DNA from: Proteiniphilum propionicum
Lineage (GTDB): Bacteria > Bacteroidota > Bacteroidia > Bacteroidales > Dysgonomonadaceae
DNA length: 64,000 nt
NCBI RefSeq assembly: GCF_022267555.1
Contig: NZ_CP073586.1
Location: forward strand, 372,001 to 436,000
Reading direction: 5' to 3'
Shown: piece by piece, positions 1-64,000 of the stretch
How the letters are laid out: each line of letters begins with the position of its first letter
Position numbering within the stretch: position 1 is the first letter of the stretch
Program-made: the position numbers and the translations under genes
The notes under the pieces: generated by a model
What the model was told of the DNA's origin: nothing
Seen by the model: the letters and a program-made list of their open reading frames with translations, nothing else
The model's database searches: none

Positions 1-84
1 GGTGTGAAGGCAGCAAATGGAAATCATCCAAAGAAAAGCCATACCGAGCCGCAACCGATTTTTGTTCAATAAATTTTGTACCAT
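1..84 (-). CDS. Start of an exported protein, cut by the window edge
   Basis: Only the first 28 codons are present. They read as a typical export signal: a basic N-terminus (Asn-Lys-Asn-Arg-Leu-Arg), then a hydrophobic stretch ending in Ile-Cys-Cys, which could be a lipobox-like end. The ATG lies 6 bases after the stop codon of the alkaline-phosphatase-like gene upstream, so it is very probably the next gene of the same minus-strand operon. The rest of the protein is outside the window, so no function can be given. The assignment rests on reading-frame continuity, spacing and signal-like composition. Confidence 0.55.
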   Translation of the reverse strand, partial: MVQNLLNKNRLRLGMAFLWMISICCLHT

Positions 85-90
85 AAATTT

Positions 91-1269
91 TTATTTGATC
101 AGCAATGTTTCTTTCATTTTATGCAATACGTCCTCGTTGGCCTCTATCAGGTGTTCCGTTGAACCCGCCCTGTGCCACTCCGTTATCCTGTCCTGATGGT
201 AAAACGGCTCGGGCGTCAGGTATTCATTGGAGAGGGAGGAGATAATATTGGCCACATAGTTATTCTTCTCGGCAACCAAAACCAATTGGGCATACAGAAT
301 ATTGTATTGCCGGATTTGCTGATTGATGGTTTTGATATATCGGGCTGGATGATAGGATGATGCGTCCGTTTTTGCCATGATCTCTTCCACGGCTTTTCCC
401 GCCCCGCCGCCGGTGTTCGGGGCTTCCACGCCCAACAGCCGGGCAATTGTCGGCGCAAGGTCGGTATGCTCAAAGTAAGGGAGTTCACGTCCCCGGGCGA
501 TTCCGGTTCCGCCAAAGACCAACGGCGTCACCCAGCTATCCTCGTCGAGCATGGGATGCCATCCCACCTTACTCTGTCCGTGATCGGAGGTTACTATTAA
601 AACGGTACTCTCCCATTTTCCTGCCGTTTTCAGGTAATCGATCAACTCTCCCAGCAGTCTGTCGGCATTCTCAATGGCTTCGACATAAGGAGAACCCTCT
701 CCGAAAACATCTCTCGCATAAGGCTTCCCTTCACTGAACATGGCTATATTCGTACCTAGGGATCCCGGGCTTTGCAGGTGAACGCGCATAAAACGGATCT
801 CCTGGCTTTCCAGCAGGTTGATGGCCTGTTGTACCGTCTGATCATCCGTCAGCGAGTTATCCATGATACAGGTGGAGAAACCCCTTCCCACGGAACGATA
901 GGCGGTCGTGTTCACCACGAATGCCGTCTGTTGCTTCGGGGAGATCATCTCCTGGATCATTTTATTCTTCGGGCTCAGGAAGATGGTGCCTTCATGCAGC
1001 ATCGGGTTGGGAAAGGAGCAACTGTTCGACAGACTGTAATCCCCCACCGTGGGGTGATGGGGAATGATCATGTACGATTTCCGCACGTACGTCCCTCCCT
1101 TTATCAGGGAATTAAGCACCGGCATATTCAATTTTTCCGGCGCCTGCCAGTGCATTCCGTCAATCATGAACAGGATCACCCTTTCAGGCTCCTTCGCCGA
1201 TAAAGTCGATATATTCACCGACAAGAGATACAGCAGAAACAATACCAAACCTACATGTATTCTTTTCAT
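91..1269 (-). CDS. Alkaline phosphatase superfamily (phosphodiesterase/sulfatase-like) exported enzyme
   Basis: A 392-residue exported hydrolase of the metal-dependent alkaline phosphatase/nucleotide pyrophosphatase fold. Starting at the ATG at 1269 gives a good signal peptide (residues 1-24, ending Thr-Leu-Ser-Ala). An in-frame start 29 codons upstream adds an unlikely leader and overlaps the previous gene. Visible metal-site motifs are Asp37 in ILFMIDGMHW, Asp229-His230 in VTSDHG, and His238 and His268 further on. Thr74 in HHPTVG is a candidate nucleophile. The sulfatase signature Cys/Ser-x-Pro-x-Arg is absent, so a phosphodiesterase or phosphatase role is more likely than sulfatase. It follows the acetyltransferase and GH20 genes of PUL1 and probably removes a phosphate-type substituent from the glycan or a released product. 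The substrate is unknown. Confidence 0.75.
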   Translation of the reverse strand: MKRIHVGLVLFLLYLLSVNISTLSAKEPERVILFMIDGMHWQAPEKLNMPVLNSLIKGGTYVRKSYMIIPHHPTVGDYSLSNSCSFPNPMLHEGTIFLSPKNKMIQEMISPKQQTAFVVNTTAYRSVGRGFSTCIMDNSLTDDQTVQQAINLLESQEIRFMRVHLQSPGSLGTNIAMFSEGKPYARDVFGEGSPYVEAIENADRLLGELIDYLKTAGKWESTVLIVTSDHGQSKVGWHPMLDEDSWVTPLVFGGTGIARGRELPYFEHTDLAPTIARLLGVEAPNTGGGAGKAVEEIMAKTDASSYHPARYIKTINQQIRQYNILYAQLVLVAEKNNYVANIISSLSNEYLTPEPFYHQDRITEWHRAGSTEHLIEANEDVLHKMKETLLIK

Positions 1270-1282
1270 ATCATTATTTATT

Positions 1283-2401
1283 TTACAATTTAATGAAAAT
1301 ATTCCGTTTATACATATAATAGCAGATGCCCCAGACCATAAACGCCACCACCGCAATCGTCACCATGTTGATCACCATATCGCCTCCCCAGCCAAAAAGA
1401 CGGTACGTGAACGGACGGGCCATCCGGGTAAGCAGACTCTTTCCGCCGAGGCTGCTGAAAAGGTAAATAAAAATAGGGTTCATACCCACGATGGCAAAGA
1501 ACGTGGCTACCTTTCTGAAGCGGAGTATATCCACAAAGAGATAGGACAATCCCATCGCCAGCAAGCACCAACCGCCGCTGAAAATGACAAAAGAGCCGGT
1601 GCTGATACGCTCTATCATGGGGATACATAACCCCAGCAGATACCCTCCCATGATCCCGGCGACCCCGGTTGAAAGCATGATCCATAGTTTTTTCTTTCGG
1701 GGCCAATCAGTCATTAATAATTTTCCTATGCAGACGCCCCAGAGGATATGGGCGCAAGTAGGCACCGCATTGAATGTGACCCAATGGTCGGGATGCAGAT
1801 GACCCACTGTGACTGAATCTAACCATGCGCCGAAATTGTGGTCGGGCGTGTAGGGCATATTGTATCCTTTTATCGACCAAAGCTGGTAAAGCAGGTCGGA
1901 GACCAGTATCAGCGCAAAGGAAACCACCAGTTGCCATTTCACATCCTTTTGCAACAACAGAAAGGCAAACACATACACAAACGCCAGTTGGGGAAGGATA
2001 TTGGTCAGGTAATAGGTATCGTCTTTTGCTCCCAGCATAAAACCGAGCAGCAGCAGCCAGAAGGAACGCTTCAGGGCATGGATGAACGACCGCTTCCAGC
2101 TATCGCCCCGTGCAAGCCTTTTGGAAAGAGAGAAAGGCATGGAGACACCGACGATAAACATAAAAAAAGGCTGTATCAGGTCCCAGAAATAGATCTCGAA
2201 CCAGTTGCCGTGATTGGAGTGCTTGTCGAGCCAGGCAATAAACGCACCTCCCTGCCCCTGTTCCGTCATTTGGTGAAACAGGGTCGCTATCCCCGATACA
2301 AGGATAAACATCACCAATCCCCTAAAGAAGTCTATGGAAAGGATTCTTTCCTGTTCCTTGCCCATGCCGGTAGGCACATGGTTTGTTTGATTCGATTCCA
2401 T
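1283..2401 (-). CDS. Heparan-alpha-glucosaminide N-acetyltransferase-like membrane protein
   Basis: A 372-residue polytopic inner-membrane protein with about ten hydrophobic segments, of the DUF1624/DUF5009 (HGSNAT-like) acyltransferase group. The family hallmark near the N-terminus is visible: His64-Gly-Asn-Trp, then WDLIQPFFMFIVGVSMPFS. This corresponds to the His-x-x-Trp region holding the active-site histidine of human HGSNAT. Family members are thought to carry acetyl groups from cytosolic acetyl-CoA across the membrane to amino-sugar termini. The ATG lies 4 bases after the GH20 stop codon, so the two are translationally close. The pairing suggests acetylation of terminal glucosamine before hexosaminidase cleavage, as in lysosomal heparan breakdown. 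The family call is firm; the substrate is inferred. Confidence 0.8.
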   Translation of the reverse strand: MESNQTNHVPTGMGKEQERILSIDFFRGLVMFILVSGIATLFHQMTEQGQGGAFIAWLDKHSNHGNWFEIYFWDLIQPFFMFIVGVSMPFSLSKRLARGDSWKRSFIHALKRSFWLLLLGFMLGAKDDTYYLTNILPQLAFVYVFAFLLLQKDVKWQLVVSFALILVSDLLYQLWSIKGYNMPYTPDHNFGAWLDSVTVGHLHPDHWVTFNAVPTCAHILWGVCIGKLLMTDWPRKKKLWIMLSTGVAGIMGGYLLGLCIPMIERISTGSFVIFSGGWCLLAMGLSYLFVDILRFRKVATFFAIVGMNPIFIYLFSSLGGKSLLTRMARPFTYRLFGWGGDMVINMVTIAVVAFMVWGICYYMYKRNIFIKL

Positions 2402-2405
2402 CTCT

Positions 2406-4022
2406 TCAATCTTTTTTTCTCATTTCCGGCCCTGCAACTTCAGGACTTGAATCGGGGTTTTTATAATCGAAGAAAACGATGCCGGATTTTTTGTAAATTT
2501 CCATCATCCTGTCCATCCGCAAATTGAAGTTCTCGTAATTTTTTGACCGATCTTGCGTCCATGCGGCTTCCGCCAATGCCGACAGCCGGGGATATACCAT
2601 AAACTGTAACCGCTCGGACGTATGAATTCTTTCTGTCCATACATTCCCTTGCAGGCCTTTGACCAATGGTGTAGCCACAGATATGCCTGAAGTGTAACCC
2701 GTACCGGGAAAATGATAGACCCTTTCCATGGGTGCGTACTCGCCTTTCGACCATTTCCGGCCGTATTGATGCAACGGATGCTGGACGAAATCCAAATAGA
2801 GGGGCAGCCGCGGACACAGCACTATTTCATAACCTTTACTTATCGCTTTTTCAAGCTGTTCAGGCCTCTCTTGACGCCACCACATCACCACCGTATTGGA
2901 CACGGGCAAGCCGGCAGTGACCACTTCATCCCATCCCATAACGGTTTTACCCAGCGTACGGATGGAGTCCGACATCCTGTTCAGGAAGTAGTGTTCCACT
3001 GCCACCAGGTCGTTGAGTCGTTCTGTTCTCATCAGCTCTCCGATTTCAGTCAAGTGATTCCACTGCTCATTGCCAAAGTGCACCTCATCTCCGCCTATAT
3101 GGATATATTTTGAAGGAAAAAGAGCGGTTATCTCTTTTAGAATATTTGTTAGAAACGTATAGGTGCCCTCTTTCCCCGGATTAAAAGTAAAGTGGGGATA
3201 CCGCTTTGAACCGCTGCCGCTGAACTCGGGATAGGCTTTAACCGCGGAGGTGGCATGTCCCGGCATATCTATTTCGGGAATGACTTCGATAAACCGCTCT
3301 GCCGCATATTGCACTATTTCGGCTATTTCGGCCTGTGTGTAATATTGAGCCGGGGCATCCGGATCGGTGAGGTTGCCGATGGCTCCCACGGAAGTCAATA
3401 GGGGATACTGCTTGATTTCGATTCTCCACCCCTGGGAGTCGGTAAGGTGCCAGTGGAATTTATTTAGTTTGTGCAACGCCATCAAGTCGAGTAATTTCTT
3501 CACTTCGGCTTTTCCCATAAAATGGCGGGATTCATCCAGCATCAAACCGCGCCAGCCATAACGGGGATTGTCACGAATGACGGCACATGGAATGGAGCCT
3601 ACTGCCCCGGCACTGTTTATCAACTGAAAAGCCGACTGCAACCCGTAAAAACAACCGTTTGCACATCCGGCTTCAATAATAATACCTGTGGGGGAAACTA
3701 TCAACCGGTATTCTTCGGGATTGTGACAGACTGCGTTTCTGACTAATTGTATCCATCCCTTTTTCCCTGTCTTCTTTGCTTGCAAGGAAAAATTTTCCAG
3801 CGTTTCCACAAATCCGGGAATCAGGGAGCTGAATTCCCCTGATTCGGCCGAGACAGTGATTACTTGAGGAACTATTGACACGCCTTCCCTTTGTTCATAA
3901 TGATTGGGAAAAGGTATAATTCCCTGAGCATTGCCTATGACAAATGAAAGGGATAAAAAGAAAAGGAAGGCTATAATACGATTATTTACCACAGAACAAA
4001 TTTGATATTTATTATTAATCAT
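2406..4022 (-). CDS. Beta-N-acetylhexosaminidase, GH20
   Basis: A 538-residue exported exo-enzyme that removes terminal beta-linked GlcNAc or GalNAc by substrate-assisted catalysis. The N-terminus is hydrophobic (residues 15-32, ending Gly-Asn-Ala-Gln), a signal peptide. A GH20 N-terminal domain spans about 35-150 and the catalytic barrel about 153-500. Diagnostic motifs are RGLMLDESRHF (158-168), KFHWHLTDSQGWR (188-200), EIDMPGHATSA and the catalytic pair Asp312-Glu313 in HIGGDE. The length is normal for a Bacteroidota GH20. It sits in PUL1 ahead of the acetyltransferase-like gene. The start at 4022 is preceded by a candidate promoter and a 14-bp palindrome. The family assignment is secure; linkage preference is not visible. 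Confidence 0.93.
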   Translation of the reverse strand: MINNKYQICSVVNNRIIAFLFFLSLSFVIGNAQGIIPFPNHYEQREGVSIVPQVITVSAESGEFSSLIPGFVETLENFSLQAKKTGKKGWIQLVRNAVCHNPEEYRLIVSPTGIIIEAGCANGCFYGLQSAFQLINSAGAVGSIPCAVIRDNPRYGWRGLMLDESRHFMGKAEVKKLLDLMALHKLNKFHWHLTDSQGWRIEIKQYPLLTSVGAIGNLTDPDAPAQYYTQAEIAEIVQYAAERFIEVIPEIDMPGHATSAVKAYPEFSGSGSKRYPHFTFNPGKEGTYTFLTNILKEITALFPSKYIHIGGDEVHFGNEQWNHLTEIGELMRTERLNDLVAVEHYFLNRMSDSIRTLGKTVMGWDEVVTAGLPVSNTVVMWWRQERPEQLEKAISKGYEIVLCPRLPLYLDFVQHPLHQYGRKWSKGEYAPMERVYHFPGTGYTSGISVATPLVKGLQGNVWTERIHTSERLQFMVYPRLSALAEAAWTQDRSKNYENFNLRMDRMMEIYKKSGIVFFDYKNPDSSPEVAGPEMRKKD

Positions 4023-4097
4023 TTTACTTTCTCCTTATATCTGCTAAATGTTATGTATCATTGTTTTTTCTAAATTCGGCAGTTTAATATCCTTGGT

Positions 4098-4132
4098 CAA
4101 AATTAAAGATAATCTTACAATAAGCGCTTATT
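4098..4132 (-). promoter_or_regulatory. Candidate promoter with palindrome upstream of the GH20 gene
   Basis: On the minus strand, 4105-4098 reads TAATTTTG, an exact match to the Bacteroidota -7 box TAnnTTTG, about 75 bases before the GH20 start. Just upstream, 4119-4132 is the perfect 14-bp palindrome AATAAGCGCTTATT, in the position of the -20 to -33 region. That is where an operator or activator site would sit. This would give the last genes of PUL1 their own promoter. No regulator gene is adjacent, so the function is inferred from position only. Confidence 0.35.
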
Positions 4133-4170
4133 TAGCTACACTACAGCGATATGTATGGAAGAGAAATGGA

Positions 4171-5475
4171 TTAATGCTTGTCATTCAACAATTTGGAAAT
4201 GGCATCTAAAAGCACTTCTTCCGCTTCAGGGGTTACTTTCGCCACCTCCACCTCGTAACCTCCCTGAGTAAAAGCTTTGGAACTGGGAATATATCCAAAC
4301 CCCAGGTCGCCGTACGCCGCCATAGCAACAAACAAATCTGGTCGCATTTTTTTTGCGGCTAACTGATACTCAACCGTTAATTCTCCCGGGAGAAAAAGAA
4401 TCCTGGAGTTGCCAAGAGCCAGGCACTGGATGTCAACTTTTTTCCCCGATTTTGTTCTCTGCCAAAGGTCTTTGCCTGCCTTTACCGAGTCCAGCGGTAA
4501 AGAAACCGGTTCAACACTCCATTTAATATCGGAAGTTGCAACAAGACTTCGTTTGGAATTTTCCCAAGCCCGGTTCATCCCGTCTGCAACTCTTTCAGCT
4601 AAAACACCTCTGTTTTCTTGCGAACCATCGTTGTATTTACCTGCTCCCACGTTTCCACCTGCTCCCGTGAAATAAACTTGTAACGCATCGGGTACAGCAA
4701 GTTGCCGATAAAAACGGGCTATCCCGGGGTAGTCTGGATTGGGTACGCCGGTGCCGTAATAACTTTGCGGGTGAGTGGCGTAGAAGTTTAACACAGCAAC
4801 GGGTTTATCCTCATTCCAAAAGCTCACAGCCGACAGCTTCGCGTCAACCAATCCTTCGGGCTCGGCACGTAATGTGGAATCTTTGCAGGCTGTCCAACGC
4901 ATGGCCTTTACTTTGCCTTCAACACCAAGAATCCGCCGGTTGGAAGCCACTCCGTACACTTGCGCTTCACCAAATCCTATGTGTGTAACGGGAATAAAAT
5001 TCTCGAATGAACTTGCAACTGCCATTTCGAGGCGGTGTATAACAGACAATGCAAAATTGTCGTTTATGAAATCACGTGGATAAGGGGCATCATGCTGGTG
5101 GACAACGTGAACGGCCACCCGTTCTGGTGTGGTTCCCGCAGCCCGGGCAAGCGAACGCTTGAACTCATCGTAACAGTCGTTCGCTATGCCGAGCCAGTCC
5201 AAAGAAACCAAGACGACCGGTTCTCCCGGGCCGGATAGAACAATCCCTTTTGCCCGAAGCCCCAAATCCCATGTATTTATTACAACTCCATACGGCATTT
5301 TGTAGCTAATAGGAGGGGTGATATCAATATCAAAAACAGCAGCATGCAATCCTTCTGTTGTCGGTTTATTTTGAATATCATTTTTTTCTTGAACAGATTC
5401 AGGAAAAAATGACATGCACAAAATTAGATACAGGTTCAAGACTATCAAGACTATCACTGATGAATTTTTTTTCAT
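4171..5475 (-). CDS. Neutral ceramidase N-terminal-like metalloprotein, nucleophile motif not conserved
   Basis: A 434-residue exported protein matching the N-terminal catalytic fold of neutral/alkaline ceramidases (about residues 42-350). A hydrophobic leader (6-24) contains Leu-Ile-Leu-Cys20, a possible lipobox. Zinc-ligand motifs are present: AVHVVHQHDAP (His126 and His128) and NFYATHPQSYY (His235). The ceramidase segment that carries the catalytic serine (Gly-Asp-Val-Ser-Pro-Asn in the family) is replaced by TGAGGNVGAGKYND (270-283), without that serine. Many Bacteroidota proteins annotated as ceramidase-like are in PULs and may act on other amides or esters, so lipid activity should not be assumed. 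Its start overlaps the stop of the aminotransferase gene by 4 bases (ATGA), indicating coupled translation and a linked role. Confidence 0.75.
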   Translation of the reverse strand: MKKNSSVIVLIVLNLYLILCMSFFPESVQEKNDIQNKPTTEGLHAAVFDIDITPPISYKMPYGVVINTWDLGLRAKGIVLSGPGEPVVLVSLDWLGIANDCYDEFKRSLARAAGTTPERVAVHVVHQHDAPYPRDFINDNFALSVIHRLEMAVASSFENFIPVTHIGFGEAQVYGVASNRRILGVEGKVKAMRWTACKDSTLRAEPEGLVDAKLSAVSFWNEDKPVAVLNFYATHPQSYYGTGVPNPDYPGIARFYRQLAVPDALQVYFTGAGGNVGAGKYNDGSQENRGVLAERVADGMNRAWENSKRSLVATSDIKWSVEPVSLPLDSVKAGKDLWQRTKSGKKVDIQCLALGNSRILFLPGELTVEYQLAAKKMRPDLFVAMAAYGDLGFGYIPSSKAFTQGGYEVEVAKVTPEAEEVLLDAISKLLNDKH

Positions 5476-6863
5476 GACTGTTTGTTCTTTATCTGTTCTG
5501 CATTATGATAAATCTTTTCGATGGCGGATGCTATATTTTTCATATCCGATTTAGAACCCAACAGTATATTTTGTGGGATCCAGACTGCCTGTTCGTTGCA
5601 CAGTTTCTCGTTCACCGGACACCGGTTCTCCTCTGCGTATTTATCGTAATTCAGCCTCTCAGCAGGATATAATTTTCGGAAATATTTGCTTTCAAAGGCA
5701 TTTTTCAAATAAGGCATTTTGTTTAATTCCATATATCCACCGGAACAGGGAACGCCTTCGGCATGCAACGCCTCCAAAAATTTATTCCGGGGCAATCCCT
5801 TGAAATCCTCTCTGTTATACAAAAATGGGAACAGGTGAAAAGCAGCTCTTGTTACATTTTTATATAGCTTATAAGGTACAATTCCCGGAATTTTTGCGAT
5901 TAGCGACCGAAGATACCTGGCATTTTCGTTCCTTTCCGTTGTCTGCTCTTCCAAACGCTCAAGCTGTGCCAATCCGATAGCTGCCTGATACTCGGTAATG
6001 CGTAGTTTCGTGCCTACCATCACGGTACCGGCACCGATTTGCCCCGCTGTAGAACCGTAAGGATTGCCGTAATTGTGATACGAAAAACAACGGTCCATGA
6101 ATTCATCGTCGTCGCTGACGATGGCTCCCCCTTCGCCCATAGGCATATTTTTGGAGTTTTGAAAGCTAAAACACCCAGCATTCCCGAAGGTGCCGACCTT
6201 TTTTCCGTTAATCTCTGCCAACCATGCCTGGCAAGCATCTTCAACCACCAACAGGTTATGTTTATGTGCTATTTTCATGATCCGGTCCATATCGCAGGGT
6301 AGTCCCAGAATATGAACGGGTAGAATTGCACGGGTGCGGGGGGTTATCTTTTCCTCGATCTTGTCCGGATCCATCTGGAAAGTTTCGGGATCGACGTCCA
6401 CGAAAACGGGAATGGCCCCGTTGAACAGGATGCACGACACGGACGCGATGAAAGTGTAGGGCGTGACCAGCACCTCGTCTCCCCATCCGATCTCCAGCTG
6501 CGCCAGGGCTGTATTAAGGGCATTGGTTCCGTTCACCACAGCCAGGCAGCGTTTGGAACCCAGCAGTTGCGCCCATTTTTTTTCGAATTCATCCGTGACC
6601 TTGTCCCTCGACCACACCCCACCGCGCATCACCTCCAGCAATCTCTTCTCGTCGGTTTCCGGTTTCCACACAGGCCACGAAGGCCAGTCGTGGGAGGTTA
6701 TCAGGGGGCTTCCACCTAAAACGGCGGGCGTGGTTTTGTTTATCGCCGTACAACTTGCCAGCACCCTGCCTGTCGTTCCCGCTCCCATGACAGCACCCGT
6801 TCCGACAATTAAATTCGTTTTTATAAATTCACGACGTGAATAGTTTTTATTCTTAAATTTCAT
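5472..6863 (-). CDS. Tat-exported lipoprotein aminotransferase, DegT/DnrJ/EryC1/StrS family
   Basis: A 463-residue PLP-dependent sugar aminotransferase-type protein. The ATG at 6863 is chosen because it places a complete twin-arginine motif (SRREFIK, residues 9-15) at the N-terminus. The hydrophobic stretch that follows ends in the lipobox Leu-Ala-Ser-Cys38. The DegT fold begins near residue 46. Visible motifs are NGTNALNTAL (111-120), VEDACQAW with PLP-contacting Asp209, and FSFQNSKNMPMGEGG with the Schiff-base Lys238. Catalytic residues look intact. Cytosolic relatives make amino-sugars for surface polysaccharides; a membrane-anchored extracytoplasmic version is unusual. Tat export would let it fold and load PLP first. 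It is coupled to the ceramidase-like gene, and its amino donor and substrate are unknown. Confidence 0.85.
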   Translation of the reverse strand: MKFKNKNYSRREFIKTNLIVGTGAVMGAGTTGRVLASCTAINKTTPAVLGGSPLITSHDWPSWPVWKPETDEKRLLEVMRGGVWSRDKVTDEFEKKWAQLLGSKRCLAVVNGTNALNTALAQLEIGWGDEVLVTPYTFIASVSCILFNGAIPVFVDVDPETFQMDPDKIEEKITPRTRAILPVHILGLPCDMDRIMKIAHKHNLLVVEDACQAWLAEINGKKVGTFGNAGCFSFQNSKNMPMGEGGAIVSDDDEFMDRCFSYHNYGNPYGSTAGQIGAGTVMVGTKLRITEYQAAIGLAQLERLEEQTTERNENARYLRSLIAKIPGIVPYKLYKNVTRAAFHLFPFLYNREDFKGLPRNKFLEALHAEGVPCSGGYMELNKMPYLKNAFESKYFRKLYPAERLNYDKYAEENRCPVNEKLCNEQAVWIPQNILLGSKSDMKNIASAIEKIYHNAEQIKNKQS

Positions 6864-7168
6864 TTTAATTATTGTTTCAGGTTTGGATTCAGAATGTATT
6901 TCCATAATAACACAACAAATCCAGCTAATAAAAAATTTTCTCAACCTAGACAAAGGGAGGCATGTCCTTTTATCCCTAAAAATAGATTCCTAAAATTATA
7001 TTTCAATATTTTGAATATTAATGCTTCGTTAAATCTTCATTTATAACACTGACAGTCAATAAATTATGCTAAATCCCGGAAAGCGCCATACTCTATTGAT
7101 ATTCAATGAATTATAAGAATTATTTAAAAATACCGAAGTGTTGAATATGATAATAATATTTAAACTTT
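6864..7168. other. AT-rich intergenic gap in PUL1
   Basis: About 305 bases between the beta-helix lipoprotein and the aminotransferase. It is AT-rich with small imperfect inverted repeats (for example around TTCAATATTTTGAA near 7001-7014). No reading frame with a recognisable product, no clear terminator and no exact TAnnTTTG box on the minus strand were found. It may hold a secondary promoter for the aminotransferase-ceramidase pair, but nothing specific supports that. Confidence 0.5.
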
Positions 7169-9361
7169 TCATTCACCTTCGTAAGGTACTTTGTTTGCAT
7201 TACTCCCCTTGTAATCATATACTGACCAGTTTTTTTCAACGGCAACATCCACGTCAGACTTTAAAGCTACGTTTTGCTCTGAAGGCAAAGTGGTATCAAC
7301 AATGACTAATGTACCACCTGAAATACTTTTCCGGTCGAATAATGAGTTCATTAAAGTAGTCATATTCGCCTCTCTAATACTATTATTATGACAGAACAAG
7401 TGGGTAAGAGAACTACTTGCTGGCTCCAAAGCTGAAATTCTATTATTACTATAGCAATCTAACCGATACACATTCCCATAGACGGTGATGGTTTGTGCGC
7501 CAATCACATAATTCGTGAGTCCAGTGGAAACAGAATAGGGGAAATCCGGCGTTTCACCTTCATCTTTAATCCCATTATTATTGAGATCAATCCAAACATC
7601 AGCCTGATTTTCCGCTGCCGCATACAAGGCTATCCTTATTGTTTCTCCGACAGACTTTTCAGTCACAAAAGTTATTTTATCCGTATTCACTGGGGGAGAT
7701 GCGTTTTCACTACCTTTTGAAGCCACAGAAGTATTTCCGTAAACTCCAATATTAATTCTATCACCGTTTGGAGAAGGCTCTTTTGAATATTCATCATCAG
7801 GGTTTCCGGCATTTATACATGGGCTGGTAACGTTATCGGTAACCCACGCTGTTCCATTCCATCTTCCTTCTTTTGATTTCAGGTGATAATCACCATTCGT
7901 TTCATCCGCAAATAGCGGATCAACGGCTATATTTCCGGTACCTGAAAGCTTTGCAAAACCATTCCAGAAATTGGTGTATGAAACTGAAACATCTTCCATA
8001 TCATCATAGCCCGTTTCCGTTCTATTAAAACCCCATGGAGCAGAAAGAGAACGGTCATCAAATTGGTTATTAACCGCTGAAAGAATACAGTTTTTTAAGA
8101 CTGTTTCCGAATTACCATCAGACCCTGAACTACTTAAACTAAAGCGGAATAAGAAGGGAATATTAATGAAGTTGCAGTTTTTGAATGCAGTATTTTTTGA
8201 GTTTCGTAAAAAAACGCCAATTGTGTTATTCTGTAAATCACCCTCAAAGATACAGTTCAAAAAGACATTATCTGATTGATTTTGTGGATTTGCTCCCTCT
8301 GTACCATCATACACACTAACAATACCGGTCTTACCTTTAAATCTGCTGTTAACTATCATATTGCTATAGGCACCATCCCGATTCTGTACACAGAAATTAA
8401 ACATTGAGTTTTTCCCGGTATTATCAGCGAAACAGCTATCCACCTTATTATTATAGGTCCCATGAGCAAATGAAAAACACTCTTCCATTTTTTTAGCCGA
8501 ACAGTTTACAAATAAGTTCCCTGTACTGGATGGTTGTCCTCCACTGTCTCCGGGATTATCCTTAACAATAAAACCATGATTTCCCTTGTATGAACCGTTT
8601 ATATCTTCAACATAACAATCCCGTACCGTATTGTTGCTGCTCCAGGCCAACACAACAAAATAGTCTGTCATAAACCGGTTATTGGCAGTTTGCCTACAAT
8701 ATGCCTTGCAATTCTGAAGAGTACAGTTATCGGTTTGGGATAAAAAAAAGTTATTACCTCCATTATCTGTTGCCGAACAATTCTTTACGGTTGAATAATT
8801 ACTTTTCTTGACTAAAATACCGTAACCATCGTATCCCTTATTCACATAATCGACATTACAACATGAATCGGCTATACAACCATCTAAAACCGCATGATGG
8901 CTGTTATCAACCCAAATACCGTAAAGATAACGCTTTACGCGTATATTCTTTAAAACTATATATGGTTTGCCATAGATATAAATTCCTTTCTTCGTATAAT
9001 CTCCACCGTCGAGGACTGGCGTACCGTTGTATCCCATAAAGACAATAGGAGAGCCGTCCGATCCCGCATTGGTGATGACCACATTTTCATTTTCATAATT
9101 TCCTCCTTCTATACAGACTGTATCACCTGCTACCGCTTTTGTTGCCGCATAGGTAATAGTGCGCCAAGCTTTTTCTTTGGATGAACCCATACCCGAATTT
9201 GCATCGTTTCCTTTTGTTGAAACATAATATCGCGTCACTATTTCCGGGGTTGCCGGTTCTTCTGGAATTATCTCTTCCGGAAGAGGTATTTCATCTTGCC
9301 GGCAGTGAATAAACACTCCAGAAAGCAGTAGAATGATAATATAATAGATATAATTTTTCAT
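7169..9361 (-). CDS. Right-handed beta-helix lipoprotein
   Basis: A 730-residue lipoprotein with signal MKNYIYYIIILLLSGVFIHC and lipid-anchor Cys20, followed by a Pro/Glu-rich linker. From about residue 44 (YYVSTKGNDANSG) it has the DUF1565/parallel beta-helix start common in Bacteroidota polysaccharide lyases and glycosidases. Residues 85-450 contain many Asn-rich rungs such as NCSATDNGGNNFFL and DNCTLQNCKAYC, typical of right-handed beta-helix repeats. The C-terminal 150 residues contain a short leucine-rich-like part (LDCYSNNRISALEPASSSLTH region). It is probably surface- or periplasm-located and acts on the PUL1 glycan. Whether it is a lyase, a hydrolase or only a binding protein cannot be decided, because no family-specific catalytic residues are recognised. 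Confidence 0.7.
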   Translation of the reverse strand: MKNYIYYIIILLLSGVFIHCRQDEIPLPEEIIPEEPATPEIVTRYYVSTKGNDANSGMGSSKEKAWRTITYAATKAVAGDTVCIEGGNYENENVVITNAGSDGSPIVFMGYNGTPVLDGGDYTKKGIYIYGKPYIVLKNIRVKRYLYGIWVDNSHHAVLDGCIADSCCNVDYVNKGYDGYGILVKKSNYSTVKNCSATDNGGNNFFLSQTDNCTLQNCKAYCRQTANNRFMTDYFVVLAWSSNNTVRDCYVEDINGSYKGNHGFIVKDNPGDSGGQPSSTGNLFVNCSAKKMEECFSFAHGTYNNKVDSCFADNTGKNSMFNFCVQNRDGAYSNMIVNSRFKGKTGIVSVYDGTEGANPQNQSDNVFLNCIFEGDLQNNTIGVFLRNSKNTAFKNCNFINIPFLFRFSLSSSGSDGNSETVLKNCILSAVNNQFDDRSLSAPWGFNRTETGYDDMEDVSVSYTNFWNGFAKLSGTGNIAVDPLFADETNGDYHLKSKEGRWNGTAWVTDNVTSPCINAGNPDDEYSKEPSPNGDRINIGVYGNTSVASKGSENASPPVNTDKITFVTEKSVGETIRIALYAAAENQADVWIDLNNNGIKDEGETPDFPYSVSTGLTNYVIGAQTITVYGNVYRLDCYSNNRISALEPASSSLTHLFCHNNSIREANMTTLMNSLFDRKSISGGTLVIVDTTLPSEQNVALKSDVDVAVEKNWSVYDYKGSNANKVPYEGE

Positions 9362-9466
9362 GATCTTCTGTTTTTAAATTAAATAATAAACACTCATTTC
9401 TAACGCACCATTCAAAATAATGCATTACATAATATTCAAACTTTCCTTGTTATTCTTTTTATAAAA

Positions 9467-9497
9467 CAGACCACAATTCTATAGAATAAAAAGTCTG
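9467..9497 (-). terminator. Weak terminator-like hairpin after the GH123-like gene
   Basis: On the minus strand a CAGAC/GTCTG stem encloses the 12-bp palindrome ATTCTATAGAAT (9476-9487) and is followed by TTTTAT. It lies just after the stop codon of the GH123/DUF4091-like gene. The stem is short, so it may slow transcription or only mark an mRNA end. Confidence 0.3.
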
Positions 9498-9502
9498 CTT
9501 CG

Positions 9503-12013
9503 CTAATCAACTATAATTGCGGTTCCAAATCTCTCCGGCCTGCCAAAGCCACCTCTTGTCATTACCCACGATGAAAGTTCGAGCAACGCATCTTTTGGCC
9601 TGCGTTCACGATTGAAGTTCAATCCAAACCGGGGAGCTAATTCCATCCCTTTTACAGGGATGCCGAGCTCCACAATCCATTCCTGTTTCTCTTTGTTTAT
9701 CGATGCTGCCGTTTTTATATCGGGATTCCAATTCTTATAACTTCCATCCGTCAAATAGATTCCAAGCGGATTTACGGCTACATGATAAAATTTACTCTGC
9801 GTAATACCGGGATCGAGAAATACTTCTACACAGTCATCACTTGTAACATTATCCCCTTGTTTGTTAGCATTAACGGTAAGAAAATCGATCACTTCCTCAG
9901 TGCAGGTGAATGCAATGTAAAGCATATCGTTACGCAGCCCGCAATGTACTTTTGTATGCATTTTAGGTGCTTCGAAAACATCATTCAGCGTCAATTGTAC
10001 TTCGGCAGCGTCTTTCCATTCATTAGGAGTAATTTGGCCATCAATAACCGGAGTATTTTTTAAAAGGGGGATTTTAATTGTTTTTTGAGCAAATTCCGGT
10101 TTGGGGATTGTCTTGGATATTTTCACATCAGAAGTAACCGGAATACCGGCAGGTGCGATCTCTCCCATTTTTTCCATCATATTAACGATGTGTGTTGTTA
10201 CCATCCAGCGAATTTTATCGTAATCATCCAATTTAAGATTGTTCCCGTACTTGTATTCGCCACTGGCATAAGCAGATATTTTCCCGTGAATGGGAGGAAT
10301 AAAGCTGTATTTTTTAGCTTCTGTTTCGGGAAGAAACATCGTCCAATCCATATTTTTGTATTGAGCTGCCGGGTTGTCGCTTAAATTTGCACGTAGTTCT
10401 CTGAGCATTTCATCTGCCTTTTTGGCAACTATAGCGGCCGCACCTCCCTTGATATTTGCCCTTGAGATGGTTTGTTGACAAAGTTCAAGATAGTGCCTGT
10501 CGTTTACTCCTTGGCGAATACTTTCCCAGCCAATGGAGCTGCCTCCGGGATGCTCTGCTGTCTTGGGATAATAGTGCATCCAATCGCCGTTATTCCCGTC
10601 AAGATCATTATAAAGATCTTTTCTGCCTCCATAATATACCCAGTTAAATGCACCGTCAAGCCCAAACTTCCAGTTAAACAGTCCAGTTGCCCAACGACTG
10701 CATTCTCCAAGCCAACCCGAAACATCGTAATTATATAGAGTAACTTTGCGACCCTCCGACTGTGCTTTTCGTACATCTTCCTCCGAGCTGAGCGCAGCAT
10801 TATAATTCCAAAAATCGGCATGTGGTCCCGCAATATTTACAAAGTAATCATCCCCTGGACCATCTATTTCCGTTGGAATACCGGCCGCTTTCAGTACTTT
10901 CAATAAATGCAGATTCTCATCGCGTTCCTGTTGCGAATGCCATCCTGGTTCATCGCAAGGCTGGATGTATATTTCAGGCCATCCTTTAGACCTTGCTTCT
11001 TTAAACAGTTCTTTATAAAAGCCAACATAGATTGAATCATATTCAGGAGTACCGAATGTATATCCTCTAATTGCTTTTTGAGCTGCCTTGGACATATCGA
11101 TAACCGGTTCTGTAAATTTGAATTCTTTGTATGCCTCCATTGTTAATTCGAAAAGCGTGGTACCATCGAAATGAAACTTCACTTCTCCTTTATCGGAAAC
11201 GGTATAACTGCTTGGTTCCACCCCATTGCATATCCCTAAGGAGGTCATGCCGTGAATCCGCATATCCGCCAAATCGTGCCGCACTTGTGCACGTATCTCG
11301 TCAACCGTTTTAAGATTCCCAAATATTTGATTATAGGCCATATAGTACATTCCATATAGCAACCCTTTGGGCTCTGGAAGTTTAAAAGGTAGAATCCTTA
11401 TTTTTAAAGGGATCTTTTGAGATGCTTCTTTTGTCTGAAGGGTGATCGTACCGGTATATACCCCGGGAGTGGTATTCTCGGGAGAATTGAAATTTATCCA
11501 AAATTTTTCACTTCTATCGGCAGAAATTGAAAGAGGTTTTTCAAGCAAAGTAATGTACGCAGGAGCACTCACCAAATGTTGAAGTTTCTGATACATAAAT
11601 CTCTTGGTTAAGTACCTCACTATATGCAAATTCATACTTGCAGCCGGAATAATTGAGCCATCGTTCTTTCTCAATTCTGAAATGGTCAATTTAACATCCT
11701 TCAAATCACGTAAGGCATACAGACAGAAAGTTATCGGGATTATTTCTCCCTGTGCTGCAAAAGCATCGATACCCGTAAGCCGTATTGAATCGGGCCTCGA
11801 ATGTTCGAACGACATTTCCAATGAATGACTGGGGTAAGCGATAAAGCCATTCTTTTTTTCCAATTCTGTTGCAACAGGTTTCGGATTTCTCTCCACATAT
11901 ACCACTGCCATATCTTCCGGTTTTTGTACTTCCGATACGGTTTGCGAATACATTCTGGGAAAAGGGAAAACTATAAAAAATAGCAATATTGTTAGTAAAA
12001 AATCATTCTTCAT
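9503..12013 (-). CDS. GH123/DUF4091-like glycoside hydrolase with CBM9-like C-terminus
   Basis: An 836-residue exported protein with a signal peptide (residues 1-23, ending Met-Tyr-Ser-Gln). Residues 60-215 form a beta-sandwich region. Residues 215-560 resemble the DUF4091/GH123 barrel, with the adjacent acids Asp354-Glu355 in YIQPCDEPGW. GH123 enzymes use such an Asp-Glu pair for N-acetyl-assisted cleavage of beta-GalNAc. Residues about 650-836 resemble a CBM9/DOMON-type carbohydrate-binding domain (PVIDGQITPNEWKDA, then DDCVEVFLDPG). Together with GH20 in the same locus, it points to a HexNAc-containing glycan. The domain architecture is well supported; GalNAc specificity is inference. Confidence 0.72.
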   Translation of the reverse strand: MKNDFLLTILLFFIVFPFPRMYSQTVSEVQKPEDMAVVYVERNPKPVATELEKKNGFIAYPSHSLEMSFEHSRPDSIRLTGIDAFAAQGEIIPITFCLYALRDLKDVKLTISELRKNDGSIIPAASMNLHIVRYLTKRFMYQKLQHLVSAPAYITLLEKPLSISADRSEKFWINFNSPENTTPGVYTGTITLQTKEASQKIPLKIRILPFKLPEPKGLLYGMYYMAYNQIFGNLKTVDEIRAQVRHDLADMRIHGMTSLGICNGVEPSSYTVSDKGEVKFHFDGTTLFELTMEAYKEFKFTEPVIDMSKAAQKAIRGYTFGTPEYDSIYVGFYKELFKEARSKGWPEIYIQPCDEPGWHSQQERDENLHLLKVLKAAGIPTEIDGPGDDYFVNIAGPHADFWNYNAALSSEEDVRKAQSEGRKVTLYNYDVSGWLGECSRWATGLFNWKFGLDGAFNWVYYGGRKDLYNDLDGNNGDWMHYYPKTAEHPGGSSIGWESIRQGVNDRHYLELCQQTISRANIKGGAAAIVAKKADEMLRELRANLSDNPAAQYKNMDWTMFLPETEAKKYSFIPPIHGKISAYASGEYKYGNNLKLDDYDKIRWMVTTHIVNMMEKMGEIAPAGIPVTSDVKISKTIPKPEFAQKTIKIPLLKNTPVIDGQITPNEWKDAAEVQLTLNDVFEAPKMHTKVHCGLRNDMLYIAFTCTEEVIDFLTVNANKQGDNVTSDDCVEVFLDPGITQSKFYHVAVNPLGIYLTDGSYKNWNPDIKTAASINKEKQEWIVELGIPVKGMELAPRFGLNFNRERRPKDALLELSSWVMTRGGFGRPERFGTAIIVD

Positions 12014-12074
12014 TATTAAATACTTTTTATCTTCTTATTTTCAAATAATTAAACCGTTATTCTTTCCTAATCGA

Positions 12075-15000
12075 TTAAAACATTCTTGTAAATTCAGAGT
12101 GTGTAATCGACTCAATAATATCCGCAATATACTTATAAGATAATAGATAAGGCTTATCAATATGTGTGTTATAAAAAGCAGTTCCCCATGCTTTTATATC
12201 GGGATTAATTTGTTTTGACAACCAATCATTCAACATCTCTTCTGCAAGTTGTTTTTCTTCCAACTGGTAAAATGCCAGGATCTGCAACAAGCAATTTACT
12301 GAAATATCGTACTTATTTGAAAAAGCAACTTTTTTCAAATATTTGTTTCTTTCGGCTATTTCCCCACTTTTCTGTGCAATCATGGCATTCAGCCAATCCT
12401 CTAGCCTGAAATCAATATCATCATCATTCGGTTTGCCAACACCAAGGTTCCGGGGATATTGTCGCGCCTCATCTATTTTTTGTTGAGCTTCCGCTAAATT
12501 ATTTTTCAAAAGTTCTTCCGCCGCCAACATCAGTTTTGTCTGCCGGTATAATTTATGCCCATCACGATAACCTTCGGCGGGAAGAACAATAATATCACTT
12601 AATATATTTTCCGCTGCTACGTACTTCTTATTATTTATTAGAGCCCGCGTATACAACAATCCAATCTGATATTGCTCCGGACTGTTTCTGTAGAAAGGAG
12701 CAATAGTTTCGAGCGCTTTTATATTCTCATTGTTGGCAAGATAATAGCGGGTTAAATCGCTAATGTATTGCCATTTGGCAGGTGCCAAAGAAACTGCTTC
12801 CTTTAGATAATTTTCTTTAGCTGCATGATCTGATTCCAACTGTGCAAAAAATGAATAGAAAGGAGCAAAATTGACATCTTCATGTAGAGAAGACAACAGA
12901 TTATACGCCTCGTTATCTCTGTTCCTGGCCTTATAAAGCAAAGCCAACAGATAACGTGGCCTCCAGTGCGATTGTTCTTTTATTGCCCATTCAAAAACGG
13001 TTTTGCTCTCTTCCCTGAAAGGAAACTGAAAGGTAAGTTCTCCTTCAAGTGCTTTTTGTAAATTGATTGTTTTTTCAACTTCCATATGAAGGATGTCATT
13101 TAAAAACGCTTTCCAATAACATACAACCGGTGTTTCGGGCGATTGCTCCAATATTTTAAGGCTTCTATCCGGCAAATTCATTTGGTGGTACCACGTCCCC
13201 AATTCCAGATAGGTTTGCTCCGGCATTCCATTCCGAATGCCGTCCTTAAATTCAGCCAATGCTTGGGTATCGCCACATTTTAAATAGTTTTCAAACCGTG
13301 CGAAATGATTCAGCGGATCCAGTTCCAATATTCGATTTCCGGCAGCTTCTGCTTTTTTGTTTTCGCCTGTTAGTGTATAACTTAAATAGGATAACTGCAA
13401 TCCTTGAATGTTGTTCTGGTTATTTACAAGACTCTTTTGCGCATATTCCAGCGATTTCTCAAAATCTTTCTGGGCCAAATAAATTTCGCTGATCTTGGTA
13501 TATGACGCACTCCGATAAAATTCACTCAATGAAGCTACTTCAAAACCGTCAAGCGCATCGAAATATTTTCCCAATCGAAGCGCTGCGCAACCGTATTCAT
13601 AATTGGCTGCCACATCATATGTATCAATAGATAATGCTTTTTTAGCAACTGAAAATGCACTGTCGTACTTCATCTGATAGAAGTACAACCTGGCTAATTC
13701 AACCAATGAAGGAATATAGTTAGGATTTAGCCTTAAAGATTCTTTTATATGCGGTTCAGCTTGGTCATACAAGCGAAATCCCATTAAATCCCGGCCTTTG
13801 AGATAATGTCCGTAACTTGTGTCCCAATCAAAATTGTCGATGGTTTTTACCGGACGGCTTAACATGTTATCCTCTTTTTGCCACAACAAACGATGTCCGT
13901 AAAAAATTTTTGTTAGCTCTTCGTTTTCAGAGACAGGAATATTCAGGGGAAAAAGTTGTTGGATATCTAATTTTGCATATTCTTTCTTAATGACCTGACC
14001 ATCGCCGTCATACAAAGTCAAGGTATCCTCAGATGTTTGTAACGGATAAATCGAAATATCGTATGAGTTCCGGTTTTTTTCAACATTGATCGCACCCACT
14101 AAAGAGACATTTTTTACGCCCTTAATTTTTTCAATAGGGAACCAATACTCCGTCCATACATCGGTCTGATAGGGTTGAAATAAAATCTGCTTAAAAGGAG
14201 TTAAAGAACTACTCACCATATTCTGATTAAACAACCGTCCACTTTGTAATTCAACATATTGCCCGTTTTGATCCGTCAATAACTCCTCCCATATCTTACC
14301 TAAGTCTGATAAAGCCCAACTAAACATCTTTTTTCCAAGCCTCTCTTCCCTATCGGCATAATGCAGCCAGCCGAAATCATCGCTTTTCCAATAAGCTCCA
14401 AAATAGGAATCATGACTACCGAAAATATGATAAGATTTGGACCTATCGCTCTCAAAATTATTTTCAGCCCAGATCGAAATATCTTTATTTTGGATCGAAT
14501 CAACGGGCCAGGAGGAAATAAGCATACCGTCGTGACCGATGTTGTGAGTCCCCGGATAAATTAACATTAAATCATCCTTGGCTGTAATAGCCGTGTTTAC
14601 CCAATTGTAATACGGTTGAGAATAACCTGAACGGTTATGCCAGAAAGATTTTGTAGTGAACCACCCTCTGTCTTTTGGTAAATTGATCTCAACACTCCAA
14701 TAAGTGCGTGTAAGTAAATCCAGCATTCCAATTATACAACTAACACTTCCGTCTTTATTATTTCGCACAAGGTAATCAACAGGAAAAGAGCAGGATGAAG
14801 AATGGCCGATAACTCCATAATTGAATTCGATTCCCCCGCTTGTCCAAGGCCCACGTAAAGAGATATCCCTGAATTTAACCACCTTATTCCCATAAAACAT
14901 TTCTTTTCCCGATCTTTTATCGATCACCGACCATATTTTACCCCCAATTTCGGGGAATATTATAATAGTTAGAAAATCATTTTCAAGTTCGACAACTTTC

Positions 15001-15200
15001 CATGATTTCTTTTCCGGCATAGTAGTATAACCGTCGTATCGGAAATAAGGATATATCTTTCCAAATACAGGTATGGGATTTGCATCGGAATAGGTATAGG
15101 TTAAATAATCAGATGTATATTCTTTATATTGGGAACTATTTTGGGAGAATGAATACATCGACATTATAAAAAATCCTAAAATAACAGGAGTTAATTTCAT
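12075..15200 (-). CDS. DUF5107 domain protein with TPR repeats
   Basis: A 1041-residue exported protein with a signal peptide ending near Ser-Phe-Ser-Gln20. The N-terminal 400 residues carry the DUF5107 fold, an aldose-epimerase-like/galactose-mutarotase-like beta-sandwich with FPEIGGKIWSVIDKRSGKEM and GPWTSGGIEFNYG. Residues about 455-1000 are tetratricopeptide helices (for example NYIPSLVELARLYFYQMKYD and YEYGCAALRLGKYFDAL). Such proteins recur in Bacteroidota PULs. The epimerase-like domain probably binds a carbohydrate and the TPR part a protein partner, but no activity is established. It starts after a 467-base gap that contains a large hairpin, so it may form a separate transcript from the SusCD genes. 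Confidence 0.75.
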   Translation of the reverse strand: MKLTPVILGFFIMSMYSFSQNSSQYKEYTSDYLTYTYSDANPIPVFGKIYPYFRYDGYTTMPEKKSWKVVELENDFLTIIIFPEIGGKIWSVIDKRSGKEMFYGNKVVKFRDISLRGPWTSGGIEFNYGVIGHSSSCSFPVDYLVRNNKDGSVSCIIGMLDLLTRTYWSVEINLPKDRGWFTTKSFWHNRSGYSQPYYNWVNTAITAKDDLMLIYPGTHNIGHDGMLISSWPVDSIQNKDISIWAENNFESDRSKSYHIFGSHDSYFGAYWKSDDFGWLHYADREERLGKKMFSWALSDLGKIWEELLTDQNGQYVELQSGRLFNQNMVSSSLTPFKQILFQPYQTDVWTEYWFPIEKIKGVKNVSLVGAINVEKNRNSYDISIYPLQTSEDTLTLYDGDGQVIKKEYAKLDIQQLFPLNIPVSENEELTKIFYGHRLLWQKEDNMLSRPVKTIDNFDWDTSYGHYLKGRDLMGFRLYDQAEPHIKESLRLNPNYIPSLVELARLYFYQMKYDSAFSVAKKALSIDTYDVAANYEYGCAALRLGKYFDALDGFEVASLSEFYRSASYTKISEIYLAQKDFEKSLEYAQKSLVNNQNNIQGLQLSYLSYTLTGENKKAEAAGNRILELDPLNHFARFENYLKCGDTQALAEFKDGIRNGMPEQTYLELGTWYHQMNLPDRSLKILEQSPETPVVCYWKAFLNDILHMEVEKTINLQKALEGELTFQFPFREESKTVFEWAIKEQSHWRPRYLLALLYKARNRDNEAYNLLSSLHEDVNFAPFYSFFAQLESDHAAKENYLKEAVSLAPAKWQYISDLTRYYLANNENIKALETIAPFYRNSPEQYQIGLLYTRALINNKKYVAAENILSDIIVLPAEGYRDGHKLYRQTKLMLAAEELLKNNLAEAQQKIDEARQYPRNLGVGKPNDDDIDFRLEDWLNAMIAQKSGEIAERNKYLKKVAFSNKYDISVNCLLQILAFYQLEEKQLAEEMLNDWLSKQINPDIKAWGTAFYNTHIDKPYLLSYKYIADIIESITHSEFTRMF

Positions 15201-15667
15201 AAAGTAACATCATTTTAAGTAATTGGTTGTAAATAGTTTTACGATTAAAACAATAAACTAACCAATCACATTGAATTATTATGAATAATAATACTTAACT
15301 ACAGTAACATAAGTTGCCATATATCCATAAAAATTTGATTTGGTCATAGTCTGTTATAAATCAGAGAGTACAGAGGAGAATCTTTGTCAAAGTTTAAAAC
15401 TTTAGCAAAGATTCGTCCTCTGTTTGGTACATTCACTACATTTTATAAGGATCAAAATTTCGATTAATATATATATAAACTTCTAGCGATCAAGAATAAA
15501 CGTCATGAAGCTTTAATATAATGCAATCCACTAATAGTTATATAGTTGCATATTATTTATAGAAGCTTTTTGAAATACTCATAATAATGAAACGGCTAAT
15601 CTTGTCAAATGAAACCGCATATTTAAACACACGATTAAGCAAATATAAATATTATGATGTTATTTAA
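15201..15667. other. 467-base gap with a long inverted repeat
   Basis: This gap separates the SusCD/DUF5627 block from the enzyme block of PUL1. No gene is visible. Its main feature is a long inverted repeat at 15371-15422. The outer arms are CAGAGGA and TCCTCTG; the inner arms are AATCTTTG and CAAAGATT, then AAGTTT and AAACTT, with a near-zero loop. It lacks a following U-run on either strand. The remainder is AT-rich, and no exact TAnnTTTG box was found on the minus strand. Confidence 0.6.
15371..15422. repeat. Long near-perfect inverted repeat (stem-loop)
   Basis: A 52-base inverted repeat with three paired blocks per arm and only small mismatches in between. RNA from either strand could form a strong hairpin. 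Without a U-run it does not look like a classical terminator. It may shield the 3' end of the upstream SusCD message from exonucleases, set differential expression, or be a small palindromic repeat element. Confidence 0.6.
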
Positions 15668-16717
15668 TCAATTGATCACTACCGGTTCAAAAGCCTCCAT
15701 GACAACGCCCCTATCCCTGATTACCAAAGTATCGGTAGCGGAATAAGTGTTGATTCCATCCGTAAATTGGTATTTTAAATGAATAGCATCTCGCTTCGAT
15801 CCCCCCCAGGCATCTCCATCATTTATAAAAGTTCCATTGCCGGTCACAGGATAATCAATAGTTGTTTCCGTATCTGTTTTTATTGAACTAATTCCACTCA
15901 CAGTACAATTTCCATCCTCTGAAAAATCCAGCAATAAATTCAGGCCTCCGGTAAATTTGGAAGAATGGGTATTCTCCTTGATAGACACCTGATTTTTCCC
16001 CGTAGTTATAAGCTTCCAAATTTCATTTTGTTCTACATAAGTTGTGCGATAAGATATCGTTTCGAGTGACTCTCCTTCCTTATTTTTTACGGCGCTTACT
16101 CCGCGATGAAGATAATGTCCATGATATGGATTGATAAATTTGACAGCAAACATGGTGAAATTTTTTGGCGTTATTTCCCACTGACTTGCTATTCTGTAGT
16201 CAGGATCGGGAATTTGATTACGCAACTTTCCCTGTAAAATCGAATCAACATCATTCGAGCTAACAATACGTAAAGGGATAACATAAGCCAATTCAATGGC
16301 TAAGGGATCGTTAAAAAAAGCATCGGTAAGTTGTACCTCTATGCTGCCATAGAATTCACCTGACGGAATAATCAACTGGTCAGTTGAACTCAAACTGTAA
16401 TATTCATGAGGTAATGCAAGTATCGGTTCAGATGATGATTTGAATAATACATTATTGCATAAACTCTCATCAACACTTATTTTGAGAAGCCTGTCCTTAC
16501 TGTTTTTATAAACTCCACCAAACCTTGCAGAGATGAGAAACTTATGATTATTGTCGTTCGTGTTATCATATATGTCATTACCTAAAATTAGTGTTCGCAC
16601 CGGATATTGACGCGGAAAATATGCAGCGGTATAATCAAAATCAGGAAAGTCAACATCTTGATTATTACAAGCGATCAACATAACAACAAGCGTTATGATT
16701 ATTAATATTTTTTTCAT
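15668..16717 (-). CDS. DUF1735/DUF5627-type surface lipoprotein
   Basis: A 349-residue lipoprotein (signal ending Met-Leu-Ile-Ala-Cys17) with a short acidic segment. The N-terminal half (about 25-165) resembles the DUF1735 Ig-like domain found after SusD genes (YTAAYFPRQYPVRTLILGND, then VPLRIVSSNDVDS). The C-terminal half (about 185-345) resembles DUF5627, a sandwich ending in a predicted carbohydrate-contact sheet. These proteins take the place of SusE/SusF-type surface glycan-binding proteins. The gene follows SusD with 36 bases between them, so it is the third gene of the second SusCD set. The ligand is unknown. Confidence 0.72.
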   Translation of the reverse strand: MKKILIIITLVVMLIACNNQDVDFPDFDYTAAYFPRQYPVRTLILGNDIYDNTNDNNHKFLISARFGGVYKNSKDRLLKISVDESLCNNVLFKSSSEPILALPHEYYSLSSTDQLIIPSGEFYGSIEVQLTDAFFNDPLAIELAYVIPLRIVSSNDVDSILQGKLRNQIPDPDYRIASQWEITPKNFTMFAVKFINPYHGHYLHRGVSAVKNKEGESLETISYRTTYVEQNEIWKLITTGKNQVSIKENTHSSKFTGGLNLLLDFSEDGNCTVSGISSIKTDTETTIDYPVTGNGTFINDGDAWGGSKRDAIHLKYQFTDGINTYSATDTLVIRDRGVVMEAFEPVVIN

Positions 16718-16753
16718 AATGAATTTCTATAAATAATGTGTTTACTTCAATAA

Positions 16754-18517
16754 CTACCAGCCTTTATTTTGAATAAGGGAATTATATTTCAGTATATCAT
16801 TGTATGGAAGCGGTCCATAGATCATGAAAGAATTATCGTATTTGCGATCTTCCACTTGAACAATGGTATAGTTCGAATCGCTGATATTTATTCCCTTTGC
16901 CGATTCTGTCAAGTCTTCTTTCCAACGCCTCAGATCCCAAAACCGGAAACCTTCGAAACAGAGCTCAATCCTTCGTTCATTACGGATTAACTCTCTCATC
17001 TCCTCTTTGGTGGATACAGAAGCCAGAAATAAATCAGGTTGTGTTATACCGGCACGCTTACGAATTGCTCTTATCACATCTTTTGAAGAATATGAGTGCG
17101 CACCTACCCCTTCTGGACCCCACGCTTCATTAGCCGCTTCGGCATAAATAAGAAACAATTCAGTGTAACGCATGTGAATACTATAATGGTCTTTAGATAT
17201 CCGTGCCACAGGGTCTAAATTCACATCTTCTCTTAGTAACTTGCGAATATAATAGCCTGTACGTGTCGATTGCGAAATAGAATCTTTCGCGTTGATCCCG
17301 CCTCCTGCTCCAGTTTGTATATTTTCCCCTTTCAGAACACTATTATTATGTAAAATATACAATGATAAACGCGGGTCTCTGTTTACATAAGGCTTTTCCT
17401 GATCGAAAAGGCTTTCTGGATCGGTGATGGGAAATCCGTTCGCCATAGGAAAGGCATCTACTAAATTCTGGGTTGGATTTACATCACCTTGTCCGTACAA
17501 GGAAGGAGGGAAAAGCCTGGTTTCCAACGATAGAGAAGAGTATTTTGCATTTCGCCAAAGCACTTCTTTTTGATCCTTACCTTTCGACATATCGATCGCA
17601 TCTATAAAACTACCATTGTAAAAACGATGGCCATTCGGATCAAGTCCTGATATTCCTCCAATCTTATCCAACACCTCTGCAGCATAATTTGCCGCCTTTT
17701 CCCATAAAACAATATCTCCTGCTGAAAAAGCAGGGCTTGCTTCCAATAATGCAACACGAGCTTTAAGCGCTTTGATTATTTTTCCGCTGATACGATGGAC
17801 AATATCTTTCCCAAAAACGAGGTTATAGTTTGCAACACTTTTAATATCTTCTAATCCTTCAGGAAGTTCGCTTAGGGAACTAATATCCCCATAATCATCC
17901 ATCGTGAGATATTCCAATGCTTTATCGAAATCAGCATAAATCTGATCAACAGATTCTCTGAAGCTTGCTCTTGGAATATTAAAATTGCCGTCTGATTCAA
18001 TAAAATTATTATAAAGCGGAATTCCCAACAACTCCCCGCCACCTCCTATGCCTCCGGTTGTAACTAATAGGTAATATTCAAAAAGCCCCCTTAATGCATA
18101 CGCTTCACCTCTAAGGCGTACTTTATACAACCTGTTTAATTCACTGTCAGTCCATTTCCAGGTAACTGTGTCTATGACAGAAATAAACTTATTAAGATAA
18201 AATATCGCAGAAATTGAGCTATCCCACAAACTTGCCGGATTGTATTGTGCAGACCATTGTCCCGTGGCCATTCGGCGATATCCATTCGATTCATCGTTAC
18301 TAACCGCATCGTCTGTGGCTAAATCATTAAAGGATAATCCATTTGTAGGTAGTTTAATATATGCAGTCATCAACAAACCTTCCGCAAAAGCTGGGTTTTG
18401 ATAAATTCTGTCCATTGTTCCTAAGTTCTCATCCTCTGCTTCAAATATATTCTCACAGGAGATAAATGGAATTGATAAAATCAATATAATGAATATATAT
18501 GCTTTATTATGTTTCAT
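16754..18517 (-). CDS. SusD/RagB-family surface glycan-binding lipoprotein (second pair)
   Basis: A 587-residue lipoprotein with Cys21 after a hydrophobic leader (SIPFISCENIFEAEDENLG). It has the alpha-helical TPR-like SusD fold, with family segments RLRGEAYALRGLFEYYLLVTTGG, YTELFLIYAEAANEA and the C-terminal RNERRIELCFEGFRFWDLRRWK. SusD proteins form a lid on the SusC channel at the outer membrane and deliver oligosaccharides to it. It is 13 bases downstream of its SusC partner. The ligand is not predictable from sequence, but proximity to GH20 and GH123-like enzymes suggests an amino-sugar-containing oligosaccharide. Confidence 0.92.
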   Translation of the reverse strand: MKHNKAYIFIILILSIPFISCENIFEAEDENLGTMDRIYQNPAFAEGLLMTAYIKLPTNGLSFNDLATDDAVSNDESNGYRRMATGQWSAQYNPASLWDSSISAIFYLNKFISVIDTVTWKWTDSELNRLYKVRLRGEAYALRGLFEYYLLVTTGGIGGGGELLGIPLYNNFIESDGNFNIPRASFRESVDQIYADFDKALEYLTMDDYGDISSLSELPEGLEDIKSVANYNLVFGKDIVHRISGKIIKALKARVALLEASPAFSAGDIVLWEKAANYAAEVLDKIGGISGLDPNGHRFYNGSFIDAIDMSKGKDQKEVLWRNAKYSSLSLETRLFPPSLYGQGDVNPTQNLVDAFPMANGFPITDPESLFDQEKPYVNRDPRLSLYILHNNSVLKGENIQTGAGGGINAKDSISQSTRTGYYIRKLLREDVNLDPVARISKDHYSIHMRYTELFLIYAEAANEAWGPEGVGAHSYSSKDVIRAIRKRAGITQPDLFLASVSTKEEMRELIRNERRIELCFEGFRFWDLRRWKEDLTESAKGINISDSNYTIVQVEDRKYDNSFMIYGPLPYNDILKYNSLIQNKGW

Positions 18518-18530
18518 AATCGTTCTTGAT

Positions 18531-21374
18531 TTAAAATATTATTTTCATACCTAACGAGAATGATCTGTAATTAGGTTCACTACCTATTCTTAGCTCTTTT
18601 ATATCTCTATATTTAGAAATAGTCAGAAGATTAGAAGCTGCAAAATAAAAATTCAGGCCTTTCATAAACAGTGATTCCGCTATTTTAGAAGGAAATTGAT
18701 AAGTCAGCTGTACTCTTTGCAAGGTAAAATAATCATCTTTGTAAAGCCAGAAAGTTGAATTGTGATAGTTATTTGTACTTTCCATTGTAGTAAGGCGCGG
18801 ATAAGTTGCCGTTGCTTTAGTTTCTTCTGTCCAACGCCCCAATAGGTAATCTGAATATTTCTTGTCTCCATCTGTCCGGTAATAGCTGCCATTAATATAT
18901 GAATCAGCCCCAAGCTGCCCATTACCAATAGTAAACAGTGAAATATTCTTATAAGACAACAGTAGATTCAACCCGTAAGAGAACGGGGCCTGTGCGCGTC
19001 CGATTGGAACTTCATCATCTTCGTTCACAACTCCGTCGTTATTTTGGTCAACATACTTTATATCACCCGGCTTCACAATCCCGAACGCCTGGAATGCATG
19101 ATTAGAAATATCATTTTCATCCGTGAAGAACCCCTCGGCTTCCAATCCGAAGATAGCATCAACCGGATGGCCTTTACGATACTGATAATCGTTGGCGTAT
19201 ATTTCATCTTTTTTCTTCACGTCAGATGTTGTATATAAAGCATTGGCTCCCAAAGCGATCTCCCAATCTTTATATTTGTGATTAAAGGACAATCCGACTT
19301 CAGCTCCCCTGTAAGCATTTTCTCCAAAATTTACATACGGTACGAAATTCGAATAAAAACTGGGAAACATTGCTTTAAAAAAAGTGACCTGATCTGAATA
19401 GTAGCTGTAAAAAACATTTGCTTCCAATCCGAGCATCCGGTTGAAGAAGAGGCCTTCGATACCTAAATTCAAATCCTTCCGCTTTTCAAAACCTAAATTT
19501 TTATTACTTCCGTAAAGAGACCTCACCCCTTGTTGCATCCATGCTTTTTCTTGCCAGGAATAACTTCCGCTGTATTCGTATGGATTAATATGGAAATAGA
19601 AACCATTTATCCCGGCATCGCTGTTGATGATGCCTCCGGTTAATTTAATCTTTAAATAATCGATTGAATTCAGTCGTGTAATAAAATCCTCCGAACTGAT
19701 CAACCAGGCAAACCCGAAAGTTGGCGAAAAAGCATTTCTGGAACCTTCGGCTAATTTCACCGAATGCGTATAAGCACTGCTAAAGTCAAATATATACTTT
19801 TGATTATAAATGTAATTTAGCCTCAACCCTAAATTGGAGTTTTTGTTACTCTGATAATCTTCCGCAACCTTATATAGATTACCAATTCCCAACAATGAAG
19901 CAGATAACTGATGGCGTTCATTCAATGTTCTTTTATAATCAAACATACCATAGAAGCCTATCTTTCGTTGATAACTGGCATCTCTAATTTTTTGGACTCC
20001 AGGCTTCGTGTCATTACCATATTTTGAAAGCTCTACAATTGTATCGCCTTCCCATTTTTTCGCTTCGTATACTGCATAAGTATTCTCTATATACTGATCA
20101 TAGAGTGACAAGTAATCAAAACTGAAATTGGTATGAAAAGATAAACCTTCTAACACTTTATTTAAATCAACCTTAATCCTGTTATTGAAAGATAGATAAT
20201 TTTGTACATTTACGTTTTCTCCACCAAAATAGGTATCGGCAATCGGGTTGGTTAAATAATTTTGTGTTCCACCAAGGATGTATTTCCCATCTACATCGTT
20301 TCTGCGGGATGACAACAAAGTTTCTCTCAATTCCCGGCTTATGTTGTCTATAGGAAGCAGTGGCGTGAATAAATTGGGCTTCAGCGTTGCAGCTCCGGCC
20401 CAATAATCTGAAATGGACCCTTTCTCATTTGTTATTACGGCAACGGCATCTATAGCCCCTGTAATAAAGGAATTTACTTTCAAATCTACATTGCCTCTGA
20501 TATTAAATCTGTTCATTTGATTCTTCTTCCCTTCACCAAAATTTAATATGCTTCCAATCTGTTCCCAACCTACATTTGAATAGTAAGTTGCCACATTGTT
20601 ACCTCCAGAAAATTCAGCCATCGTTTTGAAAAACGGTTTGAATGATCTGAGATATTCCCGAGAATAATAATCAACATTGGGATACATGTATAAATTGCTT
20701 CCACTACGGTATTTAGCTATCAATTCGTCGTCATACAATTTTGACAAGCCATCATTCTGACGTGCTTCATTATACAAAGTCATATAATCAGCCGATGATA
20801 AATAATTGGGTAGTATTGAGGGTGTCGAAATACCGTAATAACCGGTAACGTTAATCTGTTTTTTTCTGGCATTGCCTCTTTTTGTAGTGATCTGAACCAC
20901 TCCATTTACAGCTGCACTACCATATAGTACCGACGAATTGATATCTTTCAATACAGTTACCTGTTCTACTTCAGCAAAGTTGATTGTCGATATATCCCGC
21001 GGCAAACCATCAACTATAAATAAAGCTTTACCGATACCCCGTATATTGCTAAAACCCAGTAAGCCGGGAATACGAGCAAGCATCGCATCAGAAGTAAATT
21101 GAACATTGTCATTTTTTAATATTGGTTCTGAATTAATAAAACTTACCGATCCTACAATATTTTCGCGCCTTATTTTTCCAAAAGCAATATTTACAGTATC
21201 ATTTAGGATATCATTCGTAGAAATAGCTGTTCCATTGACAGGTAAAAATTGAACTTCATTCACCTGTTCAGTAATATTTATTGTTTTTTCGGCAAATGCC
21301 TCTTCGTAAAAAAATAAGGTTATAGAGACGAACAAGGCTAATGCTCTGAAATATTTATTATTCATTTTTCGCAA
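18531..21374 (-). CDS. SusC/RagA-type TonB-dependent transporter lacking the N-terminal extension (second pair)
   Basis: A 947-residue outer-membrane beta-barrel importer. A signal peptide (about residues 1-28) is followed almost directly by the plug domain (about 70-170: LARIPGLLGFSNIRGIGKALFIVDG, then SSVLYGSAAVNGVVQITTKRG). The barrel runs to a C-terminal Phe (YRSFSLGMKIIF). Unlike the first SusC of this locus, it has neither the STN signalling domain nor the carboxypeptidase-regulatory-like domain, and it is over 200 residues shorter. It therefore probably transports without signalling to the anti-sigma factor. A start three codons later (MNNKYF) is equally possible. It is 21 bases downstream of the first SusD. 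Confidence 0.92.
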   Translation of the reverse strand: MRKMNNKYFRALALFVSITLFFYEEAFAEKTINITEQVNEVQFLPVNGTAISTNDILNDTVNIAFGKIRRENIVGSVSFINSEPILKNDNVQFTSDAMLARIPGLLGFSNIRGIGKALFIVDGLPRDISTINFAEVEQVTVLKDINSSVLYGSAAVNGVVQITTKRGNARKKQINVTGYYGISTPSILPNYLSSADYMTLYNEARQNDGLSKLYDDELIAKYRSGSNLYMYPNVDYYSREYLRSFKPFFKTMAEFSGGNNVATYYSNVGWEQIGSILNFGEGKKNQMNRFNIRGNVDLKVNSFITGAIDAVAVITNEKGSISDYWAGAATLKPNLFTPLLPIDNISRELRETLLSSRRNDVDGKYILGGTQNYLTNPIADTYFGGENVNVQNYLSFNNRIKVDLNKVLEGLSFHTNFSFDYLSLYDQYIENTYAVYEAKKWEGDTIVELSKYGNDTKPGVQKIRDASYQRKIGFYGMFDYKRTLNERHQLSASLLGIGNLYKVAEDYQSNKNSNLGLRLNYIYNQKYIFDFSSAYTHSVKLAEGSRNAFSPTFGFAWLISSEDFITRLNSIDYLKIKLTGGIINSDAGINGFYFHINPYEYSGSYSWQEKAWMQQGVRSLYGSNKNLGFEKRKDLNLGIEGLFFNRMLGLEANVFYSYYSDQVTFFKAMFPSFYSNFVPYVNFGENAYRGAEVGLSFNHKYKDWEIALGANALYTTSDVKKKDEIYANDYQYRKGHPVDAIFGLEAEGFFTDENDISNHAFQAFGIVKPGDIKYVDQNNDGVVNEDDEVPIGRAQAPFSYGLNLLLSYKNISLFTIGNGQLGADSYINGSYYRTDGDKKYSDYLLGRWTEETKATATYPRLTTMESTNNYHNSTFWLYKDDYFTLQRVQLTYQFPSKIAESLFMKGLNFYFAASNLLTISKYRDIKELRIGSEPNYRSFSLGMKIIF

Positions 21375-21395
21375 TTTTAAATAATTATATTAGAA

Positions 21396-23171
21396 TCACC
21401 ACCCCGGATTCTGAGGAAATTCAGGATATAAATTAGTGTTTGAAAGCGGTAATGGCAACCAGTTGTGTTTTTTTTCAACAACCCTGGTAATAATAATCCT
21501 TTCTTGTAAATTGATAGGTTTGCCATCTATTCCACGATCAAAATCAATAGCCGTTTTTTCTCTATATTCAATCTCACCGTTTAAGTTCCATCTGCGAAGA
21601 TCACAAAAACGATGAGCTTCATAAGCTAACTCTACAGCACGTTCACGAATAATCTCTCCCATAAACGCCTCTTTAGTTGCAGTATATTTTGAAACGAGAT
21701 TCGGAAGTTGCGCCCTGTTTCTAATCCTGTTCACAGCGCTTTCGGCCGTAAGGCTTAAAACGGTGGAACTGGAAGCGGCGGAGCCATATCCTTGTAATAC
21801 AGCCTCGGCATACATTAAATATACATCTGCAAGACGTAGATAGGGAACATACGCCTGAAAATTATTCCATCCCTTGTCCCAAGGATTGCATCCTATAGGC
21901 GAAAACCTTTTATAATAATAACCGGAAATACTTCCACCTGTTGTTGCCCGATGAAATCCTCCATTGTATAATTGGGCAAAGCGATTATTTCCACCTGCAG
22001 CACTTACAACCATCTGATCACCGTCAACAATAATGTCCGAATAAAAGCGCGGTTCACGCCCGGCCCACGGATCATTCGGATTATATCCGGATTCAGGATC
22101 GCCGATCGGCAATCCGTTTGCCATCGCATAATTTTTAACGAAGTTATGTGCAGGAACCTCAACTCCAGCATATCCTCCTCCGAATTGTGTGGGTAGAGTT
22201 CCACAAACGGTTGACCAACGCACTCTGCCTCGGTCATATACGGTCGGATTCATAATTACTTCCGTACCTCCTGAATTTTTCGTATTACTGGGAGACCACA
22301 CCCAGAAATTATCGGTCCAGTTATTCCAACTTTGTAATTTATACACTCCTGTTTTATCACAAAGATCGATCGCTTTTCCAAAAGCATCTGCCGCCTGTTT
22401 ACACAGTTCAGCATCGTAGGAATTATGTCCAGTGGACTCCTCATTCATCATTGGGCTTGCGGCATACAATAGATCTTTGCCCAAGTAACCCAACGCATGA
22501 ATTTTATTAATACGCTGACGATTGTCTCCCAACGTTCTTTTTCCAACAACAGTTTGGTCCCAGTCAAGTGGCAATAATTCTGCCGCAGCCTCAAAATCTT
22601 GAGCAGCCTTTAATGCTGTTTCCCTGTAACTTAATCTGGGTAACTTTAAATCATCCGCTGAAGACAAGTATTTATCGATATAGGGCAATCCACCCCAATA
22701 GCGCATTAATTCAAAATGGAACCATCCACGGAAAAATAAACATTGCCCTTTGATGAGGTCTTTTTCCTCTTGGGTTGCATCGGTCAATAAATCAAGTTTG
22801 CTTAGTCCCAAGTTAGCTTTCCGGATGCCATACCAACACAACGGCCATACTCTCTTATTTTTAGGATTAAAGCCTGTATCAGCAGTTCTCCCCATAAACG
22901 GGCGATCCTGAGCCCAATAGTTTCCTAAATCAAATGCATAAGGGTTGTTATATAATGTTTCGTCGGCAAACAGATATGCATTCCATGCACCAACTTTGTT
23001 ATAATCGGTAATGCAATTATACATCTCTTCCACAAATCCCTGGAAACTTATAAAATTTCTGAAAGCATCATTTTCCTCAATATCGGATTGAGGAGCCTTA
23101 TCAAGGTAGCTTTCACAGGATGTGATCAATATCAAAAATATGAATAGTGGTATATATATTGTTTTTTTCAT
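21396..23171 (-). CDS. SusD/RagB-family lipoprotein (first pair)
   Basis: A 591-residue lipoprotein with signal ending Leu-Ile-Thr-Ser-Cys19 and the N-terminal SusD signature ESYLDKAPQSDIEENDAF. Central helices include GQCLFFRGWFHFELMRYWGGLPY. The conserved C-terminal block is IIRERAVELAYEAHRFCDLRRWN. It forms the extracellular lid of the 1174-residue SusC encoded 11 bases upstream. Two different SusD lids in a row suggest uptake of two glycans, or of long and short forms of one glycan. Confidence 0.92.
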   Translation of the reverse strand: MKKTIYIPLFIFLILITSCESYLDKAPQSDIEENDAFRNFISFQGFVEEMYNCITDYNKVGAWNAYLFADETLYNNPYAFDLGNYWAQDRPFMGRTADTGFNPKNKRVWPLCWYGIRKANLGLSKLDLLTDATQEEKDLIKGQCLFFRGWFHFELMRYWGGLPYIDKYLSSADDLKLPRLSYRETALKAAQDFEAAAELLPLDWDQTVVGKRTLGDNRQRINKIHALGYLGKDLLYAASPMMNEESTGHNSYDAELCKQAADAFGKAIDLCDKTGVYKLQSWNNWTDNFWVWSPSNTKNSGGTEVIMNPTVYDRGRVRWSTVCGTLPTQFGGGYAGVEVPAHNFVKNYAMANGLPIGDPESGYNPNDPWAGREPRFYSDIIVDGDQMVVSAAGGNNRFAQLYNGGFHRATTGGSISGYYYKRFSPIGCNPWDKGWNNFQAYVPYLRLADVYLMYAEAVLQGYGSAASSSTVLSLTAESAVNRIRNRAQLPNLVSKYTATKEAFMGEIIRERAVELAYEAHRFCDLRRWNLNGEIEYREKTAIDFDRGIDGKPINLQERIIITRVVEKKHNWLPLPLSNTNLYPEFPQNPGW

Positions 23172-23182
23172 CTCGCTTGTTT

Positions 23183-26100
23183 TTAAAATGTTAGGTTAAT
23201 ACCAAAATTTATTCTTTTAACTGTAGGATAAGCACCTGTATTTGCAGACCCTCCAGACCATGCAGCCTCCCTGTCATCGGGAAGTTTTGACCAAAAAAAC
23301 AAATTATCTCCATTCACATACATCCTAAGAGAGGTTATTCCCGTATTTTCAAGCCATCTATTTTCATTTCTGTTAAAAAGATAAGCCAATTCAACTGTTT
23401 TAAGACGGATATAAGAGGCATCATATAAATAATAGTCCCCAATATTCTCTCCCCGCGTCTTCCATCTGGGCAGAAAAGAGGTAGCATTTTGATTCTCTTT
23501 TGACCAATAATCCCTTACATGATCAAAAACCACGTTTGTGTTTGCTGCAAAATTCATTAAAGGTACCACGCGCGATGCATTTGTCACGCCATACAGCTGC
23601 GCCATTACGCTAAAATTCTTATATTCAAAACCTAGTGAACTGTTAAAAGAATTTTGAGGTACCTCGGAGTAACCATAAGGAACGGCGTCAAAACTATTTA
23701 TAACTCCATCAGCGTTAAAATCGAGCAGGTCATAATATCCGGGGAGCATAGCTAAATCATTTGTCTCTGTCGGGACACTCGCGTATACTTCATCCCAGTT
23801 ATTGTAAAATCCAGTATTTAATTGCGTTTTTATTTGGCCTATGGGGAATCCCTGTTTTTTTTGGTAATCGGGAAACAATACCGGATCATCTGCAAATTTA
23901 ATTTCATTTTTCGCATGAGTCAAAGCGAATGATGACCACAAGTACAACTCACGGAATCGTTTATTAAACTTTAGCTCCAGTTCGTAACCGCCCGAATTTA
24001 CCTGTCCAACATTTGCGGGAGCAGGTGTAGCACCAAAAAAATCAGGAATGCTTCTACCGCCCCCCGCAAGTAAAATATCAGTCCTTTTTTCTTTGAAATA
24101 CTCAAAATTAACAGTAACTAGATTATCTAACAGCCCTACTTCAGCTCCGTAGTTCTGCTTTTGAGCTTTTTCCCAGTGAATATCCGGATTCCCAACGGCC
24201 AATTCTTTATACCACAAATAAGGGCTTGTACTCGATATATTATCAACCAGTCTCGAAGCTCCTCCGTATGAATACCGAGTGGAATATAACCATCTGGGGG
24301 CGTTTACCCTGTCGTCACCCACATATCCCAAGCTATAGCGTAATTTCAGCTTGTTCATCCAATCTATATTGAAAAACTTTTCACTCGAGATATTCCATCC
24401 AATACCTATCGAGGGGAAGAAGTCGAATCTATATTTTGGGCCGAATTGTTCTGAACCGTTATATGCACCATTTATCTCCAATAAATAACGGGTGTCATAA
24501 TCATAGGTAGTCCTAAATACCCAATCTTCACGGTAATTTTTAAACATATCCCCGCTTGCATATTCGTCTCTCGTAAAAACTCCCATGGCAGTTATATTAT
24601 GCAGTCCGAATTGCCGTAAGTAGTTTAATTGAATTTGGTACTTCAATCTTCGGGTTACTCCAGAGCCTATGCTTTCAGGACGAATTGTCCAGGGTTGCTG
24701 AACCCAGTCATACTTATATAATCCTCCAATAGGATAATAGGTGGTATATTCACTTGGATCCTGATCGGGTCCGGTATATAACATCGGATTGATAACTGCA
24801 AAAGGTGTATTGCTCGTATCCATAAGAGGCCATACTGAATTCGTAGAATCATATATTCCTCCTTCACCTGTAATGGTATTGTCATAGTTTAATACAGCCT
24901 TTGTACTTAATCCCTTTGTAATAAAATCGAGCTTTTGGATTAATTCAACATCAATATTCAGTTGTGTCCGCCTTAGTTTTCTAACTCCTACATTATTAAC
25001 TACCGACACAGGATTATACAGGTTTCCTACCAATGGTGTCCATCCCCAACGCCCATCGGGATACTGAGGTAAAAACACATCGGGGGGCATAAAATAAATG
25101 GACTGCCACATCAGATAGTCATGACTACCTTCCGTACCATTATAATTTGAATTTTTTTGGCTGTAATACCCGGAGAGATTCATTTTCATATTGGTGGTTT
25201 TGGTAACCTGAAAATCGAGGTTGCTCCTGAAATTAAAACGATCAAAATTATAATTGGGATTGTATCCTTTATGATTATCATAGTCCTTAAACATATCTCC
25301 TTCATGCAAGTATGCCAAAGAACCGAAAAAACGTACAAATTTATTCCCGCCTGAAGCACTTACCGTAGCCTTATGGGAAAATCCCACATCTTTAAACATC
25401 GCTTTTTCCCAATCTACATTCGGATATATCATCTCGTAATCCTTTGGTCGCGGTGATTTATATCGGGTTGAAATTTCATACGGGATATAATCCAACCATG
25501 AAGGTTCATTTAGTGGTGTTTCACGTTCAATAGCTAGATTTCTTATCTGTATTGCATCAAAAGATTCTAACGTTTCAGGCACTTTTGACAACATTTGAGC
25601 TGTAGTATTATATGAAAATGAGATGTTTGTTTTCCCCTCTTCTCCTCTTTTCGTAGTTATCAATATCACTCCATTAGCTCCTTTTACGCCAAAAACAGCA
25701 GTGGCCGACGCATCCTTTAATATGGATATACTTTGAACCTCATTGACATCCACATTGCTCATATCTCTTTCAACCCCATCAACCAGGATCAATGGCTGTC
25801 CACCATTCCACGTATTCTGCCCACGTATAAAAATTGAAGTAGCACTTTCACCTTTAACACCTCCCGGTTCTCCCGAAGATGTAATTGTGACTAACCCGGG
25901 GAGTTGACCGGCCAAAGCCTGTTTAAAATCAGAGGCATACCCTTTTCTCGTCAATTCCTTAGACGAGGCCTGAGAAATAGCACCTACCACACTTTCTTTC
26001 CTTTGTACACCGTAACCCACTGCTACCACTTCCCCCAAACTTATGGTCTCTTCTCTCATGGTTATATTGATAGTGGTTCTATTTCCAACGGTAATCTCCT

Positions 26101-26707
26101 GTGCATACATGCCGACAAACGAAAAAATGATAACAGGACTACCGGGGATATTATGCAAAATATAATTACCATCAATATCTGTTGTTGTGCCCATCGATGT
26201 CCCTTTTACAACGACTGTTACCCCAGGTAGAGACTCACCTCGTTCATCAATAACTTTTCCTTTTATTGTTTTTCCTTGTTGTTGAGGTTCAATTTTCAAA
26301 GGTACTGGAGCTGTTGCAATTTGTATATCCTCTCTCTTGTTTTTTACATAAATCGTTATTTGCTTGCCAATGATACTATAATTTAAGTCTCTGTCTTTTA
26401 GCAGTTGGGTTAAAATAGTTTCTATTGTTTTATTTTGAGTATCGATGGTTACCCGATCTCTCATTTTAATTTCAACATCTTCATTAAAAATAAAAACATA
26501 GCCTGTCTCTTTCTCTATCTCAAAGATAGCATCCTTAATCGCGACATTTTTTAGATTCAGGGAAACAACATTACTCTGCGAAAAAATATTTTCCCCTAAT
26601 ACACAAAAAGTACACAGAAAAAAGAATAATGTAGAGATCTTCATGATTTTTAGAATTCTATTATATCTTTTCGGTATAATAATTTCATCGTTAATTTTTT
26701 GTTTCAT
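23183..26707 (-). CDS. SusC/RagA-type TonB-dependent transporter with STN signalling domain (first pair)
   Basis: A 1174-residue outer-membrane importer. A hydrophobic export signal at about 22-43 ends Ile-Phe-Ser-Gln. A STN secretin/TonB short N-terminal domain (about 46-121: LNLKNVAIKDAIFEIEKETG) is followed by a carboxypeptidase-regulatory-like domain (about 147-218), a plug (about 225-345) and a barrel ending in Phe (KRINFGINLTF). The STN domain is what touches FecR-type anti-sigma factors, so this transporter is the likely sensor for the FecR/ECF pair directly upstream. A later ATG at 26644 is possible, but the long leader with a basic IPKRYNRILKIMK segment is common in this family. A candidate antisense RNA lies over its 5' leader. 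Confidence 0.94.
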   Translation of the reverse strand: MKQKINDEIIIPKRYNRILKIMKISTLFFFLCTFCVLGENIFSQSNVVSLNLKNVAIKDAIFEIEKETGYVFIFNEDVEIKMRDRVTIDTQNKTIETILTQLLKDRDLNYSIIGKQITIYVKNKREDIQIATAPVPLKIEPQQQGKTIKGKVIDERGESLPGVTVVVKGTSMGTTTDIDGNYILHNIPGSPVIIFSFVGMYAQEITVGNRTTINITMREETISLGEVVAVGYGVQRKESVVGAISQASSKELTRKGYASDFKQALAGQLPGLVTITSSGEPGGVKGESATSIFIRGQNTWNGGQPLILVDGVERDMSNVDVNEVQSISILKDASATAVFGVKGANGVILITTKRGEEGKTNISFSYNTTAQMLSKVPETLESFDAIQIRNLAIERETPLNEPSWLDYIPYEISTRYKSPRPKDYEMIYPNVDWEKAMFKDVGFSHKATVSASGGNKFVRFFGSLAYLHEGDMFKDYDNHKGYNPNYNFDRFNFRSNLDFQVTKTTNMKMNLSGYYSQKNSNYNGTEGSHDYLMWQSIYFMPPDVFLPQYPDGRWGWTPLVGNLYNPVSVVNNVGVRKLRRTQLNIDVELIQKLDFITKGLSTKAVLNYDNTITGEGGIYDSTNSVWPLMDTSNTPFAVINPMLYTGPDQDPSEYTTYYPIGGLYKYDWVQQPWTIRPESIGSGVTRRLKYQIQLNYLRQFGLHNITAMGVFTRDEYASGDMFKNYREDWVFRTTYDYDTRYLLEINGAYNGSEQFGPKYRFDFFPSIGIGWNISSEKFFNIDWMNKLKLRYSLGYVGDDRVNAPRWLYSTRYSYGGASRLVDNISSTSPYLWYKELAVGNPDIHWEKAQKQNYGAEVGLLDNLVTVNFEYFKEKRTDILLAGGGRSIPDFFGATPAPANVGQVNSGGYELELKFNKRFRELYLWSSFALTHAKNEIKFADDPVLFPDYQKKQGFPIGQIKTQLNTGFYNNWDEVYASVPTETNDLAMLPGYYDLLDFNADGVINSFDAVPYGYSEVPQNSFNSSLGFEYKNFSVMAQLYGVTNASRVVPLMNFAANTNVVFDHVRDYWSKENQNATSFLPRWKTRGENIGDYYLYDASYIRLKTVELAYLFNRNENRWLENTGITSLRMYVNGDNLFFWSKLPDDREAAWSGGSANTGAYPTVKRINFGINLTF

Positions 26708-26719
26708 ACATTTGTCATG

Positions 26720-26817
26720 AATTTTAGTTTACGAAATAATTAGGATTATCTTGTGAATTAATCTTCTTCCGGTCGGGAGGTGCGGCAACATCTTCCGGCC
26801 TACTTTTTTGGTTTTAT
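26720..26817 (+). ncRNA. Candidate antisense sRNA opposite the susC leader (DonS-like position)
   Basis: On the + strand, TACATTTG at 26707-26714 matches the -7 consensus TAnnTTTG, with TTTC about 20 bases upstream. A strong hairpin follows at 26771-26800: GGTCGGGAGGTG, loop CGGCAA, CATCTTCCGGCC. Its 12 base pairs include three G-U wobbles. A run of six T follows at 26804-26809. On the minus strand those wobbles become A-C mismatches, so the fold fits RNA made from the + strand. This RNA of roughly 90 bases would be antisense to the leader between fecR and susC. Cis-encoded repressor sRNAs such as DonS occupy that place in Bacteroides PULs. Expression and exact ends are unproven. Confidence 0.45.
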
Positions 26818-26849
26818 TTATGGGTCCATAGGCAAATTAATTTTTATTG

Positions 26850-28019
26850 TTATCTTATTACTTTGATAACATCATTTTCAATAATATATTCCTGTCCGGT
26901 CAAAAGAGAAATGGATGATACAACATCCCGTAGATTTTCCGAGAGATATAGTTTTCCGGTAATTTTTTTATCACTTTCAATATTTTCGAAAGAAACATTG
27001 TAATACCGCCCTACTTTTTTGAATAATTCTGAAACCGGAGTACTGTCAAACATGAAAACTCCATTTACCCAGCTAGTATAGAAAGAAACATCTACTTTTT
27101 CTGCATAAATACTTCCATCACGGAATTCAACCATTTCGTTAGGATTCATCATAATTGACTTGTTATCTTTGGTTTTCACCTGTACTTTTCCATTTACCAA
27201 AACAACCGAGGATGTTTTATCTAAAGTATATGCCGACACATTAAAACGGGTCCCGAATACCTGAACATCCAGATCCGGAGTATGGACAATAAAGGGTTGT
27301 TTGCTCAATTGAGCAACATCCAGATATATTTCTCCTGCAAGTTTTATATCGCGCGTTTTCCCGGAAAAATTTGTTGGAAATTCCAACTCCGTTCCCGAGT
27401 TTATCCAGACCTTGGTTCCATCAGCCAGGATAAGAAAAGAGCGCTTTCCGTTGGGAACAATAAGCTTGTTGGTTTGAACATTATTCACCTCAAGCGTCTT
27501 TTCGATATCGGCACTATCGGTATATGAGATTTGCCCATCATTTAGATGAACCGTAACATTTTGATTCAGGACTATCTCTTTTCCTCCCGCTAACAGTTTC
27601 ACCTCCTGTTCGGGAAGAGTTTTACCAATAACTTCAGCACTTATTGCCATCATTGAGTTATTGTCTTTCCTAATAAAATATAAAGTAGTAATAAGAAATA
27701 ACAAAGCGATAGCGGCAGCACTCGAAATGTAATAAATAATCCTTTTCTTCCTTTTCTTTTTGTACAAGACACTTTCAATAATTTGTTTATATAATATATC
27801 GGTATCGTTGAAAATCCTTTTATTAATTGCTATTTTATCAAATATTTCAATTGAAATTTTAAATTCTTCTTCAAGATCTGGATTTTCGTGAATAAAAGAG
27901 GACCAAAAATCTTCCAGCTGAGACGTTCGAGTCAACCTCCATTGGATAAATTTTTTGTTTTCCAGGAAAAAAGGATTGTATATATATTTACTCTCTTTCA
28001 TTTTTTTAGATTTATTCAT
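26850..28019 (-). CDS. FecR-family anti-sigma factor
   Basis: A 389-residue single-span inner-membrane regulator. The cytoplasmic N-terminus (1-88) binds the sigma factor. A basic stretch (KKKRKKR) precedes the membrane helix at about 93-116. The periplasmic FecR domain follows (about 185-280: NGKRSFLILADGTKVWINSGTELEFP, then FIVHTPDLDVQVFGTRFNVSAY). The C-terminal DUF4974/STN-like segment is at about 315-389. It receives the signal from the STN domain of the SusC encoded just downstream and controls the ECF sigma factor encoded 104 bases upstream. This is the standard cis-acting regulatory pair for PUL1. Confidence 0.92.
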   Translation of the reverse strand: MNKSKKMKESKYIYNPFFLENKKFIQWRLTRTSQLEDFWSSFIHENPDLEEEFKISIEIFDKIAINKRIFNDTDILYKQIIESVLYKKKRKKRIIYYISSAAAIALLFLITTLYFIRKDNNSMMAISAEVIGKTLPEQEVKLLAGGKEIVLNQNVTVHLNDGQISYTDSADIEKTLEVNNVQTNKLIVPNGKRSFLILADGTKVWINSGTELEFPTNFSGKTRDIKLAGEIYLDVAQLSKQPFIVHTPDLDVQVFGTRFNVSAYTLDKTSSVVLVNGKVQVKTKDNKSIMMNPNEMVEFRDGSIYAEKVDVSFYTSWVNGVFMFDSTPVSELFKKVGRYYNVSFENIESDKKITGKLYLSENLRDVVSSISLLTGQEYIIENDVIKVIR

Positions 28020-28123
28020 TCACCCGAATTAACTTATATAACTACATATTAAAGACAATTGAACTTTTATTTTGTAGTCAAAAATAAAAGCGAAACCAAT
28101 ATATTAACATTTTATAGGGATAA

Positions 28124-28741
28124 TTACAAATAGTGGTAATAGGTAAGAGCCACTAAAATAACAAATAATTGCCTTTCCGGATCTTTATTCATAGATCTTA
28201 AATGCTCAATACTCCGATGAACAAGCCTTCTTGCCGAATTATAATTTATTTCCATAAGGATAGCAATCTCCTCATAATCCAGCTCTTGCATATATCGTAA
28301 ATAAATAATTTCTCTTTGGCGTGGTGTAAGCTCATTCAATAGATTTTCAACGGTTTGTTTTAGTTTTTCAGTATCTTCACGGCTAATAAGAGATTCTAAT
28401 GTTGTTATTTCGGTTGAAAATGGTATATTTTCAAAAAAAGAATCTGAAATTTTACAATTCCTTTTCTGAATATTAAAAAGTTTGTTTCTTAATGATCTAA
28501 ATAAATATGAAGTTAAATTTCTTACTTTAAGGAACTTGCTCTTATCAATAAGAATCTTACAAAATACATCATGCACCGCATCCCTGCATGTCTCTTCATC
28601 GAATCCCAGACTTAGCCCATAAGATAAAAGGTCATTAACATAAAAATTGTAGATGAAAGAAAAAGCATCATATCCGTTTTTATTTGCTAAAAATTCCTTC
28701 CAATATTTATTAACTACAATATACCTGTTATTTTCCTGCAT
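28124..28741 (-). CDS. ECF RNA polymerase sigma-70 factor, Bacteroidota FecI-like
   Basis: A 205-residue ECF sigma factor. Region 2 lies at about 25-95, with the core-binding and -10-recognition segment ETCRDAVHDVFCKILIDKS. Region 4 lies at about 135-185, with LTPRQREIIYLRYMQELDYEEIA and the DNA-reading helix NYNSARRLVHRSIEHLR. It is expected to drive the SusCD operon of PUL1 when FecR releases it. It is preceded on the minus strand by an exact -7 box at 28793-28800. It ends with a short hydrophobic tail (LFVILVALTYYHYL). Confidence 0.92.
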   Translation of the reverse strand: MQENNRYIVVNKYWKEFLANKNGYDAFSFIYNFYVNDLLSYGLSLGFDEETCRDAVHDVFCKILIDKSKFLKVRNLTSYLFRSLRNKLFNIQKRNCKISDSFFENIPFSTEITTLESLISREDTEKLKQTVENLLNELTPRQREIIYLRYMQELDYEEIAILMEINYNSARRLVHRSIEHLRSMNKDPERQLFVILVALTYYHYL

Positions 28742-28792
28742 TATTATCCTATGGTATCCATATATTACGTTGATGATCTAATAAGATGAAAA

Positions 28793-28826
28793 CAAAGTTA
28801 TGTATTTTATTCAATAAATAACAACT
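28793..28826 (-). promoter_or_regulatory. Candidate promoter of the PUL1 sigma factor gene
   Basis: On the minus strand, 28800-28793 reads TAACTTTG, an exact TAnnTTTG -7 box. GTTG at about 28825-28822 sits at the -33 distance and is a partial match to TTTG. It leaves a 5' leader of about 45 bases before the ATG at 28741. Confidence 0.45.
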
Positions 28827-28871
28827 TTTTATTTTTTTAATCATCACATAAAAATAAGAAAATATCGGATT

Positions 28872-28905
28872 TAAAAAAAAGCCACCCCTTTAAGGATGGC
28901 TTTTT
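28872..28905 (-). terminator. Rho-independent terminator of eno
   Basis: On the minus strand, GCCATCC pairs with GGGTGGC (one G-U pair) around a short loop and is followed by a long T run. It starts about 25 bases past the enolase stop codon. The wobble is only favourable on the minus strand, which fits eno transcription. Confidence 0.8.
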
Positions 28906-28928
28906 GAGTATATCGTAAATTAAATAAT

Positions 28929-30257
<1,329 letters not shown>

Positions 30258-30305
30258 TTAAATAATAGCCCGATAACTGTAAACATATCTAATAAATCGC
30301 ACTTA

Positions 30306-30331
30306 CAAATATACGATTTTTTTTGCTAAAC
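30306..30331 (-). promoter_or_regulatory. Candidate eno promoter
   Basis: On the minus strand, 30313-30306 reads TATATTTG, an exact Bacteroidota -7 box, about 95 bases before the eno ATG. The upstream -33 region is T-rich, with TGTTTAG at 30332-30326, but its spacing is short. The -7 match is the main support. Confidence 0.45.
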
Positions 30332-30377
30332 AGATAGTATATATTTTATTATACATCACATACACATTTTAAATACC

Positions 30378-30977
30378 TCACACATTTACTGAAGCAATGA
30401 GTGTACTCATATTTGATGTTAGCAGTTTCACCGCGATAGCCATCAGAATGACGCCGAAAAATTTACGGAGTATATATGCACCGCTTTCACCCAGCAACCT
30501 TTTCACAGGATCAAGGAATCTCAATACTAAGTATACAATTATAAGGTTCAGAATCACCGCTATAATAATATTTACCGTATAATACTCGGCCCTCATTGAG
30601 AGCAGTGTGGTAAAACTTCCTGGACCTGCTATCAATGGAAATACTACTGGAAAAAGAGTGGAAGAGTTGTCCGGGCTTGAACTGTCATTTTTAAATATCT
30701 CCACACCGAAAATCATCTCTATCGATAGAATAAGCAGAACAACGGCTCCAGCAACAGCAAATGAGGAAATATCCAACTGAAAAAGCTTCAGTATCCACTC
30801 TCCTATAAAAAGGAATCCAACAAGAATAATAAATGAGTACAAGGCCGCTTTCTCCGGATGAATCGTCTTGTCACGGCTCCTCAGGTCCAGAAATATTGGT
30901 ACTGACCCAGTTACATCAATTATTGCGAACAATACCAAAAAAGCACTAACGATTTCAAGAAAGCTGATAGCCATCAT
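30378..30977 (-). CDS. MarC-family integral membrane protein
   Basis: A 199-residue inner-membrane protein with about six transmembrane segments and the MarC (UPF0056) pattern. The first helix contains AIIDVTGSVPIFLDL. The middle shows the family block FPVVFPLIAGPGSFTTLLSM, and the last part is LRKFFGVILMAIAVKLL. Despite the name, MarC proteins have no proven role in multidrug resistance; some act in amino-acid efflux or stress. It stands alone between eno and a glycosyltransferase gene. Confidence 0.9.
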   Translation of the reverse strand: MMAISFLEIVSAFLVLFAIIDVTGSVPIFLDLRSRDKTIHPEKAALYSFIILVGFLFIGEWILKLFQLDISSFAVAGAVVLLILSIEMIFGVEIFKNDSSSPDNSSTLFPVVFPLIAGPGSFTTLLSMRAEYYTVNIIIAVILNLIIVYLVLRFLDPVKRLLGESGAYILRKFFGVILMAIAVKLLTSNMSTLIASVNV

Positions 30978-31074
30978 AACTATATTGTTTTAGAATAATG
31001 AAAGAATTCCCTTTCATTTTGACTACAAAAATACAAAATAAAGACTCCCTCTCAAAGTGAACGAATGTTATTTG

Positions 31075-32262
31075 TTAATCATTGCTGAAAGTTTTGTGAA
31101 TGTCACTTATGCTCGTATCAAATGGAAACGGATCAGGATGAACATAATTGAGGTATTTTATTATCTTGAAAGCGTTGAAATGGTGGAAAAAACGTTTCCG
31201 AAACGTGGCTAAAGAAGCACTGTTAGCATTACAGTCTCGTATCACTCCCTGAAAATCCATCTCTTGCAAGAATTGCATCAGCGAGGGATGCACCCCGCTC
31301 ATCATCGACAATATTGCACTATCATTTTTCTTGAATAATGAATCTTTAAGAACAAAGAGTTTTTTCAGCTCCCTGAAGGCAGCTATCGAGTACACCTTCA
31401 ACACACCGTCAGGTTCATCCAATATTTTTCGCAAGGCAGGCCCTGTACCGAAAGGTACGCGTTCAGAAAATCGGGCCATTGGATAAACATATGTCCCTTC
31501 CAACTCATCAACTTTACCCAAAGCGAAAACTTTCTGCAAAAAGTAAAAGTCCTCCCCACCCTGCTGGCGTCCCATTCCGCCAACACGTACATATGCATCT
31601 GCAGAAACAGCGAAAGCTGAACCAATGGTATGATAGTAATATGGGAAGCCGGTAAACTTCATCATTTCCCTAAAATAACGAATATAGTTCTCATATTGCC
31701 TCACTGCATTTTCTATTGCCGGATTGTGGTTTTCGACTCTGTGATAAAATTGATGCACAGTGGCATTCAATCGATTATCTCTTGAAAAAGCCTTATAAAT
31801 ATCAATCATGAAATTGGCTGACACCGTACAGTCAGCGTCCAGAGAAACTATTACACCGCGGTTTTTTTTGTTCTGCAAAAAATGTCTCACAGCAATATCC
31901 ATCCCTATTTTGCGTGCCAGCCCCACACCTGCGTGTTTTCTCGGCAACCCTTCAAACAGCAACGGGAAAAAGCTTAATTCCGGCACATTGTGTTTTTCCG
32001 CGTACAGCAATGTTTGTTCATATGAAACCCTGTTCTGCAAAACAACCTTTTCATCCGAATTTACTCCAGAATTAAATATAATAGCGATCAGTACGCCCGC
32101 TTCCGGGCGAATACATTCAAAAAGGCTATCCAGGGTTTCAAAGAGATCGGGTTCGTTATGACAGGGAATAACCACAACCATATCCGCATAACATTCTTCA
32201 GGGAATATTTTGCGTATATATTCAGGTTTTTGTTTTTCAAGATATGTTTTCCAATGTTTCAT
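31075..32262 (-). CDS. Glycosyltransferase family 2 protein
   Basis: About 395 residues in one GT-A domain. MVVVIPCHNEPDLFETLDSLF is the nucleotide-sugar binding start, and IVSLDADCTV carries the metal-binding Asp-x-Asp-type motif. GRQQGGEDFYFLQKVF is the acceptor/base region with the Glu-Asp pair. No membrane helix is obvious, so it is probably cytoplasmic or peripheral. The start at 32262 is preferred because it begins with MKHWKTYLEKQKPEYIRK; a start nine codons upstream is possible. The gene is not clustered with other polysaccharide genes, so the acceptor (lipid, glycan or protein) is unknown. Confidence 0.82.
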   Translation of the reverse strand: MKHWKTYLEKQKPEYIRKIFPEECYADMVVVIPCHNEPDLFETLDSLFECIRPEAGVLIAIIFNSGVNSDEKVVLQNRVSYEQTLLYAEKHNVPELSFFPLLFEGLPRKHAGVGLARKIGMDIAVRHFLQNKKNRGVIVSLDADCTVSANFMIDIYKAFSRDNRLNATVHQFYHRVENHNPAIENAVRQYENYIRYFREMMKFTGFPYYYHTIGSAFAVSADAYVRVGGMGRQQGGEDFYFLQKVFALGKVDELEGTYVYPMARFSERVPFGTGPALRKILDEPDGVLKVYSIAAFRELKKLFVLKDSLFKKNDSAILSMMSGVHPSLMQFLQEMDFQGVIRDCNANSASLATFRKRFFHHFNAFKIIKYLNYVHPDPFPFDTSISDIHKTFSND

Positions 32263-32345
32263 ACACTTCGCTAAATAAAGAACTTTCAATTAACAGATCG
32301 ACGATTCAATTGATCTGTCAAAAGCCACAAACAGGTTGAAAAAGT

Positions 32346-32382
32346 GACAAAAAAAGGCTCTTTGTTTAAAAGAACCTTTTCT
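32346..32382 (-). terminator. Rho-independent terminator after the OmpH-like gene
   Basis: On the minus strand, AAAAGGTTCTTT pairs with AAAGAGCCTTTT (one T-G pair) around a 5-base loop, followed by further T residues. It lies about 20 bases after the stop codon of the OmpH-like gene. The wobble pair favours minus-strand transcription. Confidence 0.75.
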
Positions 32383-32400
32383 CATGTCCCTGGAAAGGGA

Positions 32401-33042
32401 TTATTTCTTAACCTGCGGCGTAGTGGTTGAGGTTGCCGGACCATACTTACTATTCAGGAACTCAACCACATCATCAGTGATATCATATTTATCGTCTGCA
32501 AACAGGATAGTGCTTGTAGTCCTGTTGCTCAAGATTATCTCATAGTTTTTGTTCATGTTAAACTCCTTCATTCTGGCTTTAATTGTATCCTCCATCTGAA
32601 GGTTCAGCTTCTCCTGTTCAATCATAAACTCCTGCGTCAACCTTTCTGCCAGTTGCTGGTACTCCTGATTCATCTGCAGAATCCGTTCCTGTTCCTGTTG
32701 TGCCCTCTCCTGACTCAGAAAGGCGTTATTCCGTAATTTACGGTCAAACTCCTGTGCTGCGGAATTGATCTGCCCCTGTCTCTGATTTAATGTAGCCCTG
32801 GTACTCTCCTCTTTTCTCAACAATGACTCGTTGAGGTCTTTGGCAAAATTGTAATTCATCAGCAGTGAATCAACATTCACGAATGCAATTGGCAAAGTAA
32901 CTGATGAGTCATTCAGTAACAGGGAAAGATTTTTCCCTGATGCTCCGTTAGATGATTGGTTCGAATTAAAAAACAAGATGTAAAAAATAATTAATGCTAC
33001 CGCCAACACTCCGCTGACGATGTAAGGAGTAGAATTCTTCAT
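32401..33042 (-). CDS. OmpH/Skp-family periplasmic chaperone-like protein
   Basis: A 213-residue protein with an N-terminal membrane helix or uncleaved signal (residues 6-25) and the OmpH start PIAFVNVDSLLMNYNFAKDL. A long Gln/Glu/Arg-rich coiled coil (about 70-165: RQGQINSAAQEFDRKLRNNA region) follows, then a small beta tail (YEIILSNRTTSTILFADDKYDITDDVVEFLN). Skp/OmpH trimers hold unfolded outer-membrane proteins in the periplasm. Here the anchor suggests attachment to the inner membrane. The small membrane protein gene is 15 bases upstream, in the same transcript. Confidence 0.85.
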   Translation of the reverse strand: MKNSTPYIVSGVLAVALIIFYILFFNSNQSSNGASGKNLSLLLNDSSVTLPIAFVNVDSLLMNYNFAKDLNESLLRKEESTRATLNQRQGQINSAAQEFDRKLRNNAFLSQERAQQEQERILQMNQEYQQLAERLTQEFMIEQEKLNLQMEDTIKARMKEFNMNKNYEIILSNRTTSTILFADDKYDITDDVVEFLNSKYGPATSTTTPQVKK

Positions 33043-33057
33043 TTTTTATGAGATTTA

Positions 33058-33276
33058 TTAATTTTCGGATTTCGATATTTTCTCCAACAGGTTCTCTCTG
33101 TTATACATTTCCGCATCCTGCGATGAAGCGCAGTGAATGCCCCTGTCCTGCATTGCCCGGCTAGACCCTATATGTAAAGATGGAAATTCGCCTTTCTTTG
33201 TAAAGAAAACCCGAACGCCCAGTAATAATACGGCAATGAATGAGATTAGAATGCCCAAAACGAGTATTTTTACCAT
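33058..33276 (-). CDS. Small conserved membrane protein
   Basis: A 72-residue protein from the ATG at 33276 (MVKILVLGILISF), or 90 residues from 33330. One N-terminal membrane helix (about 3-25) is followed by a polar tail with HIGSSRAMQDRGIHCASSQDAE. I recall this tail as conserved among Bacteroidales homologues, which supports a real gene. No function is known. Its position directly before an OmpH-like gene, with 15 bases between, suggests co-transcription and perhaps an envelope role. Confidence 0.7.
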   Translation of the reverse strand: MVKILVLGILISFIAVLLLGVRVFFTKKGEFPSLHIGSSRAMQDRGIHCASSQDAEMYNRENLLEKISKSEN

Positions 33277-33417
33277 AACATGCTCTCTATTTACCCGCAA
33301 AGATAGTCTAAATAGCCATTCAAACATCAATTTTTCTCATTAAAGATACAAAATTTTTGCTCGTGCACATTTTTTCCACTATTTTTATCAGCTATAAAAA
33401 TATCAAAAATTAAGATT

Positions 33418-34884
33418 ATGACTATAAAAGATCTACAACCTTCAGCAATATGGGGATACTTCTATGACATTACACAAATTCCCAGGCCATCGAAAAAAGA
33501 AGAAAAAATAGTTGCTTATCTACTCAATTTTGCCAGGCAGCACAATCTGGAAGCAAAGCAGGACGGTGCCGGGAACATTCTTATCATCAAACCAGCTTCT
33601 GAAGGCAAGGAGAATGTGCCAGCAGTAGTATTGCAATCACATGTAGACATGGTGTGCGAGAAAAACTCAGATGTGACTCACGATTTTGACAATGATCCCA
33701 TCGAGACCATTATTGATGGTGATTGGGTAAAAGCCAAAGGTACTACACTTGGTGCCGACAACGGTATAGGGGTAGCAGCTCAGCTTGCAGTACTGGCTGC
33801 TGATGATATTTCACACGGGAAAATCGAAGCACTTTTCACCGTTGACGAAGAGACAGGGCTTACAGGAGCTTATGCACTCGAGAAAGATTTTCTTACAGGC
33901 AACATCCTCATTAATCTTGATACTGAAGAGGAAGGTGAAATTTATGTCGGCTGTGCAGGAGGAAAAACCACAAAAGCATTTTTCAAATACAAGGAGAAAG
34001 ATTCCCCAAAAAAATATTTCTGGTTCAAAGTACAGGTAAAGGGGCTTCGTGGCGGACACTCAGGCAGTGATATCGACAAAGGATCCGGGAATGCGAACAA
34101 ACTGCTAACCCGTTTTCTGTACTCACTTACCCGCAAAAAGTATGGCATGATTTTATCTGAGATTGGAGGTGGAAATCTCCACAATGCTATTCCTCGCGAA
34201 GCACACGCCGTGGTGGGTGTAAAAGAAAAATACAAAGAGGAGATACGTGTGAAACTCAACACCTTTCTGGCTAAAGTGCAGGATGAGCACAAACACACTG
34301 ATCCACATCTTGATATTCATCTTGAGTCGGTTCAGATACCATCGAAGGTTATGAACAGGGGTACTGCCGAGAGACTGGTTTTAGCATTGCTTGCCTGTCC
34401 GCATGGTGTTCTCGGAATGAGCCATGATATTCCCGGACTGGTTGAAACATCCACCAACCTGGCTTCAGTAAAAATGCTCCCTGACCATCTGATTGAGGTT
34501 GGCACAAGCCAGCGCAGTTCGATTGAGTCTCAGAAAGATTATGCAGTAAACATGGTGACTTCTGTTTTTGATCTGGCTGAGGCAGGGGTTAAGCATAGTG
34601 AAGGATATCCCGGATGGCAACCCAACCCCGATTCGGCCATCCTGCAACTTGCTAAAAAAGAATATAAAGCTCTTTACAATAAAGAAGCAGCTGTAAAAGC
34701 AATCCATGCTGGTCTGGAGTGCGGGCTGTTCCTTGAGAAATATCCAAATCTCGATATGATCTCCATAGGGCCGGATGTTACAGACGTGCATTCACCGGAT
34801 GAAAAGATGAAGATCTCCTCAGTTGGCAAATTCTGGGATTTCCTGGTAAAGATTCTTGAAAACATTCCTGCGGAAATGAGTTAA
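33418..34884 (+). CDS. pepD: Aminoacyl-histidine dipeptidase (PepD, M20 family)
   Basis: A 488-residue cytoplasmic metallopeptidase that cleaves dipeptides such as Xaa-His. Dizinc-site motifs are all present: VVLQSHVDMVC (His75, Asp77), LGADNGIG (Asp114), FTVDEETGLTGA (catalytic Glu144, metal Glu145), NLDTEEEGEIYVGCAGG, and near the C-terminus IGPDVTDVHSPDE. The central lid domain has RGGHSGSDIDKGSGNANKLL. Length and motifs are normal. It stands alone and diverges from the OmpH pair. Confidence 0.95.
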   Translation: MTIKDLQPSAIWGYFYDITQIPRPSKKEEKIVAYLLNFARQHNLEAKQDGAGNILIIKPASEGKENVPAVVLQSHVDMVCEKNSDVTHDFDNDPIETIIDGDWVKAKGTTLGADNGIGVAAQLAVLAADDISHGKIEALFTVDEETGLTGAYALEKDFLTGNILINLDTEEEGEIYVGCAGGKTTKAFFKYKEKDSPKKYFWFKVQVKGLRGGHSGSDIDKGSGNANKLLTRFLYSLTRKKYGMILSEIGGGNLHNAIPREAHAVVGVKEKYKEEIRVKLNTFLAKVQDEHKHTDPHLDIHLESVQIPSKVMNRGTAERLVLALLACPHGVLGMSHDIPGLVETSTNLASVKMLPDHLIEVGTSQRSSIESQKDYAVNMVTSVFDLAEAGVKHSEGYPGWQPNPDSAILQLAKKEYKALYNKEAAVKAIHAGLECGLFLEKYPNLDMISIGPDVTDVHSPDEKMKISSVGKFWDFLVKILENIPAEMS

Positions 34885-34978
34885 AGGACAGGATATGCTT
34901 TTTATTCATGAGCCCCCTCAATTAGAATGTCTTCAATCTGAATTTCTGATACTTATCTGACTTAATTTCATAATACGA

Positions 34979-35113
34979 GTCAGCTTGAAAAAGTCTCAAA
35001 TTAGAAGATTTGACATCATAATCACTCTAAAATATGGAATCATTTATCACAAAACAATTTGTTGAAGTGGTAACTAATACTAATTTATGAGAAAATAATT
35101 TTTTCAAGTTGGT
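34979..35113. repeat. Dispersed repeat copy 1, MITE-like
   Basis: The first 48 bases (34979-35026) match 50333-50380 at all but two positions, and weaker similarity continues to 35070. The left end (CAGCTTGAAAAAGT) and the inverted right end near 35100-35113 (CAACTTGAAAAAAT on the other strand) are similar. That suggests a miniature element of about 135 bases with imperfect terminal inverted repeats. It lies between pepD and the endonuclease-family gene and contains no reading frame. Confidence 0.6.
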
Positions 35114-35130
35114 CCAAATATTATTAAGTA

Positions 35131-36156
35131 ATGCGTCGTTTACTCTTTATTCTGCTGTTTTTGGTAGTTTGTTTTACGGAAATCGTTCCTCAGAACGATT
35201 TCCGTATCATGTTCTACAATGTTGAAAACTTATTCGACACCGAAAACAATCCTCTAAAAAACGACGATGATTTTCTTCCGGATGGTTTCATGCGATGGAC
35301 CCCCTGGAAATATTGGGAAAAGCTGCGCAACATCTCCCGTGTGATTACTGCCGTAGGAGGCATGCGGTCTCCTGCTCTTGCAGGTTTATGCGAGGTTGAA
35401 AATGACTGTGTGATGTTTGATCTCACAAAACGATCGCCGCTGAGGGTACAGGAGTATGAATATATTGTCACCGACTCACCTGATGAACGGGGAATAAACG
35501 TTGCTTTGTTATATCAACGACATCAGTTCAGGTTGATTGAATTCAAAGAGTACGAAGTCATCTCTGATGATAAGAATGCCAGGCCTACTAGAAACATTCT
35601 TCACGCCACTGGCAGTGTTGTAAGTGGCGACACCCTTGATGTATTTGTCTGTCATTTCCCTTCACGGAGCAACGGGCTTCGGGAAACTGAGCCGGCCCGG
35701 ATTAGAGCAGCCTCGCTTCTTCGGGGCAAAACAGACAGCCTTTTTTCCCTTCGAAAGAGTGCCAATATAATTATCATGGGCGATTTTAACGACAACCCAA
35801 ACAACAAGAGCATTTCTAAAACTCTGGGAGCAAAGAGTATTCACTCCCCCCTGAGGAGTGATCAACTATATAATCTGTTTTTGCACCGAGTAAAAGAACG
35901 CAATTTCGGGTCATACAAATATAAGGGAAAATGGGATCTGTTTGATCAGTTCATAGTGAGTGGAAATATGCTGATAAAAAATAATGGGATACAGGTTATA
36001 AATGATGAAGCATATATTTACAATGCCGGTTTCTTGCTTGAAGATGATGTGCGCTATACAGGTAAAAAACCATACAGGACAAATCTGGGACCCCGATATA
36101 TCGGTGGGTTCAGCGACCATTTACCAGTATATATGGATCTGTTTATAAGGGAATAA
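35131..36156 (+). CDS. Endonuclease/exonuclease/phosphatase-family exported protein
   Basis: A 341-residue protein of the DNase I-like phosphoesterase fold. A signal peptide (about 1-20, MRRLLFILLFLVVCFTEIVP) is followed directly by DFRIMFYNVENLFDTENN with the metal-binding Asn/Glu. Other fold motifs are LAGLCEVEND, VFVCHFPSR, IIIMGDFNDNPN and the C-terminal GGFSDHLPVYMDLF. All expected catalytic blocks are present. The substrate may be nucleic acid, phospholipid or phosphorylated sugar. Exported members are common in Bacteroidales. No operon partner is seen. Confidence 0.87.
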   Translation: MRRLLFILLFLVVCFTEIVPQNDFRIMFYNVENLFDTENNPLKNDDDFLPDGFMRWTPWKYWEKLRNISRVITAVGGMRSPALAGLCEVENDCVMFDLTKRSPLRVQEYEYIVTDSPDERGINVALLYQRHQFRLIEFKEYEVISDDKNARPTRNILHATGSVVSGDTLDVFVCHFPSRSNGLRETEPARIRAASLLRGKTDSLFSLRKSANIIIMGDFNDNPNNKSISKTLGAKSIHSPLRSDQLYNLFLHRVKERNFGSYKYKGKWDLFDQFIVSGNMLIKNNGIQVINDEAYIYNAGFLLEDDVRYTGKKPYRTNLGPRYIGGFSDHLPVYMDLFIRE

Positions 36157-36200
36157 ATCAAATAAAAACGAAATTTTCAAACTTTATATTAAAATGCTTG

Positions 36201-36229
36201 GTTACTTCAATAAATTAATCATACATTTG
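36201..36229 (+). promoter_or_regulatory. Candidate promoter of tatA-tatC
   Basis: TACATTTG at 36222-36229 matches the -7 consensus TAnnTTTG exactly. CTTG at 36197-36200, 21 bases upstream, approximates the -33 TTTG. The tatA ATG at 36280 is about 45 bases past the expected start site. Confidence 0.5.
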
Positions 36230-36279
36230 TGTCTTAATAAGTGTATTGTAAATATGAACATCCAAAATATATAAAACCT

Positions 36280-36489
36280 ATGAATCCACTTCTTATTAAT
36301 TTGAACGGTTGGGAAATACCCATTATTGTTTTGGTTATTTTGATCCTTTTCGGAGGCAAAAAAATTCCTGAATTCATGAAGGGATTAGGCAAGGGTATTA
36401 ATAGCTTCAAGAAAGGATTGAATGACTTAGAAGAAGATATTAAAGCCGACCCGACTGATCGTAATTCGAACACAACTGGGAACAAGTAA
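36280..36489 (+). CDS. tatA: Twin-arginine translocase subunit TatA
   Basis: A 69-residue protein from the ATG at 36280. A GTG start 13 codons upstream would add a polar leader and is rejected. The TatA hairpin shape is clear: a membrane helix (WEIPIIVLVILILFGGKKIPE), the conserved Phe-Gly hinge, then an amphipathic helix (FMKGLGKGINSFKKGLNDLEED) and a polar tail. TatA oligomers form the passage for folded proteins. With tatC downstream and no tatB, this is the minimal TatAC system usual for the phylum. It serves clients such as the PUL1 aminotransferase. Confidence 0.93.
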   Translation: MNPLLINLNGWEIPIIVLVILILFGGKKIPEFMKGLGKGINSFKKGLNDLEEDIKADPTDRNSNTTGNK

Positions 36490-36598
36490 ACTTACAAGAA
36501 GATTTTTCGGAGACACCTCAAATATATATCGTATCACAGACACGATGGGTTGGCTTATTGAAACCTTCGGGGAATAAAATTTATAGCTCAGGGAATAC

Positions 36599-37426
36599 AT
36601 GGCAGAGAAAGAAATGTCCTTTTGGGATCATCTGGAGGAGTTTAGATGGACGCTGATTCGCATTATCGTAGCTGTTATAGTATTCTCCATTGCTGGCTTT
36701 ATTATAATCCCCAAGATCTTTGATTCAATAATTCTCGCGCCACGATCGTCAGATTTTATCACCTACAGGCTTTTTGAAAAAGCAGGAGAGTACCTTCCTT
36801 TTATGCCTGATTTCTCCGCCGGGTCATTCAACGTGGAAATCCTCAACATCAACATGATAACACAGTTCATGACCTATATCTCCACCTCATTTTCATTCGG
36901 CGTTCTGTGCACTATTCCCTATATATTGTATGAGTTGTGGAGGTTTGTCAGCCCGGCTCTGTACGAACACGAAGCCAAGGGGATAAAAACCGCTTTCGGA
37001 TTCGGAGGTGTAATGTTCGTCATTGGATGCCTTGTAGGTTATTTTATTGTTTTCCCTCTGATATTCCGTTTTCTCATCACTTTTGAGCTGAGTGAATCTA
37101 TCGAGAACATGATCTCACTTGATTCGTACATGAACAACTTCTACACCCTCATACTGGTGATGGGGCTGGTTTTTGAGCTGCCACTGGTATTCTGGCTGTT
37201 ATCGAAGCTGGGACTTATCTATCGATCTTTCTTCCGCAAATACCGCCGTCATGCCATTGTAGGCTCACTGCTGGCAGCTGCATTAATCACTCCTTCCGGC
37301 GATCCATTCTCTCTTTTCGTAGTAACAATACCTATCTATATGCTATGGGAAATCAGTGCCTTTGTGGTTAAAAAAGATCCTCCAGAAGAGGAGGAGGAAG
37401 AGGACCTTCCGGTGCTGTTCGAGTAA
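36599..37426 (+). CDS. tatC: Twin-arginine translocase subunit TatC
   Basis: A 275-residue inner-membrane receptor for twin-arginine signal peptides. The N-terminal hallmark MSFWDHLEEFRWTLIRI carries the conserved Glu residues that bind the RR motif. Six membrane segments follow, with SPALYEHEAKG in the conserved periplasmic/cytoplasmic loop and ALITPSGDPFSLFVVTIPIYMLWEIS at the last helices. The C-terminus is highly acidic (PPEEEEEEDLP). It lies 109 bases after tatA in the same direction, presumably co-transcribed. Confidence 0.96.
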   Translation: MAEKEMSFWDHLEEFRWTLIRIIVAVIVFSIAGFIIIPKIFDSIILAPRSSDFITYRLFEKAGEYLPFMPDFSAGSFNVEILNINMITQFMTYISTSFSFGVLCTIPYILYELWRFVSPALYEHEAKGIKTAFGFGGVMFVIGCLVGYFIVFPLIFRFLITFELSESIENMISLDSYMNNFYTLILVMGLVFELPLVFWLLSKLGLIYRSFFRKYRRHAIVGSLLAAALITPSGDPFSLFVVTIPIYMLWEISAFVVKKDPPEEEEEEDLPVLFE

Positions 37427-37485
37427 AAGAGCTCCCTTTAAATCAATAAAGCCTTAACACTGAGAAAAGTAAAAGGCGCAGCCGG

Positions 37486-37866
37486 CTATCTGCCGGTACT
37501 TGAAACCGCTCTTCCAAAAGGTGTTAGCGCCAGCCTCATCAGTTTAAAGTGCTGATTCCCGAAAGGAATTCCGATAATGGTGATGTAAAAAAGCAGGCCT
37601 AACAACAAATGAGTCAGCACGATGGGAAGTCCGCCCACAAAAAACCAGATCACATTCATAAGCATGGAAAGACAGCCTGAGGAAGATTCATTGTGAACAA
37701 TCTTTTTTCCGAAGGGCCACAAAGCTACCTCTGCCAGCTTCAGCGACTGAAGTCCGAAAGGTATGCCAACGATGGTAATCATCAGCGCCAAGCTACCCAT
37801 TATATATTCGATGGCAATAAGTGCCCCGCCGAAAACAACCCAGATGATATTTCCTATTGTCTTCAC
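37486..37866 (-). CDS. YccF-domain inner-membrane protein
   Basis: A 126-residue protein with two tandem YccF motifs (about 5-55 and 70-120), each with a hydrophobic hairpin and the pattern IxxxGIPFGxQxxKLxxxALxPFG. The two copies are IVGIPFGLQSLKLAEVALWPFG and IIGIPFGNQHFKLMRLALTPFG. About four membrane segments are expected. The function is unknown. Its start overlaps the stop codon of the RidA gene by 4 bases, so the two are co-translated. Confidence 0.88.
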   Translation of the reverse strand: MKTIGNIIWVVFGGALIAIEYIMGSLALMITIVGIPFGLQSLKLAEVALWPFGKKIVHNESSSGCLSMLMNVIWFFVGGLPIVLTHLLLGLLFYITIIGIPFGNQHFKLMRLALTPFGRAVSSTGR

Positions 37867-38240
37867 TTCACTGCAATTACCTCTATTTCCACCATCGCGT
37901 TCTTGGGAAGAGATTTAACCGCGAAGGCCGAACGTGCAGGGAATGTGCCACTAAACTGAGTTGCATATACTTCGTTCATATCGCCGAAAAGCGACATATC
38001 CTCCAGGAAAACAGTCGATTTGACAATATTATCCATATTCAATCCCACTTCTGCAAGAATGGAGCGGATATTATTGAATACCTGTCCGGTCTGTTCTTTT
38101 ATTCCGCCGGCAACAAATTCACCGGTTAAAGGATCAATGGGCAGTTGTCCCGACAGGAACACCAATCCTTTAGCTTCAACAGCTTGACTATATGGGCCAA
38201 TAGCTGCAGGAGCTTTTTCTGTAGAAATTACTTTTTTCAT
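37863..38240 (-). CDS. RidA-family reactive intermediate deaminase
   Basis: A 125-residue protein of the RidA/YjgF/UK114 family, which hydrolyses reactive enamine/imine intermediates from PLP enzymes. Key features are AIGPYSQAVEAKGLVFLSGQLPIDPLTG, the trimer-site segment KSTVFLEDMSLFGDMNEVYATQFSG and the substrate-binding Arg in FPARSAFAVKSLPKNAMVEIEVIA. Length is normal and no residue appears missing. It is the first gene of a pair with the YccF-domain gene (ATGA overlap). Confidence 0.95.
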   Translation of the reverse strand: MKKVISTEKAPAAIGPYSQAVEAKGLVFLSGQLPIDPLTGEFVAGGIKEQTGQVFNNIRSILAEVGLNMDNIVKSTVFLEDMSLFGDMNEVYATQFSGTFPARSAFAVKSLPKNAMVEIEVIAVK

Positions 38241-38480
38241 TTTTATATGTATTTATAACCAATAATACTAAGGCAAATATTTTTTTAAACTGCAAACAAT
38301 CACAGATAAACGTCAAAAAAAGCATCAATAAACCCAAATTTTCTGCAGTAAATGAACTATCTTATATACCGTAACTTTATTACCCACTGTTAAAACAACA
38401 ATAAGCAACACCATACAAATATGTTAATCAGCGTTCAAATTCAACGAGCATTTGTCACATATCGTCATAATACTGTCACT

Positions 38481-39221
38481 CTACATTAATTTTCTCTGTC
38501 TGATCACCTCGTAAATTAATACTCCGGCAGCCACAGATACGTTGAGAGACTGAATGGTACCAAATTGTGGAATTTTAATCAATTCGTCACAGATACGAAG
38601 ATGTTCCGGTGCAATACCGGCATCTTCCGCTCCCATCACTATTGCTGTAGGCACCGAAAGATCTGTCCCGGTATAAAAGTTCGCCGCTTTTTCCGTTGCA
38701 GCTACCACCTTTATTCCACTGTTCCTAAGGAAAAGTATCGCCTCTTTCAGGTTCTGTTCTCTGCAAACAGGAATAGTATGTAATGCCCCTGCCGATGTTT
38801 TAACAGCATCGGCATTCACCGACACGCTTCCTCTTGCAGGGATAACTATAGCATCCACACCCGCAACCTCGCAGGTGCGGGCTATAGCACCGAAATTACG
38901 GACATCGGTCAATCCGTCCAGTACTATAATCAATGGATTTCTTCCCTCTTCATAGAGCAGCGGTACAATATTTTCCAGTTTCTGGTAGGTTACTGCCGAT
39001 GTAAAGGCAACAACCCCCTGATGGTTCTTTCTGGTAATACGGTCTATCCGTTCCACCGGGACCCTCTTCATAGGAATCTCATATCTTCGTAACTGTTGTT
39101 GAAGTTCAGAGAACAGCTCTCCAGCTAGCTCACGCTTTACCAGCACTTTGTCAATATCTTTCCCCGCTTCCACAGCCTCAATCACGGCACGGATGCCAAA
39201 AATCATCTCTTTTTCTCTCAT
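38481..39221 (-). CDS. rlmB: 23S rRNA (guanosine-2'-O-)-methyltransferase RlmB-type, SpoU family
   Basis: A 246-residue SPOUT methyltransferase. The N-terminal substrate-binding domain (MIFGIRAVIEAVEAGKDIDKVLVKREL) is followed by the trefoil-knot domain. Motifs are LDGLTDVRNFGAIARTCEVAGVDAIVIP, IVMGAEDAGIAPEHLRICDELIKIP and the C-terminal knot QSLNVSVAAGVLIYEVIRQR. It methylates the ribose of a guanosine in 23S rRNA. The ATG at 39221 is preferred over one eight codons upstream because MREKEMIFGIRA matches the family start. It follows recN with 30 bases between. Confidence 0.92.
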   Translation of the reverse strand: MREKEMIFGIRAVIEAVEAGKDIDKVLVKRELAGELFSELQQQLRRYEIPMKRVPVERIDRITRKNHQGVVAFTSAVTYQKLENIVPLLYEEGRNPLIIVLDGLTDVRNFGAIARTCEVAGVDAIVIPARGSVSVNADAVKTSAGALHTIPVCREQNLKEAILFLRNSGIKVVAATEKAANFYTGTDLSVPTAIVMGAEDAGIAPEHLRICDELIKIPQFGTIQSLNVSVAAGVLIYEVIRQRKLM

Positions 39222-39251
39222 ACATTTTTTTCTTTTCAAATACAACCGCCT

Positions 39252-40916
39252 TCAATCTGTAACACCCAGCATCACCCGTGCATTCTCTACCGCCTGGCTC
39301 GATACCTCAGCACCACTCAGCATCCGCGCAACTTCATTCACCCGCTCCTCCCTGTTCAACTCTTTTATATGTGTAGATACCGCATCGTCAGTCTCTTTTT
39401 TGTATACCACAAAATGTGTATGCCCCTTGGACGCAATTTGCGGCAGATGCGTGATGCCTATCACCTGCATCTTTTTGCTCATCTCTTCCATAATAGTTCC
39501 CACCCTGTCGGCAACTTCACCCGACGTACCTGTGTCAATCTCGTCAAAAATAATGGTTGGCAACGCGGTTGCTCCTGCTATCATCGCCTTTATGCAGAGC
39601 ATCAGTCGTGATATCTCTCCCCCTGAAGCAATATCCGAGACCGGCTGCAACGAACTGTTTTTATTTGAAGAGAACAGAAACTGCACATTGTCCGCACCCG
39701 TTTCATCCGGGCTCATTCTGCGCTTGAAGTCGCACCTGAACCGGGTGTTGGGCATTCTCAGGTAGGCCAGCCTCTCCATAATCCCTTTTTCAATTCCGGG
39801 TGCCGCCACCTGCCTCTTTTTGCTCAACTGCGATGCTTTAGCAAGCATCGTCTCCCTTTTTCTCTCTGTTTCCTTCTCTAAGCCAGTCAGCCGTTCATCG
39901 AGCGAATCAATATTCTTCAGCCTCAGTGCCATTTCATTGCGAAGGTTAATCAGCTCTTCTACCGTGGTGACAGAGTGTTTCTTCTGGAGCTCATAAATGG
40001 TGCTGAGGCGATCTTCCAGCAGTTGTTGCTGTGCAGGATCAAACTCCACCTCCTCAAAATAACGCGAGGCCTCTTCACGCACATCTTTCAGGTCGATATA
40101 TGCCGACTCTACTCTCAGCGCAAGCTCCTTAGCTTTGGGATATACTTTATCTATGTCTTGAAGAGCATCTCTTACCGAACGCAACATCGTTTCCACGTTC
40201 TGTTCATCACCCGAAAGATTAGAAGTAACAGAAAAAAGTGCCGACTTAATCTCTTCGGAATGGGTGATAGCCTCGAGTTCCTGCTCTAATAGTTCCTGCT
40301 CCCCTGCTTGCAGAGCAGCCTCTGTCAATGCGGTGTATTGAAACCTAATGTAATCCTCCTCCTCTTTATTTCTTCTGGACTCCTCCCGTAAATCGTTCAA
40401 TGCTTTTTCCGAGGCACGATATTCAGCAAACGCTTCCCTGTAATCCTCACTTTCTTCCGCAGTACCGGCAAGCACATCCACAACATTCAACTGAAACAGA
40501 TTATCGTTCAACGAAAGATTCTGATGTTGGGAATGTATATCGATAAGCCTGTCCCCCAATCCTTTCAGATCGTTCAGATAGACAGGCGAATCATTCACGA
40601 ATGCACGTGATTTCCCGTTCAGCCAAATTTCACGGCGTAATATACATTCATCACCTTCGTAAACCCAATCGAGTTCATCAAAAAAAGGCTTTAACCCATA
40701 ACTTGATATATTGAAAACACCTTCTATTACACACTTTGTTTCGTCCTGCTTAATATTTCGTGCATCGGCACGTTGTCCAAGGATAAGAGACAATGCACCC
40801 AGAATAATGGATTTACCCGCACCTGTCTCGCCTGTAATCACTGAAAAGCCTGAATCGAAGGTAATATTCAGCGAATCGATTAGTGCATAATTCTGTATTG
40901 ATAACGATTTTAACAT
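39252..40916 (-). CDS. recN: DNA repair protein RecN
   Basis: A 554-residue SMC-like ATPase for double-strand break repair. The Walker A motif GETGAGKSIILGALSLILG is at about 29-47. Long coiled coils occupy about 150-360 (many Glu/Leu heptads), interrupted by the RecN lobe. The ABC signature SGGEISRLMLCIKAMI, Walker B PTIIFDEIDTGTSGEVADRVG and the C-terminal VIGITHLPQIASKGHTHFVVYK are intact. Its start is 10 bases from the DUF4835 stop, in the series PorE, DUF4835, RecN, RlmB. Confidence 0.97.
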   Translation of the reverse strand: MLKSLSIQNYALIDSLNITFDSGFSVITGETGAGKSIILGALSLILGQRADARNIKQDETKCVIEGVFNISSYGLKPFFDELDWVYEGDECILRREIWLNGKSRAFVNDSPVYLNDLKGLGDRLIDIHSQHQNLSLNDNLFQLNVVDVLAGTAEESEDYREAFAEYRASEKALNDLREESRRNKEEEDYIRFQYTALTEAALQAGEQELLEQELEAITHSEEIKSALFSVTSNLSGDEQNVETMLRSVRDALQDIDKVYPKAKELALRVESAYIDLKDVREEASRYFEEVEFDPAQQQLLEDRLSTIYELQKKHSVTTVEELINLRNEMALRLKNIDSLDERLTGLEKETERKRETMLAKASQLSKKRQVAAPGIEKGIMERLAYLRMPNTRFRCDFKRRMSPDETGADNVQFLFSSNKNSSLQPVSDIASGGEISRLMLCIKAMIAGATALPTIIFDEIDTGTSGEVADRVGTIMEEMSKKMQVIGITHLPQIASKGHTHFVVYKKETDDAVSTHIKELNREERVNEVARMLSGAEVSSQAVENARVMLGVTD

Positions 40917-40925
40917 ATACTCCTT

Positions 40926-41831
40926 TTATCTCAACTTGTTAAGCTCCACTCTATGCGTGGGGTAGACCTCGTTCATCACACTGTAAACCTGCTGTTTCAT
41001 CTGTAGATCTGCCTCTGAAAAAATATCCACAAGCTCATGCAGCTTTGCATCACCGAAAAGGAGGATCAATACTGATTCCGGCCTCTGTTTGTAAAGCAAC
41101 GGTATAAGCACTAATGATGAAGCTATTTTCTCCTGTCCTTCGCGGATATCACCGGCCATCCGGTCCAGCCCCCCGCTGTGATAATCGTACCACATCTGCC
41201 GGTATTTTGATTGTGAGCCATCATTAAATGCAGCAGCCATGATATAACGGCTCCGGTTGTTACCCGAAGTCTCCCACCCACTCCAGCCATAGGATTGCAC
41301 TCCCGTAGCAATCACCTCCATCTGCCGGAAGCATGCAGTGCCTCCAAGTGAGGATCTGGAATCGAGGTCCAGCCCTATAATAAGATAAACATACCATGCT
41401 ATGACCGCTGTCAGGTTTCCCTGAATAAAGGTCGGGTCGAAGTCGAGAGGCTGATACTCTCTGTAATCGAACTCGAACTGCCTGTCACGCAGGTTAAGCA
41501 AAGGAGAATAGCGATTGCTGTTTAGTACAGTGCGGTGCGACTGCACATAAAGCTCTCCCCTGAAAGAGCCTGAAGGGAGCATTTCCGTGACGATAAGGTT
41601 AAAAGAGCACTTTATCCGTTCACTCTCCCCGTAATGGGCTTCAGTCCATCTTCTGCCGTTAATAAAGGTATGCAACGCATTTTCGAGTGAGACAAACAGC
41701 TGCCTGTTTGCCCCCTGAACAGCAGAGCTGTTCACCTTCACCGTAGCATTCACCTCCTGCGCGGAGAGTGGATATACACCTACCGCACAGAATATCCCTA
41801 AAAACAGATATTCCCAAAATGCCTTAATCAT
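40926..41831 (-). CDS. DUF4835 family protein, PorD-like type IX secretion component
   Basis: A 301-residue exported protein with signal MIKAFWEYLFLGIFCAVGVYPLSAQ, cleaved after Ala-Gln. The mature part matches DUF4835, with ENALHTFINGRRWTEAHYGESERIKCSFNLIV, PLLNLRDRQFEFDYREYQPLDFDPTFIQGNLTAVIAWYVYLIIGLDLDS and the C-terminal VYPTHRVELNKLR. Family members were linked to type IX secretion as PorD. The PorE-like gene directly upstream on the same strand agrees with that. The molecular role is unknown. Confidence 0.85.
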   Translation of the reverse strand: MIKAFWEYLFLGIFCAVGVYPLSAQEVNATVKVNSSAVQGANRQLFVSLENALHTFINGRRWTEAHYGESERIKCSFNLIVTEMLPSGSFRGELYVQSHRTVLNSNRYSPLLNLRDRQFEFDYREYQPLDFDPTFIQGNLTAVIAWYVYLIIGLDLDSRSSLGGTACFRQMEVIATGVQSYGWSGWETSGNNRSRYIMAAAFNDGSQSKYRQMWYDYHSGGLDRMAGDIREGQEKIASSLVLIPLLYKQRPESVLILLFGDAKLHELVDIFSEADLQMKQQVYSVMNEVYPTHRVELNKLR

Positions 41832-42049
41832 TTTCTTATAGCAGATATTACAGTCAAAACATTTGCGAAGCCTTCAACAAACAAAAATACACATTATTTC
41901 GGAGAATTCATTTTCCGTCAATTGATTTCTTTTCCACTGCTTGTTTCCACAATAAGCTGCCTGGAGTCTGGAATTTTCAGATTACTGCGACATAAAACCG
42001 GGTAGCTTTCACAAAAATCAAGTTTCATCCAGAAGCAGTTCTTCATAAT

Positions 42050-44023
42050 CTAAGGAGAAAAGAGCTCCAAGCCAATCACACGAAACTCTGTACGGCGATT
42101 AATCTGATCTGCGATAGCCTGCTGTTCCGGAGTAAGTCGCCTTATGAAATCGTCAGAAAGGAGATCCCCCTCATTCAGAAAATCATATCTGGAAGCTATA
42201 TTTTTGTTCACCCTTTTCGGTTGTGTTTTCCCGTATCCTACTGCCGAAAGCCTGTTCCTGTCTATGTTGTGTTCGGCCAGATAATCTACTACCGACTGTG
42301 CACGACGCTGCGAGAGCTGCCGGTTATAGTCGTCTCCTCCCTTCCTGTCAGTATGTGCCGAAAGCTCAACCAATATTTCCGTATGTTCATTCAGCAGAGC
42401 TATAAGCCCACTCAGCTCCTCTATCGCTTCAGGACGAAGGGCAGCCCGGTCGAAGTCGTAAAGAATATTTTCAAGGATAACAGGCTTATTATAGGGAACC
42501 ATCTCGAAATCCACATAATAGAGTGTATCCTTCTCAACAGAAGCTGTCCGAAGGCTTTTTTTTTGATTTAGAAAACCTTCGGCACTTGCCATAAACAGAT
42601 ATTCCACCCCTCTTTTTGCTTTAAGCCGATACTCTCCCTGCCGGTTAGTTGTGAATTGGTGCTGCGAGCCGTCACTCCCTACAACGGCAATTACAGCATC
42701 CGGAATAAACTCATCATTGCAATCAACCACAAACCCTTCAATAACGGTATTTACATCCGTATATTCAAAAGAATAGATATGGTCATAACCACGTGCATCA
42801 TCCCGGTTAGAACTGAAAAAGCCTTTCTCCGCTCCCTGTTCGAAAGTGATTCCAAAGTCGTCAGCCGAAGAGTTTAGCGGCGGCTTCAAGTTGTTCACCT
42901 CCCATTTTCCCTTCTCTCCCGACCAGTTTGCCACAAAAAGATCCAGTCCCCCCATTCCTGGATGGCCATCGGAAGAGAAGTAAAGGAGAGTATCGTTTCT
43001 CACATAAGGGAACATCTCATTTCCCCTTGAGTTAATTTCCGGACCAAGGTTTTCCACATAAAGCACTTCTCGGCTTTCCGTGATTGCGGCACGCCAGATA
43101 TCTTTTCCCCCATATCCGCCCGGCATATCAGACACAAAATAGAGAAACTGCCCCGATGGTGAAACAGCCGGATGTGCAAAAAGCGACAAAGAATCGTTTT
43201 CTGCAATTTTAAGAGGCTGACCCACAGTCCACGAGCCATTGACCCTTCTTGAATAATAGATTTCAGGGGTAGTAGGGGCCTCTTCATCTGCCAGGCTGAA
43301 TGTATAGTACATATATTCCCCGTCACTTGTGATAGTTGGCGTACCCTCATCGAAATCACCATTTATTTCAGTTTCAATACGTTTAGGTTTCTGCCATTCA
43401 CCCCGGACATTCTTCACAGAGAAAAAGAGATCGTTATACTTTATACCGGTAACGGGACTTCTCCCTCCAAGGGCATCGTCTCTCGATGAGGTAAAATAAA
43501 GGGTCTCATCGATATTAGCCAGCAAGGGGCTGAACTCTCCCCGCGGGGAATTGAAAATGTCCATCCTTTTTACCACATATCTGGCCGGGGTCCGTTTCAT
43601 GGCAACTGCAGAAACAGCACCATTAAGTCCACTTACCCCCAATGAATGGCCAGGCATCAATTTTAAAAACTCATGGTATGCCTCTACTGCTTCGTCGTAT
43701 TGCCCTTCCCTGTGCAACATCTGTGCGTAGTGAAGATACAGCATCGTGTCGGGGTATTCATAGCGAATGGCATTACCATAAGCGGTAACAGCACGTGCCG
43801 ACTGGTTGAGCATTCGATAGTTCTCCGCCATCTCAAACGCTACAACCCCCTTCATTGCACGCTGCTCGCGCGGCGTATTCCGGTAAAGATTCCTATAAGC
43901 CTCTCCCGCGGCATAATACTCACCACGCAGATAAAGCGACCTTGCATCGCTCAGGTTGACCTGATTACAGGAAATCATAAGAGACGCAACAATCAAGATA
44001 ATTGATATAATGCCTGGATTCAA
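42050..44023 (-). CDS. porE: PorE-like type IX secretion lipoprotein (TPR, PD40, OmpA)
   Basis: A 657-residue outer-membrane lipoprotein (lipobox Leu-Met-Ile-Ser-Cys19). Domain order matches PorE of Porphyromonas gingivalis. TPR repeats lie at about 25-130 (ARSLYLRGEYYAAGEAYRNLYR) and a WD40-like PD40 propeller at about 150-415 (FSPLLANIDETLYFTSSRDDA, then GGKDIWRA). A carboxypeptidase-regulatory-like domain at about 425-505 and a C-terminal OmpA peptidoglycan-binding domain at about 525-657 (LVELSAHTDRKGGDDYNRQLSQRRA) follow. It would anchor the secretion machinery to peptidoglycan. The name is given by architecture and neighbourhood. Confidence 0.82.
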   Translation of the reverse strand: MNPGIISIILIVASLMISCNQVNLSDARSLYLRGEYYAAGEAYRNLYRNTPREQRAMKGVVAFEMAENYRMLNQSARAVTAYGNAIRYEYPDTMLYLHYAQMLHREGQYDEAVEAYHEFLKLMPGHSLGVSGLNGAVSAVAMKRTPARYVVKRMDIFNSPRGEFSPLLANIDETLYFTSSRDDALGGRSPVTGIKYNDLFFSVKNVRGEWQKPKRIETEINGDFDEGTPTITSDGEYMYYTFSLADEEAPTTPEIYYSRRVNGSWTVGQPLKIAENDSLSLFAHPAVSPSGQFLYFVSDMPGGYGGKDIWRAAITESREVLYVENLGPEINSRGNEMFPYVRNDTLLYFSSDGHPGMGGLDLFVANWSGEKGKWEVNNLKPPLNSSADDFGITFEQGAEKGFFSSNRDDARGYDHIYSFEYTDVNTVIEGFVVDCNDEFIPDAVIAVVGSDGSQHQFTTNRQGEYRLKAKRGVEYLFMASAEGFLNQKKSLRTASVEKDTLYYVDFEMVPYNKPVILENILYDFDRAALRPEAIEELSGLIALLNEHTEILVELSAHTDRKGGDDYNRQLSQRRAQSVVDYLAEHNIDRNRLSAVGYGKTQPKRVNKNIASRYDFLNEGDLLSDDFIRRLTPEQQAIADQINRRTEFRVIGLELFSP

Positions 44024-44072
44024 AACTGCATTTTTAGCGTAAACTTATTTATGTATAGATGCGAAATTTGAA

Positions 44073-45590
44073 TTACTGATGTTCGGGCCTGAGAAGGTCG
44101 TTCACCGTTTTCACCGGGTTAAAAGTGCTGATAGGTACCTCCACGAAGATCGTGTTCCAGTCGCTCATGGCCCCGTTCCATAACCCCGGCAACTCAAGAG
44201 CCTTCAGCTCTTTTCCGTTCTTCGATTTGTAAGATATAAAACCTGTATTCCGATCCACAAAATCTGTCAGATTGAACTTATTCCCGTTATAACTCTTCAC
44301 ACCACAGACCACATCCACGGGATTAAAATGGGACCCGTTTTTGAATGCTTCCATTGCACCGGCATTATCCTTGTCAATCTGAGAGCTTTCCAGTATCTGA
44401 GGTGATGCCGTTCCATCGGGATTGACCGCAATAAACGGGCCTCCACCCGGTTCACCGACATTTTTCACCATTCCGCACACACGGAACGGGCGGTCGAGCT
44501 TCCTTTTCAAATACTCTTTCAACTCATCTACCGACGCGAACTCTCCAGGGTGAGAGACAGAGAGTTCATTTTCGGTGAAGGCCAGCATCTCCTGCATTTC
44601 ATTTTCAACAATATTCCCCGACTCCAACCTATTCAAATAATCGTAAGCACGTTGCTGCAGGGTTACCAGAATGCCTGCCAAAAGCCTTTTATAATGTGCT
44701 TCATTATCTTTTAACCTGTCGGGTACGACATTGTCAATATTTTTGATAAAGATGATATCTGAATCGATATCGTTCAGGTTCTCAATCAATGCGCCATGCC
44801 CTCCCGGCCTGAACAGCAGAGCCCCATCCTCGTCACGGAAAGGTTTATTGTTCATATCAACAGCTATTGTATCAGTATTAGGTTTCTGAATACTAAATGA
44901 TACAGAGATGGATGTGTCAAGTTTTATTTCGTAGATCAACTTTCTTGCTGCCACCAGCTTCTCAAACATCTGCCTATGTTCTTCAGAAACTGTAAAATGT
45001 ATATTAACACTACCATCTGCATTTTTGGCATACAATGTTCCTTCAAAAAGATGCTCACCAACAGGCGTACGGTTTTCATCGGGATAGCTGTGAAACAGGA
45101 GAAGTCCTTTGGGCATATTACCATAATCCAATCCTTCGGGACGAAGCAAGGCTTCCACCACATCTTTGTAACGTCCCTCGTTACACAATGAGCCGGCATC
45201 TTTGCCGAACATCTCCTTACATGTCTTATCGAGAGAATCAAAGAATGCAAACTCTTTTAAACCGCTGAAAAAGTTTTTTTCAAATGAGGTTGTTGGCACA
45301 TCATAATCTGCATCGACGAAAGCAAACAGATCTTTGAACATCCTGCTGGCTGCACCCGATGCTGGAACAAACTTAGTAACCTTCTTGTCGCCTTTAAGGA
45401 AGTCATTCCAGGTCTTCAGGAAAGACTCTTCCTCATCTTTACTCACTCTCATGATTCCTTTACCCACTGATGCAGCTGCAACAATGGGCAGGAAAGGAAA
45501 CCCGGTAATAAAAAAATTCAACTGTTCATCTGTTTGAGCCTGTTGTATCCCCTTCTCCTGCAGTTGTTTTAAATCTTGTTTTGAATACAT
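44073..45590 (-). CDS. DUF4301 family protein
   Basis: A 505-residue, apparently cytoplasmic protein without signal or membrane segments. It matches the DUF4301 family, with KFVPASGAASRMFKDLFAF, KGLLLFHSYPDENRTPVGEHLFEG, LLFRPGGHGALIENLNDIDSDIIFIKNIDNVVPD and FRVCGMVKNVGEPGGGPFIA. The nucleotidyltransferase-like pattern (small Gly-rich loop near residue 90, Asp-rich central strand) suggests a sugar-nucleotide or related enzyme, but the function is not established. A minus-strand -7 box (TATCTTTG, 45679-45672) may start its transcript. PorE lies 49 bases downstream. Confidence 0.82.
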   Translation of the reverse strand: MYSKQDLKQLQEKGIQQAQTDEQLNFFITGFPFLPIVAAASVGKGIMRVSKDEEESFLKTWNDFLKGDKKVTKFVPASGAASRMFKDLFAFVDADYDVPTTSFEKNFFSGLKEFAFFDSLDKTCKEMFGKDAGSLCNEGRYKDVVEALLRPEGLDYGNMPKGLLLFHSYPDENRTPVGEHLFEGTLYAKNADGSVNIHFTVSEEHRQMFEKLVAARKLIYEIKLDTSISVSFSIQKPNTDTIAVDMNNKPFRDEDGALLFRPGGHGALIENLNDIDSDIIFIKNIDNVVPDRLKDNEAHYKRLLAGILVTLQQRAYDYLNRLESGNIVENEMQEMLAFTENELSVSHPGEFASVDELKEYLKRKLDRPFRVCGMVKNVGEPGGGPFIAVNPDGTASPQILESSQIDKDNAGAMEAFKNGSHFNPVDVVCGVKSYNGNKFNLTDFVDRNTGFISYKSKNGKELKALELPGLWNGAMSDWNTIFVEVPISTFNPVKTVNDLLRPEHQ

Positions 45591-45671
45591 ATCAAATTGG
45601 GTTTAATATTTGCTAAATACAAAAATGATGCTCTACTGCCACGCCACAGCGTTATTTTGCAGACACTCTTT

Positions 45672-45679
45672 CAAAGATA
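45672..45679 (-). promoter_or_regulatory. Candidate -7 box of the DUF4301 gene
   Basis: The minus strand reads TATCTTTG, an exact TAnnTTTG match, about 80 bases upstream of the DUF4301 ATG. No good -33 TTTG is visible at the expected distance, so support is the single box and its location in the divergent region. Confidence 0.35.
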
Positions 45680-45820
45680 GAAAAAACTTCCTGATTGGAT
45701 CCATTAAGAAGAATAAAAATTTATCATTTGATACAAGTCAATCCGACATATTGGCAGAAAAACTATTTAACAGGAAAACTTGGCACAACATTTGAAAAAG
45801 GTATAGTGTAATCATAAATC

Positions 45821-45839
45821 CATCGGTACAAGACCGATG
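45821..45839 (+). promoter_or_regulatory. Hairpin in the dnaK leader
   Basis: CATCGGT and ACCGATG form a perfect 7-bp stem with the 5-base loop ACAAG, about 50 bases before the dnaK ATG. It is not followed by a T run, so it is not a terminator. It could be a protein-binding or mRNA-stability element. It is not a CIRCE site, whose arms are different and longer. Confidence 0.35.
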
Positions 45840-45890
45840 AAACATTTGATAAAAAGAAGAAACAGATAAAATTAAACATTATAATAAACT

Positions 45891-47804
45891 ATGGGAAAAA
45901 TAATTGGAATTGACTTAGGAACAACCAATTCGTGCGTTTCTGTAATGGAAGGGAACGAGCCTGTTGTAATTCCTAATAATGAAGGCAAACGCACTACACC
46001 ATCGGTAGTTGCATTTATGGATAACGGAGAACGCAAAGTTGGTGATCCTGCCAAACGTCAGGCCATCACCAATCCCAATCATACGGTATCTTCCATTAAA
46101 ACATTCATGGGAGAGACATTCGACCAGGTACAAAAAGAGATAGGGCGCGTACCTTATAAAGTTGTACGTGGTGATAACAACACCCCTCGTGTTGATATCA
46201 ACGGACATCTTTATTCCGCACAGGAGATATCGGCAATCGTCCTGCAAAAAATGAAAAAAACAGCCGAAGACCACTTAGGACAGGAGGTAAAAGAAGCAGT
46301 GATCACGGTGCCCGCATATTTTAGCGATGCACAGCGCCAGGCAACCAAAGAGGCAGGTGAAATTGCCGGGCTCACCGTTCGCCGTATCGTGAACGAGCCT
46401 ACTGCAGCAGCCCTCGCATACGGTCTGGACAAACAGAACAAAGATTCTAAAATAGCCGTATTCGACCTTGGTGGAGGTACTTTCGATATATCTATTCTGG
46501 AATTGGGAGATGGCGTTTTTGAAGTAAAATCAACCAATGGCAATACACACCTTGGAGGTGACGACTTCGACCACCGTATCATCGACTGGCTCGCAGAAGA
46601 GTTTATGAATGATGAAGGCGTGGATCTGCGTAAGGACCCTATGGCTCTGCAACGCCTGAAAGAGGCTGCTGAAAAAGCCAAGATCGAGCTCTCCAGCGCC
46701 ACAACAACCGAAATAAACCTCCCTTACATTATGCCAGTGAACGGCATTCCGAAGCACCTGGTAAAAACGCTCACTCGGGCTAAATTTGAACAGCTGATAG
46801 ATGATCTGCTGCAAAAATGCACCGAGCCATGTAAGACCGCAATGAAAGATGCCGGCCTATCAAATTCCGATATTGATGAGGTTATACTTGTGGGCGGTTC
46901 AACCCGCATCCCTGCCGTTCAGGATATGGTTGAAAAACTTTTCGGCAAAAAACCGCATAAGGGAGTAAACCCAGATGAGGTGGTTGCTATTGGAGCAGCT
47001 ATACAAGGTGCCGTACTTACCGGAGAGGTAAAGGATGTGCTTCTACTTGATGTAACCCCGCTTTCACTCGGAATTGAGACACTTGGTGGCGTAATGACCA
47101 GGCTGATTGATGCAAACACCACCATCCCTACAAAGAAGAGTGAGGTGTTCTCCACAGCAGCCGACAATCAGCCCTCAGTTCAGATTAACGTATTGCAGGG
47201 TGAACGGTCAATGGCGCGCGACAACAAACAAATTGGTGTGTTCAACCTCGATGGCATTCCACCATCTCCGCGAGGTGTACCTCAGATTGAGGTAACATTC
47301 GATATCGATGCAAACGGTATTCTTAGCGTATCGGCTAAAGACAAGGCAACCGGCAAAGAGCAGAGGATCAGGATAGAGGCTTCTTCGGGACTGAGCGATG
47401 ATGAAATCAAACGAATGAAGGAGGAGGCAGCTGCCAATGCTGAAGCCGACAAGAAAGAAAAAGAGCGCATAGATAAACTGAATCATGCCGACTCAACCAT
47501 CTTCCAGACCGAGAAACAGCTGAAAGATCTGGGTGACAAGATACCCGCAGACAAAAAAGCGCCAATCGAAGCGGCTCTCAACAAGCTGAAAGAGGCTCAC
47601 AAAGCACAGAACCTTGATGGTATAGACGCCGCTACAAATGAGTTAAACACGGCATTCCAGGCCGCATCGCAGGAGATGTACAATGCAACCAACGCGCAGG
47701 CAGGGGCTCAACCCGGTGCAGATGCAGGACAACAGTCGTCACAGGGAACCAGCCAATCCTCCAACGATGATGTCACCGATGTTGACTTTGAAGAAGTCAA
47801 ATAG
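45891..47804 (+). CDS. dnaK: Molecular chaperone DnaK (Hsp70)
   Basis: A 637-residue cytoplasmic Hsp70. The ATPase domain (1-385) shows [37 protein letters not shown] and [22 protein letters not shown]. The linker [18 protein letters not shown] leads into the substrate-binding domain (about 390-505), and the helical lid runs to 600. The C-terminus is Gln/Gly/Ser-rich, ending in [10 protein letters not shown], close to the usual EEVD-like acidic tail. No grpE or dnaJ is adjacent. A strong terminator follows 36 bases after the stop. Confidence 0.99.
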
Positions 47805-47840
47805 TTTAACATTATAAACGATTACAAACAATCAGTAAAT

Positions 47841-47871
47841 AGCGGTAAGACAATGTCTTATCGCTATTTTT
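47841..47871 (+). terminator. Rho-independent terminator of dnaK
   Basis: AGCGGTAAGAC pairs with GTCTTATCGCT (11 bp, one G-U) around the 3-base loop AAT, followed by ATTTTT. It directly precedes the group II intron fragment. Confidence 0.9.
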
Positions 47872-47876
47872 GTTAT

Positions 47877-48053
47877 GTGCCGTGCATGACAAATCACTTG
47901 GTGGTGCAAGTCCACTGTGGGGGTTCATAATCGCCAACCATTAGGTTATTTATCTTACCACGGGAGGTCTCACGAACGTGTGGACGTTTTTTCGGAAGCA
48001 TGGAGCAAAGCTTGCCGTGAGAAGTCAGCAGAAGCCATAGTAGTATGGATACA
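47877..48053 (+). mobile_element. 5' fragment of a group II intron
   Basis: The stretch opens with GTGCC and carries group II intron domain I-like features. These include GGTGGTGCAAGTCCACTG (a stem with the AAGUCC-type loop), GGGGGTTCATAATCGCC, and near the end GAAGTCAGCAGAAGCCATAG, which resembles the segment just before the reverse transcriptase ORF in bacterial group II introns. No reverse transcriptase ORF or 3' domains V/VI follow; the sequence changes into IS66 transposase code near 48055. The start is about 5 bases after the dnaK terminator U-run, a typical landing place for IIC introns. The fragment is non-functional. The family call is by recall of motifs. Confidence 0.6.
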
Positions 48054-48390
48054 AGCCCGCCCCGGCAACCTTTCCACCTGCAGCTTTCTGACGGATCATT
48101 ACGTAGGGCGTTTTGGAGAATTTCCGCATGGCCTTCAGCATGTTCGATACGGAGCCTTCACTGATGTGGAGTCCGAAGATGGTCTCGAACAGATGAATGA
48201 GTCGCTTGAACGGAACATTTTGGTAAGTGCTGATGTAGGATGTCATCGCCATGATGTTGGGGCCGAAGGATACGGGAGCGTTCACCTCTTCCGGGAACTC
48301 TCCCTTGCAGCAATGCCCGCAAAGGCTATTTTCTACCATTGGAAAACGATACATTGCGGGATAAAGGAGAACCTTTACCGGCTTATACAT
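48025..48390 (-). pseudogene. IS66-family transposase fragment (TnpC)
   Basis: The open frame of 121 codons contains an internal piece of an IS66 transposase. It has a zinc-finger-like NSLCGHCCKGEFPEE, then NAPVSFGPNIMAMTSYIST, then RLIHLFETIFGLHISEGSVSN and KVAGA, where the family continues to the first catalytic Asp (Gly-Ala-Asp-Glu-Thr). At that point, near 48055, the code breaks off into the group II intron fragment, so all catalytic residues are lost. The true IS66 match runs about 48055-48330; the frame's two ends come from neighbouring fragments. No IS ends or target duplication were identified. Confidence 0.75.
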
Positions 48391-48566
48391 TTTCCCATAA
48401 TTATTACTTTATGGAAGGGGATAAGGTAGACAATTCGCAGGACTCCCGTTATTGGGGATTGCTTCCCGATGACCTGATCGTGGGAAAGGCATCATTGGTA
48501 TGGAAATCGATGAATCCATATTCTAATACATTCAGATGGAATCGGTTCATGAAGAGTATAAAATAG
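48339..48566 (+). pseudogene. C-terminal remnant of signal peptidase I (LepB)
   Basis: The last about 60 codons match the C-terminal end of Bacteroidota signal peptidase I. YTFSHNYYFMEGD is followed by NSQDSRYWGLLPDDLIVGKAS (the conserved box with Asp/Ser-Arg-Tyr-Trp-Gly) and a basic RWNRFMKSIK tail. The N-terminal membrane anchor and the catalytic Ser and Lys boxes are absent, cut off at the junction with the IS66 fragment near 48335. It cannot be an active peptidase. It shows that a second lepB-like gene once stood here or was carried in. Confidence 0.75.
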
Positions 48567-48889
48567 GCACAAAACAGAATTGAAACAGAATCTTAACAAT
48601 TTATTCTTAGCTGAGTAACTATTTTTCTGTTTACTTGCTGGCTAAATTCTGAGTGAGGTGTATCCAATTGAAACATTTTTTTAAATTGGACAAAGCAGAT
48701 CAATACAATCAATTAATTTACAAATAAATACAAAAAATGAGTTATAAATGAGTTAAAAAAACTGGTTATAATGATAAGTTTCGGCATTTTTACATTCGCG
48801 ATACGACAAAAAACGCAATAAATGAAAACCAATAAAGACTCTTTCATTGAAAGAAAACATAAGTGATTTATTAATTAAAATTTCCGAGT

Positions 48890-49168
48890 ATGAAAAAATG
48901 AATTTTATCGGGACTGTTTGCCCTTGCAATTCTGGCAGCAACAGGCTACAGTGTGAACAAAAGTATGAAAAGTGATACCGGTCTTTCAGATCTGGCATTA
49001 GCGAATGTTGAGGCATTGGCACAGTATGAGAATGATCCACCTTCACGTGACAAATGGACTAAAATGAGCTTCCAATGTCTTGATTCTAATGGAAATCCAA
49101 CTGGAAAAACATACATAAGCTGCATCAAGACTGGTTATTTGGACAGTTGCACATCAACCAGCTGTTAG
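48890..49168 (+). pseudogene. NVEALA-family peptide gene with a stop at codon 4
   Basis: A 93-codon gene for a secreted peptide of the NVEALA family. Translation from the ATG at 48890 gives Met-Lys-Lys, then TGA at 48899. Past it, the same frame continues perfectly with a hydrophobic leader (ILSGLFALAILAATGYSVNK), the family motif ALANVEALA and a Cys-rich end with four cysteines (SFQCLDSNG, YISCIK, DSCTSTSC). A single change from AGA or CGA to TGA explains it. Without the first codons the leader has no start, so the gene is probably silent unless read through. A GTG at 48953 would leave out the signal. The terminator at 49198 follows. Confidence 0.75.
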
Positions 49169-49197
49169 ATAGATACATATTCACAATTATTAAATTT

Positions 49198-49227
49198 AAA
49201 GTGTCTAATTATTTTTTAGACACTTTT
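49198..49227 (+). terminator. Terminator after the NVEALA gene
   Basis: AAAGTGTCTAA and TTAGACACTTT form a perfect 11-bp stem around a 7-base loop, followed by TTATA. It lies 30 bases past the NVEALA stop and directly before the propeller gene, so it may attenuate read-through into it. Confidence 0.75.
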
Positions 49228-49244
49228 ATATGTCTTTGTTCATC

Positions 49245-50342
49245 ATGAAAAAAAGTCTAAGGTGTTATTTTCTTATAATCATCATTTTTTTATCCTGCGA
49301 AAAGAAAAAGGAGCAATATTTCAATAAAATTGTTGTAGATTTCAACACTACGCAAGAAATAAATACTTCTTCGTTTATTGAACATTTTAAAATTATTAAA
49401 CTTTCTACAAGTAATAAAACCCTAATCTTCCGGATTTCGAAAGTTCAATACAAAAACGGGAAAGTATTCATTTTAGATATGCCCGGGAATTGTATTTATA
49501 TTTTTAACAATTCTGGTGAGCTTGAACAAAAGCTCAGCAAACAGGGAGCAGGACCGGGAGAATACATACAACTCACAGATTTTTATGTTGAAAATGAGAA
49601 TCTATTTATTCTGGATTATACTCAACAAGCAATAATTGAATATGATAAGGATTTCAACTTTATAAATAAGATCAGAATACAAAACTTTGGGAGCAGTTTT
49701 ATCCACCAAAATAATTCTTATTGGGTGTACAATGAGCCGTCCGGAAAAGTTCCCGATTATCAATTCACAGCATTAGATAAAAAAGGTGACAAAATATCTG
49801 ATGTATTATCAAGAAATTCAGCAAACCATCAATTTAATTGGACAGGAGTCAATGTATTCTGTATTAATGGCGAAGAAAAATATTTATCCCCCAGATATAC
49901 TGATACAATATACCGTATTACTAATAATAACATACAACCAGAGTTTTATATTGATTTTAAAAAGCGTAGACTTCCCGGTAAGGAAAATATAAATAACTAT
50001 GATATATCAGATCCTGATTTCTCTTACTTAATAAAGCACAATTTTTATATCTCAAAAAAATACATGATCTTCGATTACATCAAAGACATGAAAAGATATT
50101 ATTGTATATATGACAGGGAGAATAACATGAATGTTTCAGGTTCAGTAAATAATGATTTAATAAAGAGCTTTCGTTTTTTCCCTCGATGGGGTAACGATAA
50201 TTACCTAATTGAAGAACTTACACCCGATATATTGATTAATGACTTCTCTCAATCGCCTCAATTTAAAAGATTTATAGACATCACAAAGGAAGATGATAAT
50301 CCGTTGATTATAATTTATAAATTAAAAGAAGAGTCTGCTTGA
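49245..50342 (+). CDS. Six-bladed beta-propeller lipoprotein
   Basis: A 365-residue lipoprotein from the ATG at 49245 (MKKSLRCYFLIIIIFLSCEKKKEQ, lipobox Phe-Leu-Ser-Cys18). An ATG five codons upstream would put MSLFI before the basic start. The body matches the 6-bladed beta-propeller family of Bacteroidota, with IVVDFNTTQEINTSSFIEHFKIIKLS, KVFILDMPGNCIYIFNNSGE, KQGAGPGEYIQLTDFYVENENLFILDY and later blades. These proteins often accompany NVEALA peptides; their joint role is unknown. The final codons (Glu-Glu-Ser-Ala-stop) lie in the dispersed repeat, which therefore supplies the stop codon. Confidence 0.82.
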   Translation: MKKSLRCYFLIIIIFLSCEKKKEQYFNKIVVDFNTTQEINTSSFIEHFKIIKLSTSNKTLIFRISKVQYKNGKVFILDMPGNCIYIFNNSGELEQKLSKQGAGPGEYIQLTDFYVENENLFILDYTQQAIIEYDKDFNFINKIRIQNFGSSFIHQNNSYWVYNEPSGKVPDYQFTALDKKGDKISDVLSRNSANHQFNWTGVNVFCINGEEKYLSPRYTDTIYRITNNNIQPEFYIDFKKRRLPGKENINNYDISDPDFSYLIKHNFYISKKYMIFDYIKDMKRYYCIYDRENNMNVSGSVNNDLIKSFRFFPRWGNDNYLIEELTPDILINDFSQSPQFKRFIDITKEDDNPLIIIYKLKEESA

Positions 50343-50425
50343 AAAAGTCTCAAATTAGAAGATTTGATATCATAATCACTTGAAAATCAAATATCATATT
50401 TTCACAAAACGACTTATTAAAGTGG
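50333..50425. repeat. Dispersed repeat copy 2
   Basis: The first 48 bases are nearly identical to 34979-35026 (two differences), and similarity continues in patches (TCACAAAAC, AAGTGG). It supplies the last two codons and the stop of the beta-propeller gene. No matching right-hand inverted end is clear here, so the copy may be truncated. Confidence 0.6.
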
Positions 50426-50511
50426 ACTCAAAGAATGAATACGAAAATCCTTAGTTCACTGGCAAAAGTCGGTAGTGATAACTACAAATAAAAAAATTCT
50501 AATTTAATGTA

Positions 50512-50853
50512 GGGTCTGCTGAAAAACTTCACGCCACTTTTACAAGTTTGTATGCCAACAATAAGTTATCAGTCAGCCTTGTTTGAAAATACTTATACAA
50601 AAACCGCTATTTGAAAATTTGACAAAAAATATCCTCCATTGCCCGCAGGATATTCATCACGAACACGATGGATGCCACCCAGCTTTTTTTTGGGGGGGGT
50701 ATCTGCCAAGCGTGCCATTATTTTATTCAGGTTGTAACCGGCTTTTAGGGTAATAGAAAATGTTTCGATGAAATATTTGGGAGAAGGATTTGGAACTGAA
50801 ACTACCCAGAAAACTACCCAAGAAACAGGTGGTACTACCCAAGAAACATCCAA
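50512..50853 (-). mobile_element. Insertion sequence remnant
   Basis: GGGTCTGCTGAAAAACTTC at 50512-50530 looks like a terminal inverted repeat of an insertion sequence. The minus-strand frame at 50593-50853 encodes a stretch (FIETFSITLKAGYNLNKIMARLA) resembling the C-terminal helix of transposases. The frame contains an 8-C/8-A run (T8G8 on the + strand, 50684-50699), and no second inverted end is found upstream of hipB. The element is a decayed end, and the IS family is not certain. Confidence 0.35.
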
Positions 50854-50889
50854 GAAAACACCAAAAAAAGGGTGAAACTACCAAAAAAA
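50799..50889. repeat. Degenerate short tandem repeat
   Basis: ACTACC recurs at 50801, 50813, 50834 and 50877, mostly within ACTACCCA(A)GAAA units with variable spacing. It lies between the IS remnant and the hipB promoter. It is not a CRISPR: units are too short and unequal. Confidence 0.6.
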
Positions 50890-50939
50890 TGATTATATTC
50901 CATTGCATATAAAACACTATTTACGCCTCAATCTATATG

Positions 50940-50966
50940 TATTTAGATATAATTTCATATCTTTGC
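50940..50966 (+). promoter_or_regulatory. hipBST promoter with operator-like palindrome
   Basis: AGATAT (50945-50950) and ATATCT (50957-50962) form an inverted repeat with a 6-base spacer. The right arm overlaps TATCTTTG (50958-50965), an exact -7 box TAnnTTTG. The hipB ATG follows at 50995. This arrangement fits HipB-type autoregulation by occlusion of the promoter. Confidence 0.6.
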
Positions 50967-50994
50967 ATCGAAATAACTACAAAAACATATAATA

Positions 50995-51207
50995 ATGTCA
51001 TTAAGTTTAGCCACATTTGTTAAAACAAAGAGAAAAGAAGCCAACCTTACCCAGCAGGAGTTTGCCGAAAGAGCGGGTGTAGCACTTACCGTTGTTCGGA
51101 AAATTGAGCAAGGTAAAGAAAATCTGAGTTTAGCAAAAGTAAACCAAGTGTTGATGATGTTTGGAAATAAACTTGCACCCGTAAATCATAAGGAGATTGA
51201 GCCATGA
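50995..51207 (+). CDS. hipB: HipB-like antitoxin, XRE-family HTH
   Basis: A 70-residue DNA-binding protein with one helix-turn-helix domain (about 5-62: FVKTKRKEANLTQQEFAERAGVALTVVRKIEQGKENLSLAKVNQVLMMFG), of the y4mF/HipB type. It would bind the palindrome over its own promoter and, with HipS/HipT, repress the operon. Its stop overlaps the start of hipS by 4 bases (ATGA). In tripartite systems HipB strengthens neutralisation, while the small HipS protein is the main antitoxin. Confidence 0.9.
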   Translation: MSLSLATFVKTKRKEANLTQQEFAERAGVALTVVRKIEQGKENLSLAKVNQVLMMFGNKLAPVNHKEIEP

Positions 51208-51539
51208 GGCAGGGAAAAGTATTCTATAAAGATGATTTTGCCGGCATCATCACAGAAACCCACGAGGGCGAATATCAGTTTGAGTACGACGAAGCATATA
51301 TTCAACGTTTCCCAAATCAACCCTTAACGTTTTCCATGCCTGTTTCGGATAAAGTGTATCAGGATAATCGGTTATTCCCGTTTTTTGAAGGATTAATCCC
51401 CGAAGGTTGGTTGTTAGAAATCGCTACCAAAAGCTGGAAACTCAATCAGAATGACCGTATGGGTTTACTTTTGGCGTGTTGTAGAAACTGCATCGGTGCA
51501 GTAAGTATAATACCGATAACGAATGAAAGCGATGAGTAA
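51204..51539 (+). CDS. hipS: HipS-like protein (separate HipA N-terminal subdomain)
   Basis: A 111-residue protein equal to the N-terminal subdomain of HipA, encoded on its own. It shows GKVFYKDDFAGIITETHEGEYQFEYDEAY and PLTFSMPVSDKVYQDNRLFPFFEGLIPEGWLLEIATK. It ends with RMGLLLACCRNCIGAVSIIP, where HipA continues into the kinase. In E. coli HipBST, the free HipS domain acts as the antitoxin to HipT. The gene overlaps hipB by 4 bases and hipT by 8 bases, so the three are translationally coupled. Confidence 0.88.
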   Translation: MRQGKVFYKDDFAGIITETHEGEYQFEYDEAYIQRFPNQPLTFSMPVSDKVYQDNRLFPFFEGLIPEGWLLEIATKSWKLNQNDRMGLLLACCRNCIGAVSIIPITNESDE

Positions 51540-52488
51540 AAAGTGTTTATATTGCTATGAGAAGTTTGACGAGCAGGGAGATTTTCATCTTTCTTGCAGT
51601 ACCCGGTTTTTTGAAAATTCACAACCCCCGATTTTAGATTACACCATGGCTGAAATGGCTGAATTAGCCAAACAGGTGGTCGAGAGTTCGGTAACCGTCC
51701 CTGGAGTACAGCCAAAACTCTCGCTGGGCTTTATCAAAAATGTTTTGCAAGATGGAGGCAGGGGACGATTAACCGTAATGGGTGCTTTTGGTGGAAACTA
51801 TATTCTCAAACCACAGAATGAGATTTATCCACAAATGCCCGAAAACGAACATCTTACCATGCGGATGGCGGGACTTTGTGGCATCCCCGTGGTTCCTTCT
51901 TCGTTGATACGATTAAAATCGGGCGAACTTTCTTACATCACCAAACGGATAGACCGCACGGAAACGGGAGAGAAAATCCACATGCTGGATATGTTTCAGA
52001 TATTGGAAGCCTTTGATAAATACAAAAGTTCCATGGAGAAAATAGGTAAGGCAGTTGCCGAACATTCATCCAACACACTACTCGATTTACTTCGACTTTT
52101 TGAAGTAGTGCTTTTCAGCTATATCACGGGAAATAACGATATGCATTTGAAGAATTTCTCGATGATTTTGAATGATGAAAGCTGGGTATTTGCTCCGGCG
52201 TATGATTTATTGAACGTAAACCTGCATCTTCCGGAAGATACAGAAGAAATGGCTCTTACTATCGCTGGAAAGAGAAGGGAACTGACAAAATTGGATTTTA
52301 TAAACTTGGGATTGAGTTTTCAATTGACCGAAAAACAGATTGAAAATACCTTTAAACGATTTGTAAAGGCAGAAATAATAATGAAACAAACGATAAAATC
52401 CTCTTTCCTATCACCGGAAAATCAGATAAAATACATTGAATTATTGAAAAATCGGTTGCATTTATTCAAAGAGGAAGCTATTGTGTAA
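51532..52488 (+). CDS. hipT: HipT-like serine/threonine kinase toxin
   Basis: A 318-residue HipA-core kinase starting at the ATG at 51532, inside the end of hipS; a start three codons earlier is also possible. The N-terminus is a zinc-ribbon-like CLYCYEKF with His19-x-x-Cys22. The Gly-rich loop/autophosphorylation motif is SSVTVPGVQPKLSL (52-65), where HipT has Ser-x-Ser; the second position here is Thr55. Kinase residues are present: Lys93 (ILKPQNE), Asp203 and Asn208 (NNDMHLKNFS), and Asp225 (APAYDLLN). HipA phosphorylates GltX and HipT phosphorylates TrpS; the target here is unknown. Toxin and neighbours look intact. Confidence 0.9.
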   Translation: MSKKCLYCYEKFDEQGDFHLSCSTRFFENSQPPILDYTMAEMAELAKQVVESSVTVPGVQPKLSLGFIKNVLQDGGRGRLTVMGAFGGNYILKPQNEIYPQMPENEHLTMRMAGLCGIPVVPSSLIRLKSGELSYITKRIDRTETGEKIHMLDMFQILEAFDKYKSSMEKIGKAVAEHSSNTLLDLLRLFEVVLFSYITGNNDMHLKNFSMILNDESWVFAPAYDLLNVNLHLPEDTEEMALTIAGKRRELTKLDFINLGLSFQLTEKQIENTFKRFVKAEIIMKQTIKSSFLSPENQIKYIELLKNRLHLFKEEAIV

Positions 52489-52850
52489 AGAAAAAAACGC
52501 AATCTAACCGATATCAAAAATGTTATTATCTGTACCTTATTTGTACCATGGAAGCATATTTAATTGATTTTCAGCAGTAGCTATTTTTGAAGAAGTGAAG
52601 TAATGAAGTACAATAAACGGTTATCAACAATAATTAAAGAGGCCTGGTTCTAAGTCTATTAAAATAGAGAATCAGCCTCTAAGAGTTGAATATCTAGTAT
52701 AGTTCTCGTGCAATGAGTATAAAACAGAAGAGGGTGAAATCAAAGTATGATTTCACCCTCTTTTTTCAATCTTCAACATCGAGCCTCTAAAAAAGAGGCG
52801 TATCATTATCCCTGAGTCAAAACAGTAGTCTATAAAAAACAGGCTGACAG
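52489..52850. other. Intergenic region with three hairpins between hipT and the GH43 gene
   Basis: A 362-base convergent gap. It contains an imperfect hairpin at 52638-52680 (outer arms AGAGGC and GCCTCT), the strong terminator at 52728-52766, and a small hairpin at 52783-52799 (GCCTCT, five A, AGAGGC). The arms AGAGGC/GCCTCT of the first and third hairpins are complementary to each other, so alternative pairing is possible. No gene is visible. Confidence 0.6.
52728..52766 (+). terminator. Strong terminator of the hipBST operon
   Basis: AAGAGGGTGAAATCA and TGATTTCACCCTCTT form a perfect 15-bp stem around AAGTA, with TTTT following on the + strand. It ends hipBST transcripts and may also stop minus-strand transcripts from the GH43 gene, though the minus-strand T run is weaker. 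Confidence 0.88.
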
Positions 52851-53933
52851 CTATTTTTCTTCATTCTTGAAAACTGGCGACCGTGATACTGACGATGGTG
52901 CACCGTTGGTGATATAGGGCCATCCATCGCTGCTCCACTGTATCTTGTCGAGCATGAGCTGGCGCCCCTTATCAATTTTAGACTTCTGCCAGGCATGGTA
53001 AAAAAACCAGTCGTTACCGTTATCGTCTGTTATAATCTCAGAGTTATGTCCTGTTCCGGCAAAAAGATTATTGCTTTGTAAAATAACCTCGTTATAACTT
53101 TCGTTATTTTTCATAGGAGTCCCGTTCTTACCCACATAAGGGCCTGCTAAATTTTTGGAACGCCCTACCACTACACGATAGGTACTCTTGGCTTCACTAC
53201 AGCATGTGCCGGTGGATCCGAATAAATAATAGTAGCTTCCACGCTTATGTATCATAATACCTTCAACCAAAGGACCGGCAATTTTGTCGGACATCGTTCC
53301 CGGCTTAATGGAGAGGCCATCATTGCTTAACTCCACATAACGGATGCCTCCTTCATAACTACCTGTGCCAAAGCTACCCCATAAAAGATACTTCTTCCCG
53401 TTCTCTTCAAAAAAGCAGGGATCTATACATTGCATATTACCGGTGTTATAGTCGAGCAGCTTCCCCTGATCGGTAAATGGCCCTGCAGGGGTATCGCTTA
53501 CGGCAACGCCGATGCTGCTGTTTTTTGGGCTGTCCCAATGTCCCAGGCTATAGTAAAGTACATACTTTCCGTCAATATAGTTTATATCAGGTGCCCATAC
53601 ACGCGTATTGGGCTGCCAATCCGGCTTTTCGGTAAAAGCTGAACCTACGAATGTCCACTGTGTCATATTAGATGACTTATAAATAGGCATAAAGGCATAT
53701 TCCTGCTGTGTTGCATAGAGATAGAAAAATCCGTCCTTTGCTCGAATCACAGATGGGTCAGGCAACTGTTTCCCCACTACCGGGTTAGAAAAAGATATTG
53801 GATTGGAATTTGTATCACCACCTTTGTTCCCATTGTCGCCGTCATCAGGTTTGCCCGGCAGTTCACCTGAACCGCCTGAGCAACCTATCACAACACACAA
53901 TAATATTACAAATAAAAATATTGTTTTTTTCAT
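52851..53933 (-). CDS. GH43-family arabinanase-like lipoprotein
   Basis: A 360-residue surface or periplasmic lipoprotein (lipobox Val-Val-Ile-Gly-Cys18) with a Gly/Asp/Asn-rich linker (20-45). The rest is a five-bladed GH43 propeller. Visible motifs are LPDPSVIRAKDGFFYLYAT (first catalytic Asp), RVWAPDINYIDGKYVLYYS, NMQCIDPCFF (pKa-modulating Asp), GPLVEGIMI (acid Glu) and GTGHNSEIITD. It most resembles endo-1,5-alpha-L-arabinanases. It is the last gene of the PUL2 operon, 117 bases after SusD. GH43 is secure; endo-arabinanase is likely; other GH43 activities (arabinofuranosidase, xylosidase) remain possible. Confidence 0.88.
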   Translation of the reverse strand: MKKTIFLFVILLCVVIGCSGGSGELPGKPDDGDNGNKGGDTNSNPISFSNPVVGKQLPDPSVIRAKDGFFYLYATQQEYAFMPIYKSSNMTQWTFVGSAFTEKPDWQPNTRVWAPDINYIDGKYVLYYSLGHWDSPKNSSIGVAVSDTPAGPFTDQGKLLDYNTGNMQCIDPCFFEENGKKYLLWGSFGTGSYEGGIRYVELSNDGLSIKPGTMSDKIAGPLVEGIMIHKRGSYYYLFGSTGTCCSEAKSTYRVVVGRSKNLAGPYVGKNGTPMKNNESYNEVILQSNNLFAGTGHNSEIITDDNGNDWFFYHAWQKSKIDKGRQLMLDKIQWSSDGWPYITNGAPSSVSRSPVFKNEEK

Positions 53934-54049
53934 TCAATAATTTTTTTCATTATAACTTATGAAACTCGCAAACAATCATGTTATTGGATGTAATTGTTTA
54001 AATGTTAGTTCCATTCGATAATTTTATTTTTTTACTGTTAAAATCAACG

Positions 54050-55882
54050 TTAATTTATCCAGCCTTCGTTCTGTACAAGATTTGGATTCATCTCCATCTC
54101 TTTGGCAGGGATAGGCCAGGTCCAGCATTGATCGCCTAACCAGAACCAGTTATAGGTTGTTTCTCCCCACATTTGCATCAGGCCGTTCCTGTTATTGTCG
54201 AACTTCTTGTCTTTCCATACTCCCCAACGAAGCTCGTGAAAATACATAGAATCTTCACCACCCAGCTCCCAATAAAATTCGTTACGAATACGCTTGCGGA
54301 GATCTTCCTGCCCGTTAACCTTAGTACCGGGGAATGCATCACTGTTCAACTCAACATGACCGGCACGGCGTCTTACTTCATTCACACAACTAATAGCCTC
54401 TGCTGCACGAGCCTCTCCCAATTCGTTCAATGCTTCAGCCTTCAGCAAAAGCACTTCTGCATAACGCAGTAACGGCAAGTCCAATGGATACGTATCGCGT
54501 TCGGTATGCTCCAACCCTTCAGGAACAAATTTTCTCCAGAGATAATACAACTTGTCATTCGTATCGGTACGGATATCGAAAGGAGCAGCATTGTCAGAGC
54601 CCCGGTAGGGCCAGCGCAGGGTATAGGTATGTGCCACTCCTGATGCGGCACCGTGATACTGTTCATACGGAGTAATAATAGCCATTTGCAGGCGCGGGTC
54701 ACGGTCTTGATATGCCTTTCTGATCCGCTCTTCATTGCCGCTTTCCAGATACTTGCTCATATCCGCTCCATAAGCGGCCATACGTTCTTTCTCTTTTGGA
54801 GTAAGCCCATCACGCAAAAAGAATACAACACGTTCCTTATCTTTCATTGCACTATATCCTTCAATATAGTTGTCCCAGTTGAATTTTTCGCCATTTGCTG
54901 TTTCAAATGATTCCACAAATCGAGGGTTAGGCAAATAATTATTCCACATCGAACCAGCTGTACAACGATTGCCATAAGTAACGTTTCTACTGTTTCCATA
55001 TCCGTATTGATTGATGCACTGTACAGAAAAAATCATTTCCTCACATTGTTCATTGGCAATTTTAAGCAGTTTTTTGTAACTGTCTTTCCCTTGATTAAAG
55101 ATCCCAAATCCACAATTACCTACAGCGTTGAAGTCGTTAACAGCCTCCTCCCAGTTTTTCTGCCACATATATGCCAAGCCGCGTAATGTGTAGGCTGCTC
55201 CTTTTGTTGCACGCCCATATTCTGGATCTCCCGAATTATACTTATCGGGAAAGTGCGATTCGTTTATACAGTCTGTCAGGTCCTGTATTACTGCATCCCA
55301 CACATCAGCTTCAGAAGAACGGGACTTGTTACCGTTTTCCGGGCTTGTTATAGCATTCATATATAAAGGAACCCCCTTGTAAAGAGTATTCAGCCTCATA
55401 TAGGTAAATGCGCGAATGAATTTACATTCTGCAATGGAGCGTTGCTTCTCTTCCTCAGTCATATCGGGCACCTTGCTGATGTTGTCTATAACATCATTGG
55501 CGCGAAAGATAAAGGTGTAGTAACGTCTGTATATATCACTGAACAAGCCACTGGAAGGAGTAGCAGCACCAGTGCAGTTTGGCATTCGTTTAATCCAGTT
55601 TTTATCAGTATCCATAACAGAAGAATATGCATCCCATGGAATACGATGGGAGTCAAGTAAGCCGGAACCGGAGGGGGGGCAATATTGATCAAGAAAAACA
55701 TTATACACACCCCTTACAGCCTGGCGTGCCAGGCTTGCTTTGGTCCAGATATTATTGCCATTTACATTATTCGTCGGCGTGGTATCTAAAAAGTCAGATT
55801 CACATCCGGCAAACGGCAAAAAAAGCAGAACAAAAAATAGACATTTTACCAGTTTCCGATATATTATTATTTTGCTTTTCAT
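54050..55882 (-). CDS. SusD/RagB-family lipoprotein of PUL2
   Basis: A 610-residue lipoprotein (Phe-Ala-Gly-Cys27, followed by ESDFLDTTPTNNVNG). SusD blocks are present: AECKFIRAFTYMRLNTLYKGVPLY, ATKGAAYTLRGLAYMWQKNWEEAV, LRYAEVLLLKAEALNELGEA and IRNEFYWELGGEDSMYFHELRWG. The end QMNPNLVQNEGW-like motif (MEMNPNLVQNEGWIN) is typical. It is the lid for the SusC encoded 25 bases upstream. The ligand is probably an arabinan-type oligosaccharide, given the GH43 gene next door. Confidence 0.92.
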   Translation of the reverse strand: MKSKIIIYRKLVKCLFFVLLFLPFAGCESDFLDTTPTNNVNGNNIWTKASLARQAVRGVYNVFLDQYCPPSGSGLLDSHRIPWDAYSSVMDTDKNWIKRMPNCTGAATPSSGLFSDIYRRYYTFIFRANDVIDNISKVPDMTEEEKQRSIAECKFIRAFTYMRLNTLYKGVPLYMNAITSPENGNKSRSSEADVWDAVIQDLTDCINESHFPDKYNSGDPEYGRATKGAAYTLRGLAYMWQKNWEEAVNDFNAVGNCGFGIFNQGKDSYKKLLKIANEQCEEMIFSVQCINQYGYGNSRNVTYGNRCTAGSMWNNYLPNPRFVESFETANGEKFNWDNYIEGYSAMKDKERVVFFLRDGLTPKEKERMAAYGADMSKYLESGNEERIRKAYQDRDPRLQMAIITPYEQYHGAASGVAHTYTLRWPYRGSDNAAPFDIRTDTNDKLYYLWRKFVPEGLEHTERDTYPLDLPLLRYAEVLLLKAEALNELGEARAAEAISCVNEVRRRAGHVELNSDAFPGTKVNGQEDLRKRIRNEFYWELGGEDSMYFHELRWGVWKDKKFDNNRNGLMQMWGETTYNWFWLGDQCWTWPIPAKEMEMNPNLVQNEGWIN

Positions 55883-55907
55883 AATGAAATTATTTTTAAA
55901 ATTTATT

Positions 55908-58900
55908 TTAGAATGTAATATTTACTCCAAAAGCATATTGACGCATTGTAGAGTAGCCGATATCAGTACGCATTTCGGGATCCATCCCTTCAAAACCGGT
56001 AATGGTAAACAGGTTTTCACCTGATGCAAAGAATCGTATATCTTGCGCATATACTTTTTTCGACATCGTCTCAGGCAGAGTATAGCCAAGAGTCAGGTTC
56101 TTCAGTTTAAGATAGTCTCCTTTTTGCAGGTGAACAGACGAGTGTCTCATCCCGCTTTGATCGCTACCCGAGTTATTAGTAAGACGCGGGTTTTTGGATG
56201 TTATGTTAGTACGAACATCGTCCGGATTTTTAGGATCGAAGAAATAGTGATCGTTCGCAATCTTTTCCCCGATGGCATACCCTTTGATGGTAGCACTGCT
56301 GTTCAAGGCCAAACGATAATAGTAGAGGCTGAATCCCGCTGCTCCAGACCAGTTCATTGAGAGGTCGAAGCCTTTCCAGTTTGCGCTAGCCTGAAAACCA
56401 AAGTTGTATTTAGGCACGTTTGAACTTTCCTGAAAATCATTGTCTGCATCGTTACCATACACACCATCCTCATTTAAATCGGCGTAGATATAATCTCCAT
56501 ACCAGATACCATTCTTGCTGACATTCTGCCGCGGGTAAAACTGATAACCGGCATCAACCATTGCCCTTATCCATTTCATGTCATCAACAGTACGAATCAT
56601 ACCGTCTTTGGGCCCACCATTAATATTTACGGTACCATCAGCATTAAAGTGATTCCCGTTGCCATTGTATGGTTGAAGCATATAGTATTCATTAATAATC
56701 TTACCTTCAATCACACGGGTGATACCTCCGGTTGATACATCTCCAATATTGCTTTGATAAAACCGGTTTCCCTTTTCGTCTGTCATCCAGCCTCTTTTAA
56801 GTTCACCTTTGTATTTGCTTACTTCATTCTTATTGTAAGCAAAGTTCCCCGATACTCGATAATTCACCTTACCGATGCGGTCTTGCCAGTTTAATGTCAT
56901 TTCAATTCCACGGTTCGTCACTTCCGCGATATTCTGACGCGGGCCACTGGCAGTTCCCATTACCATATACATATCGGGACGGTATAATATTCCATCGGTT
57001 ACTTTATTATAATAGTCTGCCTCAAATATCAGCCGGTTGTTAAATGTAGCAAAATCGACCCCTATATTCGTAATTGCCGTACTTTCCCACTCAAGCAGGT
57101 TATTTGAGATAGATGTCACTGCCAAGCCATTGCTGAGGGTTCTGCCAAATGCGTATTTGGCGGAGTTGTAAACAGATTGCCATTCATAGTTTCCAATGGC
57201 GTTATTCCCCAATTTTCCCCATGAAACACGCAGTTTAAGATTATCGACGGGAAGTTCCTCCATAAACGCTTCTTCACTTATGCGCCATCCGGCAGAAACT
57301 GACGGAAATAACCCCCAACGGTTATCGGGCGAAAAGCGTGAAGAACCATCGTAACGCATGTTTGCTTCAAATAAATAGCGGTTATCAAATGCATAATTTA
57401 TACGTCCAAAATATGAACGTGAAGTAAACTCATCACCTGTGCCGTTAATGTCTGAAGGGGTAGTAGCCGAACTCGGATCACCTACCGATGCATCAATGAG
57501 TCCCAACTTGGTTGTGTTTGTTACTCTCTTCATAAAGCGCTCTTCTTCAAACCCCATCAAAGCACTCACTTCATGCTTGTCAAATGTCTGGTTATATTTG
57601 AGTAGTTGAGTAAGCTTCCAGTCATTCTCACGAATATATCCCATGCGTGTGTACAGATCGGCAGGATCTTTCAGAGATGCAATCCACTGGTCACTCTTAA
57701 AACTATATTTCCCATAATCAGTATCTACAGCCATAAATTCATGGCGATAGTCTTTATAGTTTAAGTTGATATCGTATGATAAATTTTCCAAAAACTTTAT
57801 ATTGGTATAGAAGGTAGTAAACATTTGCGTATTCTTGATATGTCCTTCCGACTGAGCCATATCCCACAAAGGGTTATGTGACTGAGGATCTTCCTCATTT
57901 GCTTCGGGGGCACCATACTTCCCGTCATAAAAGGGATAAACCCCCGGTACCATTTTTTGGGTAGTAATATTTCTGAGTGAATTTGTATCGCTCTTCTTCT
58001 GATCTGTGTGATAGCCCCACATACGAGTACCGATACGCAACCATTTAGTAATATCTGAATATACATTTGTGCGCATAAAGTATCGCTGATACCCTGTGTT
58101 CTTTATTAAGCCCGGGTTATCGATATAAGATACTGAGAGATTATAACCTGTGCGCCCCTCCTGTCCTGTAACCGACAAAGAATGTTTCATCATCCAATCG
58201 TTGCTGTATATCTCATCATACCAATCGGTATTAGGATAAGCTACGTAATTAGGGTATCCTGATAGTGAAATTCCATTCGGATCTTTCTCTGCTTCACGCC
58301 ATTCATTTATAGTTATTTCACTAAAGGGAGCTGATTCGCCAATATTAATTGCCGATTCATTCATTAACTCCATGTATTTTGCATAATTAGATACAGTCTT
58401 AATTAATTTGGTAGGCTGGTTGAGAGACAATAATGTATTGTAAGACACACTCACTTTGCCGGCCTTCCCGGTTTTGGTTGCCACAAGAATAACACCATTT
58501 GCCCCTCTATTACCATAGATGGCACATGATGCAGCATCCTTCAAAATTGAAATTGAGGCGATATCGTTTGGATCTACGTTATTCAAACTTTGCTCCATTC
58601 CATCTACCAGTACAAGCGGTGAAGAACTGTTCAGTGTACCCACGCCACGAATATTGAATGAGAAACCTTCTCCATATGGAGTCCCTGAGCCCTGCATTGC
58701 CTGCAACCCGGCAGTCATACCACTAAGTGCCTGTGAAGCACTGACCAGGGGACGTGAACGGGATTCTTTTTCCAGATTTACTGTAGCTACCGATCCGGTG
58801 AGATTGACTTTTTTCTGCGTGCCGTAACCTACTACCACTACTTCGGAAAGAAGAGCAACATCTTCATCCAATACAATATTGAAAGTGGTTTTGCCGGCGG

Positions 58901-59474
58901 TCAGTCCAACTTTTTGTGTTGCATAGCCAATATATGAAGCCTGTATTGTTTTTGTATCTGCCGGTATCTCCAGTTCGAACCTGCCATTTGCATTTGTCAC
59001 TGTACCGGTATTAGTACCCGGAATAGTTAACGTAACACCAATAAGAGGTTCATTATTTGGATCTGTTACAATACCGTTGATACGTCTTTTTTCATTCGAA
59101 TTTTGTTTTACAGAGCGGGTAATGATAATATGATCACCTTTAACTTTGTATTCCAATTCCTGCCCTTGCAATATTTGATTTAGAGCTTCTCTAGCAGTTT
59201 GATTATTAACCCTTACGGTTATTTTACGTGATAAATCAATATCGTTCTTCTCATAAACAAGGAATACATTTCCCTTAACCTCCAATTCTTGTAGTGCTTC
59301 GCGTACTGTTGTGCTCTGCAAATTCAGGGTCACTTGCTTCAAAGCGTCTCCATTGTCGGTAGTTGTAATTAATGTCGCACTCTGCAAATGCAGGTCATCC
59401 TTCTCCGCATAGATTGACAGTGGAAGCAACGCTGCCAATAAGACGAAAAACAAGTGTTTAATAATTTTACTCAT
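55908..59474 (-). CDS. SusC/RagA-type TonB-dependent transporter with STN domain (PUL2)
   Basis: A 1188-residue outer-membrane importer. It has a signal peptide (1-23, ending Ile-Tyr-Ala), a STN domain (about 48-120: TLNLQSTTVREALQELEVKG), a carboxypeptidase-regulatory-like domain (about 132-203), the TonB/plug region from about 208 (SEVVVVGYGTQKKVNLTGSV) and a barrel ending MRQYAFGVNITF. The STN domain makes it the likely sensor for the FecR/ECF pair encoded divergently at 61802-63478. It starts 39 bases after the DUF5018-type gene, so unusually it is the second gene of its operon. Confidence 0.94.
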   Translation of the reverse strand: MSKIIKHLFFVLLAALLPLSIYAEKDDLHLQSATLITTTDNGDALKQVTLNLQSTTVREALQELEVKGNVFLVYEKNDIDLSRKITVRVNNQTAREALNQILQGQELEYKVKGDHIIITRSVKQNSNEKRRINGIVTDPNNEPLIGVTLTIPGTNTGTVTNANGRFELEIPADTKTIQASYIGYATQKVGLTAGKTTFNIVLDEDVALLSEVVVVGYGTQKKVNLTGSVATVNLEKESRSRPLVSASQALSGMTAGLQAMQGSGTPYGEGFSFNIRGVGTLNSSSPLVLVDGMEQSLNNVDPNDIASISILKDAASCAIYGNRGANGVILVATKTGKAGKVSVSYNTLLSLNQPTKLIKTVSNYAKYMELMNESAINIGESAPFSEITINEWREAEKDPNGISLSGYPNYVAYPNTDWYDEIYSNDWMMKHSLSVTGQEGRTGYNLSVSYIDNPGLIKNTGYQRYFMRTNVYSDITKWLRIGTRMWGYHTDQKKSDTNSLRNITTQKMVPGVYPFYDGKYGAPEANEEDPQSHNPLWDMAQSEGHIKNTQMFTTFYTNIKFLENLSYDINLNYKDYRHEFMAVDTDYGKYSFKSDQWIASLKDPADLYTRMGYIRENDWKLTQLLKYNQTFDKHEVSALMGFEEERFMKRVTNTTKLGLIDASVGDPSSATTPSDINGTGDEFTSRSYFGRINYAFDNRYLFEANMRYDGSSRFSPDNRWGLFPSVSAGWRISEEAFMEELPVDNLKLRVSWGKLGNNAIGNYEWQSVYNSAKYAFGRTLSNGLAVTSISNNLLEWESTAITNIGVDFATFNNRLIFEADYYNKVTDGILYRPDMYMVMGTASGPRQNIAEVTNRGIEMTLNWQDRIGKVNYRVSGNFAYNKNEVSKYKGELKRGWMTDEKGNRFYQSNIGDVSTGGITRVIEGKIINEYYMLQPYNGNGNHFNADGTVNINGGPKDGMIRTVDDMKWIRAMVDAGYQFYPRQNVSKNGIWYGDYIYADLNEDGVYGNDADNDFQESSNVPKYNFGFQASANWKGFDLSMNWSGAAGFSLYYYRLALNSSATIKGYAIGEKIANDHYFFDPKNPDDVRTNITSKNPRLTNNSGSDQSGMRHSSVHLQKGDYLKLKNLTLGYTLPETMSKKVYAQDIRFFASGENLFTITGFEGMDPEMRTDIGYSTMRQYAFGVNITF

Positions 59475-59513
59475 TGATATTTGTTTTAGTATTTTGAACT
59501 GATTGTTAATTTT

Positions 59514-61241
59514 TTATTTAAACATCATCCAGGATTGTGTAGTCCCTTCCTGGTCGGGATTCTTAATTTTACCGGTTAGCTCCCAGTCGTACCTTCCTGC
59601 GGTCTTTCCTAAAGGTATTCCTCTTTCGCTATCTTTAATGACAACCGGTGCAAAATAACTTTCTCCGAAAACAATCGCATCTGTACAGCCTACCTCTTGC
59701 AAGGCTACGGCCACTTCACGCAATGAAGAACCATCGCTGGGAGTATTCCAATTCACCTTTTCGTTTTTAACCATATTATAGGTATTGCTGAATCGGTTGC
59801 TTACAAAAAACACCAGATCACCATCGGGGGTGATTCCTGCTGCACGCCTGCTCATGGGAACTCCGTCTACAACAGGTATAGAGCGGTCTGATATCCACGG
59901 ATTACTTCCATTGATATGGCCCGACAAAGCAGCGTTTCGTATTGGAGTATGCCTTCCTTCATTTGTAGCAAAAGTCTGATATGACGATTTATTTTCAGCA
60001 CCAATCATTACCGATCCTCCCTGCAAAGGATAAGAATAGCCGCTGACAGCAGTTACAGGAGTCCAGGGTGTTCCATTCGAAACCTGTTTGTTTGTCCCTC
60101 CGTTTGAGAATTTATACAGTACATTGTCAAATACTTCAGCATATGATATTTCTGCTTTTCCTTCGGCCGAAATACCCAATGTCCCCGGACAGTTTTTGAT
60201 TGCTGTGGCCGGATTGTATCCGATATGCGGTGCAGACAACAGTTGATTGTCGTTCAATGCAAGGCAATAGAATGTAGGCGACCATAACTGGCCTGACAAT
60301 CCCGGAATAAATAGAGAATAGTCTGTATTTGACTCCATAATAGCCGTTGTACGATGTGCAGGGCTTGGCATATCCCATCCCCCTTTGTCAATACTCATAT
60401 CCCAGCTAACTTTCATGTTGATTTTTCCTGCAGGAATAGTAATCAGCCATCCTTTATTCCCGTTTCTGCCATGTAGATTATTATTTTCATAAATCTGCAT
60501 GAAATCTGGAATAACAATGCCGGCGTACTGATTTTTCAAATCTGCAGTAACATTTCTCCAGTTATCCCCGGCATTAATAATGCCGTTTACTGCACTAACC
60601 AAATAGTCTTTGGTCATATTTGTGATATTATCTTTAACTGTGATTGTCAAATTATTTACAAGATTTACAATCAGATTCCCGTTTTCATCAATACTCCCCG
60701 ACGGGGTTGTTGATACAATTTCCACTTTATCACTCAATATGGGAGCCAAGATTACTCGTGAAAAATCACTGTTTTGCTTGAAACGCAGATAAGCAGAGCC
60801 ATTCACAAAATCTCCAGTCACATGTTCAGTATTACAAACTGCATCTACTCTTTGCAATAACTGAATATGTTTGCCGAATATTGTATATTCAACATCATCG
60901 GCGCCGTCATTCACTCTGATACGAGTTATACCGCTGCTTAAATCTAAAACTGCATTTGTTTTGTTTGGATCGACCGCCTTTGCCCATTCCTCGTCCAACT
61001 CCAACTTAACATTTACCACACTTTGATCTTCCAGAATACGGAAATCAAAATTAATCGTCCTCTCGTTTTGGTCGATTACTCCATCAATCCAGTTCCCTGA
61101 ACCGTCTTCAGCTTGAATAGAGATCAACGGGTTTACAACATAGCCCGGATCTTCTGATAATGAGACTTTTACCTCATCATCTTTACACGAAATAAGCATA
61201 AGCCCAAGAAACAGGCTTAATAAAAAATATGAGTTTTTCAT
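59514..61241 (-). CDS. DUF5018-like lipoprotein with degenerate phosphodiester glycosidase (NAGPA)-like domain
   Basis: A 575-residue lipoprotein (Leu-Ile-Ser-Cys19) encoded ahead of SusC in PUL2. Residues about 30-225 look like two Ig-like DUF5018 repeats (INFDFRILEDQSVVNVKLELDEEWAKA, then VNLVNNLTITVKDNITNMTKDYLVSA). Residues about 260-565 resemble the NAGPA/DUF2233 fold, with RRAAGITPDGDLVFFVSNR and SLREVAVALQEVGCTDAIVFGESYF. In the enzyme family this last position is a Leu-Asp-Gly-Gly-Gly-Ser loop; here it is Phe-Gly-Glu-Ser-Tyr, so catalysis is doubtful and a surface glycan-binding role is possible. The NAGPA relation is a pattern match by eye. Confidence 0.55.
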   Translation of the reverse strand: MKNSYFLLSLFLGLMLISCKDDEVKVSLSEDPGYVVNPLISIQAEDGSGNWIDGVIDQNERTINFDFRILEDQSVVNVKLELDEEWAKAVDPNKTNAVLDLSSGITRIRVNDGADDVEYTIFGKHIQLLQRVDAVCNTEHVTGDFVNGSAYLRFKQNSDFSRVILAPILSDKVEIVSTTPSGSIDENGNLIVNLVNNLTITVKDNITNMTKDYLVSAVNGIINAGDNWRNVTADLKNQYAGIVIPDFMQIYENNNLHGRNGNKGWLITIPAGKINMKVSWDMSIDKGGWDMPSPAHRTTAIMESNTDYSLFIPGLSGQLWSPTFYCLALNDNQLLSAPHIGYNPATAIKNCPGTLGISAEGKAEISYAEVFDNVLYKFSNGGTNKQVSNGTPWTPVTAVSGYSYPLQGGSVMIGAENKSSYQTFATNEGRHTPIRNAALSGHINGSNPWISDRSIPVVDGVPMSRRAAGITPDGDLVFFVSNRFSNTYNMVKNEKVNWNTPSDGSSLREVAVALQEVGCTDAIVFGESYFAPVVIKDSERGIPLGKTAGRYDWELTGKIKNPDQEGTTQSWMMFK

Positions 61242-61801
61242 ACAAAATAATTTTAATAAAATATCTGATTTTCAATCTCCTTTTTTCTCAAATAATTTTA
61301 ATCTCAATTTTAAGCTTATCAGCTTTTCACGCATTACTTCAAATGGTTTTTTATAATTCATCTACCAGGTTTTTATTTCCCCGGTTCACTATAAAGACAG
61401 ATGTATCACTTCAAGGTATAGTGAGAAGTGCATTTTTATCAGTAGTGTTTTTTGTCAGGAGCAATATTTTATTGCTTCCCTCCTTTTTTACTTGACTCTT
61501 TGCAGTACATGGAAAAGTATCTGAGTTTTAAAAATATTTGTACCTTTATGGTTTGGTATTGGGTTCGTCAATTGGTTTATTAACACATAATATGAGCTGA
61601 TATTTACTTAATTATAAAAAATATGAATTTCCACACCTGAATTTTTCATTTAATACTTTCGAAATTATTATATGTTTTTCGAGTAAATACTTTTGTCTAT
61701 AAGTGTATTTGTCCTAATTTTCAAAAATATTTTGTGAATATATTATTGGCGAATACAATTATGAAAGTGGTAAAAACAAAAAAGCAACTTTTAGTTAAGC
61801 T
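61242..61801. other. Divergent regulatory region of PUL2
   Basis: A 560-base AT-rich region between the minus-strand SusC operon and the plus-strand sigma gene. It holds a small inverted repeat (CACTTC...GAAGTG, about 61409-61432) and a terminator-like hairpin at 61457-61490. No exact TAnnTTTG box was found for either direction. A hydrophobic frame over 61229-61495 on the + strand is judged spurious. Promoters for both operons must lie here. Confidence 0.55.
61457..61490 (+). terminator. Terminator-like hairpin opposite the PUL2 operon leader
   Basis: GGAGCAAT and ATTGCTTCC pair (one bulged T) around ATTTT, followed by CTCC and six T on the + strand. No + strand gene ends here. It could end an antisense RNA over the leader of the minus-strand operon. 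Confidence 0.4.
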
Positions 61802-62398
61802 ATGGAGAAAAACCTAGAAACAGATATTATTGAAGGCTTGAAATTAGGTAAAGAGGAAGCATTTCAATATATTTACAAAATCTATTATTCAGATCTCTGC
61901 CGTATTGCAAAAGGATATCTGGCAGATTCTTATTTATCAGAATCAATAGTTGGAGACTTAATATATAGCCTATGGGAAAATCGTTCTAAAATTGAAATTC
62001 ACACTTCGTTGAGAAGTTATCTTTTCAGAAGTGTGGCCAATAAATGCATAAATTATCTTCAACTTGAATACGTGAGAAGAGAAACATCCTGTTCACAGGA
62101 TGATATAGAAGCCTTCAGTGATTTGTGGTCAATGGGAGACAATCCTCTTCAAGATCTGGAGCACGCAGAGCTAGTGTCAATCATCAGAAACACAATTGAA
62201 ACAATGTCGCCTGAAACCAAACAGGTGTTCCTGTTAAGCCGTTTTGAAAATAAAAAGCAAAAGGAGATTGCAGAAATTATGGGAATAACTGTACACACCG
62301 TAAAATATCACATGGGGAGCGCATTAAAAAAATTAAAGGAATCAATGGAGTTATATCTTCCCTTTATCATTTTTTTTATGATGAATATGTTTAATTAA
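61802..62398 (+). CDS. ECF RNA polymerase sigma-70 factor (PUL2)
   Basis: A 198-residue ECF sigma factor. Region 2 lies at about 20-85 (GKEEAFQYIYKIYYSDLCRIAKGYLADSYLSESIVGDLIYSLWENRSKI). Region 4 lies at about 125-175 (METMSPETKQVFLLSR-like: ETMSPETKQVFLLSRFENKKQKEIAEIMGITVHTVKYHMGSALKKLKES). The C-terminus is a short hydrophobic tail (LYLPFIIFFMMNMF), like the PUL1 sigma factor. It is encoded 99 bases before its FecR partner and divergently from the SusCD operon that it presumably activates. Confidence 0.92.
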   Translation: MEKNLETDIIEGLKLGKEEAFQYIYKIYYSDLCRIAKGYLADSYLSESIVGDLIYSLWENRSKIEIHTSLRSYLFRSVANKCINYLQLEYVRRETSCSQDDIEAFSDLWSMGDNPLQDLEHAELVSIIRNTIETMSPETKQVFLLSRFENKKQKEIAEIMGITVHTVKYHMGSALKKLKESMELYLPFIIFFMMNMFN

Positions 62399-62447
62399 TA
62401 TTAAATGCCATAAAATTCACTATACTTACTATAATGAAAAACTGTCT

Positions 62448-62464
62448 TATCTGTGACACAGATA
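62448..62464. promoter_or_regulatory. Perfect 17-bp palindrome before fecR
   Basis: TATCTGTGACACAGATA is a perfect inverted repeat with a single central base, located 34 bases before the fecR ATG and 50 bases after the sigma stop. As DNA it looks like a binding site for a dimeric regulator. As RNA it would give a 7-bp stem with a 3-base loop close to the ribosome-binding region. Either could set the ratio of sigma factor to anti-sigma factor. Confidence 0.5.
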
Positions 62465-62497
62465 TAGTTTTCAAAAGAAAATTAAGTTTATGATTAT

Positions 62498-63478
62498 ATG
62501 AAAGAAGAATTTGAAAAATTGATATATGATTTTCTTTCCGGAAACATTGCCAAGAAAGATCTACACAAGTTGAATGACTGGGTGCACGCAAGCACGGAAA
62601 ATAAAAAACATTTTGAAAAGCTGAAACACATCTGGCTTTTATCTTCCGGGCATGATACTAACCATTTTTATGCTGAAGGTGCATACGCCAGATTTTTGGA
62701 GCGGATTCGCAAAAAGGAGGTTACTAAAAGAAAGGATAGGCTTGTTAGATATGCCGGGTATGCAGCAGCTATAATTTTACTATTGGTCACTACCACACTA
62801 ATAACCAACGTATTTAAGGACACTCCTGAAAATTTGCTTATCTCTGAGGTATATGCCCCTCGAAAATCTAAATTAAAAATGAAGCTACCCGATGGTTCCG
62901 TTGTTTGGTTGAACGCCGACTCTAAATTATCATACTCTGAGAAATTTGGCAGGAATAACCGTAATATTCAATTAACAGGAGAAGGATACTTCGAAGTACA
63001 ACATGGAGAATATCCATTTATTGTACAAACAGACTCCACACAAATTAGAGTTTTAGGCACAAAGTTCAATATCAAGAATTACAGTGACGAGGATTATATG
63101 AAAATTTCGCTGCTGGAGGGGTCTATAGCTTTATCAGGTGCTAATAAGGAGTACATAATGAAACCCAATCAAACAATATCTTTTAATAAAGTAAATCAGA
63201 TTTATACACTGGCTGAAAACGCCGACTATGCTGAGCAATGGATTAATAATAAAGTTTTTTGGGATGAAATCCCTTTATTAACAATTTCCAAAGAGCTCGA
63301 ACGACAGTTTGATGTGGCATTTTCATTTGAATCTGAGGGCCTTGAGAGTTTAGTTTTCCACGGGAGCTTCATTATTGAAACAAATAATCTGGAAGAGATA
63401 CTTGGAATAATGGCAGAAACAAATAAATTTAAGTATTCAATTAAAAAAAACAAAGTTTATATCTTTAATGGCAAATAA
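62498..63478 (+). CDS. FecR-family anti-sigma factor (PUL2)
   Basis: A 326-residue single-span anti-sigma factor. The cytoplasmic N-terminal helix bundle is at 1-80, with the membrane helix at about 86-106 (YAAAIILLLVTTTLITNVF region). The FecR domain is at about 120-215 (SKLKMKLPDGSVVWLNADSKLSYSEKFG, then YPFIVQTDSTQIRVLGTKFNIKNY) and the C-terminal DUF4974 segment at about 250-326. The STN domain of the PUL2 SusC should bind its periplasmic part. It has no susC directly downstream on its strand; the regulated operon is divergent. Confidence 0.92.
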   Translation: MKEEFEKLIYDFLSGNIAKKDLHKLNDWVHASTENKKHFEKLKHIWLLSSGHDTNHFYAEGAYARFLERIRKKEVTKRKDRLVRYAGYAAAIILLLVTTTLITNVFKDTPENLLISEVYAPRKSKLKMKLPDGSVVWLNADSKLSYSEKFGRNNRNIQLTGEGYFEVQHGEYPFIVQTDSTQIRVLGTKFNIKNYSDEDYMKISLLEGSIALSGANKEYIMKPNQTISFNKVNQIYTLAENADYAEQWINNKVFWDEIPLLTISKELERQFDVAFSFESEGLESLVFHGSFIIETNNLEEILGIMAETNKFKYSIKKNKVYIFNGK

Positions 63479-63612
63479 AATGACTTCCTCTTGAAAAAAG
63501 TTGACTCTTGAAACAGCGGGGGCAAAAATGAAAAACAGATATTAAATCAATCAATACAAGGAAAATACACAGGTAGAAAGTCGAATGCAACTTTTATTTA
63601 AACTTTTGAACA

Positions 63613-63628
63613 TATATTTGTATTTTTG
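63613..63628 (+). promoter_or_regulatory. Candidate -7 boxes of the third sigma gene
   Basis: TATATTTG (63613-63620) and, directly after it, TATTTTTG (63621-63628) both match TAnnTTTG. They lie about 80-90 bases before the sigma ATG. A TTTG at 63605-63608 is too close to serve as -33 for either. Confidence 0.4.
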
Positions 63629-63706
63629 CATGACATTTATATAGTCAAATGTAAGCAGCACAATTGTTGACTTTTTTCAGCAAGTGTATTAAAGGGTTTT
63701 GTACGT

Positions 63707-64000
63707 ATGCCAAGTTGTGGAAATATTGCGGAAATATACAATAATTATGTGGATGACATGTATACTTACGCCATTTATTTAGGTTTTAAAGAATACGATA
63801 TCATCGATGCTATACAAGATGTTTTTGTCAATCTATGTGAACTAAATAGAGATATAAAAAAGATCTCAAACATAAAATTCTATTTATTTAAATCTCTTCG
63901 CAACAGGCTGATAGATTTATATAAAAAAGAGAGCTTCACAATAACCTTCAACAATTCGACTCTACTTGACACTCTTTTTACTGATACTCAAAACACACCG
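63707..64000 (+). CDS. ECF sigma factor, N-terminal part, cut by the window edge
   Basis: The first 98 codons of a third ECF sigma factor, with no stop before the window end. It begins MPSCGNIAEIYNNYVDDMYTYAIYLGFKEYD. The region 2 segment follows (IIDAIQDVFVNLCELNRDI, then IKFYLFKSLRNRLIDLYKK), the typical DNA-melting helix of Bacteroidota FecI-like factors. Region 4 lies outside. It starts 228 bases after fecR and has its own promoter-like boxes, so it probably opens another PUL to the right. Confidence 0.85.
   Translation, partial: MPSCGNIAEIYNNYVDDMYTYAIYLGFKEYDIIDAIQDVFVNLCELNRDIKKISNIKFYLFKSLRNRLIDLYKKESFTITFNNSTLLDTLFTDTQNTP

Follow-up and report, generated by a model that had tools for sequence, protein, structure and literature searches.

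A predicted two-hairpin RNA antisense to the leader of a FecR-preceded susC homologue in Proteiniphilum propionicum

Between a FecR-type anti-sigma gene and the first of two susC homologues in a PUL of Proteiniphilum propionicum lies a gap that probably encodes a small plus-strand RNA, antisense to the susC leader, which would repress susC below a sigma-driven threshold. The component parts, the two-hairpin fold of the plus strand and the tie to susC genes preceded by FecR are read from the sequence itself. PULs with an ECF sigma/anti-sigma pair help decide which glycans Bacteroidota eat. Among the matches listed in openly licensed literature, their antisense layer so far rests on Bacteroides; it is now linked, with in-genome controls, to susC genes preceded by FecR in three families, one of them of another order.

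The locus lies in a window of 64,000 nucleotides (the whole stretch of DNA that was analyzed). The putative RNA is opposite to, and overlaps, the leader of a susC homologue in a PUL with a sigma/anti-sigma pair; the flanking genes had been said to run on the minus strand throughout, and the susC, FecR and sigma genes are indeed found there. The features are as follows:

18531-21374, minus strand: second susC of the same PUL, with a 31-nt gap, without a preceding FecR and without any antisense feature
23183-26707, minus strand: susC homologue, first of two in the PUL, with STN, carboxypeptidase-regulatory and Plug domains; putative antisense target
26707-26714, plus strand: TACATTTG, a TAnnTTTG match, candidate -7 box of a housekeeping-type (sigma-ABfr) promoter
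26719-26809, plus strand: predicted antisense RNA of ~90 nt, its start inferred from the box and its end from the T-run
26719-26766, plus strand: 5′ hairpin of the predicted RNA, identified by folding and conserved in alignment A1 (below); absent from the earlier note
26771-26809, plus strand: intrinsic terminator, a 12-bp stem-loop (26771-26800) and a T-run (26804-26809)
26827-26833, minus strand: GCCTATG, putative -10 element of an ECF-dependent susC promoter
26850-28019, minus strand: FecR-type anti-sigma gene (Pfam FecR and FecR_C)
28124-28741, minus strand: ECF-type sigma factor gene (Sigma70_r4_2 above cut-off, Sigma70_ECF slightly below)

A domain search of the PUL finds two susCD pairs, a BT_3987-like protein, GH20 and a GH123 N-terminal domain; the last three suggest amino-sugar glycans. 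Elsewhere in the window, for a FecR domain at 62858-63127 (plus strand), the 2.2 kb tested hold no SusC that passes the cut-off; in the whole genome, a SusC follows 15 of 18 FecR matches.

Terminator, promoter box and fold of the predicted RNA

The earlier note had described a 12-bp hairpin at 26771-26800 with a run of six T. Both are present; the stem holds 7 G-C and 3 G-U pairs around a loop of 6, and the run lies at 26804-26809. None of 2000 dinucleotide shuffles of the gap reaches the score of the hairpin with its T-run, and the terminator is one of 7 strong terminator-like sites in the 64 kb. A looser scan gives 7 terminator-like sites in 10 kb versus 7.0 expected, and the stem at 26771-26800 is the longest among them. 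The proposal that G-U pairs, which turn into A-C mismatches on the opposite strand, favor a plus-strand structure is borne out by the folding energies of the hairpin (-18.6 kcal/mol on the plus strand versus -7.3 kcal/mol on the minus strand). Taken as a whole, 26719-26808 (plus strand) folds into two hairpins at -32.4 kcal/mol (z = -5.6; 0/200 shuffles as good); folding of the susC leader strand (26820 to 26660, minus strand) is no better than that of shuffles (z = 0.15).

The exact TAnnTTTG box noted earlier at 26707 does stand there (26707-26714, plus strand) and overlaps the susC start codon (CAT, 26705-26707) by one base; the consensus is the one quoted in the available portion of PMC7366714. 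Exact matches number 75 in the window versus a mean of 67.5 in 20 shuffles, and the box alone was rejected as evidence because it is about as frequent as in shuffles. By eye, no -33 element (TTTG at the usual spacing) was found upstream of the box, the closest TTTG (26698-26701) being too near; a -7 box alone, lacking this element, counts against the explanation by an antisense promoter. No Rfam 15 family reaches its gathering score in the window, the interval 26500-27000 gives sub-threshold matches only, and 20 loci searched at E ≤ 0.1 likewise; Rfam relatives were therefore rejected.

Conservation and distribution of the fold

Conservation was assessed in two alignments. A1 is a plain MAFFT alignment of 21 distinct Proteiniphilum sequences from 31 loci, which leaves out 2 duplicates, 1 non-homologue and 7 loci whose best hairpin was farther off, low-scoring or absent. 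A3 comprises 43 hits from 43 chosen sources, excludes weak wrong-strand matches and, being fitted to the model, leans toward it. In A1, 98.0% of the cells of the two-hairpin structure are paired, double changes occur in 8 of 21 pairs and none of 500 shuffles has as good a covariation score. Changes in the 9 consensus pairs of the 5′ hairpin are mostly one-sided (double change in 2/9). For the terminator, the covariation check called for in the earlier note does not refute the proposed RNA: compensatory double changes occur in 6 of the 12 pairs in A1 and in all 12 in the 43 sequences of A3 (76 cells in all, 98.1% paired; 0/500 shuffles as good, in an alignment fitted to the model). Neither an ATG nor a reading frame is conserved across A1, and a small peptide was rejected on these grounds.

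G-U pairs occupy 64 cells of A1 (31 in the 5′ hairpin and 33 in the terminator), and A-C occupies 0. The 5′ part of the A3 sequences has a mean z of -2.67 versus shuffles on the plus strand (36/43 under -1.5) and of -0.28 on the minus strand (4/43 under -1.5). A strand-symmetric hairpin search, in which G-U and A-C are weighted alike, favors the plus strand by 48 to 3, 19 to 1 and 28 to 5; in the window copy it scored the 5′ hairpin best, not the terminator, and it found no hairpin over threshold in locus L045 and in 4 of 28 genus loci. As judged from the sequences, the plus strand is the folding strand. The asymmetry between G-U and A-C is a marker of which strand folds and not a special excess of G-U, an unusual enrichment relative to ordinary terminators having been rejected (0.156 versus 0.122 of stem pairs, p = 0.09).

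Two features of individual copies may be recorded here. In five loci (L019, L021, L026, L027 and L028), a further stretch of ~60 nt or more separates the 5′ part from the terminator; by eye, the inserts of these longer variants are related and partly self-complementary. In A3 and the phylum loci, the tips of many terminators resemble ATGTTGCnGCAT across families, beyond what a terminator needs. In the three-genome set described below, TG...CA tips occur in 13 of 30 antisense terminators versus 4 of 29 others (p = 0.012, for a motif picked post hoc), and a special tip of this kind was set aside as weak, the motif having been selected after the data were seen.

A BLAST search with the gap matched 21 of 61 genomes, counting the own genome: 20 from this genus and one from outside it, which matches at the FecR end only. 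Within the order, model R1 reaches 16 of 198 genomes at E ≤ 0.001 (again counting the own genome); model R2 reaches 21 of 395 genomes of a phylum sample whose other members were listed in part, all 21 in the same class; these low fractions are due to strict filters and divergent sequence, and real absence may also contribute. With laxer filters, R2 matches 38 of 39 Proteiniphilum genomes (match counts only). Outside the own genome, 15 of 18 R1 loci have both a SusC, judged by BLASTP against that of the window, from an ATG at the CAT and an adjacent Pfam FecR; L051 has a SusC-like frame (by eye) that runs off the contig edge, L054 has a FecR adjoining a broken frame and L048 has neither. L048 and L141 are alike model hits in two genomes of genus g61, away from any susC/FecR junction; they could represent a relative of the RNA that stands by itself, or a chance match. 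The 24 newly fetched R2 loci of the phylum sample show a SusC from the CAT in 22 cases and a FecR-like ORF in 23; some genomes of other orders also have model hits, mostly at FecR-susC junctions. The predicted RNA has a median length of 89 nt over 45 loci, 34 of which fall within 78-128 nt (predicted ends).

R2 finds 4 copies in the own genome at E ≤ 0.001; in the genus search with laxer filters it finds up to 12 in one relative and 5 in genome G021. The own genome also encodes two small RRM_1 proteins (466516-466728, plus strand; 3745674-3745883, minus strand), possible partners of such RNAs; RbpB of Bacteroides is a protein of this type. Multiple copies and candidate partners would suit a trans-acting, FopS-like sRNA family that works on several susC messages, its place opposite its own susC being secondary, and FopS sRNAs are described in the available part of PMC11697453 as repressing SusC translation in B. 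thetaiotaomicron. We nonetheless consider such a family quite unlikely: the copies examined face their own susC leader, to which they are fully complementary; the own-genome copies share little, by eye, except the box and the stem outline; and the 5′ hairpin is kept here, whereas the same part of that source gives FopS a single-stranded 5′ stretch.

Association with FecR-preceded susC genes

A control within genomes covered three of them: the own genome, G141 from a different family of the order and G574 from a different order of the class. SusC proteins were those over the TIGR04056 cut-off, and terminators were sought up to 215 nt from the start, on both strands and without the model. All 48 of 48 susC genes over the cut-off were used in the own genome, 43 of 53 in G141 (4 at contig starts, 5 with truncated regions and 1 lacking a start codon being left out) and 45 of 47 rows in G574 (two halves of one interrupted frame being left out). 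Since G141 and G574 were picked for their R1/R2 hits, the rates seen in them do not represent a random genome; the comparison inside each genome is independent of this choice.

An antisense terminator is present at 30 of 54 FecR-preceded susC genes versus 1 of 82 others (pooled Fisher p = 2.8e-14; such pooled values, here and below, overstate independence because FecR-type SusCs are related). By genome, the counts are 10/15 versus 0/33 (own), 16/30 versus 0/13 (G141) and 4/9 versus 1/36 (G574); a looser hairpin threshold gives 10/15 versus 2/33 in the own genome. CATAnnTTTG at an in-frame start codon is found in 33/54 versus 0/82 (pooled Fisher p = 1.2e-17). Of these 54 genes, 24 have both box and terminator, 6 the terminator alone, 9 the box alone and 15 neither (p = 0.002). 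The two antisense features, box and terminator, are associated with susC genes that have a FecR gene ahead of them. As 24 of the 54 are without an antisense terminator at the threshold, the RNA is not obligatory.

Sense terminators are seen in 0 of the 54 FecR-susC gaps versus 1 of 82 others (pooled Fisher p = 1). This count bears on the possibility that there is no antisense RNA here at all and that the signals come from chance, from an element of the susC leader or from a terminator that serves the sigma/anti-sigma operon on the minus strand; in its favor, the box by itself is not significant. The minus-strand hairpin is weak and no U-run follows its stem, so a sense terminator of that operon was rejected; with conservation favoring the plus strand as well, we regard the absence of an antisense RNA as very unlikely.

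On the other side of the terminator, CATARGC (GCYTATG on the message strand) occurs in 31 of 54 FecR-preceded versus 3 of 82 other susC gaps (pooled Fisher p = 7.7e-13), and in 37 of the 42 loci with both it lies 16-33 nt past the terminator stem (median 26). It is a candidate -10 element for PUL ECF sigma factors, a role suggested by its position and distribution. In the available portions of two sources the motif does not match the published ECF element, which is a CGT box in PMC9723704 and TGTT in PMC12596196. GCCTATG as a short leader ORF was rejected, the frame being inconsistent by eye. In 36 listed sequences, chosen for having the motif, GCYTATG on the message strand follows an A-rich tract.

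If GCYTATG is the -10 element, the susC message would begin just outside the 3′ end of the antisense RNA; the RNA would then cover almost all of the leader, and its polymerase would stay out of the susC promoter. The two putative promoters face each other ~115 bp apart, as expected if polymerase collision were what matters and the RNA were a by-product. Such transcriptional interference is unlikely in our view: the terminator would halt antisense transcription short of the candidate susC promoter, at a rather fixed distance (16-33 nt in the loci counted above), and interference would not need the fold of the RNA, yet the fold is conserved. A terminator short of the susC promoter therefore favors a brake at the RNA level over promoter interference.

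Proposed mechanism and relation to known systems

Our inference of an RNA-level brake, which extends to transcription, both start sites, in-cell pairing, repression and threshold logic, is as follows. A housekeeping-type promoter would start the RNA ~12 nt upstream of the susC start codon, heading away from susC, and transcription would end after ~90 nt at the intrinsic terminator, just inside the putative 5′ end of the susC message, making the RNA complementary to almost the entire susC leader. Under little glycan signal, steady RNA would pair with leaked susC transcripts, and pairing would block translation, expose the transcripts to cleavage, or both. Once the ECF sigma factor is freed by its anti-sigma factor, susC transcripts would outnumber the RNA and the PUL would turn on. 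The housekeeping-type box suggests that the RNA is steady, so the sigma factor would have to out-produce it, which would set a threshold.

The tie to FecR-preceded susC genes, combined with a conserved fold, argues against these antisense RNAs being noise; the fold has no Rfam 15 match, and by way of it the RNA can be found with a covariance model and tested in many species. A brake of this kind is known from gut Bacteroides; in more distant relatives, the predicted RNA seems to be a long-standing piece of that switch whose structure has been conserved. We suggest tentatively, as a possibility somewhat short of even, that there is one ancient two-hairpin antisense RNA family of Bacteroidia, commonly present as a third part of the ECF sigma/FecR/SusC switch, in which G-U pairs (A-C in the message) confine structure to the antisense strand and leave the susC leader open for translation. 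Among the matches listed in openly licensed literature, none concerns such antisense RNAs outside Bacteroides, and neither the conserved two-hairpin fold nor the wider spread was found in print.

DonS RNAs are located between an anti-sigma gene and susC, and DonS-type PULs are typically under a sigma/anti-sigma pair. DonS and the PUL-associated cis-antisense RNAs of Bacteroides were reportedly the subject of Cao et al. 2016, and El Mouali et al. 2024 is said to be work on Segatella copri. The available text of PMC7366714 places DonS in a family of cis-antisense RNAs, 78-128 nt long, that are divergent to susC homologues and lower them, in PULs that target mucosa-derived glycans; it lists ten further RNAs of DonS orientation in B. 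thetaiotaomicron, five of them northern-validated, predicts extensive folding for selected Bacteroides cis-antisense RNAs and cautions that random promoters may explain some antisense RNAs. Excerpts of PMC10994844 count 32 PUL-associated antisense RNAs in B. thetaiotaomicron, which both correlate and anti-correlate with susC; between them, these two partial sources report detection of Bacteroides antisense RNAs of like layout by RNA-seq and northern blot (PMC7366714, PMC10994844).

Part of PMC11697453 describes FopS as an sRNA family with a single-stranded seed at the 5′ end and an intrinsic terminator at the other, acting in trans on several PULs; of 14 members, 9 fall in the intergenic class and 4 in the antisense class. 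The predicted RNA shares with FopS its approximate size, the intrinsic terminator end and a link to susC translation, and differs in keeping a 5′ hairpin where FopS has its trans-acting, single-stranded seed. Its assignment as DonS-type in Proteiniphilum is supported by described architecture and length, not by DonS sequence or fold: like DonS, it would lie opposite a susC homologue, antisense to the leader, with similar length and a sigma-ABfr-type box; unlike DonS, it comes from another family, has a conserved two-hairpin fold and is predicted from sequence. CopA is a structured cis-antisense RNA of plasmid copy control, and we know of no sequence relation between it and the predicted RNA. 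The two have in common stem-loops and full complementarity to the target leader, CopA differing in that it serves plasmid copy control.
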